From positions 62,001-126,000 of the forward strand of contig JAHHHL010000010.1 of NCBI GenBank assembly GCA_019359375.1: 64,000 nucleotides of DNA, read 5' to 3'. The position numbers were made by a program, and so were the translations under genes. Source of the stretch: Lyngbya sp. HA4199-MV5 (GTDB lineage Bacteria; Cyanobacteriota; Cyanobacteriia; Leptolyngbyales; Leptolyngbyaceae). Below are positions 1-64,000 of this stretch, piece by piece (the first letter of the stretch is position 1; the number at the start of each line of letters is the position of its first letter). The notes beneath the pieces are model-generated. The model saw only the letters and a program-made list of their open reading frames with translations, did no database searches and had not been told where the DNA came from.

Positions 1-113
1 ATCTCATCGTGATGGGCTGTCGGGGTTTGGGGCTTACCGATGAAGGCGTATCTGATAGCGTTACTAATCGCGTCATCAATTTGTCGCCTTGCCCCGTGCT
101 GATTGTGCCGTAA
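1..113 (+). CDS. Universal stress protein (UspA family), C-terminal end only
   Basis: Reading from base 3, 36 codons end in TAA at 111-113. The peptide begins LIVMGCRGLG and ends SPCPVLIVP. This is the usual last helix and strand of UspA domains (a G-x-R-G-x-G nucleotide-binding loop, then PCPVLxV). The gene starts before the window, so its full architecture is unknown. It is followed after 25 bases by the cyclase-like gene on the same strand and may share its transcript. The family assignment is fairly safe; no function beyond a UspA-type fold can be given. Confidence 0.75.
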   Translation, partial: LIVMGCRGLGLTDEGVSDSVTNRVINLSPCPVLIVP

Positions 114-138
114 AGAATGTCTGCAACGTCCTGCCTCC

Positions 139-822
139 ATGACTGATACCAATGCAGATGATGACGCGATGCTGCGGCAAACAATGTATCGCTATATGAC
201 ACAAGAATTGGCGGAGCAGTTGTTGGCAGACTCTGAAGCTAGCACTCCGCGTATTGCGGTCAAAGAAGTTTCTATCTTGTATGCCAATATTTGTGGCTAT
301 GAAACCTTTACAGAAGGCATGGAGCCAGAAGCCGTCGTGAACCTGCTCAATCAATATTTTGAAACGATGGTAGATGCCATCTTTGAGCATAAGGGCACAC
401 TCGATAAGTACATCGGCGCAGCGATTATGGTGGTTTTTGGTTCGCCTGTACCGCTTGACAATCATGCCTGGAAAGCGGTGGAGACAGCGATTGCTATGCG
501 TGATCGCCTCATTCACTTAAATGCTCAATTAACGACTGCCCAACAGCCAACACTTCAAATCGGCATTGGCATTCACACTGCTAGAGTGGGGGTTGGTAAT
601 ATTGGCTCGAGCAAGCGGATGGAATATACAGTAGTGGGTGATGGCGTTAATCTAACTGTTGCTTTGGAAAAAGCGACTCAAGAGTATCAGTGTGACATTC
701 TGCTTAGCGAGACGACTTATCAATACTGCGTTGATCGAGTTCAGGTAGAAGCTTTGGGTCCAAAGCTCTTTAGTGGCAGAAAGCAGCCGATCACCCTCTA
801 TAAGTTGATTGAACTGTCATGA
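139..822 (+). CDS. Degenerate class III adenylate/guanylate cyclase domain protein (probable pseudo-cyclase)
   Basis: A stand-alone class III cyclase homology domain of 227 residues. The fold is recognisable: a conserved first block (ILYANICGYETFTE, about 47-59), LDKYIGAAIMVVFG (88-101) and YTVVGDGVNL (163-172). Several catalytic positions are changed. The first metal-binding Asp is Asn50, the second is Ala94 (IGAA instead of IGDA), and the transition-state Arg four residues after Asn171 is Ala175. The base-contacting Lys90 and Asp168 and Asn171 remain. It may therefore bind nucleotide without making cAMP or cGMP. I chose ATG 139; a TTG at 103, overlapping the upstream stop codon, is possible. 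Its stop overlaps the rbgA start (ATGA), so the two are probably co-translated. No sensor domain is attached. Confidence 0.8.
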   Translation: MTDTNADDDAMLRQTMYRYMTQELAEQLLADSEASTPRIAVKEVSILYANICGYETFTEGMEPEAVVNLLNQYFETMVDAIFEHKGTLDKYIGAAIMVVFGSPVPLDNHAWKAVETAIAMRDRLIHLNAQLTTAQQPTLQIGIGIHTARVGVGNIGSSKRMEYTVVGDGVNLTVALEKATQEYQCDILLSETTYQYCVDRVQVEALGPKLFSGRKQPITLYKLIELS

Positions 823-1661
823 CAACGCCTTCCATTCAGTGGTATCCCGGTCACATTGCTAAAGCCGAAAAAGCGCTGATGGAGCAGCTTAAGCGGGTGG
901 ATGTCGTGCTGGAAGTGCGGGATGCGCGGATTCCCCTTTCTACAGAACATCCCCAAGTGCGCCAGTGGTTGGGCACCAAAGGGCGCGTGCTGGTGCTGAA
1001 CCGCATTGACATGATCTCCACGCAAGCGCGTCAGCGGTGGATTGAGTGGTTTCGATCGCAGGGCGAAGAACCCTACTTTACCGATGCCCAGCATGGGAAA
1101 GGCATTGAAACCGTGTTGCAAGCTGCCCAAAAAGCTGGGGAACAGATGAATCAACGCAGGCGCGATCGGGGCATGTTGCCTCGTCCGGTTCGTGCCGTTG
1201 TCATTGGGTTTCCAAACGTGGGAAAATCGGCGCTCATCAATCGGTTGCTGAATCGGCGCGTGGTGGATAGTGCCCGACGTGCTGGAGTCACCAAGCAATT
1301 GCGCTGGGTCAGAATTTCGGAGGAAATCGAACTGCTCGATGCACCTGGCGTATTGCCATCCCGACTGACGGATCAGGAGGCTGCACTCAAGCTGGCAATC
1401 TGTGATGACATTGGGGAAGCGGCGTATGACAATCAACGGGTTGCAGCGGCACTGGTGGAGATGCTCAAGGATCTGGCGATCGAGTCTGTCTTGCAAACAC
1501 GCTACAGCCTGGATGCTCAACCGCTTACGGGTGAAAGCTACCTGCATGAACTCGCAGCCCAGCGTCATCGGGGTGACGTTGAACGCACGGCACGGCAATT
1601 GTTGAACGATTTTCGCACTGGGGTGTTAGGTGCGATCGCGTTGGAGTATCCGCCGCTGTAA
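819..1661 (+). CDS. rbgA: Ribosome biogenesis GTPase RbgA/YlqF
   Basis: A circularly permuted GTPase of 280 residues, a normal length for the family, which acts in late maturation of the large ribosomal subunit. The permuted motif order is visible. The protein starts with the WYPGHIAKA signature. G4 (NRID, 61-64) precedes G1 (GFPNVGKS, 130-137), G2 (Thr158 in GVTK) and G3 (DAPG, 174-177). The C-terminal helical RNA-binding region follows. G4 reads NRID rather than NKxD. The start codon overlaps the stop of the cyclase-like gene by four bases (ATGA), implying translational coupling. The identification is secure. Confidence 0.93.
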   Translation: MTTPSIQWYPGHIAKAEKALMEQLKRVDVVLEVRDARIPLSTEHPQVRQWLGTKGRVLVLNRIDMISTQARQRWIEWFRSQGEEPYFTDAQHGKGIETVLQAAQKAGEQMNQRRRDRGMLPRPVRAVVIGFPNVGKSALINRLLNRRVVDSARRAGVTKQLRWVRISEEIELLDAPGVLPSRLTDQEAALKLAICDDIGEAAYDNQRVAAALVEMLKDLAIESVLQTRYSLDAQPLTGESYLHELAAQRHRGDVERTARQLLNDFRTGVLGAIALEYPPL

Positions 1662-2088
1662 CAAGCAGGTATAACCGAGAACAGCACCTGAAGACTTGAA
1701 GCTTATCGTTATCGGCAGTTTAAGCGTCAAAACCTCATCGCTTGGATTGGCTGACGACGACTCCAAGGCTGACAGATATACTTCTTAACAATTGGTAAGT
1801 TTACAGATACTCAAGCGATGTTCATTCGCTCTTTACCAACAAAAGATTTGGCTTAAGTATGATTACGCAAACAGCTCTTTGCGTTGCTAACATTCTTTCC
1901 ACCAGTACTCAATAAGATTTCCAACCTTTGCATAGGTATCCACACCTATGGGGTTTTGAGCATTCACAGCATCTAGATCAGAACGAATCGTGTTTCCAGG
2001 AGGCTCTCTGCTCAATGATCGCGGAGAGAAACAGTTTATATGTGCATCCTTCAAATCTATTGCTTTCATCTACCAAGGCACCCTACCA
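1662..2088 (+). other. Intergenic stretch without a recognisable gene
   Basis: About 430 bases between rbgA and the methyltransferase. Short open frames occur on both strands, but none has family resemblance or a convincing ribosome binding site. The methyltransferase frame is open back to 1990, but its sequence upstream of 2089 looks non-coding. The region probably holds the methyltransferase promoter; no clear promoter motif can be assigned. Confidence 0.4.
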
Positions 2089-2976
2089 ATGCATACCAGT
2101 CAGCAGTTGAGATTACAGTCATTTCTTAGCCCAAATCATCAAGTCAGTTTTGCAGACGATATTCCATCATGCAGTCTTCCTGCTACTCCTTCAGTACAAG
2201 CTAATCGCGTTTACTTCAGCAATCCAACGTGGGCAAAAACCTATTTTGAAGCCTGTCACCGAGATGTTACCTTTAGGGAGCGTTGGTATGCCGCCACAGG
2301 CAGTTGGGACGACAAGATTGTAGTAGACATCGGTTGTGGTCCGGGCAATCTCTACGCAAACCTGGGTGGCAAACCAACGTTATTACTGGGAGTCGATGTC
2401 GCCCACGGTTCGCTAAAAATGTCGCAGGAGCTTGGTTACACGCCCTTAATAGCTGACGCTCATCACCTGCCTCTGGTTTCAGAATTTGCCGATCTCGTGG
2501 CAATCAATGCAAGTTTGCATCACTGCGATGAGATGGAAACCGTTTTGGCAGAAGCGGCACGGCTAGTCCGTCCTGGTGGACTCTTAGTCATTGACCATGA
2601 GCCGCAACTAACAGCATGGAACTATAAAGGCTTAGGGCTGTTGCTCTATAAAATGCGCCTGGGTATTATCTACCGCTTCTTCTTACGCAGTCTCGATGCT
2701 CCTGACGAAGAGCGGTCAAAGGCATTGGCAACCGAAGTGCATCACCAACCAGGTCATGGCGTTACCTCAGCCTTGTTTCACCAAACGCTAGAACCGATGG
2801 GCTTCAGCGTGAATGTCTATCCTCATAACAATGCGATCGGCGCTGATGCCTTGAAAGGTGTTTACGGCAACCCGCCACACTGGCGCTATCGGATCGGGCA
2901 ATTGCTTTCTGGTCTGAATCCCTATTCTGCCGAGGCGGCATTGTCACTCATGTGCGTTGCCGTGCGACGAGTCTGA
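2089..2976 (+). CDS. SAM-dependent class I methyltransferase
   Basis: A 295-residue protein with the Rossmann methyltransferase core: motif I VDIGCGPGN (about 79-87), the acidic residue ending beta-2 in GVDVA (Asp102), IADAHHLP (motif II region), then NASLHHCD and RLVRPGGLLVIDH as post-motif II/III. This matches Methyltransf_11/UbiE-like small-molecule or lipid methyltransferases. The substrate is not readable. ATG 2089 was chosen because the upstream extension to 1990 has no family character. It ends 19 bases before the convergent end of the polysaccharide export gene and may contribute to the neighbouring locus. Confidence 0.8.
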   Translation: MHTSQQLRLQSFLSPNHQVSFADDIPSCSLPATPSVQANRVYFSNPTWAKTYFEACHRDVTFRERWYAATGSWDDKIVVDIGCGPGNLYANLGGKPTLLLGVDVAHGSLKMSQELGYTPLIADAHHLPLVSEFADLVAINASLHHCDEMETVLAEAARLVRPGGLLVIDHEPQLTAWNYKGLGLLLYKMRLGIIYRFFLRSLDAPDEERSKALATEVHHQPGHGVTSALFHQTLEPMGFSVNVYPHNNAIGADALKGVYGNPPHWRYRIGQLLSGLNPYSAEAALSLMCVAVRRV

Positions 2977-2995
2977 TACCTTTATGCTTGGATGC

Positions 2996-4447
2996 TCAGA
3001 ATCCCAACAGGTTGATGATGCTAAACACACCACCGATCGGCGATAGTACCGACCCCAGTGTATCTGTCACAGCAGCAAAACCCGATCGCCGCACGATGAT
3101 CGTGTCATTGTTGCGCATGGCAGGATTGGTCTTGTCGTTCAAGCCCTGAGCAAAGTCTACGTCTACATCGCGTCGTGCCACGGTGCCATTGGAGTTCAGC
3201 CGAATGAAGGTCACTTCGCCTTTTTTCGCACGATTATTGAAGCCACCTGCCGCTAATAACGCTTGATTGAGAGGCGTATTGGGCGGCACCTGCACAGGAC
3301 CAGGGCGAATCACTTCACCGACCACGTTGACGGTGATGCGATCGGGTGCAAAGCTGGCAGCGGCAATTTTGGTGGCTTCAGTATCGTTCAGAGCAGTTGC
3401 AGTAGGAATGACGATCGTATCCCCCTCCTGCAAGGGCAAATCCTGGCGCAAGTCACCGGATTGCAGCAAGCCCCAAAAATCAACATTGATGGTTTGGGGT
3501 GTGCCTGCCTGCGTGATGCGTCGGATCTCGACACGCCGAATGTCGGCTGCTTGCGTAATGCCACCCGCCGTCTGAATCGCCCGTGTCACGGTGGGAAGCT
3601 TCAAATTTGCGTTAGTCGGCAGTGGGTTAGAAGCCGAGCCATTTGGCTGGTTGGTTGGATTGGTTTGATCGGGAGTCAGAATGTACGGACCGGGACGATT
3701 CACCTCACCAACGACTGCAATGCGGAGAGGACGATCGCTGGGTGTAGCAAACGTTGCCGCCGCCAACCGCTGTGCCTCATCCAAATTGGTTGTGGTTGCC
3801 GAAGGAATGAAAATACTGTCGCCATCCTGCAACCGCAGATCTTGCCGCAAGTTACCTGCTTTCACCAACTGCCAGAGATCGACTTTGATGACCTCATCTG
3901 CGCCAGCGTTATAGGGGCGAGGGCGACGCACTTCCACCTGTCTCACATCTGCCGCTTGAGTCACACCACCAGCCAGTTGAATCAACCGCGTAACGCTGGG
4001 TACGCCTGTATCGACGTTGGCTGAGACCGCTTGCACAGTATACGTTCCTGGTCGATTGACTTCACCCGCGATCGCCAGCCTCAATGGGCGCGCTGCCAGT
4101 AGCCCAATGGTGACGATCGGACGCGTCAAGTAGGGTTCGTACTTCGCCGCGATCGCTGCCGATGCTTGCTTCAACGTTCTGCCTTGCACAACAACTGCGC
4201 CCACTTGCGGCAGATTCACCGCGCCATTGGGGAGCACCAAATATTCGCCGCTGTACTCTGGCACGTTGAAAAAATCAATGCGGACACGATCGCCAGAACC
4301 GAGCAAATATCCATCCTCAGCCGTCGTCTGCGAAGGGTCAACCGTCGGCGCTACGGAAGGATTCAATGTACGATTGGGAACTTGAGCCATACCTGCTGAG
4401 GGCAATAGAAGCATCCCAAGCACGATGACAGACGAAAAATGCACCAT
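2996..4447 (-). CDS. Polysaccharide export outer-membrane protein (Wza/OPX family, SLBB repeats)
   Basis: A secreted OPX-family protein, which forms or gates the outer-membrane exit for capsule and exopolysaccharide. From the Met at 4447 it has a signal peptide (hydrophobic VIVLGMLLLPSAG, cleavage near MAQ). The poly-export domain begins YLLGSGDRVRIDFF and is followed by several SLBB-type repeats, each with a phrase like GEVNRPGPY and then ITQAADxRxVEIRR. A short hydrophobic C-terminus (GGVFSIINLLGF) ends it. The frame is open to an ATG at 4561, but that extension would bury the signal peptide. It faces away from the rest of the locus, whose genes start at 5396. Length and repeat number fit cyanobacterial OPX proteins. 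Pairing with the Wzc homologue at 6552 is expected. Confidence 0.9.
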   Translation of the reverse strand: MVHFSSVIVLGMLLLPSAGMAQVPNRTLNPSVAPTVDPSQTTAEDGYLLGSGDRVRIDFFNVPEYSGEYLVLPNGAVNLPQVGAVVVQGRTLKQASAAIAAKYEPYLTRPIVTIGLLAARPLRLAIAGEVNRPGTYTVQAVSANVDTGVPSVTRLIQLAGGVTQAADVRQVEVRRPRPYNAGADEVIKVDLWQLVKAGNLRQDLRLQDGDSIFIPSATTTNLDEAQRLAAATFATPSDRPLRIAVVGEVNRPGPYILTPDQTNPTNQPNGSASNPLPTNANLKLPTVTRAIQTAGGITQAADIRRVEIRRITQAGTPQTINVDFWGLLQSGDLRQDLPLQEGDTIVIPTATALNDTEATKIAAASFAPDRITVNVVGEVIRPGPVQVPPNTPLNQALLAAGGFNNRAKKGEVTFIRLNSNGTVARRDVDVDFAQGLNDKTNPAMRNNDTIIVRRSGFAAVTDTLGSVLSPIGGVFSIINLLGF

Positions 4448-5395
4448 AAGGCTACTTGCCTGAGACGAAGAGCAGAAAATTGCACCAAACCTGCGCGTAC
4501 AGTGTGCCTCAACAAAACTTTCACAAAAGAAGCTAGCTTGTTGACGAAGACGTTGTGTCAAAAGTTCCTCATTTTGGAAAAAACAGGTTTACTTGCCTAA
4601 TCTAGGTGTGTGCAATTCAGGCGATCGAGCCTCCATTGAGCGAAAAGCAACCGTTTTAGAAAGCAGTGTCTTTTCAGCAACGATTATTTTTTTGATACAA
4701 CTCTGGAAATTATAAGTAATCATTAACGCAAGTGAGAAGAGCTATATATCCAATCAGAGCAGCATATTACCTCGTTTAGTAGCAATGGAATTAATCCGTG
4801 TTTACGCGGTCTAAATCGTATAAAATCTATGCAGCCACACGCAAGTATGATAGCAAACTGCAATGAATGCACTTTATTATTTTTGCGCTTTAGCATTGAA
4901 TAACCTATCCTGTATGGCTATTTTACTAAGGTGCTAATCAAGAGTAATACTACGTTTCTCTACAAAATTTCTCTGTAAAAATCTAGCAATCTAAGCCCAG
5001 AGAGAGATGTTTTACGTCTGAGGACTCTTTAGGCTTTGTTAAGTTTGGTGATTAAAGCAATGGTCAACCTTTAGTGAGTGACATACGTTTCCTTACTGAT
5101 GTTCTCTGCATCAACGAGCACCTGTGCGCTTTAGTTGGTTTCTTTTGGTCGTTCCTTTTGAGTTGATGCGCCTGGAGTTGACGCGCCTGAAGTTAATGTG
5201 CTTGAGCCGAGTCTGTCACTGAATCGCCCCCGATCGAGTACAGTCAACGAGTCCATCTGTTCCCCCATTCGACCTTGACCATTACAGGAGTTTTGAACTT
5301 TAACACCTAAAGCGGTTCGCCACGATCACGATAGCGTCGTTCATTGAGTCACCGCATGGATGTTGAGTTCGCAACCGCAGCGTCACATTTTAGCC
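4448..5395. other. Long AT-rich divergent intergenic region of the polysaccharide locus
   Basis: Nearly 950 bases separate the OPX gene (minus strand) from the first glycosyltransferase (plus strand). No gene is convincing here. The length and divergent layout suggest it carries promoters and regulator sites for both sides of the polysaccharide locus, but I cannot name an operator. It includes a small three-copy tandem repeat at 5160-5204. Confidence 0.4.
5160..5204 (+). repeat. Three-copy degenerate 15-bp tandem repeat
   Basis: Units at 5160-5174, 5175-5189 and 5190-5204 read roughly RAGTTRAYGYGCYTG. The first two differ at one base. It lies about 190 bases before the first glycosyltransferase start, so it could be a regulator-binding array or just a small expansion. 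Confidence 0.6.
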
Positions 5396-6472
5396 ATGAA
5401 AATTGCACTGGTGCATGACTATCTAACCCAGCGAGGTGGGGCAGAGCGTGTTTTTGAACTGCTTTGCAAGCGCTATCCTGAAGCGGATATTTTTACGTCG
5501 CTGTATGATGCCGAACGAACCATTGATCTCCACGATCGCATGGTGCATACGACGGCTTTACAGCAAATTCCCGGTGCTAGCAAGCATTTTAGGCTTTTGG
5601 CTCCGCTTTATTTTCCAGCCTTTCGATCGCTGGATTTACAAGACTACGACCTTATTATCAGCAGCAGCAGCAGTTTTGCGAAAGCCGTCCGTAAGCGACC
5701 GACTGCACAGCACATCTGCTTCTGCCATAACGTCACTCGCTTTTTATGGGACACCCGCAACTACCTGCGGGAGTACACTACATTTAGAAAGCTGTATCCG
5801 CTGCTCGAAAAAATCTTTCAGCAGATGCGGAAAGTGGATCTAAACTACTCTCAAGAGCCGGATCTTTATATCGCCAATTCCAGCATTGTCGCCAAACGGA
5901 TTCAAACCGTTTACGGCAAGCCTGCGATGGTCGTCAACTATCCGATCGACAGCAGCAAATTTGTGTTCTCTGGGCAAAAAGAAGACTTTTACCTGACCTC
6001 GGCTCGGCTGATTAGCTACAAGCGCACAGACATCATCATCGAAGCCTTTAACTGGCTAGGGTTGCCATTGCTAGTCACTGGTGATGGTCCCGAACGCAAA
6101 CGCCTGGAGGCAAAAGCGATGCGCAATATTCGCTTTCTAGGACATGTTAGTGATGGCGATCGCACTCAGTTGATGTCAAAAGCGCGCGGGGTCATTGTCG
6201 CGGCTCTGGAAGACTATGGACTCGTGCCCGTTGAGGCAAATGCTAGCGGTACGCCCGTCATTGCTTACGGGGCAGGCGGCGTTTTAGATACTCAAGTTCC
6301 CGGTAAAACAGGCGTTTTGTTTAATCGTCAATCGCCAGAAGCGGTGCAGTCAGCGCTGCTAAAAGCAAACACTATCAAGTGGAATTACCGCCATATTCGA
6401 GAACACGCGCTGAAGCATTTTTCAGAGGAAGCCTTCTTTGGCAAAGTGGAGCACATTATTGGAGCGATCTAA
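5396..6472 (+). CDS. Glycosyltransferase family 4 protein (polysaccharide locus)
   Basis: A GT-B fold enzyme of 358 residues that would transfer a sugar from a nucleotide donor to the growing lipid-linked repeat unit on the cytoplasmic face. The N-terminus MKIALVHDYL...GGAERVFE is the classical GT4 start. The donor-binding half carries LLVTGDGPERKRLE, FLGHVSD and the E-x7-E type motif in ALEDYGLVPVEANASGTPVIAYGAGG. ATG 5396 is preferred over 5360 because the protein begins at the conserved first strand. It opens the plus-strand run of polysaccharide genes. The sugar and linkage are unknown. Confidence 0.87.
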   Translation: MKIALVHDYLTQRGGAERVFELLCKRYPEADIFTSLYDAERTIDLHDRMVHTTALQQIPGASKHFRLLAPLYFPAFRSLDLQDYDLIISSSSSFAKAVRKRPTAQHICFCHNVTRFLWDTRNYLREYTTFRKLYPLLEKIFQQMRKVDLNYSQEPDLYIANSSIVAKRIQTVYGKPAMVVNYPIDSSKFVFSGQKEDFYLTSARLISYKRTDIIIEAFNWLGLPLLVTGDGPERKRLEAKAMRNIRFLGHVSDGDRTQLMSKARGVIVAALEDYGLVPVEANASGTPVIAYGAGGVLDTQVPGKTGVLFNRQSPEAVQSALLKANTIKWNYRHIREHALKHFSEEAFFGKVEHIIGAI

Positions 6473-6551
6473 CATAACTAAAACATCTCTAATGAAGCTA
6501 GAGCCGCGTCATCAACTGAATCGGCAACTCGTTTGATTCTATTAGGTAAGG

Positions 6552-8759
6552 GTGGTAATCGTGACTGTTGGGAATGTCGTCAGCGCCGTTGAATCTGATC
6601 CAGGCTATGGGCAGTTAGTGGCTGCTTTATTTCGCCGACGGCTGTGGCTGATCGGGATTTTTCTCGGCATTTTATCAGCGGTCACCTTTTACACCCTGCT
6701 GAAAAAGCCAATTTACCAAAGCTCCATGCAGCTTTTGGTAGAGCCTAATTATCAAAGTAAAAAAGATTCTGGCGCTGGAGCCGAAAACCAGTTTGCCGAC
6801 AGCACAGTTGAGATTGATTACTCCACGCAAATGACCCAAATGCGGAGTTCTCAATTGCTGCAAAAAGCAGTGGCGTTACTACAGGCAGACTATCCCAAGC
6901 TGGAGGCAGCCGAACTGCAAAAAGCGCTGGTTCTCACTCAGGTCGAAGAAGACAAGGTAAAAACCAAAATTTTCCAAGTGGTTTATACCAGCGATGATCC
7001 CGAAAAAACGCAGAAAGTGCTCAAAGCCGTCCAACGTGTGTATCAAGACTACAACCGGGAGCAACAAAAACTGCGGTTGACTCGCGGCTTAGCCTTCGTC
7101 GATGAGCAACTTCCATTAGTAGAAAAGCAGGTCGATCGCGCTGAGAATGAAATGGAGCAGTTTCGCAAAAGCCAGAATCTGGTGGATCCGGAAGTGCAGT
7201 CTCGTGCGCTGATCGACGCATTGAGCAGTGTACAAAAGGAGCAACAAAGTAACCAAGCGCAAATCCGTGAAGTGCAGGGTCGCTATCAAACGCTGCAACA
7301 AGAACTCGCACTATCACCCCAGCAGGCGTTAGTCGCCGCTCGATTGAGCCAGTCATCGCGCTATCAGAGCCTACTAAATGAAATCCAGAAAAGTGAGCTG
7401 GCGATCGCCCAACAGCGCCTACGCTTTAAGCCCGCCAGTCCCTATGTGCAACAGGCGATCGACCAGCGCCAACGCCAGCGTGATCTCTTAGCAACCGAAG
7501 TGCGGCGGATTCTGGGCAGCAATGCCGCGCAAGTCAACACCAGAGGGGATGCTGGGCTAAGCGTTGGTCAGTTGAGCGCCACCGATCTCACGCTGGCGAG
7601 TGCCCTGGTGGATGCTCAAGTGAATTTGGCTGCTTTGCAAGGTCGTGCCCAAAGTCTGGGTGAGGCTGAGCGATCGCTTCAACAGCAGCTACGGCGCTTC
7701 CCTGGCTTGCTTGCAGAATACGGTCGCCTTCAGCCCAAAGTAGAGATCGGGCGCAACACCCTGCAACAACTGCTGAAAGCCCGCCAGGATATTGCCCTCG
7801 AAATTGCGCGGGGTGGCTTTGACTGGCAAGTGGTGGAAGACCCCAAGCTCGGTAAACAGATTGGTCCGAACCTGAAGCAAAACATTTTGCTGGGAGCCGT
7901 TGCTGGTTTGATGCTGGGCAGTGTCGCCGCCTTCCTTCGAGACACGATGGATGATGCCGTGCATACACCCGATGATCTTAAGCAGATGGCGGTACCGCTG
8001 TTAGGGATGGTGCCAGCGCTCCAGTATGAGGAAGGTCTGGCGGCACTGGTGCCCTTCCGCGAAGCTAGCTTTCCTGCACCATCGACCATGCAGGTCGTCC
8101 ACTGGCAACCCTTTCGTGAGTCCCTGGATTTGATTTATAAAAATATCCAGCTCTTGCCCAGTGCGGCTGGCTTACGTTCCCTGGTGGTGACATCGGCATT
8201 AGCGGGTGAAGGCAAATCGACGATCGCTCTTGGGTTAGCCATCAGTGCGGCGCGACTGCATCAGCGGGTGCTGCTCATTGATGCTGATCTGCGTCGTCCG
8301 AGCCTGCACCAGCAGCTTGACATACCCAATGATTATGGGCTTTCTACCCTGTTGACTCGACAAACCTCGCTCCGACAAAGCAGCGAATGGCAGCCGTCCC
8401 ATCGCTATACCGATCTTCCCCTGTCGATTCTCACCTCTGGACCAACACCCGCCGACCCTGCCCAACTCTTGAGTGCCGATCGCATGGGCGATTTAATGCA
8501 GGCACTGGAGCAAGCCTATGACCTGATTATTGTCGATGCACCTCCTGTTCTCGGCATTGTGGATGCCATGCTGGCAGCCTCCTTTTGCAGCAGCGTCGTG
8601 CTCGTTGGGCGCATTGGTCACGTCACCCGCGCCGAATTGACCCAGGCAACCGCACTGCTCAGCAAGCTCAATGTGATTGGTGTGATTGCAAATGGTTCCG
8701 ACCGGGCAGCCAACCACTACGTTTCTTACGAGCGTAAAGGACAATTAGCCCCCCTGTAG
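6552..8759 (+). CDS. Wzc-type polysaccharide co-polymerase with BY-kinase domain
   Basis: A PCP-2a protein of about 735 residues that controls chain length and couples assembly to the OPX channel. The order is: N-terminal Wzz segment with TM1 at about 31-50; a long coiled-coil periplasmic region (about 150-400, Gln/Glu-rich); TM2 at about 445-461 (ILLGAVAGLMLGSVAAF); then the cytoplasmic tyrosine kinase. The kinase has Walker A (AGEGKSTIA, 551-559), Walker A' (LLIDADLRRPS, 574-584) and Walker B (LIIVDAPP, 658-665). The C-terminal tail has only two Tyr (NHYVSYERK) rather than the usual Tyr cluster, so autophosphorylation may be limited. Starts are GTG at 6552 or, with better spacing from the upstream purine stretch, GTG at 6561. 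It fits directly with the OPX gene and the priming transferase downstream. Confidence 0.92.
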   Translation: MVIVTVGNVVSAVESDPGYGQLVAALFRRRLWLIGIFLGILSAVTFYTLLKKPIYQSSMQLLVEPNYQSKKDSGAGAENQFADSTVEIDYSTQMTQMRSSQLLQKAVALLQADYPKLEAAELQKALVLTQVEEDKVKTKIFQVVYTSDDPEKTQKVLKAVQRVYQDYNREQQKLRLTRGLAFVDEQLPLVEKQVDRAENEMEQFRKSQNLVDPEVQSRALIDALSSVQKEQQSNQAQIREVQGRYQTLQQELALSPQQALVAARLSQSSRYQSLLNEIQKSELAIAQQRLRFKPASPYVQQAIDQRQRQRDLLATEVRRILGSNAAQVNTRGDAGLSVGQLSATDLTLASALVDAQVNLAALQGRAQSLGEAERSLQQQLRRFPGLLAEYGRLQPKVEIGRNTLQQLLKARQDIALEIARGGFDWQVVEDPKLGKQIGPNLKQNILLGAVAGLMLGSVAAFLRDTMDDAVHTPDDLKQMAVPLLGMVPALQYEEGLAALVPFREASFPAPSTMQVVHWQPFRESLDLIYKNIQLLPSAAGLRSLVVTSALAGEGKSTIALGLAISAARLHQRVLLIDADLRRPSLHQQLDIPNDYGLSTLLTRQTSLRQSSEWQPSHRYTDLPLSILTSGPTPADPAQLLSADRMGDLMQALEQAYDLIIVDAPPVLGIVDAMLAASFCSSVVLVGRIGHVTRAELTQATALLSKLNVIGVIANGSDRAANHYVSYERKGQLAPL

Positions 8760-8831
8760 ATGGATCAAACGCTTACCACCTGGGTAACAACGGCTTAGTC
8801 AAACGGCACTCTACCCCCAAAGTCCCCCATT

Positions 8832-9746
8832 ATGTCTACCCTTTCCCTTTCCCAGCAGTCCGCTACAGGCAAAACGACCCGCGATCGCGCCACACACTAC
8901 GCGCTCACCTGGCGGCAAAAGCAACTCTTGCTCACCTTGTCGTCCCAACCAACTACGCCTCCACTGACTGCCCTGGACAGCGAACAACTCTTAGCAGACT
9001 GTCTGGAGCGATCACCGATCCACCTGGTCAAGCTCCCTCCTCAGATTGGTGAAGCCTCCCTCGCGATGTGGGCTGACGCTTGCGCCAAAGCGAATAAAGA
9101 CGCGTACCTGAACGTACCCAGCACAGCCTCTCTGCCCAAAAAGCAAAGCCGTTTGAGATGGTGGCTAAAGCGGCTCGTGGATTGGAGTGCAGCCGTGTTG
9201 CTGATGCTGGTCATTGGACCGCTGATGCTGGGGCTGAGTGCGTTGATGCTGCTTCAGTCTCCAGGACCCATTTTCTTTAGCCAGTGGCGCGTGGGCGAAC
9301 GAGGCAGGCTTTTTCGGATTCTCAAATTCCGCACGATGGTGACGGGTGCAGAGTTATACCACCACCAAGTCATGGGGCATCAGGCGGGTCTACACAAATG
9401 TGAAGATGATCCCCGCGTTACGCCGATCGGTCGCTGGATGCGGAAATACAGCCTGGATGAACTACCACAGATTATCAACGTGCTGCGAGGCGAGATGAGC
9501 CTGGTTGGTCCGCGACCCTGGGCACTGTATGATGCAGTCCGCCTCAGTCCCTCGGTACAGCAACGGTTGAATGCGCTTCCTGGCATTACGGGCATCTGGC
9601 AAGTCACGGGTCGATCGCACCTGCGCGATCTGGATGCGGTGAATCGCGTTGATTTGCGCTACCTCGGCAATTGGTCGCTTCGTCAAGACTTCAAAATCCT
9701 GCTGCTGACCGTGCCAAAAGTGCTTTCGGGGTTTGGTGCCTTCTAA
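8832..9746 (+). CDS. Priming undecaprenyl-phosphate sugar-1-phosphate transferase
   Basis: A bacterial sugar transferase (PF02397 type, like WcaJ/CpsE C-terminal half and HepD-like cyanobacterial proteins). It starts repeat-unit synthesis by loading the first sugar phosphate onto the lipid carrier. The N-terminal ~105 residues are not recognisable. One hydrophobic segment follows (LVDWSAAVLLMLVIGPLML, about 115-134). The catalytic part has the conserved phrases ILKFRTM, DELPQIINVLRGEMSLVGPRP and GITGIWQVTGRS. It has a single membrane segment rather than the five-helix PHPT type. The downstream transporter frame is open across its 3' end. Confidence 0.92.
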   Translation: MSTLSLSQQSATGKTTRDRATHYALTWRQKQLLLTLSSQPTTPPLTALDSEQLLADCLERSPIHLVKLPPQIGEASLAMWADACAKANKDAYLNVPSTASLPKKQSRLRWWLKRLVDWSAAVLLMLVIGPLMLGLSALMLLQSPGPIFFSQWRVGERGRLFRILKFRTMVTGAELYHHQVMGHQAGLHKCEDDPRVTPIGRWMRKYSLDELPQIINVLRGEMSLVGPRPWALYDAVRLSPSVQQRLNALPGITGIWQVTGRSHLRDLDAVNRVDLRYLGNWSLRQDFKILLLTVPKVLSGFGAF

Positions 9747-9789
9747 ACTCAGGTGGACGCGCTTGCTGACGCTCCAGCTTCCATTGACA

Positions 9790-11727
9790 ATGAAAGCAAC
9801 GGCACCACTTTACCGAGAATTCATGCTGCTAAGACTTCCTGCACCCATCCGACGATCGCTCAAAAATTCGCTGAAGGCGACTAGCTTTTGGAAAGAAAAC
9901 TACACCATCCTGCGTGAGTTCAAGCATTTTCCGCTCGTAGCCGCGATCGCGATCGGGTGTGCCATTGGAGCGGCGTCCTTTGAAGGCTTCAGCTTTGGCT
10001 TTTTGCTCGCCTTCTTACAAAGTTTGGTCAGTCCCGACGCACCACCCTTCCAAACCGGGGCAGGTTGGTTTGATCAGTGGATTCTGGGGGTCAATGAATC
10101 CTCGACCAATCGCCTGTATCGCGTTTCAGCACTGATTTTGGCTGCCACCTGGATTCGAGCGGGCTTTAACTATTGGACGCAGGTTTACACAGAGTTGACC
10201 CAGCAAAAACTGGTCGATCGCCTGCGGAAGCAAATCTTTGAGCAACTGCAAGCCCTGAGCCTCGGCTATTTCTCCAAAACCAACGCGGGCGAATTGCTGA
10301 ACACCCTCACCAGTGAAATTGGTCGGTTACAGGCGGCGTTTGGTCTGCTGTCATTCATCATCACGCGGAGTCTGACGCTGAGCGTTTATGTGTTCCTGAT
10401 GTTTCGGCTTTCGTGGCAGTTGTCGATCGTGTCACTGACGCTGTTTGTGCTGCTGGCGGTAGGCATTTCACAGCTCACAACCCACATTCGGCAGGCAAGC
10501 GCGGGTGTATCGACGGCTAACGGGCGCTTCACGGCGATCGCGATGGAGTTTATCAACGGCATTCGTACCGTGCAAGCCTTTGCCACTCAGGACTTTGAGC
10601 GTCGGCGCTTCTACGCCTCCAGTGGCAAGGTTGTGGAAGCCTCACTCAAGGCATCGAAGCGCTATGCACTGGTGCGTCCACTGGCGGAAGGGTTAGCCAC
10701 CACTGTCTTGATTGGCATGATCATCCTGGCGCTGACCGTGTTTGTCACCAACGGGATTATGCAAACGGCATCGCTGCTGACGTTCTTGTTTATTCTGTTT
10801 CGCCTGGTGCCTGCGGTACACGAAATCAACGGCAGCCGTGCGGCGATGAGCGGCTTTTGGGGATCACTCAACAACATTCGAGAACTGTTGGAAACCCACA
10901 ACAAGCCCTATTTAAAAAGTGGGCATCGACCGTTTCCAGGCTTGCAGCAGGCAGTTACCTTTCGATCGGTTAACTTTGGCTACGATCCCAACCAGATTGT
11001 GCTCAACGACATCAATTTGACCATCAAGCAGGGTGAAATGACCGCTCTAGTGGGCGCATCGGGAGCGGGTAAAACAACGCTGGTGGATCTCATTCCCCGG
11101 TTCTATGACCCCACTAACGGCAGCATTCTCATTGATGGCGTTGATCTGCGGGAGTTTCAAATTAATTCACTGCGGCGGCGCTTTGCGATCGTCAGTCAAG
11201 ACACCTTCATCTTCAACACCACCGTGCGCGACAACATCGCCTATGGCAGCGAAGGCGCAACCGATGCAGACATTATCGAAGTCGCCCGCTTGGCAAACGC
11301 ACTGGAGTTCATTCAGGAAATGCCAGAAGGATTTGACACGCGCCTGGGCGATCGCGGGGTACGGCTCTCCGGTGGTCAACGTCAGCGCATTGCGATCGCC
11401 CGTGCCATTCTCCGCGATCCCGAAATTTTGATTCTCGATGAAGCCACCAGTGCCCTGGATTCCATTTCGGAACGGTTGATTCAGGCATCGCTGGAAAAAC
11501 TGGCAGAAGGACGCACCGTACTGGCGATCGCCCATCGTCTGTCTACCATTATTCGCGCCGACAAAATTGTGGTCATGGAACAGGGGCGCATTGTGGAAGA
11601 AGGAGCCTATCAAGAATTGCTCGATCAACGCGGCAAACTCTGGAATTACCACCAGATGCAATACGAAATGGGCGATCGCACCAGCACCCCCGCGATCGTA
11701 GGAGCCACCGATCCCGATTTCATTTAG
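9790..11727 (+). CDS. ABC half-transporter (HepA/MsbA/PglK type), fused permease and ATPase
   Basis: A type IV (ABCB-like) exporter half-molecule of about 645 residues. The membrane domain occupies roughly the first 350 residues. The ATPase has Walker A (GASGAGKTT), Q-loop (VSQDTF), signature LSGGQRQR, Walker B (ILILDEATSALD) and H-loop (AHRLS). It resembles HepA of heterocyst-forming cyanobacteria, needed for envelope polysaccharide, and MsbA/PglK lipid-oligosaccharide flippases. No Wzx is seen in the locus, so it is the best candidate to flip the lipid-linked repeat (inference). The frame opens at 9733 inside the preceding gene. ATG 9790 and 9823 are both plausible starts. Confidence 0.9.
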   Translation: MKATAPLYREFMLLRLPAPIRRSLKNSLKATSFWKENYTILREFKHFPLVAAIAIGCAIGAASFEGFSFGFLLAFLQSLVSPDAPPFQTGAGWFDQWILGVNESSTNRLYRVSALILAATWIRAGFNYWTQVYTELTQQKLVDRLRKQIFEQLQALSLGYFSKTNAGELLNTLTSEIGRLQAAFGLLSFIITRSLTLSVYVFLMFRLSWQLSIVSLTLFVLLAVGISQLTTHIRQASAGVSTANGRFTAIAMEFINGIRTVQAFATQDFERRRFYASSGKVVEASLKASKRYALVRPLAEGLATTVLIGMIILALTVFVTNGIMQTASLLTFLFILFRLVPAVHEINGSRAAMSGFWGSLNNIRELLETHNKPYLKSGHRPFPGLQQAVTFRSVNFGYDPNQIVLNDINLTIKQGEMTALVGASGAGKTTLVDLIPRFYDPTNGSILIDGVDLREFQINSLRRRFAIVSQDTFIFNTTVRDNIAYGSEGATDADIIEVARLANALEFIQEMPEGFDTRLGDRGVRLSGGQRQRIAIARAILRDPEILILDEATSALDSISERLIQASLEKLAEGRTVLAIAHRLSTIIRADKIVVMEQGRIVEEGAYQELLDQRGKLWNYHQMQYEMGDRTSTPAIVGATDPDFI

Positions 11728-11739
11728 TAGTGATCCCCC

Positions 11740-11767
11740 ACACCCCACACCCTACACCCTACACCCT
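11740..11767 (+). repeat. STRR heptamer array ACACCCY x4
   Basis: Four tandem heptamers (ACACCCC once, then ACACCCT three times) fill the gap between the ABC exporter and the next glycosyltransferase. The same heptamer family recurs at 27217-27244 and 34352-34379. Confidence 0.8.
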
Positions 11768-11788
11768 GTCCCCCCCTCTCCTGCTGCC

Positions 11789-12880
11789 ATGAAAGCCCTG
11801 TTCATGAACAATTACCCAATGGATCACGCCTGGGATAGCTGGCAAAACGGCGAGTATCCCGGACATCATCTTTGGGGCGCAACCCATCTTGCTCAGCATG
11901 GCATTGAGGTAGAAATCGTCCCCTATCAAACCATGATGCTCCTCAACAAAATGGGGCGAAAGCTAGGGTTGGGAGATCATCTCGATCAGCAGTTGCGGGT
12001 CTTATTTCATCGCGCTGATTTTGATGTGGTGTATTCTGCCTGTCAAACCACCACATTTTTGCTGGCGTTGCTGCGATCGCTCCGCCTGTTTCGCAAACCC
12101 ATTGTTGCCCTCATTCACCATCCATTCGACCATACGCTCAGCGATGCGCTGTTTCTCAACGGGCACGATCGACTGCTGTGCCTGAGTTCCACCATTATGG
12201 AACCCTTTGCTCAGGAGCCGGGAATTCACAAAAAAATGGACGCGATTGAATGGGGAGCCGATCTCCCGTTCTATAGGATGAAATCAGAGCGATCGACACC
12301 ATTCGATACAGCCAAACCATCCTATATTGTCAGCGCTGGCAAGACTGAGCGCGATCACAATACGCTTGTCAACGCCTTTCTGGATATTGACTACCCGCTT
12401 GAAATTTATTGCTCTGCGGCTACCGCTCCCAGTCTCAAAGCATTACCCGATCGCATTACCATTCATGCCAGCGATTCAGCCCATAACGCGGTTTCCTATC
12501 AAGCGCTGTTGACCGCGTATCGCCATGCTTATGCGATCGCCATTCCCCTCACAAACACCAACCATTTAGCGGGTTTGACAAGTTTATTAGATGCAATGGC
12601 AGTCGGAAAGCCTGTCATCATGACGCGCAATTTACATATTGAACTGGATATTGAAACAGAAGGCATTGGTCTTTGGGTCGAACCGGGCGATGTGCAAGGA
12701 TGGCAACAGGCGATCGCCTATCTCCTGGCAAACCCTGAAGAAGCAGAGGCAATGGGCGATCGTGGTCATCGTCTGTGTGAAACAAAATACAACCTGGACA
12801 CCTTTACCACCTCCCTTGCCAGAACGTTGAAAGGAGTCGTAAAGCCCTCTGGGCATACCAGAAAAGTTTTTAGATTTTAG
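11789..12880 (+). CDS. Glycosyltransferase (GT-B, group 1-like)
   Basis: A 363-residue probable GT-B enzyme. The N-terminal Rossmann half starts MKALFMNNYPMDHAWDSWQ and contains an HH motif in IVALIHHPFDHT. The C-terminal half has IVSAGKTERDHNTLVNAF and the donor-site stretch LTNTNHLAGLTSLLDAMAVG. A Glu-x7-Glu motif is not clear; it may be the H/D-variant. It is a member of the polysaccharide gene run. Acceptor and donor are unknown. Confidence 0.78.
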   Translation: MKALFMNNYPMDHAWDSWQNGEYPGHHLWGATHLAQHGIEVEIVPYQTMMLLNKMGRKLGLGDHLDQQLRVLFHRADFDVVYSACQTTTFLLALLRSLRLFRKPIVALIHHPFDHTLSDALFLNGHDRLLCLSSTIMEPFAQEPGIHKKMDAIEWGADLPFYRMKSERSTPFDTAKPSYIVSAGKTERDHNTLVNAFLDIDYPLEIYCSAATAPSLKALPDRITIHASDSAHNAVSYQALLTAYRHAYAIAIPLTNTNHLAGLTSLLDAMAVGKPVIMTRNLHIELDIETEGIGLWVEPGDVQGWQQAIAYLLANPEEAEAMGDRGHRLCETKYNLDTFTTSLARTLKGVVKPSGHTRKVFRF

Positions 12881-12881
12881 T

Positions 12882-13056
12882 TTTTAGAAGGAGTCAGTCA
12901 GAAGCCAAGAAAGTTTTTGGTTTTTGGTTTTTAGTTTTTAGAAGGAGTCAGAACTCAGGAGTCAGAAGTCAGAAGCTTTAACTCATCTTTCATCCTTCCT
13001 CCCTCATCCCTCATCCTCCCTAACAACCAACAACTAACAACCAACAACCAACAACT
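12882..13056 (+). repeat. Low-complexity intergenic repeat cluster (TTTTTAG / GGAGTCAG / AACAACY)
   Basis: The gap between two glycosyltransferase genes is built of short repeats. TTTTTAGAAGGAGTCAG occurs twice (near 12882 and 12936), GTCAGAAG blocks follow, and five tandem heptamers AACAACY lie at 13022-13056. The array stops just before the Shine-Dalgarno (AGGAGA near 13073) of the next gene. Confidence 0.75.
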
Positions 13057-13082
13057 ACTTCGCCCTCTTTGTAGGAGAGCCT

Positions 13083-14042
13083 ATGCCCCTCATTGATGCC
13101 CCATTCAACCAGGTCAAAGCTCTCTCTGAGCAAACGGATGCACTCACGTCTGGAGGTGCGCCACGGCTGACGATCGCCATTCCTACCTATAACCGCTGTG
13201 CGTCAGTGGTGGCGTTGGTGCAACAATTGCTTCCCCAGTTGTCACCAGAGGATGAGTTGTTGGTCATAGACGATGGTTCACAGGATGGCACAGTGGATGC
13301 ATTACGCCAGGTGCCTGGGATTAACTTGATGCCAAATCCATCCAACTACGGCATGGTCAAAACCTGGAATCGTTGTCTGGAAGCTGCTTCGCGAGATTGG
13401 ATTTGTATCATTCACGACGACGATCGCGTGGCACCCACGGCACTTGCAACCATTCGACATGCCTGCACGCTGATGGGTGAACCCGCACTCATTGCCCACC
13501 GTTCAGTGGATGCCCATCTGGATCAAACGTTTCGCTACCGTCTGGCAGCACCCGGAGCGTGGGCAGCGCTGCATACTCCGACTACACCATCTGGAGTCAC
13601 GGTGCATCGTGCGATCGTGGAGGCGATCGGCGGCTTTGATGAACAATTTCCTTACTCGTGCGATCTGGAATATTTTGCGCGGATTTGTGCCCGCTATCCA
13701 TCGTTGGTGATTGAAAGTCCCGAACTGTTGCATTACAACCAGCACGATCAAAACTATCAATACAAAACCTGGCGCAAGGCTGACTTTTGGCAACAGTTGG
13801 AAGCGATCGAACAGACCATTCTCCGTCATGCAGGTCTTAGTGAAACAGGCGATTCTTACTTTCGCGATCGCATGACTAACTACGCGCAACACATGCTGCA
13901 AAACGCGGCACACGCAGACGATCAAACTCTCTTACGTCACGTTGGCTTGATGCTGTGGAAACAGCCCTATTTAGGTCGCAGAGTGCGCCTTTCGGCGAGC
14001 ATTGCAGCGATTTGCAACACCTATGTCAAACTCTCTTTGTAA
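13083..14042 (+). CDS. Glycosyltransferase family 2
   Basis: A GT-A enzyme of 319 residues. The conserved start is LTIAIPTYNRCASVV (about 29-43), then LLVIDDGSQDGT and the DXD-like IIHDDDRVAP motif for metal and nucleotide sugar. The acceptor half includes ...IGGFDEQFPYSCDLEYFARI, a common GT2 ED/QxxRW-region variant. ATG 13083 is supported by AGGAGA eight bases upstream. It is followed after 19 bases by a second GT2. It would add one sugar to the repeat unit at the inner membrane. Confidence 0.87.
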   Translation: MPLIDAPFNQVKALSEQTDALTSGGAPRLTIAIPTYNRCASVVALVQQLLPQLSPEDELLVIDDGSQDGTVDALRQVPGINLMPNPSNYGMVKTWNRCLEAASRDWICIIHDDDRVAPTALATIRHACTLMGEPALIAHRSVDAHLDQTFRYRLAAPGAWAALHTPTTPSGVTVHRAIVEAIGGFDEQFPYSCDLEYFARICARYPSLVIESPELLHYNQHDQNYQYKTWRKADFWQQLEAIEQTILRHAGLSETGDSYFRDRMTNYAQHMLQNAAHADDQTLLRHVGLMLWKQPYLGRRVRLSASIAAICNTYVKLSL

Positions 14043-14061
14043 TGTCTCTTGGTCATGACCA

Positions 14062-14886
14062 ATGCTCAGCATTATTACCCCAGTTTTTAACAGTGAACGC
14101 TTTATTGCCGACTGCATTGAAGGCGTGATCGCGCAACGCTGTCCTGACGTTGAACACATTCTTATGGATGGCGGCTCGACCGATCGCACCGTTGAAATCA
14201 TTCAACACTACGCTGATCGCTACCCTCATCTGCGCTGGCGTTCAGAACCCGATCGCGGACAATCGGATGCCATGAATAAAGGCATTGCCATGGCGCAAGG
14301 AACCGTGATGGGGTTGCTCAATGTGGATGATAGCTACGAACCCAACGTGTTGAATCAGATTGTCGATCGCGTTCAAACGCTGCCAGAACCCACACTTTTA
14401 GTCGGCAACTGCAACATTTGGGATGACGCTGGCAATTTGCTTGAAGTGAATAAACCCAGCAAGTTGAGCTTGTATAACCTGGTGACAGGAATCAATGTCA
14501 ATCCCTATCCCTGCAACCCTGCTGCCTATTTCTATCACACCTCACTGCATCAAAAAGTTGGGTTTTACGATCTCAATGATCATTATTCAATGGATTTAGA
14601 ATTTCTGCTCAGAGCGGTGCAAGTTGCCAATGTGGTGTATGTGGATCAGGTGTGGGGTAACTATCGTCGTCTGGAAGGAACCAAAACCGTCGATGACATG
14701 AAAAACGGGCAAACAAACCAGCGCGTCATGCAGCTATTAAAACGGTATCGCAACGACTTATCTCCGCTACAGCAGCGACAACTAGCACTGCGCGATCGCT
14801 GGGCAACCGCCGCCTATTTTCTTCAAAAGCCTCAAGCATTTCCCCATGCTGTCAAAGCAAAACTATTCAAGCCCTCACTCAATTGA
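14062..14886 (+). CDS. Glycosyltransferase family 2
   Basis: A compact GT2 enzyme (274 residues) beginning MLSIITPVFNSERFI, with ILMDGGSTDRTVEI, the nucleotide-binding DRGQSDAMNKGIA and the DXD-like LLNVDDSYEPN. Proteins with this start are often colanic-acid type (WcaA/WcaE-like) transferases, but the sugar cannot be read. It lies between two other glycosyltransferases with short spacers, consistent with one transcript. Confidence 0.87.
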   Translation: MLSIITPVFNSERFIADCIEGVIAQRCPDVEHILMDGGSTDRTVEIIQHYADRYPHLRWRSEPDRGQSDAMNKGIAMAQGTVMGLLNVDDSYEPNVLNQIVDRVQTLPEPTLLVGNCNIWDDAGNLLEVNKPSKLSLYNLVTGINVNPYPCNPAAYFYHTSLHQKVGFYDLNDHYSMDLEFLLRAVQVANVVYVDQVWGNYRRLEGTKTVDDMKNGQTNQRVMQLLKRYRNDLSPLQQRQLALRDRWATAAYFLQKPQAFPHAVKAKLFKPSLN

Positions 14887-14921
14887 AGGTGATGTTCTAG
14901 CTGACATTTTTTAGAGGCTGT

Positions 14922-15839
14922 ATGCAGTTGAAAACAAGCGTTCTCATTCGCACAAAAAACGAAGCGAAGGATATCACCAAAACACTCTCTCTGGTGATGG
15001 ATCAATCGTTGCCGCCCGATGAAATCATCGTGGTCGATTCAGGCTCGACGGATGGCACGGTGGAGCTAGTGCAGCAGGCTAACGCGAAATTAATCACCAT
15101 GCGTCCCGAAGATTTCACCTTTGGTCGATCGCTCAACCTGGGTTGTGCCGCCACCGACGCAGACATCATCGTGATGCTGAGTGCCCATGCTTTTCCCTGC
15201 GATCGCGACTGGTTGAACCATCTCACACAACCGTTTGCCGATTCTCAAGTGGCGGGTGTCTACGGCAAGCAAGTTCCTCATGCAGATGCCGATCCTCCCG
15301 TTGAGCGGGATTACCGTAGCTTCTATCGTGATCAGCCCCGCGTGCAGACCAATCCACAGGAGGTTGGCGATCGGGCGTTTTCTAATGCCAACGCAGCCAT
15401 TCGTCGCCAGTGGTGGGAAAAGCGTCCCTTTGATGAAACGCTCTCTGGTTGTGAAGATGTGGAATGGGCGTGGGCAATGCTGGCGTTGGGCACCAAAATC
15501 GTTTATGTCCCGGAAGCAGCGGTCTACCATTCTCACAACGAGCCACTACGCCAGGTTTACAAACGCACCTATCGAGAAACGCTGGCGCTGCAAACCCTGT
15601 ATGGTCAGGAGATGGGATTACGCGATGCCTGGAGCACCTGGTACAACGCTGTGCAGGCAGATTGGCAGTTCATTCTGCAACAAGAGAAGAATCGTCAATG
15701 GCTCCTGCGATCGCCCCTGTATCGCCTCTTTTGGACGTATGGCTATCTCAAACCCAGCCTGCCAGCCGCTTTCTGGAAGCCCGTTCAAAAACTGCGGGCA
15801 CGGAAGCAAGCAGCCCCGAAGGAGGCAGGCAGCCTATGA
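14922..15839 (+). CDS. Glycosyltransferase family 2 (rhamnosyltransferase-like)
   Basis: A GT2 protein of 305 residues: VLIRTKNEAKDI at the N-terminus, IIVVDSGSTDGTVELV, FGRSLNLG, the metal-site region IIVMLSAHAFP (SAH in place of DXD, as in some rhamnosyltransferases) and a C-terminal GCEDVEWAWAM block resembling the ED-motif. Its stop codon overlaps the start of the next gene (ATGA). Rhamnosyl specificity is only a guess from the SAHA phrase. Confidence 0.84.
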   Translation: MQLKTSVLIRTKNEAKDITKTLSLVMDQSLPPDEIIVVDSGSTDGTVELVQQANAKLITMRPEDFTFGRSLNLGCAATDADIIVMLSAHAFPCDRDWLNHLTQPFADSQVAGVYGKQVPHADADPPVERDYRSFYRDQPRVQTNPQEVGDRAFSNANAAIRRQWWEKRPFDETLSGCEDVEWAWAMLALGTKIVYVPEAAVYHSHNEPLRQVYKRTYRETLALQTLYGQEMGLRDAWSTWYNAVQADWQFILQQEKNRQWLLRSPLYRLFWTYGYLKPSLPAAFWKPVQKLRARKQAAPKEAGSL

Positions 15840-17041
15840 AGCTGTTGATCATCACATCCGCAACGGTATGCGGTGGTGCAGAAGCCTATGCGCTGACGAT
15901 CGCTCAAGCTGCCGTCCAGGCTGGATGGGAAACTCATGCTGCCTTCCCTCTAGCTGAAGCCACTGCCTCTTTACGGCAAGCATTGACCGCGCATCAGGTC
16001 ACTTATCACCCGTTGGCGATCGCGGAACCGCTGAGCCGAGGCATTCGAGCAATGGGCGATGCCTTTGTGCGGTGGTGGCGAACGCGATCGCTCCTGCTCA
16101 CCCTCAAACCAGACGTGGTGCTCATCAATTTGCCGTGGGCAGATCACTGTTTGGGCTGCATCCTTGCCTGCGGACAACTGCGCCTCTCCGCCGCCGTCAT
16201 GTTTCACCTCATCCCACCAGAGAAGATTCCACTCAGCCGATCGCGTTTTTACCTATACACCTGGGCACGCCAGCGAGGGCAACAGTGGCTCACCAACTCA
16301 GCGGTAAACTGTCGGCTGCTGAGCGAATTGTTTGAGATGCCTGCTGATGACGTGCAGTTCATTTACAACGGCATCCAGTTGCCTGCTTTAGAAGGCACAC
16401 CGGAAACTCGATCGGCGCTTCGTCAGGTAGTCCGTCAGGAGTTAGGCATTCCCTCACACAACCGCTTGCTGCTCACGGTGGGTCGGCTCACACCGCAAAA
16501 AGGCTATACCGATCTGCTGGCGATCGTCCCTCGGCTTCTGGCAGCACATCCCGACATCCGCTTTGTATGGGCTGGAGCGGGTGAACAGCAGCAGGAATTG
16601 CACGATCGCCTGCATGAGATGGCGATCGACCACGCCGTATCAATGTTGGGACATCGCTCAGATCTGCCTCGCTTGCTCCAAGCAGCCGATTTGTTTGTCT
16701 TTCCCACCCGTTTTGAAGGGCATCCCTTTGCGCTGCTAGAAGCGATGGCATATGGGTTGCCGATCGTCACCACCAATGCCAGCAGTATTCCTGAAATCAT
16801 GCAGCATCAAGTGCATGGGTTGCTATGTCCAGCAAATGATAGCGATGCTTTGTTTCAGACGATCGGCTGGGCGCTACAGCATCCTCACAAAATGCAATGT
16901 ATGGCAGCAAAGGCACAACATCAGGTAAAACATTTTTCACAAGAACAGATGCTTGAACAGACGTTGAATATGCTTCAAACACTCGTGTTTTCCACACGAG
17001 GCAAGTACAGCAATCTCATACAGCAATTTTCAATCAAGTGA
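15836..17041 (+). CDS. Glycosyltransferase family 4
   Basis: A GT4 enzyme of 401 residues, MKLLIITSATVCGGAEAYALTIA, with a DCP-sugar-binding half: LLTVGRLTPQKGYTDLL, FVWAGAGEQQQEL, MLGHRSDLPRLLQAADLFVFPTRFEGHPFALLEAMAYGLPIV. The E-x7-E pair sits in that last phrase. ATG 15836 is chosen because it overlaps the previous stop by four bases and has GGAGG 11 bases upstream; the frame is open further upstream but inside the previous gene. It is the last of four tightly packed transferases. Confidence 0.88.
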   Translation: MKLLIITSATVCGGAEAYALTIAQAAVQAGWETHAAFPLAEATASLRQALTAHQVTYHPLAIAEPLSRGIRAMGDAFVRWWRTRSLLLTLKPDVVLINLPWADHCLGCILACGQLRLSAAVMFHLIPPEKIPLSRSRFYLYTWARQRGQQWLTNSAVNCRLLSELFEMPADDVQFIYNGIQLPALEGTPETRSALRQVVRQELGIPSHNRLLLTVGRLTPQKGYTDLLAIVPRLLAAHPDIRFVWAGAGEQQQELHDRLHEMAIDHAVSMLGHRSDLPRLLQAADLFVFPTRFEGHPFALLEAMAYGLPIVTTNASSIPEIMQHQVHGLLCPANDSDALFQTIGWALQHPHKMQCMAAKAQHQVKHFSQEQMLEQTLNMLQTLVFSTRGKYSNLIQQFSIK

Positions 17042-17338
17042 AGTACAGATCCAAGAAGGGAGCCAAGGAACCAAGGGAATAAGGTGTACCGCAGCGCATT
17101 GGAAAACGCTGTATCAGTTAGAGAGCGTGCAGTAGAAGACTGGAGTTAAGGAGCAAAAATGATGCTGAAATCACAGTGATTCTTGTCTATAAGAGAATCG
17201 CGTTGATGTGACTTAAGTTCTCGCTTATTCAGCTTTAATTTTTACCAGAGTGATACTTGCCAAACAAATAAGAAGCAAAGTTTATGGTTAGATTAAGCTT
17301 GAAGTTCATTCGCTTGCTCTGCTCAAGACGTTACTTAC

Positions 17339-18364
17339 ATGCAAGGCTCAGAAAAGGTTGTCAGAAATTATGCTGAAGATTTTTCTCAAGCAACCGTTTG
17401 TTTATTGAATCCTGGTATTGAAGATCATGATGGCTCTCCCAGTGCTAATTTAGGCGATCTCATTATTCAACAAGCTGTTTTGCGTGAGCTGAATCACCTG
17501 TTCGATCACCAACCCATTCTCAATCTCTCAACCCACACACCTTTAGAAGAGGAACATTTTCAGCTCCTTAAAGCCTGCTCCATGATTGTGGTAGGCGGCA
17601 CAAATTTACTCTCATCAAAGATGAATCACTATAATCAATGGAAAATTTTCTTTCGCGATGCCATACGCCTGCAAAAGCGCGTTGTTCTCATGGGTGTTAG
17701 CTGGTGGCAATATCAAGGTCGCCCAAACTTCTACACAGCAGGTTTATTGCATTTAGCGCTCTCATCTAGGAGTATGCATTCAGTTAGAGATAATTATACG
17801 AAGGCAAAATTAAGATCGATCGGCATCTGGAACGTGCTCAATACAGGTTGTCCAACGATGTGGTCACTAGCGAATCTGAATGCTGACGAGATTCCACAGC
17901 AAAAAGCCAAGAACGTGCTGCTCATGTTAACAGACTATTCTCAAAAGCCTGACCTCGATCGCGCCTTACTAGAATTAGTCTCTACTCATTACGAAACCGT
18001 TTATTTTTGGCCTCAGGGAGCAGGCGATCGCGATTACGTCAAGAGCTTCAATGTACCTGTTCAAATGCTTGATCGATCGCTATCAGCACTAGAGGATTTA
18101 CTGGCATCAAACCTTTCGTTGGATTATATTGGCACTCGCTTGCACGGTGGCATTCGTTGTCTTTTAGCCAGACGACGAGCGCTCGTGCTTAAAATTGACC
18201 ATCGTGCAACCGAAATTGCTCAAGAAACGGGCTTGCCAGCGGTCGATCGAGCTAATTTTCAGCAGATAAAGCAATGGATTCAAGCACCTTTCATCACCCA
18301 AATCACGCTTAATACGAAGGCGATTGAACAGTGGCGTAAACAATTTAAGAGAAAGCCTGTTTGA
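17339..18364 (+). CDS. Polysaccharide pyruvyl transferase family protein
   Basis: A 341-residue member of the CsaB/WcaK (PF04230) family, which adds ketal pyruvate from PEP to polysaccharide sugars. Visible features: LGDLIIQQAVLREL near the start, MIVVGGTNLLSSK in the middle and the C-terminal signature YIGTRLHGGIRCLLARR followed by LVLKIDHR. The GTRLHG motif is diagnostic. Pyruvylation would make the polymer acidic. A gap of about 300 bases separates it from the previous transferase, so it may have its own promoter. Confidence 0.85.
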   Translation: MQGSEKVVRNYAEDFSQATVCLLNPGIEDHDGSPSANLGDLIIQQAVLRELNHLFDHQPILNLSTHTPLEEEHFQLLKACSMIVVGGTNLLSSKMNHYNQWKIFFRDAIRLQKRVVLMGVSWWQYQGRPNFYTAGLLHLALSSRSMHSVRDNYTKAKLRSIGIWNVLNTGCPTMWSLANLNADEIPQQKAKNVLLMLTDYSQKPDLDRALLELVSTHYETVYFWPQGAGDRDYVKSFNVPVQMLDRSLSALEDLLASNLSLDYIGTRLHGGIRCLLARRRALVLKIDHRATEIAQETGLPAVDRANFQQIKQWIQAPFITQITLNTKAIEQWRKQFKRKPV

Positions 18365-18575
18365 GCTTACATTTTGAAGGCTGATGTTTAGATGAATTTC
18401 CTGTTGGTTTCCAGATAGTGAACGTTCACAAAATTTAGCTACGACAAAAAATCGACCCACAGTTAGATGTTGAAGTTGGTAGTAGTATGTCATTCCTTCA
18501 GAGGGTCTATCATGGGCAGATCAACTGTGAGGCGTTCTGTTCGTTTTTCCAGTTCCTTCGTCTGAGTGCTTTGCT

Positions 18576-19847
18576 ATGCGGGTGCTATTTGTTTCCACTC
18601 ACTTTCCTCAAGATTTGCGGCTTGACGTGCAGGGCACGTATAAGCGCATGGCAACGTTTCTGGAGGCAATCAAGACGTTTGCCCAGGTTGATGTGCTGTT
18701 TTACGTGCCGCCCGGAACCGATACGTCTCCAGGGGCGATCGCGGCGATTGAAAAAGCCCTCTCCCAGCACTGGCAGCTTCCCATTACCCTCTTTCTGTGC
18801 CCAGAGTTTGATGAACATGCCCATCCCCTACCCAAGTGGCAGCAGCAAGCACCAGGGATGTTTAGTATCTTTCAGCAGCGCGATCTGGTGCGAACCAGCC
18901 AGCCAGAGCAGATTCACGCCTTTGAAGCGTGCCTGAACCGTCAACCAGATGCCGTCTTCATCCATCGGCTGCGATCGATGTGCCCAGCCTTGCTCACTCG
19001 CAAAACGCTGCCGCCCCTGTTCTTTGACCTGGATGATATCGAACATATCGCCTTCTTGCGAGATATTCGACAACCACCCACGCGCCTCATCACCTGGCTT
19101 TACTACCTGCAAATACCCGCGCTGTGGTGGGGTGAGCGGCAAGCAATCAAATTAGCGCAACAAACCTACGTGTGTTCGCAGCAGGATCGAAACTATCTCA
19201 GCAATCAAGGCTTGGCAGGTGTTGTGGTGATTCCCAACGCCGTCCACATTCCACGCCCAGAACCGCTTACGACAGAGCCAACCTTGCTCTTCCTAGGTGC
19301 CTACCATTACTATCCCAATATCAACGCTGCCAATTTTCTCATTGAGCAAGTCTTTCCTTACGTGCGGCAGCAAATGCCAGAGGCACGACTCATCATTGCG
19401 GGTAAACAACCAGAGAACATTCACAGCTATGGCAGTGGTGCGCCGGGAGTGGAATTCACAGGCTTTGTGGATGACTTAGACGCGTTGTATCGTCGATCGC
19501 GCGTCGTATGTTGTCCCATTTTGTCGGGCGGCGGTACACGCGTGAAGCTGGTCGAAGCGGCGGCTTACGGCAAGCCAATGGTTTCTACCCGCATTGGTGC
19601 TGAGGGATTGAATTTTGTGAATGGGCAGGATTTTTTGCAGCGGGATGAGCCGCAAGCCTTTGCAGAAGCCTGTGTGAAGCTGTTGCAAAACGATGATTTG
19701 TGCGATCGACTGGGTGCGGCGGCACGGATGACGGCGATTAAACAATACGATCGCGCCAACATTATGCATCTGATTAAACGCTCCATCCAGCAACAGTTGG
19801 GGTTGACAGAAGCACAAACGCGGCACCGCTCGCAGGTAAAGCGATGA
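18576..19847 (+). CDS. Glycosyltransferase family 4 (sugar transferase, PEP-CTERM/EpsH-like type)
   Basis: A 423-residue GT4-like enzyme: MRVLFVSTHFPQDLRLDVQG, an FFDLDDIEH segment, then the donor half LLFLGAYHYYPNINAANFLIEQVFP, RLIIAGKQPENI, VEFTGFVDDLDALYRRSRVVCCPILSGGGTRVKLVEAAAYGKPMV. The GGGTRxKxxEA phrase is typical of this GT4 subgroup. It is followed after 17 bases by another transferase-like gene. Upstream spacing of about 210 bases holds nothing recognisable. Confidence 0.86.
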   Translation: MRVLFVSTHFPQDLRLDVQGTYKRMATFLEAIKTFAQVDVLFYVPPGTDTSPGAIAAIEKALSQHWQLPITLFLCPEFDEHAHPLPKWQQQAPGMFSIFQQRDLVRTSQPEQIHAFEACLNRQPDAVFIHRLRSMCPALLTRKTLPPLFFDLDDIEHIAFLRDIRQPPTRLITWLYYLQIPALWWGERQAIKLAQQTYVCSQQDRNYLSNQGLAGVVVIPNAVHIPRPEPLTTEPTLLFLGAYHYYPNINAANFLIEQVFPYVRQQMPEARLIIAGKQPENIHSYGSGAPGVEFTGFVDDLDALYRRSRVVCCPILSGGGTRVKLVEAAAYGKPMVSTRIGAEGLNFVNGQDFLQRDEPQAFAEACVKLLQNDDLCDRLGAAARMTAIKQYDRANIMHLIKRSIQQQLGLTEAQTRHRSQVKR

Positions 19848-19864
19848 ATGGGAAGGAGTAACGG

Positions 19865-20944
19865 ATGAATCTTTTACAGCTATGTCCCAGACTGCCACCC
19901 GCGATAGATGGGATGGGTGATTATGCGTTCATGCTAGCGAATGGACTGCGGCAGCATGATATCTATACCCATTTCATGACGTTTAAGCAAGGCAATGAAG
20001 CCGTTGGCGACTTTCCCATCCGTGATTTACCAACAGATAGCCCTCAAGCCTTTGTGGATGACATTCCATCAGAAATCCAGGCGGTTCTTCTACACTATTC
20101 GGACTATCCTTACGACCCTCAATTTGGTGCGCCTTTTTGGTTGGTGAAGGCGTTGGAAGCACTGCAACGCCAGCGTTCAATCCCCTTGCTGATCGTCTTT
20201 CACGAATTTCCATCCTTCTACTTATGGAAAAAAACCTTTTATCGGTTTCCCTGGCAGCAACAGGTCGCCTGGAAACTGGCAACGCTAGCCGATCGCGCGG
20301 TGACAAACAACGCCGTCACTAAAACACTCCTATCAAAGCGCTTACAGCAACTGATCTTGAATCTGCCTGTCTTTTCTAATATTGGTGAATTAAATAATCC
20401 AACACCATTAGCACAGCGGAGAAAGCGTCTGGTCGTCTTTGGCACAGCGGGGCGACGGGCGAGAATTTATCAGCGATCGCAACCCATGCTCATCAATAGC
20501 TGTCAGCTTTTAGGTATTGAAGAAATTTGTGATGTGGGACCCTCGTTAGCTTTAGATCAGTCCGCAATTGGCGGGATTTCTCTTGTCCAGAAAGGTGAAC
20601 AATCAGCCGCCGCCATTAGTCAATTACTTGCCGATTCCCTGGCAGGAATTGTTTATTCCACAGATAACGGACGGTTAGCAAAATCAGGCGTGTTTGCCAC
20701 CTATTGCGCGCATGGATTAGTGCCGATCGTCACGCAGGAACAATCTCCCGTGATGGATGGTCTGCAAGCACACACTCATTTTTTGTTTGGCGGGTTGCAG
20801 GCACAAGCATTGTCGATGGAACGTTTACAGGCGATCGCGCTTGACGCTCATCAATGGTATAACCAACACAACCAGACGAACACGGTTAAAGCATTCGCCT
20901 CTGAATTGACCCAGCTCATAACCTCTAAACTGCTTATTGATTGA
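19865..20944 (+). CDS. Glycosyltransferase-like protein, weak GT-B similarity
   Basis: A 359-residue protein with a GT-B-like N-terminus (MNLLQLCPRLPPAIDGMGDYAFMLANGL, where GxGDYA is common in GT4-like proteins) and a short HEFP motif in LLIVFHEFPSFYLWKK. The donor-site motifs are weak: the C-terminal half contains IVYSTDNGRLAKSGVFATYCAHGLVPIV. A strong ribosome binding site (GGGAAGGAG) precedes ATG 19865. Context supports a transferase role; direct motif evidence is modest. Confidence 0.7.
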   Translation: MNLLQLCPRLPPAIDGMGDYAFMLANGLRQHDIYTHFMTFKQGNEAVGDFPIRDLPTDSPQAFVDDIPSEIQAVLLHYSDYPYDPQFGAPFWLVKALEALQRQRSIPLLIVFHEFPSFYLWKKTFYRFPWQQQVAWKLATLADRAVTNNAVTKTLLSKRLQQLILNLPVFSNIGELNNPTPLAQRRKRLVVFGTAGRRARIYQRSQPMLINSCQLLGIEEICDVGPSLALDQSAIGGISLVQKGEQSAAAISQLLADSLAGIVYSTDNGRLAKSGVFATYCAHGLVPIVTQEQSPVMDGLQAHTHFLFGGLQAQALSMERLQAIALDAHQWYNQHNQTNTVKAFASELTQLITSKLLID

Positions 20945-20992
20945 ACCGCTCAGCCATCCGCTTTTTTCTCGTCCGTCTACCCGCATCGACCT

Positions 20993-21814
20993 ATGCCATT
21001 GAGTCAAACTGAAGCATTCACCCAGGAAACAACAGCGTTGAGACCGCTTGCGATCGTCATCATTGCTCAGAATGAGGAGGAATGTATTGCGAATGCGATT
21101 CGATCGTGCCAGTCGTTTGCGGATGAAATTGTGGTGGTGGATAGCGGCAGTGACGATGCAACGGTGCAAATTGCCCAGGATCTCGGCTGTCAAGTATATC
21201 ACAATCCCTGGTCGGGCTACTCTAATCAACGGAATTTTGGTGCAGACAAGGCGCAACAGGATTGGATCTTCTTCATTGATGCGGATGAAGTAATTGATCA
21301 AAAATTAGCTGCCGCGCTGCTGGAGTGGAAACAGGCAGCGACGATCGCCGCTAACGCCTTTTCTGCCATTCGCATTGGCGATTTTTGGGATACCTGGCTC
21401 GACACACGACCGGAGTATCACACCCGTCTCTACAACAAAACCATTTTTCGGATCAAGGATGTCCTGGTGCATGAAGGACCTGATGTCAAAGATGCGCCCG
21501 TTGTCAAGCTACCAGGAGTCATCTGGCACTACGGCTTTCGTGACATCAGCGACTTGGTGATTCGCTTCAATCGCTATACCGATCTGGATGCCCAACAAGC
21601 CCACCGCAGCGGCACCCGCTTTAGCCTCCTCCGACTACTGCTCAAACCATCCGCCAAGTTCATACAGCAATACGTCTGGTACGGCATGTTTCGTCAGGGC
21701 ATGGCAGGCTTTACGCTCTCCGGCTTATGGAGTTTCTACATTTTTCTAAAAGAGATCAAGCTGTATGAGATTGATTGGAAAGCGAGGCGATCGCGGGAGA
21801 GGAGTGAGGAGTGA
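20993..21814 (+). CDS. Glycosyltransferase family 2 (WaaE/KdtX-like)
   Basis: A 273-residue GT2 of the lipopolysaccharide-core beta-glucosyltransferase type. It shows LAIVIIAQNEEECIANAI, EIVVVDSGSDDATVQIA, YSNQRNFGADKAQQDWIFFIDADEVID (DAD metal site), YHTRLYNKTIFRIKDVLVHEG and a C-terminal amphipathic region. These phrases in this order are characteristic of the WaaE/KdtX group. The last codons run into repeat-like sequence (RRSRERSEE), so the C-terminus may have been extended by the repeat. Confidence 0.88.
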   Translation: MPLSQTEAFTQETTALRPLAIVIIAQNEEECIANAIRSCQSFADEIVVVDSGSDDATVQIAQDLGCQVYHNPWSGYSNQRNFGADKAQQDWIFFIDADEVIDQKLAAALLEWKQAATIAANAFSAIRIGDFWDTWLDTRPEYHTRLYNKTIFRIKDVLVHEGPDVKDAPVVKLPGVIWHYGFRDISDLVIRFNRYTDLDAQQAHRSGTRFSLLRLLLKPSAKFIQQYVWYGMFRQGMAGFTLSGLWSFYIFLKEIKLYEIDWKARRSRERSEE

Positions 21815-21824
21815 GGAGTCAGAA

Positions 21825-21951
21825 GTCAGCCATTCCTCAATGCACGCTCATCCACTGGTGAATGTTTCACTGCTCACCGATAACCGTTAAAACCCTTTAC
21901 CCCTTACCCTTTACCCCTTCTACCTCCTGCCTCCTGCCTCCTGCCTTCTGC
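21825..21951 (+). repeat. Intergenic repeat: 56-bp dispersed unit plus CTYCTGC heptamers
   Basis: Bases 21825-21880 match 25835-25890 at 50 of 56 positions, in the same orientation. A YTTTACCCC-type tract and four heptamers (CTCCTGC three times, CTTCTGC once, 21924-21951) follow. The whole lies directly before the O-antigen polymerase gene, and its sister lies before another polysaccharide gene. Confidence 0.8.
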
Positions 21952-21972
21952 CTTCATCCCCCATCCCTTCCC

Positions 21973-23391
21973 ATGCACCCCGACTCCACCGCTCCCCTAA
22001 CCCGTCCCCAGTTTGGTTTACAGCCAACGCTGGCGTGGACAGCAATGCTGGGGCTGGTTGGGTTTTCAACGCTGTGCATTCTGGCGGGTGCAGGTGGGTT
22101 ATTACGACTGGCGTATCCAGCGGGAGCGTTGCTGGTGGGCTTGCTACTCTTTCAGCGCTATCCCATTCTGTACATTGGCTTTACCTGGTGGGTCGCCTTT
22201 TTAACGCCCTTTGTGCGGCGCTTGATTGATGTTCAGAGCGGATGGGTTGATCCCAGCCCTGTGCTGCTGGCACCGTTTCTGGTGATGATGCTGACCGGGC
22301 TAACGTTTATTCGTCATCTGCCCCGCTATCTTCGCCAGGATGGTTTGCCCTTTATTTTGTCGGCAGCCGGGGTGCTTTACGGCTTATTGGTCGGACTGAT
22401 CAAGTATCCACCCACCGCCGTTGTGGTGCCGTTATTGAACTGGTTGGCACCGATTTTGTTTGGCTTTCACTTATTTGTGCATTGGCGGCACTACCCTGCC
22501 TATCGTCAGAATTTAGGGCGCGTGTTTTTGTGGGGCGTGCTGATAACGGGGGCATACGGGGTCATGCAATATCTGGTTGCGCCAGAGTGGGATCGCTTTT
22601 GGTTGATCAATTCCAAATCGATCGCCTTCGGTACACCGGAACCACTGGGAATGCGGGTGTTTAGCACCATGAATTCACCAGGTCCGTTTGCAACGGTGAT
22701 GATGGCAGGGTTACTGTTGCTGTTTAGCAGTCAGAGTACGTGGCGGTTTGCAGCAGTGGGAGTGGGCTATCTCTCGTTTCTGCTGTCGCTGGTGCGATCG
22801 TCCTGGCTGGGTTGGGCAGTCGGTGTGGCAATGTATATTCCCTCATTGAAGCCCAAATTACAGATGCGGTTGATTGTGACGATTCTTGTCATGGCAGTTT
22901 GTGTGATTCCGCTGGTGAATATGCCGCCGTTTGCAGGGGCGATCGCGGCACGGTTACAAACATTCTCGAACACCCAGGATGACGTGAGCTACAACCAACG
23001 GCTGGAAGGCTACGGGCAGATTATGGGCGAAGCGCTGGCAGAAATTCCGGGCAATGGGTTGGGCTTTGTGCTCACTAACGACAGCCTGGGCAGCAACGAT
23101 AGCGGCGTTCTAGCCATGCTCTTTAACCTGGGCTGGTTTGGCACCATTCCCTACCTGGGCGGCATGATCCTACTGTTTTTTAGCCTCTTTCGTGGCACAG
23201 AAGGACAGTCAGATCCGTTTGTGAGTGCGTCTCGCGCCATCAGTCTGGGGGTCTTCGCGCAAATTGGGCTGGGCAGCTCCACGCTGGCACTATCAGGCGT
23301 TGTGATGTGGAGTTTCGCGGGCATCGCACTGGCAGCACAGCGTTTTTATCGCTATCAACATTTGCTGTTGCCTGATGTGAACAGTGAGTGA
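21973..23391 (+). CDS. O-antigen polymerase/ligase-type membrane protein (Wzy/WaaL superfamily)
   Basis: An integral membrane protein of about 472 residues with some ten hydrophobic segments, e.g. TAMLGLVGFSTLCILAGAGG, LYIGFTWWVAFLTPF, FATVMMAGLLLLFSS and MRLIVTILVMAVCVIPLV. A large loop with RLEGYGQIMGEALAEIPGNGLGFV precedes the last helices. This G-x-x-x-x-x-P-G-x-G-x-G pattern is typical of PF04932 proteins, which polymerise or ligate lipid-linked repeats on the periplasmic side. ATG 21973 was chosen because upstream codons (open to 21862) only translate the STRR tract. It is the likely Wzy of this locus. Confidence 0.83.
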   Translation: MHPDSTAPLTRPQFGLQPTLAWTAMLGLVGFSTLCILAGAGGLLRLAYPAGALLVGLLLFQRYPILYIGFTWWVAFLTPFVRRLIDVQSGWVDPSPVLLAPFLVMMLTGLTFIRHLPRYLRQDGLPFILSAAGVLYGLLVGLIKYPPTAVVVPLLNWLAPILFGFHLFVHWRHYPAYRQNLGRVFLWGVLITGAYGVMQYLVAPEWDRFWLINSKSIAFGTPEPLGMRVFSTMNSPGPFATVMMAGLLLLFSSQSTWRFAAVGVGYLSFLLSLVRSSWLGWAVGVAMYIPSLKPKLQMRLIVTILVMAVCVIPLVNMPPFAGAIAARLQTFSNTQDDVSYNQRLEGYGQIMGEALAEIPGNGLGFVLTNDSLGSNDSGVLAMLFNLGWFGTIPYLGGMILLFFSLFRGTEGQSDPFVSASRAISLGVFAQIGLGSSTLALSGVVMWSFAGIALAAQRFYRYQHLLLPDVNSE

Positions 23392-23430
23392 TGATGGGCT
23401 GCTGGGTGACCGCGTGAGGAGGATTGACTC

Positions 23431-25794
23431 GTGAAACCGTTTACTAATCATGGAGTATCGGCTGCGATACAGGGTGCCACGAGCGCCCTACCATTAAAGC
23501 CAGTACAGCATCCTGCAAAACCACACCTGGATGGGATTCAGGTGTGTCGAGGCATCGCTGCCCTACTGGTGGTGTTGTTTCATACCACTCAATTGAGCCA
23601 GGAAAAGCTCGGTCAGCCGTTTTTAGGCAATCTGTTTGCCTTTGGTGGCGCAGGCGTTGATTTTTTCTTTGTGCTCAGTGGCTTCATTATTTTCTTTGTG
23701 CACCAGGCAGACGTGGGACAGCGCGATCGCCTCAAGCCCTTTATCATCAAGCGCTTGATTCGGATTTATCCACTCTATTGGCTAGTCACGTTAGCCATCC
23801 TGCCGATCTATTTTTTGATGCCGCAAACGGGCTACGGCTATGAGCGCGATTTAACCGTGATTGTGAAGTCGTTATTACTCATTCCGCAGGAGCATTTTCC
23901 AGTCTTAATTGTGGGCTGGTCATTGAGCCATGAAATGCTCTTTTATGGCATCTTTGGGTGCATTATTTTTTTATCGCTAAAGCTGTCTAGAGTTCTGCTT
24001 GCAGGGTGGCTTTTGGGTACATTAGCCCTCTTTATCGGCAATTTTACAGGCGTATGGACGCGAGAGAATCATTCCATTCAGTTCCTTTTTAACGCTCATA
24101 ATTTAGAGTTTGCCTTGGGTTGTTTAGCCGCCTTTTTAGTCTTGAACAAACGCTTTGACGCAGAAAAGTTCTTTTTTCTTCTTTTCGGAACGACTCTTTT
24201 TCTATTCTTTGGCGTTGCTCAAGCCCAGCGATCGCTCCTCCCAAACCCCATTCTGGCTTACGGCATCCCTTCCATGCTGATTGTGCTGGGAGCCGCATCA
24301 TTTGATTTGCAGCGATCGCACCATCAGTCGAACACACCACTATTGAAGCTGTTTACGTCTTTGGGGGATGCCTCTTACTCTATTTATTTGACACACTACC
24401 TTTGTTTGTCTCTTCTATTGAAATTAGTCCTGGCAACCCATCTGATTCAAATGATTGGTTATGCCGTCACGATCGGTTTGTTGCTGCCCATCACAATCGG
24501 TATCGGTTATCTCACATACAAATGGCTGGAACATCCCATAACAAACGGGTTACGACAGAGGCTTTTTAGCAAGACGATCGTGAATTCAACGGTGAAAGCA
24601 AACGCCATGACGAACCAGCCACTCCACTCAGACGCTTCAACCAGGGAACTAAACATTCTTTTTCTTGACCAGAGTGGCAAACTGGCAGGCGCAGAACTCT
24701 GCTTATTGGATATCGTGCAGCCATATCGCGATCGCAGCCTCGTTTGTTTATTCACAGACGGACCCTTTCGAGCCGCGTTAGAACAGCAGGGCATGAGGGT
24801 GCAGATACTTGCTACCCGGACAATGGAGGTACGCAAAGATAGTGGACTGGTGCAGGGGTTTCAAAGCCTCAGTCAACTGCTGCCGCTTGCCGTAAAAGTT
24901 GCCCAGCTTAGCCGCGACTATGATGTGATCTACGCCAACACCCAGAAAGCCCTTGTCGTCGGTGCGCTGGCAAGCCTGCTCAGTCGTCGCCCCCTGGTTT
25001 ATCATCTGCACGATATTTTGTCGATCGACCACTTCAGCCGCACCAATCGCCGTCTCGCGGTAACACTAGCGAACCGCTGCGCCAGTCGCGTCATTGCCAC
25101 TTCTAACGCCAGTCGGGAGGCATTCATTCAGGCAGGTGGAAGAGCCAACATCGCCACCGTCGTCTATAACGGGTTTGAGCCAGCCGCGTACCTGAAACCA
25201 GGTGCGGACGTGTCTCACCTTAAGCAGCAGCTTGGGCTACACGGTCAGTTTGTCGTAGGTCATTTCAGCCGCTTATCGCCCTGGAAAGGGCAGCACATTT
25301 TGCTAGAAGCCCTCGTTGATTGCCCTGAGAATGTTTCAGCCATTTTTGTTGGCGATGCCCTCTTTGGTGAACAGAACTATGTGCAAACGCTGAAAACGCA
25401 GGTGGAAACCCTGGGACTGCAAAACCGGGTGCAGTTCTTAGGCTTCCGCTCCGATGTGGTGCCACTCATGCACGCCTGCGATCTCATTGCCCATACCTCC
25501 ACCGCACCAGAACCCTTTGGGCGCGTGATTGTCGAAGCGATGCTCTGCGGCAAACCCGTTATTGCCTCTGCCGCTGGTGGCGCTGTAGAACTGGTAGAAC
25601 CAGGAGTCATCGGCTGGCTCGTTCCTCCCAGCGATGTCAAGGCATTAGCAACGACGATCGCCCATTGTCGCAACCACCCAGAGCAAATAGCCGCGATCGC
25701 CCAAATTGCCCAAACCACAGCCAGCAAACGCTTTGATATTAACCAGATTCGCCAGCAGATTGACCAGGTGTTGAGGGAAGTTGTTGGTTGTTAG
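23431..25794 (+). CDS. Fusion of acyltransferase-3 membrane domain and GT4 glycosyltransferase
   Basis: A 787-residue two-part protein. Residues ~34-385 are an OafA-type acyltransferase-3 domain with about ten TM helices. They include the catalytic-type Arg/His pair in VCRGIAALLVVLFHTT (His51), GVDFFFVLSGF and RIYPLYW. Such domains O-acetylate or succinylate sugars. Residues ~408-787 are a complete GT4 domain: LNILFLDQSGKLAGAELCLL, VVYNGFEP, VVGHFSRLSPWKGQHILLEAL and HTSTAPEPFGRVIVEAMLCGKPVIAS. The GTG start at 23431 is supported by GAGGAGG. An internal ATG at 24607 (residue 393) lies in the linker and could restart translation of the GT half. No frameshift or stop separates the halves. Confidence 0.87.
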   Translation: MKPFTNHGVSAAIQGATSALPLKPVQHPAKPHLDGIQVCRGIAALLVVLFHTTQLSQEKLGQPFLGNLFAFGGAGVDFFFVLSGFIIFFVHQADVGQRDRLKPFIIKRLIRIYPLYWLVTLAILPIYFLMPQTGYGYERDLTVIVKSLLLIPQEHFPVLIVGWSLSHEMLFYGIFGCIIFLSLKLSRVLLAGWLLGTLALFIGNFTGVWTRENHSIQFLFNAHNLEFALGCLAAFLVLNKRFDAEKFFFLLFGTTLFLFFGVAQAQRSLLPNPILAYGIPSMLIVLGAASFDLQRSHHQSNTPLLKLFTSLGDASYSIYLTHYLCLSLLLKLVLATHLIQMIGYAVTIGLLLPITIGIGYLTYKWLEHPITNGLRQRLFSKTIVNSTVKANAMTNQPLHSDASTRELNILFLDQSGKLAGAELCLLDIVQPYRDRSLVCLFTDGPFRAALEQQGMRVQILATRTMEVRKDSGLVQGFQSLSQLLPLAVKVAQLSRDYDVIYANTQKALVVGALASLLSRRPLVYHLHDILSIDHFSRTNRRLAVTLANRCASRVIATSNASREAFIQAGGRANIATVVYNGFEPAAYLKPGADVSHLKQQLGLHGQFVVGHFSRLSPWKGQHILLEALVDCPENVSAIFVGDALFGEQNYVQTLKTQVETLGLQNRVQFLGFRSDVVPLMHACDLIAHTSTAPEPFGRVIVEAMLCGKPVIASAAGGAVELVEPGVIGWLVPPSDVKALATTIAHCRNHPEQIAAIAQIAQTTASKRFDINQIRQQIDQVLREVVGC

Positions 25795-25834
25795 TTTTTA
25801 GTTGTTAGAAGTAGTCAGAAGCCAGAAGTCAGGA

Positions 25835-25954
25835 GTCAGCCTTTCCCCAATGCACCCTCATTCACTGGTGACTGTTTCACTGCTCACTGACAGCTGCTCA
25901 CTGGCGACTGTTCAAACCCTTCACCCTTTACCCTATACCCTTCACCCTTCATCC
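25835..25954 (+). repeat. Second copy of 56-bp intergenic unit plus YWYACCC heptamers
   Basis: Bases 25835-25890 are the partner of 21825-21880. Five heptamers (TTCACCC, TTTACCC, TATACCC, TTCACCC, TTCATCC) run from 25920 to 25954, ending eight bases before the next start codon. GTCAGAAG-type repeats lie just upstream. Confidence 0.8.
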
Positions 25955-25961
25955 CTCCCCC

Positions 25962-27104
25962 ATGCCCCACTCGTCCCCCACTATCAGCGTCTTCCTCCCT
26001 GCCCTCGAAGGCGGTGGTGCCGAACGTGCCATGCTGCATTTGGCAGAAGGTCTTGCCGATCGCGGCTTCAAGATTGACCTGGTACTGGCAGAGACGAAAG
26101 GAGCCTATGTGGAAATGGTGCCGTCTGCTATTCGGATTGTGGATTTGAAGGCACGATCGCCGCTTTTAGTCTCTAAAACCTTTGCTTTACGCCGCTATTT
26201 GCAGCAGGAGCAACCAACAGTCCTTTTGTCAGCGCTGGATATTCTGAGTTCTGCAACGTGGGCACAGCGACTCGCCGGAGTACCGACCCGCGTTGTGATG
26301 TGCGTGCAAACAAACCTGTCGCAGCAGTTTCGGGATCATCAGCCCAACACGATCGGACGGCTCAGACCCAAGCTGGTGCGCCTGTTTTACCCCTGGGCAG
26401 ATGCGATCGTCGCGGCTTCTAGAGGTGTCGCAGAGGATGTCGCGCAAATTACCGGGATACCCGCCGACACGATTCGCGTGATTTACAACCCAGTCGTCAC
26501 GCCAGCCGTCCTCGCCAAAATGCAACAGCCCGTTGACCATCCCTGGTTTGCACCAGACGAACCGCCGGTCATTTTGGGCGTGGGGCGACTGGTCAGCCAG
26601 AAGGATTTCCCGACGCTTGTGGATGCCTTTGCGATCGTCCGCCAGCAGCGATCGGCGCGACTGATGATTTTGGGTGAAGGGGAAGATCGAGAAACGCTAG
26701 AAGCCCAAATCCGCGCACTGGGCTTGCAAGACGATGTAGCGCTCCCTGGCTTTGCCGAAAATCCCTACGCGTACATGGCTCAAGCCAACATCTTCGCCCT
26801 GTCCTCCATCTTTGAAGGCTTTGGTAACGTGGTTGCCGAAGCAATGGCAGCAGGCACCACGATCGTCTCCACCGATTGCCCCAGTGGTCCTGCCGAGATT
26901 TTAGACGGTGGCAAATACGGCACCCTGGTTCCTATGAGAAATGCCACTGCCCTTGCAGCAGGCATCTTAACCGCGCTGGAACAGCCGATCGCCCCTAACA
27001 TCCTTCGTCAACGCGCCCAGGAATTTTCCGTCGATCGTGTTGTTGATCAGTACATCGACGTACTCGCAAAACTCACGCCATCTCAAACAGTTCAGGCTAG
27101 GTAG
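25962..27104 (+). CDS. Glycosyltransferase family 4
   Basis: A 380-residue GT4 of the PglA/WbpX-like type: ISVFLPALEGGGAERAMLHLAEGLADRG at the N-terminus, then VIYNPVVTP, ILGVGRLVSQKDFPTLVDAF, LMILGEGEDRETLE, VALPGFAENPYAYMAQANIFALSSIFEGFGNVVAEAMAAGTTIVSTDCPSGPAEIL. All donor-binding motifs, including E-x7-E, are intact. It lies between two repeat tracts and is oriented with the rest of the locus. Confidence 0.89.
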   Translation: MPHSSPTISVFLPALEGGGAERAMLHLAEGLADRGFKIDLVLAETKGAYVEMVPSAIRIVDLKARSPLLVSKTFALRRYLQQEQPTVLLSALDILSSATWAQRLAGVPTRVVMCVQTNLSQQFRDHQPNTIGRLRPKLVRLFYPWADAIVAASRGVAEDVAQITGIPADTIRVIYNPVVTPAVLAKMQQPVDHPWFAPDEPPVILGVGRLVSQKDFPTLVDAFAIVRQQRSARLMILGEGEDRETLEAQIRALGLQDDVALPGFAENPYAYMAQANIFALSSIFEGFGNVVAEAMAAGTTIVSTDCPSGPAEILDGGKYGTLVPMRNATALAAGILTALEQPIAPNILRQRAQEFSVDRVVDQYIDVLAKLTPSQTVQAR

Positions 27105-27244
27105 GGAGAAGGGAGAAGGCAGAGGGCAGGAGGCAGAGGGCAGAAGGCAGGAAGAAGCACAAGAGGCTGGGGAAGCAGAGGAGGCTCAACTCAAAATTCA
27201 AAACGTCTCTACACCTACACCCCACACCCTACACCCCGCACCCT
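27104..27244 (+). repeat. STRR tracts: seven GGVAGRR heptamers and four RCACCCY heptamers
   Basis: The gap between two GT4 genes consists largely of seven tandem heptamers at 27104-27152 (GGGAGAA twice, then GGCAGAG/GGCAGGA/GGCAGAA variants) and four at 27217-27244 (ACACCCC, ACACCCT, ACACCCC, GCACCCT). The second array ends immediately before the next ATG, leaving no normal Shine-Dalgarno. Confidence 0.85.
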
Positions 27245-28303
27245 ATGCGAATTCTGCATATCCTCAACCACATTCAGGAAATTGGCAACGGCATTGTCAA
27301 CGTTGCCGTTGATCTGGCGTGCTTGCAGGCAGAAGCGGGACATACCGTTATGGTTGCCTCTGGTGGTGGAGAGTACGATCGCCTCCTGACCCGTTACGGC
27401 GTGAAAACGGTACTGCTCGATCAGCGCCGCCAGCCGCTCAACCTGCTTCAAGCTGCGAGACAGTATCACGCGCTGGTAGAAGACCTTCAGCCAGACATTA
27501 TCCACGCTCACATGATGACGGGGATGGTTTTGGCGTGGATGTTGCGAGGCAATGCCAGTTATGGGCTGGTGTCTACCGTTCACAACGAATTTCAGCGCAG
27601 CGCGATCTTAATGGGACTTGCCGATCGCGTTCTTGCCGTGAGCCAATCGGTTGCCGATTCCATGACACAGCGAGGCATTCCTCAAGCAAAGCTAAGGGTT
27701 GTCCGTAACGGCACGCTGGGCAGTCCACGGGAACGCCTGTCAGAGTTGCCACCCGTTACCCTGCAACGACCCGCGATCGCCACCCTTGCTGGTATGTATC
27801 ACCGCAAAGGTGTCGCTGACCTCATCACCGCTTTTGAGTATATAGCCGCAGAGTTCCCGGAGGTTCATCTTTATCTGATTGGGAATGGTCCCGATCGCGT
27901 TGAGTTTGAGGCACAAGCAAGCAAAACCAACGTGGCAGACCGCATTCACTTTGAAGGCTACCAGGCAGAACCGCAGCGCTATCTCCGCAGCACCGATATT
28001 TTCGTCCTGGCATCCCGACAGGAACCGTTTGGCTTGGTGCTATCCGAAGCCCGCGAAGCTGGTTGCGCGATCGTCGCCAGCAACGTAGACGGCATCCCCG
28101 AAGCGCTGGACAATGGCAAAGCAGGCATTCTTGTACCAGCGGCAAATCCCCCAGCACTGGCAGAGGCGATCGCCCCCTTGCTACGTGATCCTGAGTTGTT
28201 GCAGGACTGGAAAGCGCGATCGCAGCAGAATCTCGATTGGCTCAACGTCTCACGAGTCCACACGGAAACGCTGGCAGTGTACACCGAGTTAATGGCTAAT
28301 TAG
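27245..28303 (+). CDS. Glycosyltransferase family 4
   Basis: A 352-residue GT4: MRILHILNHIQEIGNGIVNVAVDLACLQ, IIHAHMMTGMVLAWMLR, then IATLAGMYHRKGVADLITAFEYI, VHLYLIGNGPDRVEFE, IHFEGYQAEPQRYLRSTDIFVLASRQEPFGLVLSEAREAGCAIVASNVDGIPEAL. The E-x7-E motif is complete. It closes the plus-strand polysaccharide run. The start codon follows an STRR directly, so translation initiation may depend on an unusual leader. Confidence 0.89.
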   Translation: MRILHILNHIQEIGNGIVNVAVDLACLQAEAGHTVMVASGGGEYDRLLTRYGVKTVLLDQRRQPLNLLQAARQYHALVEDLQPDIIHAHMMTGMVLAWMLRGNASYGLVSTVHNEFQRSAILMGLADRVLAVSQSVADSMTQRGIPQAKLRVVRNGTLGSPRERLSELPPVTLQRPAIATLAGMYHRKGVADLITAFEYIAAEFPEVHLYLIGNGPDRVEFEAQASKTNVADRIHFEGYQAEPQRYLRSTDIFVLASRQEPFGLVLSEAREAGCAIVASNVDGIPEALDNGKAGILVPAANPPALAEAIAPLLRDPELLQDWKARSQQNLDWLNVSRVHTETLAVYTELMAN

Positions 28304-28356
28304 AGGCAAAAAGCTAGAGTGCCTATTTAGTCTGGGTTTCAGGGCAATATGATAGG

Positions 28357-30327
28357 ATGCCGCACGTCTCTCGGCTCAACCCTCTACCTATGCTATTGCG
28401 TCGATCGCTCCTTGTAGCCCTACTTACCAGTTTTCCTGCTGTTGCCCTGTTGTATCAACCATCAGTAGCAACTACGGCTGAATCTATTCAGGTGTTCTCT
28501 CCTGCCAGAACGTACCAACTGGCACAAATTGAGCTACCCAAATTCCTTCCAAGCGCACAATTAGACGTTACGAGTATCGGCTTGTTGGACACCCCTCTTG
28601 TAAGCATTGCTTATGGGTACTACCGCATTAACCAACGGGAGAAATTTGCGATCGCCCTGGCAAAACTTGATCGCTATGCCCAAAATCGTTTGTTATTACG
28701 GATTGCAGGAACATCAAATTGGCAAGACGTGCAAGCGGTAGAAAACCTGATTGCAGAATTCCTTCCACAAGGCGATCGCAATTTTTTCTTAGACAGCATT
28801 TATTACTGGATGGTGCAAAGGCTGCTAGAGCAAAATCGCGTGGATGAAGCCGCCAGCCTGGTGCTAACGAAAATGGCGCATACTGACCTTTCCGATTCGT
28901 CAAATGCATTCAAAAATCTAGTCAATGCCTATCTGAGACAAAATCGCTTGCGGGAAGCGTTGGAAATGATTAAACAATTCGATGCCCTACAAGACCGTTG
29001 GCTGGCAACCAAACAGCTTGTGCGAAGAAATAAGGATTGGCAGAATGAAAATTACCAGAGTTTAATCGGCTATTACCTGGCCAAGCAGCAGTACAAAAAC
29101 GCCTTTGAGATAGCACAACGGTTACAAAGCCCCAATCTTCTCGAAGGTGGTGAAAATCTTAAGCCATCCACTGATCAAATGAAAGCACTGCTCAAAATTG
29201 CTGCAACCTGTTCTGATCGCTGTAGTAATGAAGGTCGTCAGGTTCGCAATCAAGCCTTAAAGCGGGTTGAGATGTTGGCAGTGCAGTTTGAAGATGTGGA
29301 CGATCGGGTGGAATATCTTGCGGCTGTCGCAATGGGCTATAGCAAAGCTGGGCAAAAAACCAAAGCCGATCAGGTATTTGCTCAGGCGCTTCAGCTCGTC
29401 CCCAAAATCACATCACGCTTTCCTGACAATGTGGCGGGCATTCAGGCACAGGCGATCGCAGAGATTGCCAGCTATCAGGCAGGCGCGGGTAATCTCACTC
29501 AAGCACTCAAGCTTACTAACCAATTGGCAAAAGAGGATGAAAATCAGACAGCACTTTTGTTGGGTATTGCTAATCTTTACACTCGTCAGGGCAACCAGAA
29601 ACGCTCTGCCGAACTGTACAGTCGGGTGATGCGGGAAGGGGGTAAGAAAGCGATCAGGGCGGTTGTAAGAAGCTATCTAGAGATCAACAAAGAGCAGCAG
29701 GCAATCCAACTCATCCGGCAGATGCAAGACTCCAACGACAAACAGTGGGAACTGATGCAGTTGTCCAAGTTCTATCAAGCGAAAAGAAACCGCACTCAAG
29801 CTCTGGCATTCCTCAACGAAGCCGCTACGCTCTTTCCTGAAAAACTCGATCGCGACCAGTACTATCAAGAGTACCTGTTGCGCAATATGCTGGAGACCGT
29901 TGAAACCTATCGCAAGTTAAACGATTTGAACGGCGCTGAACAGTTGCTCGATCGCATTCTTAGCCTTGCAAATCAATTCTCTAAGACCCCTTCACGCAGA
30001 TCTGCGGAGACTGATTTACAATCCGCCGCGCTCTACGAGGTTGCAACAGCTTATGCTCAACTTGGCAAGCTTGCGAAAGCGGTGACGATCGTACCCACTA
30101 TTCGTGATTTGAGCGTTCAAGATCGGGCAAGACTAGAAGTTGTCAACAGCTATCTTGATGCAAACACCCCTGATCAGTCACTTGCACTAGCGCGATCGAT
30201 TCAAAAACCTGAGATTCAAGCCACTGCATTCACCGACACCGCCCACTACTTTAGCCGCAACCAACAGCCAGAAAAGGCTTTATCGCTATTAGATGCCGCT
30301 TTCAATCTCGCGCAACCAACTCGGTAA
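28357..30327 (+). CDS. Secreted helical-repeat (TPR-like) protein of unknown function
   Basis: A 656-residue protein with an N-terminal signal sequence (LLRRSLLVALLTSFPAVALLY). Almost entirely helical TPR/SEL-like repeats follow, e.g. VDEAASLVLTKMAH, LREALEMIKQF, AGNLTQALKLTNQLAK, QPEKALSLLDAAFNLAQ. Alanine- and leucine-rich helix pairs of about 34 residues support a protein-protein scaffold in the periplasm or at the outer membrane. It follows the polysaccharide genes by 53 bases and could help assemble the export complex; that is inference. A start at the internal Met (28390) would give a shorter signal peptide. Confidence 0.72.
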   Translation: MPHVSRLNPLPMLLRRSLLVALLTSFPAVALLYQPSVATTAESIQVFSPARTYQLAQIELPKFLPSAQLDVTSIGLLDTPLVSIAYGYYRINQREKFAIALAKLDRYAQNRLLLRIAGTSNWQDVQAVENLIAEFLPQGDRNFFLDSIYYWMVQRLLEQNRVDEAASLVLTKMAHTDLSDSSNAFKNLVNAYLRQNRLREALEMIKQFDALQDRWLATKQLVRRNKDWQNENYQSLIGYYLAKQQYKNAFEIAQRLQSPNLLEGGENLKPSTDQMKALLKIAATCSDRCSNEGRQVRNQALKRVEMLAVQFEDVDDRVEYLAAVAMGYSKAGQKTKADQVFAQALQLVPKITSRFPDNVAGIQAQAIAEIASYQAGAGNLTQALKLTNQLAKEDENQTALLLGIANLYTRQGNQKRSAELYSRVMREGGKKAIRAVVRSYLEINKEQQAIQLIRQMQDSNDKQWELMQLSKFYQAKRNRTQALAFLNEAATLFPEKLDRDQYYQEYLLRNMLETVETYRKLNDLNGAEQLLDRILSLANQFSKTPSRRSAETDLQSAALYEVATAYAQLGKLAKAVTIVPTIRDLSVQDRARLEVVNSYLDANTPDQSLALARSIQKPEIQATAFTDTAHYFSRNQQPEKALSLLDAAFNLAQPTR

Positions 30328-30405
30328 GAAGGCGCAGCATTGGTCGGTCAATGATGATGCTACATCTTATCCCTTTTCCTTCTGACCCCTCTCTCCTCAC
30401 GTCCA

Positions 30406-31515
30406 CTATGTCCAATACAGCACCTTTGCTTGCGGAAAGCGTCGGGCAATCTCTTGCTCAAAAAAGCTCCGCAGCGTCTTCATCATTTCGGCAGGGTAAA
30501 CGTACTTGGTGCCGCCAAACTTATTTCGCTTCACGCTGCGGGTAGATTCGTCCAAATCAAGCGTCGTTTTGGGATACCAACTGAGCAGCACATCCTTGGA
30601 ACCGGGGGTAAAGCGATGGGAAATTAGCTCGAAGGTCAGGTCACAATCAAAATCAAGTGCAGCTTCGATCGCGTCAAACAACTGACTGTAATGGGTCTGC
30701 CAATCCTCGATCGGCATAATGGGCGCGATCACCAGCCCGATAGGATAGCCACCGCCACCCTGCGATCGTGGTAAGCCCAGCTTCCGCAAAGCCTGCAAGC
30801 GCTTAGTGACGGATGCCGTGCCGCCTTCAAGCTTCTGGGCGATCGGCGCGGCATTCACGCTTACCCGGCAGCGTGTGTGTCCGTTATGCGGTAAAGCAAG
30901 CAGATGATCGACACCATCAAACTTGGAGACCCAGCGAAGATGAGCATCAGGGCGAGTGCCAAAGTAGCGGATACATTCGGCAAGGCTACCTGTCAAATGC
31001 TCAATGCCCAGCGGATCGGTGTAGCAACTGACTTCATAGGAAGTCTCCTGACCAGGACGCTCGTAGGCTGCCAGATTCTCTAAGATCTGTAGCAGATTAG
31101 CGTATGCCCGAATCACCGGAGGACCTTGCAAGCTACCTGCCAGATAGCAGTATTGACAGTGAGCCGGACAGCCTTCTGCCAGGTGAAACTGCCAGTCTGC
31201 CGAGGGTGGAATGGGGCTGAGTTTGAAGTGGCTGGGTGGCGCAACGACAACAGCAAGGGTGCGCTTGGCGATCGCATACGTCTCGCGGTCATCGTCACCC
31301 CGCAACCCGGTCAGGCGATCGCGGGGTAGGGTTTCCACAAGCAGATTGAGCGCCTGCACCCGCGACAAAATTTGCTGCCCCCAGGGAAGCTCTAAGGCTG
31401 ACGGTGTGAACAAGACACGCTCAGGCAGCCACAGCCGCGCTGTAGACTCAGGCGGATGATGCGTTGAAAGGTTTGAATGCGTTAGGGGATCAAAAACGGT
31501 TGTAGGCACGATCAA
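30406..31515 (-). CDS. Radical SAM protein, spore photoproduct lyase-like family
   Basis: A 369-residue protein related to SplB, the radical SAM DNA repair enzyme of spores, in the form found in cyanobacteria. The 4Fe-4S motif is Cys116-x3-Cys120-x2-Cys123 (CPAHCQYC), preceded by WQFHLAEG. Downstream are SCYTDPLGIEHLTGSL, LRWVSKF and a C-terminal FELISHRFTPGSKDVLLSWYP, which match SPL-family proteins. Whether it repairs UV photoproducts in a non-sporulating cell is unknown; a conserved Cys equivalent to the SPL H-donor is not evident near the C-terminus. It runs opposite to the flanking genes. Confidence 0.83.
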   Translation of the reverse strand: MIVPTTVFDPLTHSNLSTHHPPESTARLWLPERVLFTPSALELPWGQQILSRVQALNLLVETLPRDRLTGLRGDDDRETYAIAKRTLAVVVAPPSHFKLSPIPPSADWQFHLAEGCPAHCQYCYLAGSLQGPPVIRAYANLLQILENLAAYERPGQETSYEVSCYTDPLGIEHLTGSLAECIRYFGTRPDAHLRWVSKFDGVDHLLALPHNGHTRCRVSVNAAPIAQKLEGGTASVTKRLQALRKLGLPRSQGGGGYPIGLVIAPIMPIEDWQTHYSQLFDAIEAALDFDCDLTFELISHRFTPGSKDVLLSWYPKTTLDLDESTRSVKRNKFGGTKYVYPAEMMKTLRSFFEQEIARRFPQAKVLYWT

Positions 31516-32339
31516 TCGCTTCTATTAAGACTCCTTCATGATAGTGATGGCGCGATCGCCCAACCCACTCACAAACGACGGATATTCACCCTGGTACTGA
31601 ACGGATCACCCATCACATTATTTCCACAAAAGCTGGCATGGGTAGAGTCGGATCAAGCGTCAAAAGTTGACTGAATGGTAGGTGCTTTATATAAAGTTCG
31701 CATAAAGTTTCTGTAAAGGCACCGTTTTGACTCTTTAAAGTCTTCTGCCTGCTTGCCATTAATTACACGCTCCAGAAGCTTTCTAGAGCAATGAATTTAT
31801 CAGCTTTAGATTGGGCGAAATTGAGTCGAGCGACTCTTTGATGAACTCAAACCAAAGAACGACGGGACGGTGTTTTACCAGTTTTCAATCATTCTAAGAA
31901 CAGTCAGAATCAAAATTTTCTTGAGTCAGAAAATATCATTCGCTAAAACGCCTATGCTCAGAGAAATTTTGTGTTTGCAACAAAACATCCCAATCTTTCA
32001 GGCTTGAATTTTACGCGCTCACTTTCTTCAGGGGTTGAGATTTCGGAAAACTCATGGTAGATATTAAACTCGGATATTGCAATTTATTGCTTTCTCCCAA
32101 TAAAGGCGTAGAATTTCACTTTTGAGGTTCACTCAGCGATCGCTGGTCTACCTTAGAGGTTGTTTGAAAAGCCTCGGTTAATACCATTAACCTCTTTATA
32201 GATTGAATCCGTGTGTTCCCAACAAACAGCTAGTTCCGTAATGTCCACTCAATGCAAATCGTACCCATCCATCTGGGTTCCAGACCCTACTGATTTGTAA
32301 GGGCAATTAACGTCCAGTTCGTTTCTTAGGGAAATTACA
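31516..32339. other. Divergent intergenic region without a recognisable gene
   Basis: About 820 AT-rich bases lie between two divergent genes. I see no coding frame with family resemblance, no array and no tRNA. Promoters for both neighbours should lie here. The frame of the downstream gene closes at a TAA at 32298, which fixes its start no earlier than that. Confidence 0.4.
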
Positions 32340-34259
32340 GTGCCAGATTCCAATGTCGCAGTGGCAACGAGCAGCTCTGCTCTGAGTACAAGCGTCAGCG
32401 CGAGTGCAATCGCCGCTTCTACCCTAACCACTCAACCCAACAGCCTAGCGACAACGACTAGCCTTGCCTCTAGCAGCCCTACCACCGCCGCTGCGCCGAT
32501 CGCCACAGCTCCCAAACCTGGGCTACAGGCACAGTATTATCAGGGCAAAAATTTCGCTAATCTCAAGTGGACAGAAATTGACCCAACGGTGAATTTTACG
32601 TGGGGAACCAACGCTCCTAATTCGATCGTGCCTGCGGATGGGTTTGCCGTGCGATGGACAGGGAAAGTCCTGGCTAAAACGTCGGAAGCGTATACCTTCT
32701 ACACGCGATCGGACGATGGCATCCGCCTATGGGTGAATGGTCAACTGCTGATTGACAACTGGACAGACCACGATGTCACCGAAAACAGTGGCGCGATCGC
32801 CCTTGCCGCCGGACAAGCCTACGACATCAAGCTGGAATATTACGACAGCACAGGCGGCGCAACCGCTCAACTTCTGTGGTCTAGCCCCACACAAGCCAAA
32901 GAAATTATTCCCGCCAGTCAACTGTTTCAGGGGAATAGCACCGTTGTATTTGCCACAGGTGCAACCGCCAGAAGCGCCAGTTCTTTTGTGGATTCGATCG
33001 GCATCAATACCCACCTTCGCTACTACGACACCGCCTATGGCAACTATGCGCTGATCAAACAAAGCCTGCTTGACCTGGGCATTCGTCATATCCGCGATGG
33101 CGGCACTGACCCCACTTGGATACAGCGCATCAACGAATTAGGCAGTCTTGGTATTAAGTCAACTCTGGTAATTGACCCCAATATTGGCGTTGGTCCCGAT
33201 GCCTCTTACGACATCAAACCCCCTGGCTATACGGTAGTCAACTACGTCAAAAATTTGGTGGCAAACGGGGTAGAAGCCGTTGAGATCCTGAATGAATTTG
33301 ACCTGTTCTCCAGCCTTTATGTGTACAGCCGCAATGGTCAACCCGTCACAGACAATGGCTGGATCAGTTACCTGCGAGACTTCACACGCGATGTCTACAC
33401 AGCCTTGAATGCCGATCCTGCCACTGCCAACATTCCCGTCATTGGACCTTCATTTGTGTACGCTAACTCCAGTAGTGCTGTGGGCGATTTGAGCCAGTGG
33501 GTCGATTACGGCAGCTTCCACCCCTACAACAACCCCAAAAACCCCGGTGACGGTAGTCTTGCTAAGGACTACTATCTGCGATCGACCGCCTTTGGCAACA
33601 AACCCCTGATCGCCACAGAGGTCGGATACTCCACAGGTAGCGCTCTGTCCGATCGTCCAGTCACAGAAGCCGTCCAGGGTAAATATCTTCCCCGCCTCTT
33701 TCTGGAAAGCTTCAATCAGGGCGCTCCTCGCACCTTTTCTTACGAGCTAATTGATCAGAAAGCAGACCCCAACAACAGCGAAAACAACTACGGTATCCTC
33801 CGCAGCGACGGCACCCCCAAACCCGCTTACACGGCGCTAAAAAATCTGATCAGCCTGCTGAACGATCCCCTACCCGCACCAGCCATCCCAGCAACACCCG
33901 CGACACCAGTAGTCGTGCCACCTGCAACACCCACGTTAGGTACACTCAACTACTCGATCGGTGGCAATACGCAAAACATCCACCACACGCTGTTGGAGAA
34001 GCGCAATGGTGACTTCTACCTGGTTCTTTGGCTGGAAGTACCCAGCACCGATCAACCCGCTGTCCAGAATGTCACCTTAAACTTCAACACTCCGTTAGGA
34101 GAAGCGACTGCCTATGCCCCCAACCAATCGATCGCACCCGTTGCTACCTTTGCAGCACCCACGCAGCTAACCCTTGGGGTGACAGACTCGCCCATGGTGA
34201 TCAAACTATCAGCACCGCCAAAAGCCGTCACCCCTGCTGCTGTCACACCCCTAGTTTAG
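32340..34259 (+). CDS. PA14-domain glycoside hydrolase (clan A-like TIM barrel)
   Basis: A 639-residue multidomain protein. The first 55 residues are Ser/Thr/Ala-rich low complexity. A PA14 carbohydrate-binding domain follows (about 60-200: GLQAQYYQGKNF, YTFYTRSDDGIRLWVNGQLLIDNW). Then comes a (beta/alpha)8 hydrolase-like domain (about 215-515), with the acid/base candidate Glu319 in EILNEFD and the nucleophile candidate Glu427 in LIATEVGYSTG. A proline/threonine linker and a C-terminal beta-sandwich segment end it. The start is GTG 32340 behind AGGGAA; no signal peptide is visible, odd for a PA14 protein. It could trim the polysaccharide made by the neighbouring locus (inference). Confidence 0.82.
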   Translation: MPDSNVAVATSSSALSTSVSASAIAASTLTTQPNSLATTTSLASSSPTTAAAPIATAPKPGLQAQYYQGKNFANLKWTEIDPTVNFTWGTNAPNSIVPADGFAVRWTGKVLAKTSEAYTFYTRSDDGIRLWVNGQLLIDNWTDHDVTENSGAIALAAGQAYDIKLEYYDSTGGATAQLLWSSPTQAKEIIPASQLFQGNSTVVFATGATARSASSFVDSIGINTHLRYYDTAYGNYALIKQSLLDLGIRHIRDGGTDPTWIQRINELGSLGIKSTLVIDPNIGVGPDASYDIKPPGYTVVNYVKNLVANGVEAVEILNEFDLFSSLYVYSRNGQPVTDNGWISYLRDFTRDVYTALNADPATANIPVIGPSFVYANSSSAVGDLSQWVDYGSFHPYNNPKNPGDGSLAKDYYLRSTAFGNKPLIATEVGYSTGSALSDRPVTEAVQGKYLPRLFLESFNQGAPRTFSYELIDQKADPNNSENNYGILRSDGTPKPAYTALKNLISLLNDPLPAPAIPATPATPVVVPPATPTLGTLNYSIGGNTQNIHHTLLEKRNGDFYLVLWLEVPSTDQPAVQNVTLNFNTPLGEATAYAPNQSIAPVATFAAPTQLTLGVTDSPMVIKLSAPPKAVTPAAVTPLV

Positions 34260-34351
34260 GGTCTCTCCAGGCAATCTTCGGCTAGCAGTCAGCAGCAGAA
34301 AAACAAATCGGCAGTGCAATCTCGCAGCACTGCTCTGAAATGCCGCTATTC

Positions 34352-34379
34352 ACACTCTACACCCCACACCCTATACCCT
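34352..34379 (+). repeat. STRR heptamer array AYACYCY x4
   Basis: Four degenerate heptamers (ACACTCT, ACACCCC, ACACCCT, ATACCCT) lie about 90 bases after the PA14 gene and 160 bases before the first DnaA box. Confidence 0.75.
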
Positions 34380-34541
34380 CTTCATTGTTAGGGTACTGAA
34401 CCCGCGTGAATGATTAGCATAAGAACCCTCTGAGCAACCCATCTAACCATTGAAGGGGCGAAGGCTGATGCTTTTGTCCCCTTTCTCATTTCAACGATCG
34501 CTCACCGATCAGCCGCACTTATGAGTAGAGCAGAGACGGGG

Positions 34542-34820
34542 TGTGGAGAAGTTTTGCTGTTTTTGGAGAAGATCTAAATTTTTATCAAGCTTTTTGATAA
34601 CGCAACGTAAAGCGATCGAACGCGTGTGGAAAACCTTAAACTTTTCTGTGGAAAACGATGTGGAAAACCTGTACAGAACTCAGGGCGATCGGGGGAAAGG
34701 CAATTAAGTATAAATACTCTGTGCAAAGATTGGGCATTTTTCCACAGGTTTTCCACAGGTTTAAAGCTATCTCAAAGAATTGACCAGTCGCCGTTTATGC
34801 GTTTCTCCACATTTTCCACA
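34542..34820. other. oriC: Putative chromosomal replication origin (oriC), DnaA-box cluster upstream of dnaN
   Basis: Six perfect 9-mers TTTTCCACA occur within 200 bases. Three are on the minus strand (34625-34633, 34647-34655, 34659-34667) and three on the plus strand (34738-34746, 34749-34757, 34812-34820). Two TTCTCCACA variants lie at 34542-34550 (minus) and 34803-34811 (plus). The two groups point towards each other across an AT-containing spacer (34668-34737). TTTTCCACA is the DnaA box form reported for cyanobacteria, and the cyanobacterial origin commonly lies next to dnaN, as here. The density in an otherwise gene-free region makes this a strong call, though function is not shown by sequence alone. 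Confidence 0.88.
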
Positions 34821-35067
34821 GCCCCTACTACTACTGTTTAAATAAGAATTACTTAAGTCCGGATCAGAGACAAGACCAAAATTTGACGTAAAAAACCAGG
34901 GTAGATTGTTCAAAACAAGGGTGCTAACATACGCAGACAACGCTCTCAACACGCTACAGATAGCGTCTGCCTTCTCAATCTTCCGTCTTCAAACCCCAAG
35001 CTTTCCGCTGGCTCAAGCTTCTTCCGCCTCTCTCACCACTCCTTCCTCACACAAAGGTCAACCTCCC

Positions 35068-36237
35068 ATGAAACTGGTTTGCTCTCAAAACAGCCTCAGC
35101 ACCAACCTTTCCCTCGTCAGCCGCGCTGTTTCGTCTCGCCCCAGCCACCCAGTTCTGGCAAATATTTTGTTGGTTGCTGACGACGAGCTTCAGCAAATCA
35201 GGCTCAGTGCATTTGACCTCAGCCTGGGCATCCAGACCAGTTTTCCGGCAGACATTGTAGTGGGTGGCAAGCTGACCCTGCCAGCGAAACTGCTCACCGA
35301 TATTGTCTCGCGTTTACCTGAGGGCGATATCACCCTGGAGAATGAAACCGACGACCCGACCGATGCAAACTTTTTGACCACGTTGACCTGTGCCTCCGGT
35401 CGCTATCAGGTGCGCGGGATGTCAGCCGACGAGTTTCCCGAACTACCTGTGGTGGAAGGGGGCGAAGTCGCTCATCTGCCCGTCGAAAGCCTGATTGAAG
35501 GGCTGCGGAGTTCGTTATTTTCTGCCAGTAGCGACGAAACCAAGCAAGTGTTGACAGGAGTTCACCTCACCATGCAGCCCGATGGCTTGGAGTTTGCTGC
35601 CACAGACGGTCATCGCCTTACGGTCGTTCAAACGGTGAATGCAGACGCGGTTGAAGCTGATACCAAAACGGCGAAAGTTGCAGACAATGCCCTGGATGTG
35701 ACCATTCCCGCCAAGGCGCTGCAAGAACTGACCAAAATGCTAGAACGGCAAACGGGTAGCGATGTAGCAGTTCACTTCGACCAGAGCCAGGTGGTGTTTG
35801 AGTGGACAGATCAACGCCTCACCAGTCGTCTCTTAGAGGGGCAATATCCCAACTACCGCCAACTCGTGCCCCGTCAATTTTCACGCCAAATTACAGCAGA
35901 ACGACGGCTCCTGCTGGGTGCTCTAGAGCGTATTGCAGTGCTGGCAGACCAGAAGAACAACATTGTCAAACTGACGTTGGATAGCACCAATCAACTGCTG
36001 TCCTTGTCGGTAGACGCGCAGGATGTGGGCAGCGGTAAAGAAACCATTCCCGCCCAGATTACAGGCGATGACCTGGATGTAGCGTTTAACGTGAAGTACC
36101 TGATGGATGGCTTGAAGACGATCGCCACCACCGAAATCCAGATCCAGTTAAATACAGCCACCAGCCCAGCGATCGTCACCCCCCTCGGCAGCATCAAAAT
36201 GACCTACCTCGTCATGCCTGTACAAGTGAGGAGTTGA
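35068..36237 (+). CDS. dnaN: DNA polymerase III beta subunit (sliding clamp)
   Basis: The 389-residue sliding clamp that tethers the replicative polymerase. It begins MKLVCSQNSLSTNLSLVSRAVSSRPSHPVL, the standard clamp start. It contains GKLTLPAKLLTDIVSRLP, FAATDGHRLTVV, VFEWTDQRLTSRLLEGQYPNYRQLVP and ends IKMTYLVMPVQVRS. Three similar clamp domains fit the length. ATG 35068 is fixed by this N-terminus; the open frame back to 34906 is leader. Placement right after the DnaA-box cluster is typical of cyanobacterial origins. Confidence 0.97.
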   Translation: MKLVCSQNSLSTNLSLVSRAVSSRPSHPVLANILLVADDELQQIRLSAFDLSLGIQTSFPADIVVGGKLTLPAKLLTDIVSRLPEGDITLENETDDPTDANFLTTLTCASGRYQVRGMSADEFPELPVVEGGEVAHLPVESLIEGLRSSLFSASSDETKQVLTGVHLTMQPDGLEFAATDGHRLTVVQTVNADAVEADTKTAKVADNALDVTIPAKALQELTKMLERQTGSDVAVHFDQSQVVFEWTDQRLTSRLLEGQYPNYRQLVPRQFSRQITAERRLLLGALERIAVLADQKNNIVKLTLDSTNQLLSLSVDAQDVGSGKETIPAQITGDDLDVAFNVKYLMDGLKTIATTEIQIQLNTATSPAIVTPLGSIKMTYLVMPVQVRS

Positions 36238-36390
36238 TTTGTAGAACAACAACGTAAACAAAGTACCAAATCAGATTTTTCAGATACTTTGTAGACACAC
36301 AATTATAAGTCCGTCATTACTGTAAACAATGTCTTTGATGCAGGATGTAAGCATGGTAGCGCTTGACTCTTCATAATAGTTAAGCCAAAA

Positions 36391-36433
36391 AGCGAAGGCA
36401 AGCGTTGATTGCAGATCAACACTTACCTTCGCT
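36391..36433 (+). terminator. Long hairpin between dnaN and the tRNA-like gene
   Basis: Arms 36391-36409 and 36415-36433 (AGCGAAGGCAAGCGTTGAT and its near-perfect complement, two mismatches) enclose a 5-base loop. This is strong enough to terminate dnaN transcription, although only GAAAAGTTTT follows rather than a clean T-run. It ends ten bases before the tRNA-like gene. Confidence 0.6.
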
Positions 36434-36442
36434 GAAAAGTTT

Positions 36443-36528
36443 TGGGGTGTGGCGGAATTAGCAGACGCACCGGACTCCTAATCCGGCAACCTGGCAGGGT
36501 TTTGTGGGTGCAAGTCCCACCACTCCCA
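36443..36528 (+). tRNA. Atypical class II tRNA-like gene with anticodon CCU (Arg codon AGG) on a Leu-type scaffold
   Basis: The cloverleaf can be folded. The acceptor has six pairs (36444-36449 with 36521-36526) but a T-C mismatch at position 1-72. The D arm GCG...CGC is of tRNA-Leu type. The anticodon stem CCGGA/TCCGG carries loop CTCCTAA, giving anticodon CCT. A 17-nt variable region can form a stem (class II). The T arm is GTGGG/CCCAC with loop TGCAAGT. The usual GG of the D loop is AG. The loop is Arg-like while the long variable arm belongs to Leu/Ser/Tyr tRNAs. No CCA is encoded. It may be a true but unusual tRNA or a decaying one. It sits 270 bases before a phage-type gene. Confidence 0.72.
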
Positions 36529-36800
36529 CAATCGACAAGAGAACACAAATGCAACCTTGGAGGTCACCCTTATGCTCTAAAGATAAGAGCTTTCCTACGG
36601 CTCTCATCTACCCAGGTAGGGACTACAAGCTAGTGAAGATTGCAAGTCGAATACGTTGGGATTATATGATGGCATCTTTTGCGAGACTGCTACATATAGT
36701 GTCATTCGAGATCGCGCTTGTCAAGCATGTTGCATTCTGTTGCGGCTTGCAGTCCTCTACCGCAAAGCACTTTGCGTACAAAACACTAGAGGACACAATA

Positions 36801-37661
36801 ATGTCTAATTCTTCAAAAGGCACTGCTTTAGTTTACGAAGGCTCGATGATTCACCGCAACGCTAAAAATGGGCTAGTCTGCTTGACCGACATGTGGAAGG
36901 CAGAAGGTAGTCCTGCCAACAAAGAGCCTTTAGCTTGGATACGACTAGAGGCTACACAAGAGCTTCTAAATCATATTTGTGATCAAACTGGTACTGTACC
37001 AGTTTGGTCGGAATGGAAACGCGGCAAACGAGAAGCCAAAAGGGTCATCACTCAAGTCTCAGGTTTTTTAGAACCTAAGCGAGGGGGGACTGCCCCCGGA
37101 ACATATGCTTCTTCTCAGTTTGCGGTCGACTATGCTCAGATTCTTTCTGTAGATTTCCACCAATGGGCGCTAAATGCTCTTGCAGAAAGAATTGAAGAAG
37201 AGACAGATCCAGAACAAGCCCTTTCTCGTGGGTACAAGCGGGCAGTTAAGACATGGAAGCAGCAGGGTCACTCTGACGAGAATATTGAAGTTCTTGCTCA
37301 GTGCGTAATTGTCCGCAAAGACTTTGCCAGCACCTTAGCTCAGCACGGCGCTGTAGACCCGGAAACTCTACCCACTTGGATTAAAAGCGAAGGCATGGCA
37401 TATGGCTATCTCACTAACCTGATTTACAAGCTTCTAATCAAGGATAGAGCCGCGAGTTATCGCCAAAAACATAAGCTACCAAAAGACGCTAATGTTCGCG
37501 ATCATTTGGCTAAAACAGGAAAAATGGTACAGCGCGCAGCTATTATGCTTGCAGAGACGATGGCGAGGGAAAACATTCGAGAGGAAAATCGTTATGGTTT
37601 TTCCCCATGCCGCACAGCTTGCGAACAGGCGGGTAAAAAGGTTGCGCGAATATTTGAGTAG
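36801..37661 (+). CDS. KilA-N domain protein (phage/mobile-element type DNA-binding)
   Basis: A 286-residue protein from ATG 36801 (AGAGGA upstream). Residues ~8-125 show the KilA-N pattern: YEGSMIHRNAKNGLVCLTDMWKAEGSPANKEPLAWIR at the start, and GTYASSQFAVDYAQILSVDFHQWALNAL at the end. This DNA-binding fold occurs in phage antirepressors, KilA and large DNA virus proteins. The C-terminal half (Lys/Arg-rich helices) is not recognisable. The gene contains no GCGATCGC octamer, unlike its surroundings, and sits beside an odd tRNA. It could be a remnant of an integrated phage or plasmid. An in-frame extension to 36504 overlaps the tRNA and is rejected. Confidence 0.8.
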   Translation: MSNSSKGTALVYEGSMIHRNAKNGLVCLTDMWKAEGSPANKEPLAWIRLEATQELLNHICDQTGTVPVWSEWKRGKREAKRVITQVSGFLEPKRGGTAPGTYASSQFAVDYAQILSVDFHQWALNALAERIEEETDPEQALSRGYKRAVKTWKQQGHSDENIEVLAQCVIVRKDFASTLAQHGAVDPETLPTWIKSEGMAYGYLTNLIYKLLIKDRAASYRQKHKLPKDANVRDHLAKTGKMVQRAAIMLAETMARENIREENRYGFSPCRTACEQAGKKVARIFE

Positions 37662-37662
37662 C

Positions 37663-37770
37663 TTATATTAAGCTGTCCAATGGGTGCTGTTCCAGTACTT
37701 CTGCGAATGGCATCCATTGCTCATTAGCGGTAACCACCAATACCTCTTCATCCTTGCGACTTTTTCCAAA
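37663..37770 (-). pseudogene. Possible C-terminal coding remnant
   Basis: A minus-strand frame of 35 codons (after an in-frame TGA) reads like real protein: RKDEEVLVVTANEQWM, ending LEQHPLDSLI and a stop. It has no start codon and no upstream coding continuation. It could be the broken end of a small toxin-antitoxin-type protein; no family can be named. Confidence 0.3.
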
Positions 37771-37812
37771 TCAAACCATTCATTGAACACACCTATTTAA
37801 GCATTAGCTGCT

Positions 37813-37923
37813 CTACCTAAAGGCTTTCACTGCTTGCGATCGCGATTCGACCGCCGCACGCTCAGCTAGTCGATCGAGATTGATCTCTCTAATTTGCACT
37901 TTGGAAATTAGATAACTGAACAT
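37813..37923 (-). CDS. Small 36-residue protein coupled to upstream hypothetical gene
   Basis: The frame starts at an ATG that overlaps the stop of the preceding minus-strand gene (TGATG) and ends at TAG. It encodes MFSYLISKVQIREINLDRLA and then AERAAVESRSQAVKAFR-type sequence (residues 20-36). A related fragment lies at 39221-39340: its last ~22 codons match with changes that keep the reading frame, which argues that the sequence is or was coding. There is no known family. It could alternatively be the detached C-terminus of an older gene. Confidence 0.45.
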   Translation of the reverse strand: MFSYLISKVQIREINLDRLAERAAVESRSQAVKAFR

Positions 37924-38453
37924 CACTTTTTATAAGAAAAACCCTGCTGAACCTGAATCAATTTTTCCAGCATATTCTTAGCTAGTTTAAGCGTATCGAT
38001 TTGCTTGATAGCATTATTAAAATTGCGCTTGCTGCCATTAGTATCGCTACCAGTTAGCAAATTTTGGACTGCATAAAGACGATCGACTTCGGGCAGCACA
38101 AGGCAGCGTTCCAAATAAACAGCAATTTCAGGTAGGGGACGATCTTCCCAGAAGGGGCGGGCTTCAATGGCAACAGGATCATCGCTCATCAAAAAAGTTA
38201 CGACAGATTGGATGAATGAATTATGGTCAATCAAGCGTTGAGACAGCACAGAATCAGAGAGTACAGAGCCGTTCTCTGTTGGCGCATCATCACCCCATTG
38301 ATCCAGCCAGTCGCCATCGACATCTTCGACGTAGCGATCGACAAAATTCACGCCATATTCCAGCCAGTCTTGCTGCATTTTGTTGGCGGCGGCAAGAGCT
38401 TCGGCAAAACTAGGGAGATTTGATGACGGCTGTGAGTGGTCTTGGGGTTGCAT
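37923..38453 (-). CDS. Hypothetical protein, 176 residues
   Basis: An acidic, soluble protein without recognised domains. It starts MQPQDHSQPSSNLPSFAEAL and has a Trp/Asp-rich middle (WLEYGVNFVDRYVEDVDGDWLDQWGDD) and a helical C-terminus (IKQIDTLKLAKNMLEKLIQVQQGF). It lies 45 bases after the hypothetical gene 38499-39188 on the same strand and overlaps the 36-residue frame by one base, so the three probably form an operon. Confidence 0.6.
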   Translation of the reverse strand: MQPQDHSQPSSNLPSFAEALAAANKMQQDWLEYGVNFVDRYVEDVDGDWLDQWGDDAPTENGSVLSDSVLSQRLIDHNSFIQSVVTFLMSDDPVAIEARPFWEDRPLPEIAVYLERCLVLPEVDRLYAVQNLLTGSDTNGSKRNFNNAIKQIDTLKLAKNMLEKLIQVQQGFSYKK

Positions 38454-38498
38454 GGAGTGAGCCTGCTTGTGTAACGGTAAGCCTGAGTTATGTTCTCC

Positions 38499-39188
38499 CT
38501 ATGAGACTTTTTGGTAGTTGCCTGATTCTAGTGTGTCGCTGCTTCCCAGTGCCAGCAGAGCCAACTGCTGAATGTAATCTGGCATTCCAGGGTTGTAGCT
38601 GATAAACAAACCCCTCTCTATTCTCCAACTTTGAAGCGTAGTTTTCCAGTCTGCATATTTTTGTTGCGAGTACTCATCCGATAAACTGGTGATTTGGGTG
38701 CTAAGGGACTGTTGCTGCCGATGACTCACAATCAAATCAGTTGCCATCGATAAATCGGCGATATAGCGCCGCCAGAATTCGCCTTCTTGCTGATTTACGG
38801 CTTTGGCAACCGCTTGGATCACTTTCTCGTCTGCGGCGCTAAATGCTCCAGCCATTAGTTTCTGTCGCCAAAGATAAAATTTGGGATCGTTCTCCTCCAG
38901 CCATCGGGGAAACAGTTCGCTGTACCAATACCGTTGGGGCGGAGACAGTTGCAGTAACGCAACCCGTTGCTCTTCTAAAAGTTGGGCTTTGAGTATCAGC
39001 CAGAGTGTAGCATCGGTGATCACTTCCAGCAAAAAAGCCATGACAGCCCGTTTTGTAGTAAGTTTCCCGGGTTTCAAATCTTTAACCCAGCGATTGATTT
39101 CGTCTAACCGTTTTGCCAATGCTGGATCGATGGTTGTAGCTTCTTGAAGTAAACTCCTTGGTTTTTCCTGGACATCTTTACCTTGCAA
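38499..39188 (-). CDS. Hypothetical protein, 229 residues
   Basis: A mostly helical protein with no family I recognise. Segments such as LAKRLDEINRWVKDLKPGKL, VMAFLLEVITDATLWLILKAQLLEEQ and PPQRYWYSELFPRWLEENDPKFYLW are rich in aromatic residues. No signal peptide; one moderately hydrophobic helix near residues 50-68 is too polar at its ends to be a sure TM. It is first in a small minus-strand group with the next hypothetical gene. Confidence 0.6.
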   Translation of the reverse strand: MQGKDVQEKPRSLLQEATTIDPALAKRLDEINRWVKDLKPGKLTTKRAVMAFLLEVITDATLWLILKAQLLEEQRVALLQLSPPQRYWYSELFPRWLEENDPKFYLWRQKLMAGAFSAADEKVIQAVAKAVNQQEGEFWRRYIADLSMATDLIVSHRQQQSLSTQITSLSDEYSQQKYADWKTTLQSWRIERGLFISYNPGMPDYIQQLALLALGSSDTLESGNYQKVS

Positions 39189-39220
39189 CGTAGGCTCCTC
39201 TTAAAGGCGATCGCTCCATC

Positions 39221-39340
39221 TTATTCTCGAAAGGCTTTTACTGCTTGCGATCGCGATTCGATCGCCACACAATCAGCCAGTCGATCGAGATCGATACCCT
39301 TTACAAACTGGCTCTCACCAACCTTGAAGCGACAAAGATG
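39221..39340 (-). pseudogene. Coding remnant, second copy of the ESRSQAVKAFR tail
   Basis: Bases 39230-39295 match 37819-37884 at about 59 of 66 positions, same orientation. Read on the minus strand, the frame gives IDLDRLADCVAIESRSQAVK, then AFRE and a stop, preceded by CRFKVGESQFVKG. No in-frame start codon is available between the previous gene and this tail, so it appears to be a broken paralogue of the tail at 37813-37923. The two copies bracket the pair of hypothetical genes. Confidence 0.45.
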
Positions 39341-39341
39341 A

Positions 39342-39614
39342 TTATCGATCGAACAAACGCGCTACTCCGCTACCAAGCAAGTAGAAGATGCCTACGACGA
39401 CCATTTGAATGAAGTAAGTAATGAGTAAAGACTGATAGAGTTTGAAACTCCGCTGCTGAAACAGGTCGCTCCATAAATACCATTTGCCTTGAATATAAGC
39501 GGCGGTGAAAAGTAGGGCTAGTAGTGGCACGCTCCACAGGGGAAATTTGGCAAAGCCTGTATAAATAGCGATCGCCAGCAACCCAAGCCCTAGTAGCCCT
39601 TTGATTACATTCAT
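39342..39614 (-). CDS. Small integral membrane protein, 90 residues
   Basis: Three hydrophobic segments: LLGLGLLAIAIYTGFA, WSVPLLALLFTAAYIQG and LITYFIQMVVVGIFYLLGSGVA. No known family or catalytic residues. It lies 29 bases after the L,D-transpeptidase gene on the same strand and may be co-transcribed with it. Confidence 0.65.
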   Translation of the reverse strand: MNVIKGLLGLGLLAIAIYTGFAKFPLWSVPLLALLFTAAYIQGKWYLWSDLFQQRSFKLYQSLLITYFIQMVVVGIFYLLGSGVARLFDR

Positions 39615-39643
39615 TACGCTCTCCTCACCACAGCTACGTACCC

Positions 39644-40243
39644 TTATGGCAACACTTTAACCTGAGTGCCCAGGCTAACCTGCGAAAAGAGATCTTTCAA
39701 ATCGCTATCGTGCATATGGATGCAGCCGTGAGAAGCAGCTTTACCCACAGTGCCAGCATCTAAGGTGCCGTGAAAGCCAATCCAGTTGGTGCCGTTCGTC
39801 CAAAAGCCAATCCAGTATCCCCGCAGTGGATTTCTGGGATCGTTAGCGGCAAGGCGCTCATTGGTGAAAGGGTTGATCCAGGTAGGATTCCGCTTCATCT
39901 GCATGACTTTGAAGGTTCCGATCGGCGTTTCCCAACCCTGTTTCCCAGTGCCGATCGCGTAGCGTTTGATCAGCACATCGCCCTGATAGAGCACAGCTTG
40001 ACGACGACTCAGGTAGATTTCAAGGCGAGTTACGCGATCACTTGATAGGGCTTTGTCTTGCAGCATGGGCTGCGGGGCAGTCTGGGCTGTAGCAGCAGGA
40101 TTGATAGCGAACCCTGTGACGATCGCTCCGCCCGCGATCGCACTGGTGCAGCAGGCGATCGCCATGAACTTACTGACTTGTCTTGCGAACGCTGCTAACT
40201 GGGGGTTGCTGTACATCTGCTTTGAGGATGTAAGGGGCGACAA
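39644..40243 (-). CDS. L,D-transpeptidase (YkuD domain), exported
   Basis: A peptidoglycan cross-linking or lipoprotein-attaching enzyme of 199 residues. A signal/anchor segment (about 27-55) precedes the YkuD domain (about 72-198: LEIYLSRRQAVLYQGDVL, GTGKQGWETPIGTF). The catalytic block has H158-G-T and SHGC at 171-174 with nucleophile Cys174. The residue two after Cys is His176, where most members have Arg (SHGCxR), a notable substitution. An internal Met at residue 27 (40165) is an alternative start that would place the signal peptide at the very N-terminus. Confidence 0.88.
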   Translation of the reverse strand: MSPLTSSKQMYSNPQLAAFARQVSKFMAIACCTSAIAGGAIVTGFAINPAATAQTAPQPMLQDKALSSDRVTRLEIYLSRRQAVLYQGDVLIKRYAIGTGKQGWETPIGTFKVMQMKRNPTWINPFTNERLAANDPRNPLRGYWIGFWTNGTNWIGFHGTLDAGTVGKAASHGCIHMHDSDLKDLFSQVSLGTQVKVLP

Positions 40244-40447
40244 ACGTTGATCAGACGGGACGTGATCTCAAAACGTTCGTCTACAACGTACCCAATCTCT
40301 ATCTTGAGATAGATGACCTTTTGAAAAAGTTTAGTCAAGACATTGTGAAGGGATGGGCAATCGCAATTTTGCCTCCCTATTTATCCGCGCACCAATCCAC
40401 CAAAGGACGGTTGTACAATAGAGCCGTTGTGCTGTGCGACACGAACC

Positions 40448-41743
40448 TTGATTGAGCGTTATACCCTGCCCGAAATGGGCGCATTGTGGACTGATACTTA
40501 CAAGCTAAAAACCTGGCTGCAAGTAGAAATTGCCGTCTGCGAGGCGCAGGCAGAGTTGGGCACCATTCCCGCTGAGGCTGTGGCGGAGATTAGAGCGAAG
40601 GCAAACTTTGATCCCCGGCGCGTGCTGGAAATTGAGGCAGAAGTGCGCCACGATATGATCGCTTTCCTCACAAACGTCAACGAGTACGTGGGCGATGCGG
40701 GACGTTACATTCACCTGGGTCTGACCAGTTCTGATGTGCTGGATACGGCTCTGGCGTTGCAGTTGGTTGCCAGTTTAGAAGTCCTCATGGGGCAGCTAGA
40801 GTCACTGATTCAAGCCATTCGCTATCAGGCACAGCAGCATCGCAGCACGGTCATGATTGGTCGATCGCACGGCATCCATGCAGAACCGATTACCTTTGGG
40901 TTTAAGCTGGCTGGCTGGCTGGCTGAAGTGTTGCGCCACCGCGATCGCCTCTGTCAGCAAAAGCGCAACATTGCAGTGGGCAAAATCTCTGGTGCAGTCG
41001 GCACTTACGCTAATATTGACCCCCAGGTGGAAGCGATCGCCTGCCAGAATCTTGGCTTAGAGCCAGATACCGCGTCTACCCAGGTGGTTTCGCGCGATCG
41101 TCATGCGGCGTTTGTGCAAACCCTGGCTCTGTTGGCGGCATCGATCGAGCGCTTTGCAGTGGAAATTCGCAATCTCCAGCGTACCGATGTGCTGGAAGTC
41201 GAAGAATTTTTTGCGAAAGGTCAAAAGGGGTCTTCTGCGATGCCCCACAAGCGCAACCCCATTCGCTCTGAGCGGCTAACCGGGATGGCACGAGTGGTTC
41301 GCAGCCATGCCAGCACCGCGTTAGAAAATGTGGCGTTGTGGCACGAACGCGATATTTCTCACAGTGCGGCAGAACGCGTGATTCTCCCCGATGCCTGCAT
41401 CCTGACCCACTTTATGCTGGTCGAAGCGACGGATCTGGTCAAAAATCTGCTGGTCTACCCCGACAACATGACGCGCAACATGAATCTGTACGGCGGTGTG
41501 GTCTTTAGTCAGCGAGTGCTACTGACGCTGGTGGAAAAAGGCATGAGCCGCGAAGACGCGTATACCGTTGTGCAATCCTGCGCGCACCAGGCATGGAATA
41601 AACCTGATGGTGATTTTCACGCTCTGATTAGCCAGGACGATCGCGTTGCCAAGCATCTGTCCGCCGAAGACGTGGCAGGGTGTTTTGACCCGCAGCACCA
41701 CCTGAAGCATCTCGACCAAATTTATCAGCGTCTGGGCATTTAG
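40448..41743 (+). CDS. purB: Adenylosuccinate lyase
   Basis: Catalyses two fumarate-releasing steps of purine synthesis (SAICAR to AICAR, adenylosuccinate to AMP). A 431-residue protein of the fumarase/aspartase superfamily with the signature GSSAMPHKRNP. It also has TSSDVLDTALALQL and GRSHGIHAEP. The start is taken as TTG 40448 because the family N-terminus is MIERYTLPEMG; the frame continues to another TTG at 40427 without family character. It converges on the GTPase gene with a palindrome between them. Confidence 0.95.
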   Translation: MIERYTLPEMGALWTDTYKLKTWLQVEIAVCEAQAELGTIPAEAVAEIRAKANFDPRRVLEIEAEVRHDMIAFLTNVNEYVGDAGRYIHLGLTSSDVLDTALALQLVASLEVLMGQLESLIQAIRYQAQQHRSTVMIGRSHGIHAEPITFGFKLAGWLAEVLRHRDRLCQQKRNIAVGKISGAVGTYANIDPQVEAIACQNLGLEPDTASTQVVSRDRHAAFVQTLALLAASIERFAVEIRNLQRTDVLEVEEFFAKGQKGSSAMPHKRNPIRSERLTGMARVVRSHASTALENVALWHERDISHSAAERVILPDACILTHFMLVEATDLVKNLLVYPDNMTRNMNLYGGVVFSQRVLLTLVEKGMSREDAYTVVQSCAHQAWNKPDGDFHALISQDDRVAKHLSAEDVAGCFDPQHHLKHLDQIYQRLGI

Positions 41744-41754
41744 CATCGTTCTCT

Positions 41755-41782
41755 GTAGGGATGTTCCATGGAACGTCCCTAC
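41755..41782 (+). terminator. Palindrome GTAGGGA...TCCCTAC between convergent genes
   Basis: A 28-bp near-perfect palindrome (14-base arms, one G-T type mismatch; central TTCCATGGAA) sits 11 bases after purB and 11 bases after the facing GTPase gene. It could end both transcripts. Related palindromes occur at 56557-56585 and 56738-56765, so it also belongs to a dispersed hairpin family. Confidence 0.65.
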
Positions 41783-41793
41783 TACGGAGATGA

Positions 41794-43134
41794 TCAACCA
41801 TTCTGCTTAAACCGTTCTTTCGCCGCTGCGAAGGATTCGTTCATGGCTTGCTGAATGCGCTTCGGGTCAGGTGTCTTGCCGCCCATCAAATCACCGAAAT
41901 ACACGCAGGCAGCTTCGCCGAGTGCCCAGGTGTAGGCGGCTGCCCACGATGCTGCGATGACGCTGCCAAAGCCAGGGATGAATTTGATCAACTCGCGCCC
42001 GATCGCCTGAGCCAGAAACCCACCCCCGATCGCGCTTACAATCCCACCTGCCTGAGAAGGCGACAGCGTTTGCCCGTAAAGCTGTCCCAACAGCCCCACG
42101 AGGGAAACTTGAAGCGCCGTCAGCACGGGCATGGTGGCAAAGGGCAAGGGCACCGCAGCGAGCGTGGCAGCCATGATTGCAAACGGCAGAATGTAACGCC
42201 GACCCGCATCACGATACAAATTGCCCAGCTTCTCTCCAGCACTATCCGTCAAGAGTTGGTGCATGGCGCGGGCTTCGGCTTCTGGCAACAGGTCGGCGAG
42301 TGCGTTGATGAATGCTTCTAAGCCGTAGAAGGTGGGGGTAAATGCGTCTTCTTCGAGCGTGAAGTCAATCATCACGGCGCGATCGTACAGTCCCTTGAAC
42401 GATTCCTGCACAGCGGCGAACGATCGAGTCACTGCTGCCACATCCGGTGGATAGGGGGGATGATCGCTCAATGTGGCGGGATATAGCTCATGCAGAGACG
42501 TAACCACCAGCAAACATGGGACTTCTGAATGCTGCTGGCGGAGTTGACTGGCGATTTGCCGCAACGTGTCGATCGCAAAATCATTCACCTTCACGGTCAG
42601 GATGAGAACTCTGGCACGGCGGTTTTCGTCCGGTTGAAGTTCTCCCAGTAATTCTTGCGCGATCGCGTCGGTATCTTGAGCCACGTCGCCCAGCCCAACC
42701 GTATCGGTAAAAATCAGCAGCGGCAGGTCACTTGTCGGATAGCTGTAACGCTGCGTGTGCTGCGTATGCGGTCGAAATCCCTGTCCCACAATGTCGGCAG
42801 AAACGCCCGTCAGTCCGCGCACGATCGAGCTTTTACCTGCCTGTGGTTTACCTACCAGCAATGCTTCGGTGGTAGGCAATTCTGACCGCACCTGCTCTAA
42901 AATTTCGACCACTTTAGCGTCGCTGACGCTAAACCAGGATGTAACGCTAGTCGTCATCCAGCGAAGCGGCGCAAACCGTTGCCAACCGCTCAATGATTCG
43001 GTGACGTTTTGCCAAAGGGGAATCGAAGGCTTTGCGCCATCAGCGTTCTCGACGTTTGATGCAACCGGGACGATCGTCGTCTCCTCCGGTGCCTGAGAAA
43101 CGTCTGAAGGGTGAACTTCAGAGGGTTCAGACAT
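41794..43134 (-). CDS. Era/YeeP-like GTPase with C-terminal DUF697-type membrane domain
   Basis: A 446-residue protein. The G domain starts near residue 80: P-loop GKPQAGKSS, then a Thr-containing switch I (PHTQHTQRY) and G3 DTVGLG. The G4 position reads TSLHELYP, so NKxD is absent and guanine specificity is uncertain. The C-terminal third has hydrophobic helices (YILPFAIMAATLAAVPLPFATMPVLTALQ; KFIPGFGSVIAASWAAAYTWALGEAA) matching DUF697-type regions found on cyanobacterial GTPases. Probably membrane-associated; cellular role unknown. Confidence 0.78.
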   Translation of the reverse strand: MSEPSEVHPSDVSQAPEETTIVPVASNVENADGAKPSIPLWQNVTESLSGWQRFAPLRWMTTSVTSWFSVSDAKVVEILEQVRSELPTTEALLVGKPQAGKSSIVRGLTGVSADIVGQGFRPHTQHTQRYSYPTSDLPLLIFTDTVGLGDVAQDTDAIAQELLGELQPDENRRARVLILTVKVNDFAIDTLRQIASQLRQQHSEVPCLLVVTSLHELYPATLSDHPPYPPDVAAVTRSFAAVQESFKGLYDRAVMIDFTLEEDAFTPTFYGLEAFINALADLLPEAEARAMHQLLTDSAGEKLGNLYRDAGRRYILPFAIMAATLAAVPLPFATMPVLTALQVSLVGLLGQLYGQTLSPSQAGGIVSAIGGGFLAQAIGRELIKFIPGFGSVIAASWAAAYTWALGEAACVYFGDLMGGKTPDPKRIQQAMNESFAAAKERFKQNG

Positions 43135-43393
43135 GAATCGCCTGATAGTGAATGGAATTTACACCTTTACAGTAATCTAAACCGTGGTCAGCGATCGATT
43201 AGCCTTGATCACTCAACGATCCGGTTACAGGGGCATCTCATTCAAAGCATCAGACATTGTGGCAGCAGATTGATAGCGGGTAAGCGATCAACAAAAGTGG
43301 GAAAAATCATCCGTTTCATCCGTTCCCATCCGCTGCCCATTCATCTATTTGGCAAGAATGCAATAGCCCTGCGATCGGTTAAGGAGAACAGAT

Positions 43394-43726
43394 TTAGATC
43401 TCTTCGCGACGATCGCCTGACGAGTTTGCACCTGGAGACGATTCGTAGAGGGCATCCAGTTGTTCGCGGGCATCTTCCACACTGACCGATCGCATCACCA
43501 ACAGCGGCTCATTGATGACGTTGCCAGCCGTATCCAAAAATTCTGGATGTGGCACCATCCGTAGCCGCGAGGTTCCCGATGCTTGCGGGTCGCCCATTGT
43601 CCAATTTCTAGACGGTTGACCTCGTTGCGATTCCATGCCCAATGTCATCAGGTTGCGGATCAAGTTTCCTACGGCAAGAAAGGCAAGTGTGGTAAACGCG
43701 ATGATGTAAAGCAGATGTAATAACAT
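43394..43726 (-). CDS. Small membrane-anchored protein (DUF2973-like)
   Basis: 110 residues: an N-terminal TM (MLLHLLYIIAFTTLAFLAVGNLI) and a soluble tail with LRMVPHPEFLDTAGNVINEPLLVMRSVSVEDAREQLDALYESSP. This matches my memory of the cyanobacterial DUF2973 family. The neighbouring gene looks like DUF2605, a pair often seen together. Function unknown. Confidence 0.65.
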   Translation of the reverse strand: MLLHLLYIIAFTTLAFLAVGNLIRNLMTLGMESQRGQPSRNWTMGDPQASGTSRLRMVPHPEFLDTAGNVINEPLLVMRSVSVEDAREQLDALYESSPGANSSGDRREEI

Positions 43727-43928
43727 AGGGTTTCCTCAAAGTGCGTAGCTTGAATGAGCGCTACAACTGTGTATTTTTATGAATGCTTAAAACGTCCGAC
43801 CATTGAAAATTCGATTAGTGTTCAAAACTTGATGAGTGGAGGCATCACTAGCAGCTCCTGCCTGCGCTTAAACCACCTGACCTACAAAATGGCTGTGAAT
43901 CGACAGCGATCGCTCGTGTATAAAATCC

Positions 43929-44270
43929 CTACAGCCCATTCACATTGTTTTGGCTAGACTCCTGCATTCTGAAGCGTACCGCAACTTGCCAGCACTCCGC
44001 GACTAGATCGTGCCAAGGTTTCATGACAGATGTTTCAATGCCAACTTGACCGTCCATAGCCCTAAACAGCAGCTGTGCGGTGCTCACTTCTTGCTGCGCC
44101 ACTGCCACTCGTGCCAACAAGTCTGCTCGTTTTTCTGCGCTCAGGAACAGAAGCGGCTCTGTCTCCAGAAGCAAGCGCGATCGCTGAAACCAATATTGGA
44201 AGTCTTCTAGCAGCGGTTCTAGGATCGATCGCAGCAGGCTTGAATCAGATGGGTCTGAATTAAACATCAC
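43929..44270 (-). CDS. Small cyanobacterial protein (DUF2605-like)
   Basis: 113 residues, helical: LLRSILEPLLEDFQYWFQRSRLLLETEPLLFLSAEKRADLLARV, then VAQQEVSTAQLLFRAMDGQVGIE. The pattern LLEPLLEDFQYWFxRSRxLLE is what I recall of DUF2605. It precedes the DUF2973-like gene on the same strand by about 200 bases. No catalytic features. Confidence 0.65.
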   Translation of the reverse strand: MMFNSDPSDSSLLRSILEPLLEDFQYWFQRSRLLLETEPLLFLSAEKRADLLARVAVAQQEVSTAQLLFRAMDGQVGIETSVMKPWHDLVAECWQVAVRFRMQESSQNNVNGL

Positions 44271-44602
44271 TTAAATTAATCTGTTATGTCCGCATTTCTC
44301 ATTTTAGCGTTTTCTCAGGTTCGTAAACCTTCTTTACATATCTTTAAGTAACGCAAGCTCGTTTCCACTAAAACGGGCTCAGTAAGATAGAGAAGAAGTC
44401 TTTGCCGTGCTGCGTCCTTTGCTTGCAGGATTTGATGTGACGAACAGTGGGCTGAGACTTTAGACTAAGAAAGTCGAGCATCATTGTTCTGTAACAGATG
44501 CTTTTGCCTCAGATGCTTTTGCGTTGGGGCACCCTAAGCGCCACCCAATTTTCATCATCGGCTGTGTACCAGGTTCGCGTCCACTTGTTTTGACCTTAAT
44601 TA
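44271..44602. other. Divergent promoter region of thrS
   Basis: About 330 bases between the DUF2605-like gene and thrS, divergently transcribed. It holds a short direct repeat (CAGATGCTTTTGC twice near 44497-44525). No T-box-like structure or riboswitch was recognised. Confidence 0.35.
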
Positions 44603-46432
44603 ATGTCATCCTCCATGTCTGCTTCCGAATCTCCTCGACCAGAAAAAATTTATCTGCCGCGCACCAGCGAATCTGAACCCCTCAAAAAGATTCGCCACAC
44701 GATGTCGCATGTCATGGCAATGGCTGTACAAAAGCTGTTTCCAAAAGCGCAGGTGACGATCGGTCCCTCGATTGAAACGGGCTTTTACTACGATTTTGAT
44801 AGTCCAGAGCCGTTTACTGAGAAAGATCTGAAGGCAATTAAGAAGGAGATGACGAAAATCATCCACCGCAAGCTGCCCGTGATTCGTGAAGAAGTGAGCC
44901 GGGAGGACGCAAAGCAGCGCATTCAGGCACTCAACGAACCCTACAAGTTAGAGATTCTAGAAGGCTTGGAGGAACCAATTACGTTGTATCATCTGGGCGA
45001 CCAATGGTGGGATCTGTGTGCTGGACCTCATGTGGAAACGACGGCTGACCTGAACGCAGACGCATTTGACCTGGAGAGTGTGGCGGGTGCCTATTGGCGT
45101 GGTGATGAAACCAAAGCTCAACTTCAGCGGATTTACGGCACTGCTTGGGAAACCCCTGCCCAGTTAGCAGAATACAAACGCCGCAAAGAAGAAGCGCTCA
45201 AGCGGGATCACCGCAAGTTGGGCAAAGAACTCGGTCTCTTTGTTTTTTCGGATCTGGTCGGACCCGGTTTGCCATTGTGGACTCCGAAAGGAACTGTGCT
45301 GCGATCGACCCTGCAAGAGTTTCTGCAAAAAGAACAACTCAAGCGAGGCTACCTTCCCGTCGTCACTCCCAATATTTCGCGGGTCGATCTGTTCAAACTG
45401 TCTGGGCACTGGCAGAAATATAAGGAAGACATGTTTCCGCTCATGGCAGAGGATGCGGAGTCAGCCGCATTGGAGCAAGGCTTTGTGCTGAAGCCGATGA
45501 ACTGCCCGTTCCATATTCAAATCTACAAAAGTGAACTGCGATCGTATCGGGAACTGCCCCTGCGTCTGGCAGAGTTTGGCACTGTCTATCGTTATGAACA
45601 GTCGGGCGAACTGGGCGGGTTAACGCGGGTGCGCGGCTTTACGCAAGATGATGCTCACTTATTTGTCACCCCAGAGCAGCTTGAGGACGAATTCCTTAAG
45701 GTTGTGGATCTGATCCAATCGGTCTTTCGGGCGTTGCAGCTTGGCAACTCCTTTAGAGCACGCCTGAGCTTTCGTGACCCCGATTCGGATAAGTACATTG
45801 GCTCAGATGACGCATGGGACAAAGCGCAGAGTGCTATCCGCCATGCGGTTGAAAAGATTGGCATGGAGCACTTTGAAGGCATTGGGGAAGCGGCATTTTA
45901 CGGTCCCAAGCTGGATTTTATGTTTAACGATGCCCTCGATCGCGAGTGGCAGTTAGGCACGGTGCAGGTTGATTACAACTTGCCCGAACGCTTTGACCTG
46001 GAATACGTGGCGGAAGACGGTACCCGCAAGCGTCCGGTGATGATCCATCGTGCGCCGTTTGGCTCGCTAGAACGACTCATCGGCATTTTGATCGAAGAGT
46101 ATGCAGGCGATTTCCCCGTTTGGCTGGCACCCGTTCAGGTGCGATTGCTAGCGGTGAGCGAAGACCAACTGCCGTTTGCGAAACAGGTTGCTGGTCAAAT
46201 GCAGGCGATCGGCATTCGTGCGGAAGTGGATACCAGCGGCGATCGCCTGGGCAAACTCATCCGCAATGCCGAAAAAGACAAAATTCCGGTGATGGCAGTA
46301 GTCGGTGCAAAAGAAGTAGAAGCCAATGCTTTGAGCATTCGCACCCGTGCCTCTGGTGAACTGGGTGCGATCGCGGTTAACGACGTGCTGGAGCGGTTGA
46401 AAATAGCAAATGAAGAGCATGGCAATTTCTAA
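44603..46432 (+). CDS. thrS: Threonyl-tRNA synthetase lacking the N-terminal TGS domain
   Basis: A class II synthetase of 609 residues. It begins directly with the editing (N2) domain: HTMSH, GPSIETGFYYDF, and DLCAGPHVETT with the Cys/His metal-site residues. The catalytic domain follows, with motif 1 region, zinc-ligand KPMNCPFH, motif 2 RYEQSGELGGLTRVRGFTQDD and motif 3 IHRAPFGSLERLIGILIE. The anticodon-binding domain (APVQVRLLAVSEDQ...) ends it. The usual ~60-residue TGS domain is absent, as in many cyanobacterial ThrRS. Confidence 0.96.
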   Translation: MSSSMSASESPRPEKIYLPRTSESEPLKKIRHTMSHVMAMAVQKLFPKAQVTIGPSIETGFYYDFDSPEPFTEKDLKAIKKEMTKIIHRKLPVIREEVSREDAKQRIQALNEPYKLEILEGLEEPITLYHLGDQWWDLCAGPHVETTADLNADAFDLESVAGAYWRGDETKAQLQRIYGTAWETPAQLAEYKRRKEEALKRDHRKLGKELGLFVFSDLVGPGLPLWTPKGTVLRSTLQEFLQKEQLKRGYLPVVTPNISRVDLFKLSGHWQKYKEDMFPLMAEDAESAALEQGFVLKPMNCPFHIQIYKSELRSYRELPLRLAEFGTVYRYEQSGELGGLTRVRGFTQDDAHLFVTPEQLEDEFLKVVDLIQSVFRALQLGNSFRARLSFRDPDSDKYIGSDDAWDKAQSAIRHAVEKIGMEHFEGIGEAAFYGPKLDFMFNDALDREWQLGTVQVDYNLPERFDLEYVAEDGTRKRPVMIHRAPFGSLERLIGILIEEYAGDFPVWLAPVQVRLLAVSEDQLPFAKQVAGQMQAIGIRAEVDTSGDRLGKLIRNAEKDKIPVMAVVGAKEVEANALSIRTRASGELGAIAVNDVLERLKIANEEHGNF

Positions 46433-46499
46433 GTAAACGACGTTGCTGCTCTATGACTTCAATTGCACATCACTTTCTGACGATGGCATACAGCAGTAA

Positions 46500-46670
46500 A
46501 TTCATCATCGTGGGCAGGTTCATGCCATGCTTGCTGGGACTGCGATCGAACCTCCACAACTGGATGAATTCTTTTGCGCGAACGAAGCAGATTTACGAAG
46601 GGATGATTTTCGTGAACTGGGCTTTTCCGAATCAGAAATCTGGGACAGAAAAGGCATCACAACTCATTAA
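46500..46670 (+). pseudogene. DinB-family C-terminal remnant
   Basis: After an in-frame TAA at 46497, the plus frame reads IHHRGQVHAMLAG, then EPPQLDEFF and ELGFSESEIW, ending in TAA. The HHRGQ phrase and the LDEFF/ELGxSExxIW tail are typical of DinB (YfiT/DUF664-like) C-termini. The upstream half of such a protein is missing, so this looks like a decayed fragment. An ATG at 46527 could give a 47-residue product, which is unlikely to be functional. Confidence 0.5.
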
Positions 46671-46729
46671 AAACTAGATAAAGCTGATTGGGAAAGAATG
46701 CATTTTCTAGCGTAAGCTTTTGCCATCTG

Positions 46730-47182
46730 TTAGGAAGGCTTGTGTTTAGGAAAATGGCTGAGCAGGTACCAAAATACAATGATATTAATGATAAAAACAA
46801 CCACTTTAATCCATGTGATGCCATGAATTAACTCATAGACTTCGGGCGGAATGCTGATGCCAACGAGAAATAAGACTAGCACATGCGCCCAGCGCTTTTC
46901 ATACCATAAACCAACGGCTTCGATCGCGGTTAAAAGAGCGTAAATGCCAGCGCCAATGCCGCTAAATCTTAGTGTCCTTGGATTAAGATTCAAAATTTCA
47001 TCGAGAATCCAATCAATGAGCTTTGTTTTTCCTTCGAGCGTATAGGCATCCGCAAAGTTTGCCAGCGCATCATAATTTCGCGTGGCTAGCAGCAGCGCGA
47101 TCGAGGTGACGGCAAGGAGGGAGGCGACGAACGCTTTGTAAAACACGATCGCCAGGAGACCGATCGGGCGCTTTTTCAGCAT
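46730..47182 (-). CDS. DUF2127-type membrane protein
   Basis: 150 residues with four predicted TM helices: RPIGLLAIVFYKAFVASLLAVTSIALLLAT, LRFSGIGAGIYALLTAIEAVGLWY, WAHVLVLFLVGISIPPEVYELI and WIKVVVFIINIIVFWYLLSHF. The phrase AIEAVGLWYEKRWAH and the PPEVYEL turn match DUF2127 membrane proteins. Function unknown. Confidence 0.75.
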   Translation of the reverse strand: MLKKRPIGLLAIVFYKAFVASLLAVTSIALLLATRNYDALANFADAYTLEGKTKLIDWILDEILNLNPRTLRFSGIGAGIYALLTAIEAVGLWYEKRWAHVLVLFLVGISIPPEVYELIHGITWIKVVVFIINIIVFWYLLSHFPKHKPS

Positions 47183-47282
47183 TTTGAGTTGCTTTTATGA
47201 TGAAATTGCTGCTTCAGTTAAGGATACATTGCCTGGTTGACTCACGGGCGGGTAGGCTGTCAGCCTTTAAGACGCTTATCAG

Positions 47283-47633
47283 TCAACCAGATCCAGGAGA
47301 CGGTTTCTTCGTGCTTTGCTCAATTAAGCGAGGTGGCGTTGCCTGACGGTAAGCACCACAATAGTGCATGGTGAGAACGACCTTAAATGCCCAATGACGG
47401 CGCGGAACATCGGTAAAAGGGTTGGGTAATGTTTCAGCCTGGTTTTTGACGCAGGCATCCAATCTCTGTTGAGTAGTAGGCGCTGCTTCAGCTTGAGCCG
47501 TGATTTGCGGTAATGGATAAGGTTCAGACGCGATCGCGGCTAGTGGCACTGCTAACGGAGCGATCGTCAACAGACCCACTGCTATAAAACGACGCAAGGG
47601 CACAAAGTAGCAAAAGCGCCACTGGTTTCTCAT
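47283..47633 (-). CDS. Secreted small protein with S-layer-homology-like segment
   Basis: 116 residues. A signal peptide (FIAVGLLTIAPLAVPLAAIAS) is followed by an Ala/Gln-rich linker and a partial SLH-like motif, NPFTDVPRRHWAFKVVLTMHYCGAYR (about 71-96). SLH domains of cyanobacterial outer-membrane proteins start F-x-D-V-P-x-x-H-W-A. Only one incomplete SLH unit is present, so it may be truncated. The stop codon lies in the right arm of a 10-bp inverted repeat (47233-47242 / 47281-47290). Confidence 0.6.
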   Translation of the reverse strand: MRNQWRFCYFVPLRRFIAVGLLTIAPLAVPLAAIASEPYPLPQITAQAEAAPTTQQRLDACVKNQAETLPNPFTDVPRRHWAFKVVLTMHYCGAYRQATPPRLIEQSTKKPSPGSG

Positions 47634-47914
47634 CGCAATCGGTTCCTCGTCTCAAGTGTTTTCAGCCGCGACTTTTACCTTCGCTGCTATTGTCAGTGTA
47701 CCGATTTAACAAACAATTCTAGTGGATCGATCGATGGGCTGAGCTTGCACTGTAATTGACCTGAAGCTGCACTCATTGCGTGCAGGAAGACTGATCACAC
47801 ATGCGCTTTGTCAGAAATGCCTTGCCCAAACTGTCTAAACTACCTGGTAAAATAGAAAAGCTAGCTAAAACATTGACTATGAGCAGTAGATAGTGAATAG
47901 TTAAGACTTAGCAA

Positions 47915-47988
47915 GGCTCAGTAGCTCAGTTGGTTAGAGCAGGGGACTCATAAGCCCAAGGTCACAGGTTCAAATCCCGTCTGAGCCA
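47915..47988 (+). tRNA. tRNA-Met (anticodon CAT)
   Basis: Acceptor GGCTCAG pairs with CTGAGCC, discriminator A. The D arm is GCTC/GAGC with loop AGTTGGTTA, the anticodon loop CTCATAA (CAT) and the T arm ACAGG/CCCGT-type with TTCAAAT. The anticodon stem (GGGGA/GCCCA) has three central G-C pairs and mismatched ends, which is unusual. It could alternatively be the tRNA-Ile that reads AUA after lysidine modification. No CCA is encoded. A truncated integrase lies 130 bases downstream. Confidence 0.9.
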
Positions 47989-48117
47989 TCGTTTCAGAAA
48001 AGCAAACCCCAAGATAGCGATCGTTTTAGGGGGTTGCCCCTTTGCTCAAGTTTTAGGGGGTAGACCCAAGGTCTATACCTGTAATGCCTTACCAGCGGGT
48101 TTTAGATTCTTGGTAGC

Positions 48118-48633
48118 TTAAAAATCGGGCACGATGAGATTTCGCTTCACGGAGGCGTAGTGTTTGTAGATGACCTCTGGTGAATTGCCCACGAGATACG
48201 CCACATCTTTAGGGTCTAAACCAGCTTCCAGAGCCAGTGTGATGAAGGTATGACGGGTGTTTTTGAGCGGTAGGTACTCCTTCACCTGATGCTCTGCCAC
48301 AAGTGACTTCACTACGACTGACCAGCCACGATTGACCAGGTTGTGAGTGTCGATCGCTTTGCCCGACGGCGAGGGGAAAACGAACCCGTCTGACCAGGGT
48401 TTCGAGCGTAGCAAGCTTGACAACCGCTCATTGCAAGGGAACTCCCTCACTGAATGCGTCTTCGTCTCGCCCTGGATGTTGGTATCGCTGGGCATGGCGG
48501 CGGCAAAGCGGATGGATGAGCAATCATGAGCGATGTGGCTCCACTGCAACGCGCGCGCTTCTTCCAGCCGACAACCTGTGTAGAACAGCAGTTTGATGAA
48601 GCCCGTGCGGTTCCTTAGAGCGGCTTGTTGTCG
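48118..48633 (-). pseudogene. Truncated tyrosine recombinase (integrase), catalytic domain only
   Basis: The minus frame, open from just after a TAA at 48634-48636, starts RQQAALRNRTGFIKLLFYTG and carries the catalytic Arg in TGCRLEEARALQW. It also has the second box (NTRHTFITLALEAG) and the nucleophile Tyr (VIYKHYAS). The His usually found in LGHS is Asn here (VGNSPEV). The N-terminal core-binding domain is missing, and the first ATG (48549) lies after the catalytic Arg, so a functional enzyme is unlikely. It is probably left over from an element that entered at the adjacent tRNA-Met. Confidence 0.75.
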
Positions 48634-48652
48634 TTACTACTGCTGGAGGTGT

Positions 48653-49492
48653 CTACTCGTCTGCTTTACAGCAAGGAGCAATTGGCGAGGTCGCGACTGG
48701 TTCCAAATTAGTTTGGCGGAGTAGGTCAGACCAGGCGCGGGCGATCGCAGCATCAACAAATTGCTTTCCTTGCACTTGAAGCCCCAGTGTGGTTAGCGCG
48801 TCATACCAGATGCCATTTGCGGCGTAAAAGGTGGCGCGATCGAGCGGAGTTTTGGCTATCGCTAGTTGGCGCTGTAGCTGAGTGGAAGGTGTAATGCGTT
48901 GAATACCACCGCTGAAGATAATTGGACTATCAATGCTTGGTTCAGCCAGGGCACTGTTACCTGAGTTGCAAAAGAGCCTGATTTCCCAACGATGGGGTGT
49001 GTTGGCTTGTAGAGGGGGAGCAGTGGCGGGAATGGGTAGACTCAAGACGGCGGCTGGCGTATGGGGAGGAATTTGAAACGTCAGACGGTGGCTGCTTTTG
49101 TTAGACCCATCTTGCAAGACAAGGACAGCTAGAGCACCGTCTTTGATGCCGCTGGACGTATGGAGCCAGAAGGTTGGACGATCGGCAGTGGTCAGTCCCC
49201 AGCGAACAGTTTTATGACCAGAAGGAGTGAGTGGCACAAGTGGGGTTAGCGAGGCTTCAGAACGATCGCCACAGCCTCGACCAGCACCGCCTTGACTGCG
49301 CCCACTGCCCGGATCGTTAACCACAGGTGGCGGTGGAAGGGCAGCAGGAGGGTTGAATGGAATGGCAACTGACGATGGATTAGCGATCGCGTTAGTTTGC
49401 GATCGCGCCACCTGAGCAGGGCTGAAGGCGACCACCAGTGCCAGGGTTGAGGCGACCCCCATCGTTGCATGGCTTAGTTGAATGTTAATCAT
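48653..49492 (-). CDS. DUF928 family secreted protein
   Basis: 279 residues. A signal-like N-terminus (MGVASTLALVVAFSPAQVA) precedes a Pro-rich linker and then the DUF928 core. That core has RGCGDRS-type Cys, LTPLVPLTPSGHKTVRWGLTTADRPTFWLHT, HRLTFQIPPH and RWEIRLFCNSG, then IQRITPSTQLQRQLAIAK and GIWYDALTTLG. The second copy at 61113-61817 has the same order of blocks. It overlaps the end of the CHAT-CHASE2 gene by eight bases, so it is in the same operon. DUF928 genes are found near CHASE2 and CHAT genes in cyanobacteria (from memory); biochemical role unknown, likely periplasmic. Confidence 0.8.
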   Translation of the reverse strand: MINIQLSHATMGVASTLALVVAFSPAQVARSQTNAIANPSSVAIPFNPPAALPPPPVVNDPGSGRSQGGAGRGCGDRSEASLTPLVPLTPSGHKTVRWGLTTADRPTFWLHTSSGIKDGALAVLVLQDGSNKSSHRLTFQIPPHTPAAVLSLPIPATAPPLQANTPHRWEIRLFCNSGNSALAEPSIDSPIIFSGGIQRITPSTQLQRQLAIAKTPLDRATFYAANGIWYDALTTLGLQVQGKQFVDAAIARAWSDLLRQTNLEPVATSPIAPCCKADE

Positions 49493-51848
49493 GAGGTGTT
49501 TTCGGTTTAGCTGTAGCCGTTAAGAGCGCTACAGAGGTGCTGGTGATCAACAGGGCAACGATGGGTGGAGCGAGGGGAATCCATCCCCCTTGAATCAAAC
49601 ATACCTGACACAGACCAATGAGAATGCCGATCGCAATCCCAACTGCCAGGATTAAAAATCCCAATCGGCGAAACTGCCACGCAAGCACGCCGCCGATGAT
49701 CGCCCAGCCTGCAATCCAGAGCGGCTCAATCCAGGTTGCCCAGACCCACAGCAACGGGCGGCGATCGAGCACGGCGCTGAGCATCTGACTGATCATTTGA
49801 GCGTGAAGCAGCACTCCGGGGATGCGATCGATATCTGCTTTACCAAACGGCGTTGTCCAATAGTCGCCGCTGCTGTGGGGGGCGGCAATGCCAATCAACA
49901 CAATTCGACCGTTGATCGCGTTGGGATTGATCTGGTCAGTCACTACTTGAGTCAGGGTTGCCTGTTGAGCAATCTCACGAGGAGAAGGCGCGGCACGGTA
50001 ATTGAGCAAGACCTGTCCACTGTTGGCAACGAGGGTTTGATAGCCGCCCGTGCGACGTTGCAGTTGGCGAAAAACGGTGTTGCTAAACTGCAAGTCGTTT
50101 TGGGGTGTTACCGTAGCTTGAATGCCCTTCGCCTCGAGATAGTGGTTTGCCAGTTGCACACTGAAGGCATAAGCAGCGGTACAGCGTGAGCTTGGGTTGG
50201 CGGGCAGAACGAGCAAATGACGACGCACTACGCCATCGGCATCGCGGACAAAATCACTGAATCCTAAACGGCTCTCTGGCACTTCTGGAGGAGGCAGAAC
50301 GCCGATCGGATCGCTCTTGGCAGCAGGGCGTTTACACACCGCGAACAGGTGGTTCTGTTTCAAACGGGTGGCGAGTTCAGGTACATCGGTGGGCGTATCG
50401 CGGTAGAGATCAAGCCCGATCGCGGCAGGTTTGTGCTGTCCCAGTTTTTGCAGCAAGCGGTTCAAGGTGCGATCGGAGATGGAACCGCGACGCATTTTTT
50501 CACCCTCTGCCTGAATGTCTTGCTCTGTAATGGTGACAGCCAGCAGACGAGCATCGGGCGGTTCAGCAGGACGCGACTGCATCAGGCGATCGAAGCTCCA
50601 GAGTTCCAACGGCTGTAACCAGCCCAAACAGCGCACTCCGGCAATCAAGCTAGTCACTACCAGGCTGTTGAACAGAACCATTTGTAGCTCGTGACGACTG
50701 GGCAAGTGCAGGGGAAACGATCGTGCGCCGCACCAGTCTTGCCAGGTTGGTGGCACCTCAGCAGGATTCTGACAGATAACCGGGAGCCAGGTGGCACAGG
50801 GAAAGTCGGCTTCCAGGGCTTGCAGTTTTTCTCGTGCCTCGCGCACAGCGGTATACAGCGATGCTCCACCCGCAAACGCGGTGAGAAAATGCTTGAGAAA
50901 CTCCTGCGCCACGCGATCGGGTACGGGTTCTCGCATCACGATGACCTGGGGCAAATGCAGGTCTGCCAGATCGCGTGCCAGTCCTAACCCATCGCAGGAG
51001 TTAAAGATTGCCAGCTTCAGCCCATGCGCGATCGCCGTTCGCAAGGCAAACTTCAATTGTGCGATCGTCAAACTTTCTGTTGCATTCACCGCAATGCTGC
51101 CGACTCCCGACTCCCGACTCCCGACTCCCTGCCCCGAACTATGTCCGGCAAAAAACAGCACATCCCAACCTGGCTCCCAAAGCTGCTGATTCAATTCACT
51201 GGCGTTTGGCTCCACCAAAAACGTGAGTTCGGCACCGGGCAATTGCTGCAACATCTGTTGATCTTTGGCAACGTCAATGCCCTCGTGGTTGCCCAGGATG
51301 GCTAGAATTCTGACCTTGCGGCGTGGTTTTGTCGCTGCTGCTTTGGTCGATCGCAGGTACTCTGGCACACTGAGCGCAATTTCTGCGTTGGGGTAATCGT
51401 CTAGAAACGACCAGAGGCACCACGGCAATCGCAATAGCGTTGCGTCATCAGCAACGATGATTAACCGAATGTGATCGGCAGGTCTAAGCTGCGTTCGTAA
51501 CTGGCGATCGATCTGCCGAAACGCCTCCGCGTTCAACCAGCGATTCAGAGCCGTTTGCAAGTCCTGGCAAAGCTGATGAAACTCGGTTTGAGAAAGGTGC
51601 GTCAGGTCGCCTTCATCGACTTCAAAGGATGGCGATCGAACACCCGATCGCCATCCTTTACTGCCATACAGGGCTTCATACAACCGTTGCCAGCGTCGAT
51701 ATAGCGCTTCTAGCTCTGGTGCGGCAGGCAAACTGCCTGTGAACTGCATCGGATTAGGACTATGCTCATCCCACAGTTGAGCAATCACAGTGGGCAACCC
51801 ATGCTGCAAGTCTCCGTTTCCCAAATTTAGAACAACGAGGTAGCGCAT
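49485..51848 (-). CDS. CHAT protease-CHASE2 transmembrane sensor protein
   Basis: A 787-residue membrane protein. Residues 1-375 hold an N-terminal region and a CHAT (caspase-like) peptidase domain with catalytic His236 (LFFAGHSS) and Cys285 (IFNSCDG). A TM follows at about 390-410. Residues ~413-690 form a CHASE2 sensory domain (FDRLMQSRP, LLAVTITEQDI, AAIGLDLYRD, LGFSDFVRDADGVVRRHL, GRIVLIGIAAPHSSGDYWTTPFG). Three TM helices end the protein (about 698-724, 730-751, 757-778). CHASE2 is extracytoplasmic, so the protease faces the cytoplasm and an outside signal could gate it (inference). A heptamer repeat is embedded three residues after the catalytic His. The gene lies after DUF1822 and overlaps the DUF928 gene. 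Confidence 0.88.
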   Translation of the reverse strand: MRYLVVLNLGNGDLQHGLPTVIAQLWDEHSPNPMQFTGSLPAAPELEALYRRWQRLYEALYGSKGWRSGVRSPSFEVDEGDLTHLSQTEFHQLCQDLQTALNRWLNAEAFRQIDRQLRTQLRPADHIRLIIVADDATLLRLPWCLWSFLDDYPNAEIALSVPEYLRSTKAAATKPRRKVRILAILGNHEGIDVAKDQQMLQQLPGAELTFLVEPNASELNQQLWEPGWDVLFFAGHSSGQGVGSRESGVGSIAVNATESLTIAQLKFALRTAIAHGLKLAIFNSCDGLGLARDLADLHLPQVIVMREPVPDRVAQEFLKHFLTAFAGGASLYTAVREAREKLQALEADFPCATWLPVICQNPAEVPPTWQDWCGARSFPLHLPSRHELQMVLFNSLVVTSLIAGVRCLGWLQPLELWSFDRLMQSRPAEPPDARLLAVTITEQDIQAEGEKMRRGSISDRTLNRLLQKLGQHKPAAIGLDLYRDTPTDVPELATRLKQNHLFAVCKRPAAKSDPIGVLPPPEVPESRLGFSDFVRDADGVVRRHLLVLPANPSSRCTAAYAFSVQLANHYLEAKGIQATVTPQNDLQFSNTVFRQLQRRTGGYQTLVANSGQVLLNYRAAPSPREIAQQATLTQVVTDQINPNAINGRIVLIGIAAPHSSGDYWTTPFGKADIDRIPGVLLHAQMISQMLSAVLDRRPLLWVWATWIEPLWIAGWAIIGGVLAWQFRRLGFLILAVGIAIGILIGLCQVCLIQGGWIPLAPPIVALLITSTSVALLTATAKPKTPHD
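51102..51129 (+). repeat. In-frame STRR: four GACTCCC heptamers inside the CHAT domain
   Basis: Four perfect tandem heptamers lie inside the CHAT-CHASE2 coding sequence. On the coding strand they encode the loop GVGSRESGVGS (about 241-251), right after catalytic His236. Since 7 is not a multiple of 3, any change of one unit would shift the reading frame. Confidence 0.9.
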
Positions 51849-51858
51849 GGGGACAGGC

Positions 51859-51886
51859 GGGAGTGGGGAGTAGGGAGTGGGGAATA
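51859..51886 (+). repeat. STRR: four GGGARTR heptamers in the leader of the CHAT-CHASE2 gene
   Basis: GGGAGTG, GGGAGTA, GGGAGTG and GGGAATA in tandem, 10 bases upstream of the CHAT-CHASE2 start codon (minus strand). They occupy the place of a Shine-Dalgarno, so copy changes might alter translation. Confidence 0.8.
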
Positions 51887-51903
51887 CAGTTCAGTGATTA
51901 AAC

Positions 51904-52003
51904 GTAGGATGTGTTAGGCGAAACCGTAACGCATTAAACCCTTGAACAGCATGGGTTACGCTACCACTTTTCTGGTATGCCGGAACGGCTTTACCCATCC
52001 TAC
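51904..52003. repeat. MITE-like imperfect inverted repeat, about 100 bp
   Basis: The ends read GTAGGATG...CATCCTAC, and the inner parts are partially complementary (GTTAGGCGAAACCGTAACGC against GCCGGAACGGCTTTACCC). Such GTAGG-TTAGGCGAAGCCGTAACGC elements are common non-autonomous repeats in cyanobacterial intergenic DNA. It lies between DUF1822 and the CHAT-CHASE2 gene, so it is transcribed if these genes form one operon. Confidence 0.65.
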
Positions 52004-52050
52004 AAATAGTTGTGCCTTCCTATTTATCACAGGTGGTTTGCTTCCCATTT

Positions 52051-53217
52051 CTAGACAACAAAGTCTTCGGTGATGATGGTGTTGTCGATCGCCACCTGCA
52101 AACTGAACTGAGTCTCAGGCGGGCACTTGAATCGTTTTAACTGAATCACGTTGTCTCGATCGCGGGCTTGTATCGCTTGAACCGTTTCGCCAGCAGTAGA
52201 CAGCAGGGTCAGGCTCAGTCCTTCGGGTAGGCAATCAGTGGCATCAAGGGGACGAAGCTGAGCTTGAATGCTGACTCGACCATCTGCTTGTGGCTCCACG
52301 GCAACGAGCAACAAGATATTTTTATTGGGAAGACGCACCCGCTTGGCTCTACGGATGGATCGCTGAGTGCGATCGTCGCGTCGAAAGTTAAACGCCTCGG
52401 CTTCAATACCCAACTGCTCCAGTGTTTGCCAGCCTTCGTCAAAACGATTTTGCAACCACTGGCTGAGGTTTGCAAGGGTGCGCGTGAGCGAGGTGGATTC
52501 GCCCCGACGCGATCGCCCCAGTTGTTGTCGCCAGTCATCATTAGTAATCAACGCTGCCCAAAGGTGAAAGGGAATTTCTAAACGGGGTTGCAGTACGGCG
52601 GGATTTGCCAACCGTTGCAGCAGGTTTTCTGCCTGAACTGCGGACAGCGGGGACAGGGGCGCAATTTCTGTCCTGGTCAGCTCTGGAAACTGACACACAA
52701 TCCACAGAACGCTCAAATCTTGCACCAACTGATAAGCATCCAGGCAATAGACGCGGTGGTCTGCATCGTAGGTGCCCAGAGTCTTGAGCTGTGCATGGGT
52801 GGTGTATGCCCAAAGGCGAAGGCACAGATCGTCTGGGTCTACCTGAACAGCCAGATAATAGTCGCCTGCCCACGCAGGAAGATCGACCCACTCTTGCGGC
52901 ACTTGGAGTTCGCTGGTGTCGATGGTTTTGTCTGGAATGAGAATCAACCGCCGATCGCAAAGGTCGATCGCGGTGCCTCTCACCAGTTCCCCTAAAAGCG
53001 GCACTGCACCAGACCAGGCAGTTGCGTTTGGGGCGTGGTTTGAATGATAGTCTGCCTGTAGCCAGGGCAATACTGTGTGCAAGCAAACTTGATTTAAGTA
53101 CGTGTTCCATTGAGTTAGGGGATTTGAAGCAGATTGGCTGTGCTGCCAGGACTCCTGGTGAATCTCTGGTGAAATCTCCAGCCTCAACTCAGTCAAGGTA
53201 TCGGGTAAGAAGCTCAT
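52051..53217 (-). CDS. DUF1822 family protein
   Basis: A 388-residue soluble protein of the cyanobacterial DUF1822 family: VPQEWVDLPAWAGDYYLAVQVDPDDLCLRLWAYTTHAQL, then the conserved DADHRVYCLDAYQLVQDLSVLWIV and a C-terminal beta-rich part (KNILLLVAVEPQADGRVSIQAQLRPLDATDCLPEGLSLTLL). No TM or enzymatic motif is visible. It sits between the sigma-like gene and CHAT-CHASE2. By analogy with CHAT-substrate-sigma systems it could be a sigma partner or protease substrate (inference only). Its start lies within a 22-bp tandem duplication that moved it away from the sigma stop codon. Confidence 0.82.
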   Translation of the reverse strand: MSFLPDTLTELRLEISPEIHQESWQHSQSASNPLTQWNTYLNQVCLHTVLPWLQADYHSNHAPNATAWSGAVPLLGELVRGTAIDLCDRRLILIPDKTIDTSELQVPQEWVDLPAWAGDYYLAVQVDPDDLCLRLWAYTTHAQLKTLGTYDADHRVYCLDAYQLVQDLSVLWIVCQFPELTRTEIAPLSPLSAVQAENLLQRLANPAVLQPRLEIPFHLWAALITNDDWRQQLGRSRRGESTSLTRTLANLSQWLQNRFDEGWQTLEQLGIEAEAFNFRRDDRTQRSIRRAKRVRLPNKNILLLVAVEPQADGRVSIQAQLRPLDATDCLPEGLSLTLLSTAGETVQAIQARDRDNVIQLKRFKCPPETQFSLQVAIDNTIITEDFVV

Positions 53218-53240
53218 AGGTATCGGGTAAGAAGCTCATA
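53197..53240 (+). repeat. Perfect 22-bp tandem duplication across the sigma/DUF1822 junction
   Basis: The unit GGTATCGGGTAAGAAGCTCA plus TA occurs at 53197-53218 and again at 53219-53240 without mismatch. Each copy contains the ATG of DUF1822 (53215-53217 and 53237-53239, read on the minus strand). The outer ATG overlaps the sigma stop as ATGA but now leads out of frame to a 16-codon peptide. Confidence 0.95.
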
Positions 53241-54660
53241 GGTATTCCTGGAAGTCGCGATTTGGGGCGATCGTTCCGCTATGGGATTGATCCGTCTCGT
53301 AATGAAGCTGCAACCATTCTTCTAAAATGGTGCTCATAGATTTAACCACGGTGGAGGTTGGCGAAATATGCAGCGTCTCCTGGCTCCAGTGAGTTAAGGC
53401 TAAGAGTAACGTTTCTCGCGCTTTGGTGAGTTTGCGAGAGACAGTGTATTGCTGCACGGCAAACTGTTGAGCCATTTGCTGTTGAGATAGTTTTGCCTGG
53501 TAGTAGAGTTGCAGTAGCTCTTGCATGGCTGGATCGAGCTTCGCCAGAGACTCTTTCAGCACCGCGTTGATTTGGTGTTGCTGAGTCTGACGATCCTGAG
53601 TCTCTTCGGCAGCAATCAGATCTGCCAGCAGCGAATCACGATCGCGATCGGGCACATCATCCTGAAGTTCACCCGCATCCTGTCCTGGTTTGGGGGCATT
53701 CAGCGACGTAACGCGAGGGTACAGGTATGCCCGCACTCGGCTCACACAGGCTATCAGCAAATGTTCCAACGTTGCAGGAGTGCAATCTAAACCAGGTGAA
53801 CTGCGTTGGTGACGCTGCTGGTTGTAGCGATCGGCGATCGCGTTCCAGGTTGGGCGATCTGGTGCGGCAAGCTGACGCAATCCCGGTGCTTTTCGAGGCA
53901 GATAAACGGCTTCAAAACACGTCCATGCTAATAGAGAGCGATCGATGTCATCACTCCCAAAGCCAGCATTTTGCAGCGCTTCTGTGAGTTGTTTCCGGCT
54001 CAGCTTCAGCAGCAAGCCCCAATCATTGCAACGGTCTGCCTCCCGACGACGGCGCAAGTCATCTCGAATGGTGTTGCCAAAAGCTTGACTGGCATACGTT
54101 TTGAGGCTGGGCAGTTGATTAGAGTCGAACGCATTGAGAATTTTGGGCACCGCCGCGATCGCCACCTGAAAGCAATCCGACAACTGATGCTGTGATTGGT
54201 GTAACTGAGCCACGATCCGCTGTGCGCTCCAGTAGCAGGATTCTTGCAGGTAAGCGGAGAGGTGACCGAGGGGAAGAGGTGAGGAGGGAGGAGGTGAGGA
54301 GGGAGGAGGGAGGAGGGAGGGGTGTAGGGTGTGGGGTGTGAGGTGTGGGGTGAATATTCCTGCGTCTCCGTGTCTCCGTGTCCCCGCGTCTCTGTATCCC
54401 TGCGTCTCCGTGTCTCCGCGTCCCCGCGTCCCTGTGTCCCCGCGTCTCCCTATCCCCCCACTCTCCCCTGCCTCTTCCTGCCAGCGTTTGTGCCAGTACG
54501 TTGCCCAGAAGTGCTCGGAGGTAGTTGCGTCGTCAAGTTGCTTCAGGCAAGACTGCATACTGCGGCGTAAGCGAGCATCCGTTGCCCAGCCACGAAAAAC
54601 GTCTTCCTCAAATTGCAGGAAGGTGGAGAAAAGATCGAGGAGGGTTTGACGCGATCGCAT
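53236..54660 (-). CDS. Sigma-70-like transcription factor with in-frame repeat insertion
   Basis: A 474-residue protein from the Met at 54660. The C-terminal part shows a sigma region 4-like helix-turn-helix (LAKLDPAMQELLQLYYQAKLSQQQMAQQFAVQQYTVSRKLTKARETLL). The middle has a region 2-like stretch (FDSNQLPSLKTYASQAFGNTIRDDLRRRREADRC). I recall similar sigma-like proteins beside DUF1822 genes in cyanobacteria. Residues ~65-132 are pure translated tandem repeats (Arg/Gly/Asp/Thr, then Pro/Ser/His-rich) inserted between two conserved parts (HKRWQEEAG and HLSAYLQESCYW). The frame extends upstream to 54825 through more low-complexity sequence, probably leader. It is first in the minus-strand operon with DUF1822. 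Confidence 0.75.
   Translation of the reverse strand: MRSRQTLLDLFSTFLQFEEDVFRGWATDARLRRSMQSCLKQLDDATTSEHFWATYWHKRWQEEAGESGGIGRRGDTGTRGRGDTETQGYRDAGTRRHGDAGIFTPHLTPHTLHPSLLPPPSSPPPSSPLPLGHLSAYLQESCYWSAQRIVAQLHQSQHQLSDCFQVAIAAVPKILNAFDSNQLPSLKTYASQAFGNTIRDDLRRRREADRCNDWGLLLKLSRKQLTEALQNAGFGSDDIDRSLLAWTCFEAVYLPRKAPGLRQLAAPDRPTWNAIADRYNQQRHQRSSPGLDCTPATLEHLLIACVSRVRAYLYPRVTSLNAPKPGQDAGELQDDVPDRDRDSLLADLIAAEETQDRQTQQHQINAVLKESLAKLDPAMQELLQLYYQAKLSQQQMAQQFAVQQYTVSRKLTKARETLLLALTHWSQETLHISPTSTVVKSMSTILEEWLQLHYETDQSHSGTIAPNRDFQEYL
54265..54468 (+). repeat. Repeat block inside the sigma-like gene: 11 octamers YGYRTCYC and flanking heptamers
   Basis: Eleven tandem octamers run from 54361 to 54448 (e.g. 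CGTGTCTC, CGCGTCCC, TGTATCCC). Heptamers GGTGTRR (54321-54352) and GAGGAGG-type units (from about 54281) adjoin. All lie within the coding sequence and translate in frame to residues ~65-132. Octamer slippage changes the frame because 8 is not a multiple of 3. Confidence 0.9.
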
Positions 54661-54776
54661 AGTGCAAGGAGAAAGGAGGCAGGGGAGCAGGGGAGGCAGC
54701 GGAAGCAGGGGAGGCAGAGGAGGGGAATTTTGAGTAACGCTTTGTGCCGCAGCGGTGGGGAGGTTTAAGTTTTGAG

Positions 54777-54977
54777 GCTGGTTGACTGACAAATCTTTTA
54801 GCGAGTACTTGAACCCGCCTTGCACTGAAAGTGCGGGCTGATGGCAGAAAGTCCTCTCAAGAGGACTACGAGCGTCTTACAACCCGTTTTAACGGGTTTC
54901 GCACCCTTAGCCCCGATTTTAATCACAGGCGGGTGAGCAACGAAGCGACCAGCCTTTCAAGATTTTGTCAGTCAATC
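54777..54977. mobile_element. MITE of about 200 bp with terminal inverted repeats and 10-bp target duplication
   Basis: Left end TGGTTGACTGACAAATCTT (54779-54797) and right end (54959-54978, complement TGATTGACTGACAAAATCTT) form imperfect terminal inverted repeats. AAGTTTTGAG flanks it on both sides (54767-54776 and 54978-54987), as expected for a target-site duplication. Inside are three hairpin-forming motifs: CCGCCTTGCACTGAAAGTGCGGGC, AGTCCTCTCAAGAGGACT and AACCCGTTTTAACGGGTT. There is no coding capacity. It lies in the leader of the sigma-like gene, between it and the upstream CHAT gene. Confidence 0.82.
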
Positions 54978-55075
54978 AAGTTTTGAGTTTTGTTTCCCCA
55001 TTCCCCACTCCCTACTTCCTCAAAACCTGACTCCCGATCTTCTACCTTTTACCCTTTACCTTTTACCTTCCCTTT

Positions 55076-56494
55076 CTACCAGGGATTGCCAATCAGCGTG
55101 AACGCTGCCCAATAATAGGGGTGGGCTAGCTTAGCTCCTTCAACTGTTATGTCTGGTGGTAGGGGGACAGTATCGCCAGTTCGCAGTGCCAGATTTTGAT
55201 TCAAATTTACCTGTTTTTTAAGCAAAGCAAGTTGCGCCTGCCGTAATGCCTCTGCTTTGATGGGTGCGGTTTTGAGTTGGCGGTAGAGTTCAGTCATTAG
55301 AACTAACGTGCCTGCGTCGCTGACTGACCAGAGGCTGGCGATCGCTGCTCTGCTGCCCGACTGCACTGCCAAGCCAGCAAACCCCAGTTCGGCTTCAGGA
55401 TTTCCCAATGCCGTCTGGCAAGCACTCAGTACCAACAACTGCACGACCGGAACCCGCAATTCCAGATCCCTGAACTGGGTGAGACGCAACTGCTGCCTCC
55501 AAAACTGGATATAGGACTGATTCGCCGCTCCTGGCAAAAATTCGGCGTGGGTTGCCAGATGCACAATGCCGTATGATGTTGCAGCACGTTGAGCTTTCAG
55601 GTTCGCAACGGTAAACTCTTGATTCAGTAGCGATTTGCCCTGCCAGAGCGTGCGAGTAATTGCCGTCAGTTCAACCGGAACCGCTGGAAGCGGCGACTGA
55701 TCCTGAAATTCGGATGCTCCCATGGCTAACACTTTCGTTCCCTGGAGGCTTGCGGGGTGGCGATCGACCAGGTTGAAGGCTGGAATCAGCCCCAAACTGT
55801 ATTTCTCAACCAAAAACCGTTGTCCATCGTGGAGTGCTGCCATTGGCAAACTGCGTAACCCTGTTCCCAGGCAAAGGATGAGCGTATCGATTTTTTGTGC
55901 CTTCAACACAGGCTCCAATGGTGTAATCAGCCACTCATGCAACTGTTTTGCTGCGGGTAGATAGTCCTCTGGTCGGGATGCTGCATTCACCACTTCGGTT
56001 CTGAAGGTTTTGGCAGCAGTGCTCAGTGCTTCCCGGTTTGCTGCTGTGATGCGGTGATGCACTGGCTTGGTTCCAGGCGTGACCAGAATCAGCTCCAGGT
56101 GGTTGGGCGTGGGAATGGCATAGATCAGGGCGGTTTTCTTGCCAGTGGAACGATGCAGGTTATCCAACGATCGCACAATCTGTTCAGGTTCCAGATATGG
56201 AAGCGTAAACTTTCCCCCGTAATACTGCTCAAACTGGTATTTCCACCCCAATTCAACTTGGCGAATTGCATCTGAAACATCGTTCTGGTCAAGCACCTGC
56301 ACTAATCTTTCAACGTTTAAGCGTGAAGCTGTGGACGGTGCAATCGTGGTTGATGCTGGGGTTGAGGCAGCAGGCAAAGTGGGTGAGGCAGGTGTTTGAG
56401 CGATCGCCGATCGAGCGATCGTCAACGCAGCGCCTCCTCCCGACGCAGCGCTTACAACCAGTGAAATCAGCAAAGACAGCCTAAAAGAATTCAT
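55076..56494 (-). CDS. Exported CHAT domain protease
   Basis: 472 residues. A signal peptide (RLSLLISLVVSAASGGGAALTIARSAIAQT) and a Ser/Thr/Pro-rich linker are followed by a CHAT domain (about 100-472). It is of the type usual in cyanobacteria: LILCLGTGLRSLPMAALHDGQRFLVEKYSLGLIPAFNLV, VLAMGASEFQ, catalytic His316 in VHLATHAEF, catalytic Cys359 in LVLSACQTALG, and C-terminal HPYYWAAFTLIGNPW. TPR repeats, frequent partners of such domains, are absent. It lies upstream of the sigma-like gene on the same strand, separated by repeats and the MITE. Periplasmic location is inferred from the signal peptide. Confidence 0.88.
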   Translation of the reverse strand: MNSFRLSLLISLVVSAASGGGAALTIARSAIAQTPASPTLPAASTPASTTIAPSTASRLNVERLVQVLDQNDVSDAIRQVELGWKYQFEQYYGGKFTLPYLEPEQIVRSLDNLHRSTGKKTALIYAIPTPNHLELILVTPGTKPVHHRITAANREALSTAAKTFRTEVVNAASRPEDYLPAAKQLHEWLITPLEPVLKAQKIDTLILCLGTGLRSLPMAALHDGQRFLVEKYSLGLIPAFNLVDRHPASLQGTKVLAMGASEFQDQSPLPAVPVELTAITRTLWQGKSLLNQEFTVANLKAQRAATSYGIVHLATHAEFLPGAANQSYIQFWRQQLRLTQFRDLELRVPVVQLLVLSACQTALGNPEAELGFAGLAVQSGSRAAIASLWSVSDAGTLVLMTELYRQLKTAPIKAEALRQAQLALLKKQVNLNQNLALRTGDTVPLPPDITVEGAKLAHPYYWAAFTLIGNPW

Positions 56495-56556
56495 GGCGTT
56501 TGATCTTGAACTCAGCTAAGGAACCTGAATTAAATAATCTCTAAGTCTGAGGTTTG

Positions 56557-56765
56557 GTAGGGACATGCCAACGCCATGTCCCTACGCAGAGCACTACACA
56601 TTAAAAAATCTGTGTTCCTAAATAAGGGCGATCGCTCACACACGTTCACCTCTCACATTAGAAGATTCTGCCGCATTAGAACGACGATTCTGCCGCATCA
56701 CGCAAAGGGTGGTGTTTTAGACGCGTGGTTGACTTCAGTAGGGATGTCACATGTAACGTCCCTAC
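56557..56765. repeat. Region bounded by two GTAGGGA...TCCCTAC hairpins
   Basis: Hairpins at 56557-56585 (arms GTAGGGACATG / CATGTCCCTAC) and 56738-56765 (GTAGGGATGT.. / ..ACGTCCCTAC) bound about 150 bases without a credible gene, apart from a short direct repeat (GATTCTGCCGCAT twice, near 56664-56701). The two hairpins are members of the family also seen at 41755-41782. The rest of 56495-56982 holds nothing recognisable beyond the probable promoter of the RTX gene. Confidence 0.7.
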
Positions 56766-56982
56766 TACTTTTTAACTAAATGAGGCTGCTCGTTGCATAA
56801 AGCTCAAAACGTCAACGTGTAAGTGTGAGTTGGCAAAGCTGATGCGCTTAATCAATCAATAGCACAAACCTTCAATATCGCTTCAGCCATATGTTTTAAC
56901 CCCTCAATAGCAAACATCTCAGCCTCCCTGTCGATCAATGCTCAACTTACAAGCTTACTCACACAATTAAGGAGAAACCATC

Positions 56983-59900
56983 ATGGCAATTGTTGCCATC
57001 TTTTCAGCCGCTCAGGGTCTCTTAAGCATTTTTGGTGATTCACTGGATAACACCGCCACCGTCAGCCGTGACCCTGCTGGCACCATTCTGATCAACGGTG
57101 GTGCTGTAACAATTTTGGGCGGTACTCCGACGGCTGCTAACACCAGCTTAATTCAAGCATTTGGTCTGGCAGGCAGCGACCAACTCATACTCAACGAAGC
57201 CAATGGCGCTCTACCCAACGTTAATTTGTTTGGCGGTAGTAGTAATGATGGGTTGACGGGTGGTTCTGGAAACGATCTGCTGTTTGGGGAAGCAGGCAAC
57301 GATACGCTTCTCGGGAAGGGTGGGAGAGATGTGCTGTTTGGTGGTGCTGGCAACGATGTTCTGACGGGTGGTGATGGCGATGACCAGGTGTTTGGTGAAG
57401 CGGGCGACGATCGCTTGATCTGGAACCCTGGTGATGACACGGATTTATTTCAGGGCGGCGATGGGATTGATACAGCCGAGGTGAATGGCGGCAATGGTGC
57501 CGAGGTCTTTACTGTAAATGCAAATGGCACGCGAGTGCGGTTCGATCGCACCAATCCGACACCCTTTAGCCTGGACATCGGCACTACAGAAAACTTGGTG
57601 ATCAATGCCAATGGCGGCGATGACACAATTACTGCTGGCAATGGGCTTGCTGCCTTAATTTCCCTTACTGTTGACAGTGGTGCAGGCAACGACACCATCG
57701 TGAGTGGCGACGGGGCAGATCTTTTGCTGGGTGGGGATGGCAACGATCGCATTGCGGGTGGTCGAGGGAATGATGTAGCGCTTTTGGGTGCTGGTGATGA
57801 TGTTTTCGCCTGGAACCCCGGCGATGACAATGACATTGTTGAAGGTCAGGCAGGCTTAGACAGGCTGCAATTCAACGGTGCTAATGTTAATGAAACCATT
57901 GATATTGCTGCTAATGGCGGACGGGTTCGCTTTCTCCGCGATGTGGCAAACGTCGTGATGGATTTGGATGATATTGAGCGCATCAATTTTGAAGCACTGG
58001 GTGGAGCAGACACGATCACGGTTAATGACCTCAGTGGCACGGATGCAAAGGAAATCAACATCAATCTGGCAAGCGTGCTGAACGGTACTGTCGGTGACAA
58101 TCAGGTTGATAGCATTATTGTTAATGCCACTAATGGAACGGATACAATCAACGTGCTGGGGCAAAACGGCACCTTGACGATCGCTGGTTTACCCGCCTCT
58201 ATTAACCTTCAGAATGTAGAAGGCATCGATCGTCTGACCATCAACGGCTTCGCTGGTAACGATACCATTTCTGCTGCCACGCTCGTTACTCCAGTCAATC
58301 TCACGATTGATGGCGGTGCGGGTAATGACACCCTCCTTGGCAGCAACCTTGCCGATATTTTTCTCGGTGGCGACGGGGACGATTTTGTAGATGGTCGTAG
58401 GGGCGATGACGTTGCCTTCTTGGGTGCTGGCAATGATGTTTTCCTGTGGAACCCTGGTGATGGCAACGATACGATCGAAGGTCAGGCTGGCATTGATGAA
58501 ATGTTGTTCAATGGCAATGGTGCCAATGAGAACATCGATATTTCTGCCAATGGCTCTCGCGTTCGCTTCTTTCGCGATGTGGCAAACGTCACGATGGATA
58601 CGGACGATGTAGAACATATCACCTTCAATGCCTTTGATGGACGCGATACGATCAATATCAATGACCTGAGTGGCACCGATGTTAATCGGATTCGGCTTGA
58701 TGTGAGTGGCGGTCCCAATGTGCCATTTGAAACCAGTTCTGATCAGGTTATCGTCAATGGTACGGCTGGAAACGATGCCATCGCGATCGCCACTGTAAAC
58801 GGTGAAATAGTCGTCTCAGGGCTGTCCGCACAGGTGCAAATTGCAGGCATACGTGCTGAATTCGACAACTTGACCATCAATGGATTGGCGGGTAATGATG
58901 TCATTGATGCCAGCAACTTAGCTGCCAACCTGTTCCGCCTCACGCCCGATGGTAGACTCACACTCGATGGTGGCGCTGGGGATGATCAATTCATCGGCAG
59001 CGCTGGACGGGACGTTTTTCTGGGCGGCAGGGGCAATGATGTGGCGCTGATGGGTGCTGGAGACGATTTGTTTGTCTGGAATCCCGGTGATGACAACGAC
59101 GTTCTTGACGGGCAAGCAGGCTTCGACACCATGTTCTTCAACGGTGCCGATGTTAATGAGAATATAGACATCTCCGCTAACGGCTTCAGTGTCCGCTTTT
59201 CTCGCGACGTTGACAACGTCACAATGGATCTAAATAGTGTTGAAAGAGCCGTCTTTAGAGCGCTGGGTGGAGCAGACAATATTGTTGTTAGTGACTTCAG
59301 TGGTACTGGTACGAAGCTTGTCAACATTGATTTAGCGGGTTTAATCAACTCCAGTACGGGCGATGGTCAAACCGATACGATCACCATTCAAGGTAGCAAT
59401 GCTCAAGACCCAATTCGGATTAGCAGCACTTTAGATGGCTTGGTGAATGTGTCTAATCTTGTCATCATTGGCAATGCTGATAACGATGTTCTGGTGATTA
59501 ATGGTGATGGGGGTGATGATGCGCTCGATGCCAGCAGTTTAAACACAACAACTCTGCGCTTGACACTCAACGGTGGTGATGGCAACGATACCCTCTGGGG
59601 CGGAGCCAACAATGACAGTCTAAACGGCGGCGCAGGGCATGATTTGCTCATTGGCGGCTTAGGTACAGACACCCTGGCAGGTGGCGCAGGCATTGATTAC
59701 TACCGCTTCAACAATCTCACTGAAGGTGGTGACATCCTGGCAGACTTTGAAGCGAATGACTTCATCCAAATCAAAGCCAGCAACTTTGGTGGTGGTTTAA
59801 TTGCAGGTCAAGCCATCTCTAATGATCAATTCCGAGTTGGTGACGCGGCTCAAGATGCCGACGATCGCCTCATCTTCAACGGCAGCACCCGCAGCCTGTA

Positions 59901-60009
59901 TTTTGATGCCGATGGTCTTGGTGGAGTGGGACAAACGTTAGTTGCCACTCTATCAACCAATGTTTCAACAACTATCGGCGTGAGTGCTACCAACATTCAG
60001 GTGATTTGA
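56983..60009 (+). CDS. RTX-type (hemolysin-type calcium-binding repeat) protein
   Basis: 1008 residues, acidic, with many nonapeptide repeats GGxGxDxLx (e.g. GGSGNDLLFGEAGNDTLLGKGGRDVLFGGAGNDVLTGGDGDD at about 93-134). These bind calcium in a beta-roll. Four copies of a larger module (WNPGDxND...GQAGxD...FNGxxxNExIDISANGxxVRFxRDVxNVxMD...LSGTD) begin at 57421, 57811, 58446 and 59077, the first most diverged. The C-terminus (LTEGGDILADFEANDFIQIKASNFGG...) resembles the type I secretion-signal region of cyanobacterial RTX proteins. There is no N-terminal signal peptide, so export by a type I (TolC-dependent) system is expected. GGAG lies 10 bases before ATG. No enzymatic domain is present: a surface, adhesion or matrix protein is likely. 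Confidence 0.88.
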   Translation: MAIVAIFSAAQGLLSIFGDSLDNTATVSRDPAGTILINGGAVTILGGTPTAANTSLIQAFGLAGSDQLILNEANGALPNVNLFGGSSNDGLTGGSGNDLLFGEAGNDTLLGKGGRDVLFGGAGNDVLTGGDGDDQVFGEAGDDRLIWNPGDDTDLFQGGDGIDTAEVNGGNGAEVFTVNANGTRVRFDRTNPTPFSLDIGTTENLVINANGGDDTITAGNGLAALISLTVDSGAGNDTIVSGDGADLLLGGDGNDRIAGGRGNDVALLGAGDDVFAWNPGDDNDIVEGQAGLDRLQFNGANVNETIDIAANGGRVRFLRDVANVVMDLDDIERINFEALGGADTITVNDLSGTDAKEININLASVLNGTVGDNQVDSIIVNATNGTDTINVLGQNGTLTIAGLPASINLQNVEGIDRLTINGFAGNDTISAATLVTPVNLTIDGGAGNDTLLGSNLADIFLGGDGDDFVDGRRGDDVAFLGAGNDVFLWNPGDGNDTIEGQAGIDEMLFNGNGANENIDISANGSRVRFFRDVANVTMDTDDVEHITFNAFDGRDTININDLSGTDVNRIRLDVSGGPNVPFETSSDQVIVNGTAGNDAIAIATVNGEIVVSGLSAQVQIAGIRAEFDNLTINGLAGNDVIDASNLAANLFRLTPDGRLTLDGGAGDDQFIGSAGRDVFLGGRGNDVALMGAGDDLFVWNPGDDNDVLDGQAGFDTMFFNGADVNENIDISANGFSVRFSRDVDNVTMDLNSVERAVFRALGGADNIVVSDFSGTGTKLVNIDLAGLINSSTGDGQTDTITIQGSNAQDPIRISSTLDGLVNVSNLVIIGNADNDVLVINGDGGDDALDASSLNTTTLRLTLNGGDGNDTLWGGANNDSLNGGAGHDLLIGGLGTDTLAGGAGIDYYRFNNLTEGGDILADFEANDFIQIKASNFGGGLIAGQAISNDQFRVGDAAQDADDRLIFNGSTRSLYFDADGLGGVGQTLVATLSTNVSTTIGVSATNIQVI

Positions 60010-60030
60010 GCAGATCGGGGTTGCGATGCT

Positions 60031-60073
60031 AGCGATCGCTCCTTTTCAACCTGACGTAGAGGGAGCGATCGCT
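60031..60073 (+). terminator. Inverted repeat of HIP1-containing arms after the RTX gene
   Basis: AGCGATCGCTCC (60031-60042) and GGAGCGATCGCT (60062-60073) form a 12-bp stem with a 19-base loop, about 20 bases after the RTX stop. It is a plausible terminator without a T-run; the arms are also HIP1 octamers, so part of the symmetry could be chance. Confidence 0.45.
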
Positions 60074-60129
60074 CTAAAACTCAAATTTCACCGTCAACTT
60101 ATTCGCTGCTTCAATCAAAGAGGTTTTCC

Positions 60130-60789
60130 ATGACTGAAATTGAAATTTATAGTGCGGCGCTTTGTCCGTTTGCACACCGATCGCGCTTAACCCTGGCAGA
60201 AAAAGGTATTCCTTTTAAGCTGATTGAAATTGATTTACAAAACAAGCCCGCCAACTTTAAGGATATTTCCCCTTATGGCAAGGTGCCTGTTCTCAAGCAT
60301 GGCGAGCATCGGGTGTGGGAATCAACGATCATCAACGAATATCTGGATGAAACCTTTCCAGAACGCCCACTCTTACCGAAAGAACCCATTCAGCGTGCCC
60401 AGGCGCGAATTTGGATTAATTTTGCCGATACGCGCTTGTTTGCAACGTCTGGCAAGTTGTTGTACGGCTCAGAGCCAAAACAACATCCAGATATTGTGAA
60501 GGAGTTAATTGCACATCTGCACGTTATGGAAGAGGGACTACAAGAAATGTCAGACGGTCCCTACTGGCTTGGATCAGAGATTAGTTTAGTCGATTTGACC
60601 TACTATCCTTTGTTTGAGCAGTGGGCTGTGCTAGAGCATTTCCGAGGCGTGCCATTACCAACTGGGCTCGATCGCCTGAAGCAATGGTGGGGAACTGCCG
60701 CCAACCGTGAATCTGTAAGAGCGATCGCCCGTACTTCAGAGTTTTACATCAAACAATACGGTCAGCTTGAGCAAACTCGCAAACTTTAG
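60130..60789 (+). CDS. Glutathione S-transferase family protein
   Basis: 219 residues: an N-terminal thioredoxin-like domain (IEIYSAALCPFAHRSRLTLAEKGIPFKLIEIDL, with C-P-F-A-H in the active-site position; cis-Pro in GKVPVLKHG; glutathione-contacting WESTIINEYLDETFP). A helical C-terminal domain follows (YWLGSEISLVDLTYYPLFEQW). The CPFA motif suggests an omega/lambda-like or dehydroascorbate-reductase type. AGAGG lies upstream of the ATG. It is unrelated in obvious function to its neighbours. Confidence 0.9.
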   Translation: MTEIEIYSAALCPFAHRSRLTLAEKGIPFKLIEIDLQNKPANFKDISPYGKVPVLKHGEHRVWESTIINEYLDETFPERPLLPKEPIQRAQARIWINFADTRLFATSGKLLYGSEPKQHPDIVKELIAHLHVMEEGLQEMSDGPYWLGSEISLVDLTYYPLFEQWAVLEHFRGVPLPTGLDRLKQWWGTAANRESVRAIARTSEFYIKQYGQLEQTRKL

Positions 60790-60891
60790 TCAATCAAATC
60801 CTTACTTTCTATGCTCCATAAACATGGTTAAGGTGCAGGCGATCGCTCCCACATGTTGAATCGTGCCGAGGTAACAGTCCTCACTCCTTGA

Positions 60892-61119
60892 AATATCAGC
60901 CTGCTCAAAGTTGGAAAGCTTCGTTTCAAGTCTGAATACGAACAGCAACTTTGGGAAGACCGTGCTCGACTGTTGACCAACTGCATTATCTATTACAACG
61001 CCACGATTCTATCGAACCTCCTGACTCACAGTTATTGCAGCGATGACCCTGATAAGGTTACCAGGCTCAGCCTCGTGTCGCCAGTCGCATGGCAGCACAT
61101 CAACCTATACCACTACTGC
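60892..61119 (+). pseudogene. Tn3-family transposase C-terminal remnant
   Basis: After an in-frame TGA, the plus frame reads ISLLKVGKLRFKSEYEQQLW, then EDRARLLTNCIIYYNATILSNLL and LVSPVAWQHINLYHY. The pattern LxNxIIxYNxxxLS...LSPxxWxHINLxGxY is the C-terminal end of Tn3-type DDE transposases (here VSPVAWQHINLYHYC, missing the final G-x-Y). There is no start or upstream domain. The fragment ends within the 3' end of the convergent DUF928 gene. Confidence 0.6.
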
Positions 61120-61817
61120 CGTAGCACTACCAGATTTAAGGATGGATCAGCGACAACCTGAGTGAGTTCTTCTGACTGCAACATTTCTTGCCACAAAGCC
61201 GTAGCCTGTTGATTGACTGGCTGCGATCGCCGAAGCTGAATCAAAGCTGCGATCGCGTCGTACCACAAACCCGCTTTCCATGCTTGACGGATGAACTCAG
61301 GGCTTTTCTCAACAGGAATGGTCTGGGTGCCTGGTTCAATCCGCTGAATCCAACCATCTACAATCAGGGTTTGGCTCTGCTCCTGCGAACAGGCGACCGA
61401 GAGATACCAGCGATAGTTTTGATTGAGGGCAAGAGGGGTCTGGCTTATGCTTGACAGATCGATTCCCATCATTCCTGCCGCTTGTTCCATCATAAATTCA
61501 CGTTTGGCAAGCGTTTTTCCTGCTTCATCTTTCAAGATGAATTTTAACTGTAGTGCTTTGGTTGCTGAGGGCGCTAAAAAGTAAAGCGTTGGATAAGCGG
61601 CGGCTGTTTGACCTAAATTTGCTTTAGGGCTCAAGGCGACTAAAGGCACTTTGGTAAAACAATCACTGCGAGACCCTCCACCAACCCGTCGCCCTGGAAA
61701 CCCGCCACGATCGGCTTGCCCAGCAAAAGCGATTTGAGGCATGGCATTGAGCAAAAAGGTCAAACTAACTGTTGCGCCAAGTAAAGCGATGATCGATCGT
61801 GATTGCAGCAAACGCAT
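61113..61817 (-). CDS. DUF928 family secreted protein (second copy)
   Basis: 234 residues. A signal peptide (IIALLGATVSLTFLLNAMPQIAFAG) is followed by the DUF928 core: GGGSRSDCFTKVPLVALSPKANLGQTAAAYPTLYFLAPS, LKFILKDEAGKTL, YRWYLSVACSQEQSQTLIVDGWIQRI and GLWYDAIAALIQLRR. It matches the copy at 48653-49492 in block order, but with lower identity and without the Pro-rich linker. It is divergent from the CHASE2-GGDEF gene that follows. Both DUF928 genes in the window are therefore neighbours of CHASE2 genes. Confidence 0.8.
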   Translation of the reverse strand: MRLLQSRSIIALLGATVSLTFLLNAMPQIAFAGQADRGGFPGRRVGGGSRSDCFTKVPLVALSPKANLGQTAAAYPTLYFLAPSATKALQLKFILKDEAGKTLAKREFMMEQAAGMMGIDLSSISQTPLALNQNYRWYLSVACSQEQSQTLIVDGWIQRIEPGTQTIPVEKSPEFIRQAWKAGLWYDAIAALIQLRRSQPVNQQATALWQEMLQSEELTQVVADPSLNLVVLRQ

Positions 61818-62494
61818 ACGTTGATTCCTGTTAAAGAGTCTCCATATATTTATTGTTTCGCAATTTTATACAACAACAATCAGAAAAAATACTGAACCAG
61901 TCTTCTAATTTTGGATCTAAAACGTGGCATTGAATAACTATAGAAATAAGTTGGAATATCCGCTTCTTGACATCCGACAGAAAGCGTAAGTTATGTAGTT
62001 AAAAGCGCAAAAAATTTTCTGTCTGGCTAATTTATGCTTAATGAATCGTTCCCTGGTTCGATCGGTAGACGAACTAATCGAGAGGGTGTCTGAAGAGACT
62101 TCTGAGAAAGAAGATACCCCCTGTACGGGCGAAGCATGCGGCAAATAACCTTTGGATCAGAGGCGAAAGATACTGCCCGAATGCTTCGCTCCTACGATAT
62201 ACGAGTATAAACTTTTCAGGAAATCGCCTGAGAAGCATGATTGACACCGGATTAAGCAGCGGATGAAACGGATAGTTAATGGTTCTAGGCTAAAATCTCC
62301 CATCTGTTTCATTCGTTTTTTATCCGTTGCTAACCGATCTCTCACGGTTCAAACAACCTCTGAAGTGAGAACTCTATTCCTAAGCGGGGAATTCTACTAG
62401 AAGAGCCTGATGAGTTACTCCGACTCATCCGGGGGAAAGTGTCTCGCAGTGATGATTTCACTGGGGGCTGATCTCAAAGAGGGCAAAGATCACG
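61818..62494. other. Divergent intergenic region between DUF928 and CHASE2-GGDEF genes
   Basis: About 680 bases with no convincing gene. It contains an imperfect inverted repeat (62123-62195) and, further on, sequence with direct and inverted copies of ATCCGTTTCATCCG-like words (62260-62335). Promoters for both divergent genes should lie here. Confidence 0.4.
62123..62195. repeat. Imperfect inverted repeat with GGGCGAAGCAT ends
   Basis: Left arm GTACGGGCGAAGCATGCGGC and right arm, read on the complement GTAGGAGCGAAGCATTCGGGC, enclose a short centre (about 30 bases). The GGGCGAAGCATTCGGGC word is a widespread cyanobacterial intergenic repeat, so this is probably a MITE-like unit. Confidence 0.6.
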
Positions 62495-64000
62495 GTGTTG
62501 ACGAGATTAATCCAGCAAGTCCAAGCTGCTTCTGTTCGCTTTGGTGCTAAGAACCGGATGCTGAGGGATAGATTTTCTGTTGCCAATGACCTGTGGTGGG
62601 GTGGGCGATCGGTGCTGGTTGCCAGCACGATCGTGGCGGGATTGCTGCTGGGGTTAAGGCATCTCAACGGTTTAGAGGCGCTAGAACTGGCGACGTTTGA
62701 TCATTTGATTCGGTTATCACCTGCGCGTCAGCCTGACTCACGCCTGCTCCTGGTTGGGATTACAGAGCAAGATCTGCAACGGCATGGTTGGCCCTTGTCT
62801 GATCAAACGCTGGCTCAACTGCTCCAGAAACTGCAACGGTACAAGCCTCAAGTCATCGGTCTTGATCTGTACCGAAATCTGGCTCAACCGCCGGGACAAG
62901 CAAACCTGGCGCAACAATTGCAAGCAGCGAATCTGATTGCCATTACGAATGTGGGCAGTGATCCGAAAGCGGAAACAGTGCCGCCGCCGCCCAATATGCC
63001 GAAAGACCGGGTCGGGTTTAATGATTTAGTCCTCGACCCCGATGGGGTGATACGACGCAGCCTGCTGTTTGCTCAAACAGCCGACCAACCCTATTATTCG
63101 TTTGCGCTCCGAGTGAGCCTGATGTACCTGGCACAGAGCTTCCATTACGATGCAACCTCATTGCGGATTGGAGAGGCAGAGTTTGTGCCGTTGGAATCGA
63201 CTTCGGGTGGGTATCAGAGCCTGGATGCGAGTGGGTATCAAACGCTGTTGCGTTATCATGCACCCGACCAATTAGCGCGCCAGGTGTCAATGGCTGAGGT
63301 CTTTAGTGGACAGGTGAATCCGGACTGGATACGAGGCAAGGTCGTTTTGATTGGTACAACGGCTCCCAGCATTAAGGATGTGTTTTACACGCCCCATAGC
63401 GCCAATCAAACGACTGAGATGATGATGCCCGGTTTAGCGGTTCATGCCCAAATTGTGAGTCAAATCCTGGATACGGCTACGGGCGAAAAGGCTCAGTATT
63501 GGTTCTGGTCTGAGCCGCAAAAATTTTTCTGGCTTTTGGGATGGTCTGTAGTGACGGGCATCCTGGTTTGGCGCTTGCGAAACCCCGTCGCTTTTGTGGT
63601 TTTGGGGTGTCTCAGTGTCGGTGGGATTGTTGGGAGTGGGTATGCACTGTTGTTGCAAATGGGATGGATTCCAGTCGTAGAACCCTTAGTCGGTTGTTTG
63701 GCAACGGCGGCGCTGGTGGGCGCTCAGCGCTTATTCTACGCTGCTTACCGCGACCCACTGACTGGATTGATGAATCGGGATGCTTTTTTGCGCCAACTGC
63801 ATCGATCGCTCAAGCAAACCAGCGCCAGAAAGGAGACTGAACCGCTGGCTGTCTTGTTTCTGGATCTCGATCAATTTAAGTTGGTGAATGAAGGGTTAGG
63901 TCATCAAGCGGGCGATCGCCTGTTAATTGGCGCGGCAAACCGCTTGCAACGAACTTTACCCAAATTTTCCAGGTTGGCGCGGGTCGGCGGTGATGAGTTT
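62495..64000 (+). CDS. CHASE2-GGDEF protein (probable diguanylate cyclase), 3' end beyond window
   Basis: The frame is open to the window edge (502 codons). After an N-terminal TM (SVLVASTIVAGLLLGL) comes CHASE2 (ATFDHLIRLSPAR, LLLVGITEQDLQRHGWPLSD, QVIGLDLYRN, VGFNDLVLDPDGVIRRSLL, GKVVLIGTTAPSIKDVFYTP). Three TM helices follow (from about WFWSEPQKFFWLLGWSVV). The GGDEF domain begins DPLTGLMNRDAFL and contains FLDLDQFKLVNEGLGHQAGDRLL. The last five residues in view are GGDEF, so the active site is canonical, implying c-di-GMP synthesis controlled by an extracytoplasmic signal. Further domains such as EAL may follow. GTG 62495 is supported by AGAGGG; ATG 62558 is the alternative. Confidence 0.88.
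   Translation, partial: MLTRLIQQVQAASVRFGAKNRMLRDRFSVANDLWWGGRSVLVASTIVAGLLLGLRHLNGLEALELATFDHLIRLSPARQPDSRLLLVGITEQDLQRHGWPLSDQTLAQLLQKLQRYKPQVIGLDLYRNLAQPPGQANLAQQLQAANLIAITNVGSDPKAETVPPPPNMPKDRVGFNDLVLDPDGVIRRSLLFAQTADQPYYSFALRVSLMYLAQSFHYDATSLRIGEAEFVPLESTSGGYQSLDASGYQTLLRYHAPDQLARQVSMAEVFSGQVNPDWIRGKVVLIGTTAPSIKDVFYTPHSANQTTEMMMPGLAVHAQIVSQILDTATGEKAQYWFWSEPQKFFWLLGWSVVTGILVWRLRNPVAFVVLGCLSVGGIVGSGYALLLQMGWIPVVEPLVGCLATAALVGAQRLFYAAYRDPLTGLMNRDAFLRQLHRSLKQTSARKETEPLAVLFLDLDQFKLVNEGLGHQAGDRLLIGAANRLQRTLPKFSRLARVGGDEF

Follow-up and report, generated by a model that had tools for sequence, protein, structure and literature searches.

The CHAT-CHASE2 locus and its heptanucleotide array

The window, by which we mean the whole 64,000-nt stretch of DNA analyzed here, carries on its minus strand a gene cluster containing a CHAT-CHASE2 gene. 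The genes and repeats discussed below are as follows.

48653-49492, minus strand: DUF928 gene of the same cluster (Pfam), also found in related loci
49485-51848, minus strand: CHAT-CHASE2 gene (787 aa; Pfam PF12770 and PF05226) with a His236/Cys285 dyad
51100-51129, minus strand: heptamer array, (GGGAGTC)4 plus a partial unit on the coding strand, encoding ...GVGSRESGV... (residues 240-250); absent from orthologues
51859-51883, strand not assigned: imperfect heptamer array (GGGAGTG) directly upstream of the CHAT-CHASE2 start codon
52051-53217, minus strand: DUF1822 gene of the same cluster (Pfam), with synteny in related loci
53236-54825, minus strand: sigma-like ORF (Sigma70_r4, Pfam)
54258-54457, minus strand: repeat-rich in-frame insert of ~60-70 aa in the sigma-like gene, with 7-, 8- and 15-nt periods

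Judged from its sequence, the 787-aa product is CHAT protease-like, and proteolysis is its predicted activity. Profile matches place CHAT at residues 107-354 (PF12770, E 6.7e-18) and CHASE2 at residues 399-720 (PF05226), and both His236 and Cys285 are invariant across 21 aligned homologues.

GACTCCC is repeated four times without mismatch at 51102-51129, or 4.3 times when the partial units at 51100-51129 are included (100% matches). A search with the doubled unit, allowing up to two mismatches, found five matches in the window against a mean of 0.22 in shuffled sequences, and none of 100 shuffles reached five. The first base of the array is the third of codon 240, and the first residue encoded entirely by the repeat is residue 241, following H236-S-S-G-Q240. 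When the unit number was varied in silico from zero to eight, the frame remained open at one unit (780 aa, the length of the orthologues), four units (787 aa) and seven units (794 aa). With 0, 2, 3, 5, 6 or 8 units, a stop codon is reached after 244-291 residues, before or around Cys285. All six frames of the unit itself are free of stop codons, which, with both strands considered, is true of half of all heptamers.

An earlier note on this DNA had reported the four perfect units and held that a change in unit number inactivates the protein. Both statements agree with our results: gain or loss of one or two units puts the sequence out of frame, and the protein then ends at 251-284 aa, so that Cys285 is lost or lies just beyond the end and all of CHASE2 is lost. 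The note also placed the array three residues after the catalytic His236 and called its total length frame-preserving. The array does adjoin His236, but four residues intervene before residue 241. The full 28 nt cannot be divided evenly into codons; the frame is preserved because, compared with most orthologues, the gene has gained a net 21 nt.

Heptanucleotide arrays throughout the genome

The genome comprises 6.9 Mb in 95 contigs, and its named relatives are Leptolyngbya-like cyanobacteria. Genome-wide, tripled GACTCCC matched 27 times, overlaps included, and the reversed control pattern not once; 20 distinct arrays of at least three units were counted. The unit also forms arrays in each of the six same-genus genomes searched, but such arrays are nearly absent from the rest of the 58 relatives. 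Within this genome, 14-15 of the 20 arrays lie in frame inside long ORFs; the count is given as a range since the PurL ORF (L008) probably starts after its own array. With 15 of 20 arrays in long ORFs, GACTCCC is not depleted in genes. Its hosts include LeuS, TrpE, MnmE, CarB, RecG (N-terminal), a MenE-like ligase, the HpnB glycosyltransferase, a hybrid histidine kinase and a CHAT-TPR protein, among others.

Heptamers of any sequence were counted as exact lag-7 runs of at least 21 nt in a sample of 464 kb, consisting of the window and 20 other stretches, with genes called by our own codon-pair model (coding fraction 0.77). This census yielded 53 exact heptamer arrays and none for periods of 1, 2, 3, 5, 6 or 8 nt. 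Twenty-two arrays were within called coding sequences (CDS), two straddled a boundary and 29 were intergenic, so that heptamers as a class are under-represented in CDS (22/53 versus 0.77, p = 5e-8). Extrapolation from the sample gives ~790 heptamer arrays per genome, ~330 of them in CDS. Sampled in-CDS hosts include NurA, UvrA, LarC, NAD-dependent DNA ligase (LigA), MutS, an S15 peptidase and a WD40 protein. Pfam domains extend through the inserts of these hosts, and the array-bearing genes are real, conserved genes.

Array length differed between the two settings. Exact three-unit arrays made up 1 of 22 in CDS versus 18 of 31 elsewhere, and arrays of at least four units 21 of 22 versus 13 of 31 (Fisher 4e-5; 0.003 when one repeat-rich gene is removed). 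The scarcity of three-unit arrays in CDS is expected if a change of +3 units joins one pre-existing unit.

Among adjacent arrays, a G-rich one preceded a C-rich one in 16 instances and followed it in none (p = 3e-5; stretches L130-L149 and the window), which suggests palindromic composite elements of ~70-230 bp. RNA folding of two composite inserts was no better than that of shuffled sequences (z -1.1 and +2.3).

Large in-frame inserts derived from heptamers were seen in NAD-dependent DNA ligase, MutS, UvrA and LarC (L147:3592-5841, L147:8662-11694, L133:16639-19692 and L146:6128-7780). The inserts in these four proteins follow one plan, with a G-rich arm, a middle of the QNSKLKTQNS type and a C-rich arm. 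Clusters of differing heptamer arrays, mostly intergenic, were also observed in the window at 12868-13057, 21795-21956, 25779-25956 and 27103-27245.

Phase variation and quadruplex formation as possible roles

These genome-wide counts bear on two explanations that would give the CHAT array a regulatory role. In the first, the array is a contingency locus, at which slippage by a single unit toggles the CHAT-CHASE2 protein. The perfection of the array fits this explanation, as does the 7-nt unit, since any change of one or two units is a frameshift and the truncations at 244-291 aa fall around or before Cys285. However, perfect GACTCCC arrays of similar length are carried in frame by LeuS, CarB, MnmE and TrpE, other heptamers are carried by LigA, MutS and UvrA, and the CHAT-CHASE2 orthologues lack the array. 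Arrays of this size must be fairly stable, since essential genes carry them and slippage there would be costly or lethal. The location of the CHAT array therefore lends no support to phase variation, which we regard as very unlikely, and the hint in the earlier note of a special placement or switch is not supported. The CHAT array is one among hundreds of heptamer repeats in the genome and no special switch of its own gene. A phase-variation switch should not be called from a repeat in one genome.

The second explanation is that the coding-strand sequence (GGGAGTC)4 forms a G-quadruplex in mRNA or DNA and thereby tunes expression. The array does contain four G3 tracts, and the predicted energy of this part of the mRNA is -28.0 kcal/mol when quadruplexes are allowed versus -19.5 kcal/mol otherwise. 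Quadruplex formation in vitro is documented for G-rich four-unit heptamers from Nostoc and Xanthomonas, in which four units are preferred (PMC4692102). On the other hand, the C-rich strand is the coding strand in about half of the 15 GACTCCC arrays in long ORFs, and many heptamers of this genome, such as TTTAGCC, AACAACT and ATTGGTC, contain no G tracts. Quadruplex control thus seems quite improbable as the reason for the array.

A probable tolerated insertion in a flexible loop

A short loop, reading HSSSQG-KG-I or longer by 0-4 residues, is seen in the 29 orthologues and homologues taken from other genomes, and the loop in the window exceeds the usual length by 7 aa (21 nt, three units). The nearest orthologue, from Leptolyngbya sp. 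FACHB-321 (88% identical; L035, on a contig shared with L032), has a 6-aa (18-nt) insert at the same site that is unlike that of the window: CAGGGA-AACAGGCAACAACAGGGA-GCGGG. This insert shows no significant 7-nt periodicity (lag-7 p = 0.12), and the two peptides, GVGSRESGV in the window and NRQQQGA in FACHB-321, have nothing in common. The next relative (83%) has no insert in the loop. Since the FACHB-321 insert is 18 nt rather than 21 nt and is not clearly heptameric, the two inserts could be unrelated. It had been proposed that orthologues sharing the loop with non-repetitive codons would speak against a meaningful repeat; this applies in part to FACHB-321, whose loop is of similar length with codons that are not clearly repetitive, and all other orthologues lack the extra residues.

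AlphaFold2 modeled the CHAT domain over 395 aa with an average pLDDT of 82.7; residues 240-248 have values below 50 and lie in a hairpin loop joining the strand at 230-234, which comes before His236, to the strand at 251-253. The predicted fold resembles those of separase, Csx29/TPR-CHAT and SAVED-CHAT. The insert does begin five residues past the catalytic His, and both sister species have a lengthened loop here. Selection of the extra residues for an altered substrate choice of the protease is nevertheless extremely unlikely: the two inserts share no peptide, the predicted order is low and unrelated enzymes have comparable inserts in their loops.

We consider it very likely that the CHAT array is a cyanobacterial heptanucleotide repeat of the short tandemly repeated repetitive (STRR) type, tolerated in a disordered or flexible surface loop as a net insertion of three units. 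A heptamer repeat would have been inserted or expanded in this loop. It may then have been kept because the frame survives only net changes in multiples of three units, the unit is free of stop codons and the loop seems to tolerate changes in length. The peptide GVGSRESGV probably has no dedicated function, although it may slightly affect substrate access.

Loop positions shared across the genus

For comparison across the genus, eight genes were picked for their GACTCCC arrays and their orthologues were aligned from same-genus genomes. Periodicity of 7 nt (p < 0.01) was detected in 30 of 43 same-genus loops, counting the GACTCCC-chosen genes and CHAT, versus 4 of 18 loops from other genera (Fisher 0.0014, a value that treats species as independent, which they are not). 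Five genes came from the random sample, and of the 20 same-genus loops captured for them, 18 were periodic at 7 nt; loops of MutS and of some LigA, LarC, UvrA and NurA orthologues were missed by the search patterns and are not counted.

The most clear-cut example is the loop directly after NKIDL in MnmE, which carries arrays of about equal length built from different units, namely ACTCCCG in G000, ACACCCC in G002 and ACTCCCC in G006, and the unit in G003 is ACTCCCT (MnmE loci L009, L084, L087 and L091-L093). In CarB, the insertion is a young one, measuring 78 nt in this genome and 27 nt in the six other same-genus species, with a different insert in G014. A rule that all loops change in strict multiples of 21 nt was rejected, as it holds for a GNAT-like protein (0, 7, 14 and 42 aa) but not generally.

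A tentative reading, to which we give somewhat less than even weight, is that the heptamers of this genus are self-spreading or self-converting short elements. They would have settled in shared surface loops of many essential proteins, where they swap units between species and keep the frame and often the length; the CHAT loop would be a young instance. Homogenization would then have to use three-unit steps or copying from other arrays, since single-unit slippage would break the genes.

While the CHAT array alone is a tolerated repeat insertion, the wider turnover of translated heptamers, with conserved positions and maintained frame, is of more interest. In this one genus, a 7-nt repeat class usually thought to be non-coding supplies fast-changing loops in LeuS, MnmE, TrpE, LigA, MutS, UvrA and other essential enzymes. 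Two questions thereby become testable: how units not divisible by three homogenize inside the reading frames of essential genes, and how a protein accommodates low-complexity loops that change rapidly.

Relation to known repeat families

Nostoc contains heptameric long simple sequence repeats of the form GGGGA(C/T)T, and about one-third of the arrays are intragenic (PMC4692102; PMC4679880 for the repeat class). The arrays described here resemble cyanobacterial heptanucleotide STRRs in their tandem 7-nt units, their many loci, their frequent length of about four units and, for heptamers as a class, their preference for regions between genes. They differ in the large share that lies in frame inside housekeeping enzymes and in loop positions that are held genus-wide with differing units. 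No description of in-frame STRRs with differing units in loops of housekeeping enzymes was found in the literature searched. A microsatellite survey of Leptolyngbya-like genomes covers unit classes of up to six bases and does not mention heptanucleotides.

Rickettsia palindromic elements (RPEs) are likewise genome-wide repeats translated as extra peptides in unrelated genes (PMC10969869), and a further likeness is the order within the composite heptamer inserts, where the G-rich part precedes the C-rich part (16 to 0). In contrast to RPEs, which form families of ~150 bp with a conserved peptide, the heptamer arrays have no common core. The CHAT insert is one-armed, with only the G-rich part, and thus lacks the inverted repeat that defines such a family. 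The TAACTGA repeats of Beggiatoaceae and some cyanobacteria are also dispersed tandem heptamers, some of them in ORFs. They contain stops in the three forward frames and are mostly intergenic (PMC4679880), whereas GACTCCC is stop-free in every frame.

Repeats in the neighboring genes

The same cluster was said to hold a second gene with a repeat, and the sigma-like gene indeed also carries an in-frame repeat insert. A related insert of another length is present in FACHB-321, and the two less closely related orthologues in this alignment have none. For the sigma-like ORF, the listed GTG is probably not the true start, which would lie farther downstream (MRSRQTLLDLF...). About 0.33 exact in-CDS arrays are expected per 7 kb, and the Poisson chance of two in one 7-kb cluster is ~4%. 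Two repeat-bearing genes in one cluster are therefore mildly unusual at most and consistent with the genome-wide pattern.

Two further features were observed in this region. A second CHAT-domain protein is encoded at 55076-56494 of the window, directly upstream of the sigma-like gene. At 53196-53245, a 22-bp unit is present in 2.3 perfect tandem copies that span the start of the DUF1822 gene and duplicate the region of its start codon.

Follow-up and report, generated by a model that had tools for sequence, protein, structure and literature searches.

The 64,000-nucleotide stretch of cyanobacterial DNA analysed here (the window) carries a sigma-70-family gene whose reading frame runs through a block of degenerate 7- and 8-bp tandem repeats. 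We put a probability of roughly 80% on the reading that short tandem repeat elements are dispersed through the genome and persist in disordered loops only where they keep the frame, with the sigma insert as one case. Because inserts of this type also lie in numerous housekeeping genes of the genus without breaking their frame, the block is best regarded as an evolving linker that the protein tolerates, rather than as an on/off switch. A regulator with repeat units not divisible by three is easily called phase-variable, and it is the comparison across genes and across species that here tells a switch from a tolerated linker.

The repeat block within the sigma gene

Table 1. Features of the sigma gene, its repeat insert and its neighbours (window coordinates)
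Feature	Position	Strand	Details
Sigma-70-family gene	53236..54660	(-)	474 aa from ATG 54660; ORF listing and profile matches
Conserved N-terminal domain	54470..54660	(-)	~64 residues, ...FWATYWHKRWQ; found in homologues
In-frame repeat element	54265..54468	(-)	~204 bp / ~68 residues; mostly disordered in model; missing from most homologues
Purine-rich arm (coding strand)	54362..54449	(-)	11 octamers, GAGACGCG / GGGACACG type; TRF period 8, 11.0 copies
Pyrimidine-rich arm (coding strand)	54265..54352	(-)	heptamers CACCCCA, CCCTCCT and some 8-bp units; TRF periods 7, 15
Sigma region 2	54043..54219	(-)	Pfam Sigma70_r2, E 0.0012, below curated cutoff
Sigma region 4	53407..53547	(-)	Pfam Sigma70_r4, E 3.6e-06, above cutoff
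DUF1822 gene	52051..53217	(-)	directly downstream of sigma gene; PF08852 E 1.5e-93
CHAT-CHASE2 gene	49485..51848	(-)	third in row; profile match and neighbour comparison

The sigma-like character of the gene, as originally predicted, is upheld by a match to TIGR02937 (sigma70-ECF, 5e-33, above cutoff) and by the presence of both regions 2 and 4, of which region 4 is solid and region 2 weak. Nearly all Foldseek rows listed for the structural model are bacterial sigma factors, with only one hit below E 0.001 among those listed and low whole-chain TM-scores. The N-terminus was set by conservation among homologues; an alternative GTG start at 54825 in the ORF listing would give 529 aa.

The repeat block lies between the conserved N-terminal domain and sigma region 2, and a single minus-strand ORF crosses it without a stop, so that the insertion is in frame as had been proposed. 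Read along the coding strand, purine-rich octamers (GAGACACG type) are followed by the pyrimidine-rich heptamers. Tandem Repeats Finder (TRF) reports 75% matches for the period-8 array, a period-40 row (five octamers) with a score of 155, and period-7/15 arrays at 54258-54352. Together with the ORF listing, these results bear out the original prediction as to coordinates, number of octamers (11) and insert size. Its description as a pure tandem repeat does not hold, as the units are degenerate: self-identity of the insert amounts to 70% (period 8) and 69% (period 7), and no perfect run is longer than 2.4 octamers or 3.6 heptamers.

A hairpin-forming element was considered and rejected, since the insert does not fold better than its dinucleotide shuffles (z-scores of +0.78 for RNA and +1.92 for DNA). 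The insert contains matches to a G-quadruplex motif on both strands.

AlphaFold2, run with 73 aligned homologues, places the folded parts of the sigma protein mostly above a pLDDT of 90, with values of mostly 76-95 for the N-terminal domain. The insert scores 35-50 and is modelled without secondary structure over roughly residues 70-121. Hence, it is predicted to form a mostly disordered linker of about 68 residues connecting the N-terminal domain to region 2.

Linker length and reading frame among homologues

Homologous loci were compared in many cyanobacteria, and the linker was measured automatically, giving 109 distinct linkers from 112 loci. The most common length is 14-15 aa, and 102 of the 109 linkers span 9-33 aa. 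The remaining seven, of 38-88 aa, are of the purine-to-pyrimidine repeat type, all located at one site and all in frame. The insertion is thus missing from nearly all homologues and is not ancestral, in agreement with the original prediction. In a quick maximum-likelihood tree, at least three changes are required to account for the repeat-type linkers, also when well-supported branches only are counted; two of them belong to paralogues (L005 and L121) of a single genome (G018). From these sequence comparisons, the sigma insert is a derived state, acquired at least three times among the homologues.

The N- and C-terminal parts lie within one ORF at all 112 loci, and the three loci outside the automatic measurement also join the N-terminal domain to the core. 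The closest named relative that we found, Leptolyngbya sp. FACHB-321, has its own orthologous in-frame array, with a linker identical to that of a same-genus genome (G003). Compared with the array of the window, it is short by 24 bp (three octamers) and by 15 bp (7 + 8), both multiples of three, which is the pattern expected from selection for frame. Variation in insert length between species, also anticipated, is evident both from this pair and from the range of the repeat-type linkers.

These data bear directly on the central claim of the original prediction, namely that gain or loss of a single 7- or 8-bp unit, which we take to mean slipped-strand events, shifts the frame and turns the sigma domains off. 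The arithmetic behind it is right: neither unit size is divisible by three, and both alternative frames of the gene reach a stop before the sigma domains are complete. Array length also differs among species, as a slipping array would predict. Yet none of the 112 sigma loci, sampled at about one genome per species, is out of frame, where a contingency locus would display both ON and OFF frames. Cyanobacteria are often polyploid, and an assembly represents a consensus sequence, so that OFF alleles in a small minority of copies would go unseen in this comparison. The frame-neutral difference to the nearest orthologue and the degeneracy of the units likewise speak against switching, and so do similar arrays in IleS, NadE and MutS, where an OFF state is expected to be lethal or severe. 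Rehm et al. 2015 (PMC4692102) consider phase variation unlikely for the heptamer repeats of Nostoc and Xanthomonas. Taken together, we consider a phase-variable regulator quite improbable. Known phase-variable simple sequence repeat (contingency) loci share with the sigma gene in-gene tandem units not divisible by three, but here the units are degenerate, in frame in every homologue examined, and present in housekeeping genes too.

Another explanation, that an intergenic block joins two separate ORFs or that the repeat is misassembled, would gain from the draft nature of the assembly (95 contigs) and from the tendency of tandem repeats to collapse in assembly. It is, however, hardly compatible with insert-free homologues that form one continuous protein, or with the orthologous array, in frame too, in the assembly of the related FACHB-321, and we regard such an artefact as very improbable.

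The same elements in other genes of the genus

Arrays of the sigma-insert type occur inside many ORFs of the genome from which the window derives. About 1.5 Mb was sampled, comprising 412 kb that is biased because it was chosen for octamers, and 1.13 Mb chosen regardless of repeats, for which gene calls are approximate and come from a home-made hexamer model. In the 412-kb scan, array-carrying genes named by profile are IleS, exonuclease III (ExoIII), RecG, nicotinate phosphoribosyltransferase (NAPRTase), NAD synthetase (NadE) and ThiO. Further array-carrying ORFs in the 1.13-Mb sample include MutS (twice), a RecN-like and an RsmG-like ORF; names in this sample were read from translations and are not profile results. 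The octamer can be dismissed as a sigma-specific element: 14 sites in the genome match its pattern, and several lie within other ORFs. The notion that such repeats rarely sit in frame within genes, also part of the original prediction, is wrong for this genus, where in-frame arrays occupy many housekeeping genes.

The sites of insertion can be placed relative to known folds in two cases. Alignment to proteins of solved structure shows that the ExoIII insert immediately precedes the GDFN motif and that the IleS insert comes ahead of the PADMYLEGSDQHRGW stretch. Placement in loops or linkers is supported by the sigma model and by the ExoIII alignment.

In ExoIII, ThiO and NadE, inserts are found at one shared site in seven members of the genus, with a length that differs in almost every species. 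Most are purine-rich and then pyrimidine-rich; the shortest, of 11 aa in the ExoIII of one genome (G004), is not clearly of the repeat type. Outside the genus, the same site mostly holds 0-15 residues and in some cases up to 33. Across sigma, ExoIII, ThiO and NadE, with lengths tabulated from draft assemblies, all 27 distinct insert lengths are in frame, for which the chance would be (1/3)^27 if they were independent. Under independence this puts the out-of-frame fraction below about 10%, a rough bound because the alleles share ancestry and are not fully independent. At the level of sequence, in-gene copies thus retain the reading frame.

For the two insert sites of MutS, 38 of 40 site-genome combinations are multiples of three. 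One exception (G013) has a linker of 46 nt that carries no array; in the other (G010, locus L332), a small indel lies immediately outside the array. We considered the latter as a possible OFF state and rejected it: the break lies after the array, beside the TGPNASGK motif, and hence does not reflect a lost repeat unit. The frame shift just downstream of this repeat insert could be a sequencing error or a real loss.

Two further ORFs deserve mention. The MutS gene at G000:C80:188662-191694 (L211:8662-11694), named by sequence inspection, harbors two separate in-frame inserts, which with their short flanks measure about 61 and 78 residues, and the second MutS insert site is expanded in many genomes. 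An ORF at G000:C87:153846-155286 (L157:7847-9286) with weak lipid-A-disaccharide-synthase-related similarity contains an in-frame octamer/heptamer insert; lpxB is marked as a repeat-associated gene in Nostoc by Rehm et al. 2015 (PMC4692102).

The variation in these enzymes also bears on the possibility that selected, frame-neutral length steps tune how the N-terminal domain is spaced from, or interacts with, the sigma core. Such tuning would fit the wide length variation between close relatives (59 versus 76 aa) and the gain of such elements by the same linker at least three times. However, unrelated enzymes vary in a like manner, at one site each, so that no selection specific to the sigma factor is needed, and 14-15 aa suffice in most homologues. 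We therefore consider functional tuning of the linker unlikely.

Distribution of the elements and a model for their persistence

The two-arm layout recurs among these repeats. In the unbiased 1.13 Mb, neighbouring tracts follow the purine-to-pyrimidine order 64 times and the reverse order once, and pooling of both samples gives 83 against 3. By symmetry, this order is equal on both strands. Smaller samples from other cyanobacteria lean toward the same order. Of the 64 elements in this order, nine sit well within predicted genes and have coding signal on either side, while about 80% of the 1.13 Mb is coding. Genes thus contain fewer elements than their share of the sequence would predict, although in-gene copies are not rare. 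Neither the folding test nor the stop content of extragenic elements revealed a cause for the fixed order.

An intrinsically stop-free element was also considered. The share with at least one open frame is 34% for extragenic elements, 47% for shuffles and 79% for randomly chosen stretches of the genome, which rejects this idea. As the extragenic elements are not unusually stop-free, the in-gene copies represent a filtered subset.

We propose the following scheme for a tolerated in-frame linker. Each element consists of two tandem arrays, the first purine-rich and the second pyrimidine-rich, separated by a short spacer, with copies presumably arising or expanding through slippage or recombination. 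Most copies are intergenic, and persistence within a gene would require a site in a surface loop or linker and a net length that is a multiple of three, with purifying selection as the probable filter. The spread of the elements may reflect local expansion and not mobility. As the insert is in frame and is predicted to be a disordered linker, the sigma gene would stay on, and array changes that persist would alter linker length without any switching. The longer sigma linker would by default be a near-neutral spacer.

In a broader form, which we hold with slightly better than even confidence, a genus-wide two-arm element keeps entering the loops of essential proteins, mismatch repair and a sigma factor among them, and changing the length of these loops, and thereby acts as a natural, fast source of disordered segments under frame selection. 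If this genus-wide pattern is true, it would be a bacterial example of dispersed repeats of non-coding type supplying disordered segments to essential proteins.

Relation to known repeat families

The elements share the hallmarks of cyanobacterial short tandemly repeated repetitive (STRR) sequences and G-rich heptamer repeats, being short G- or C-rich tandem units in many dispersed copies that are mainly intergenic. Those repeats (PMC4692102) resemble the present ones in their 7-8 bp G-/C-rich units, dispersal and variable copy number; the two-arm purine-then-pyrimidine layout and the genus-wide retention of frame in housekeeping genes set the present elements apart. In Nostoc PCC 7120, 68% of the heptamer repeats are intergenic (Rehm et al. 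2015, PMC4692102), which implies a sizeable intragenic share. In a search covering few subscription journals, we found no published account of heptamer arrays that sit in frame within housekeeping genes of cyanobacteria.

The nearest parallel is offered by the Rickettsia palindromic elements (RPE) and the Wolbachia coding palindromes, which are inserted in frame into assorted housekeeping genes and typically occupy non-structured segments (Ogata et al., cited in PMC2996958). The present elements, too, are in frame in assorted housekeeping genes at unstructured sites, with the site checked for sigma (model) and for ExoIII and IleS (alignment). In contrast to the palindromic RPE, they are 7-8 bp tandem arrays with no hairpin signal and a length varying by species. 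Lacking the hairpin signal, they are not filed as RPE members despite the shared outcome.

Genomic neighbourhood of the sigma gene

Of the 47 homologue loci for which a neighbour matched at all, 46 have a DUF1822 gene close to the sigma gene and 19 have a CHAT-CHASE2 gene. CHAT is a caspase-related fold. Predicted conflict systems have been described in which an ECF sigma factor and DUF1822 stand beside caspase-domain genes (Kaur et al. 2021, PMC8195603), resembling the row of sigma, DUF1822 and CHAT with CHASE2 in the window. Those systems include an EACC2 domain, and the likeness of the window rests on the sigma, DUF1822 and CHAT-CHASE2 neighbours. The repeat insert is no part of the definition of that system, and the neighbourhood may bear on a possible role of the sigma factor, not on the repeat.

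Further short repeats are seen around these genes. A perfect 22-bp direct repeat of 2.3 copies (53196-53245) runs from the end of the sigma gene into the beginning of the DUF1822 gene, and a 9-bp array (GGAGGCAGG) at 54675-54723 lies immediately upstream of the sigma start codon. The CHAT-CHASE2 gene contains a heptamer array in frame (CCGACTC x4.3, 51100-51129, minus strand), which gives it about seven residues more than most relatives outside the genus.
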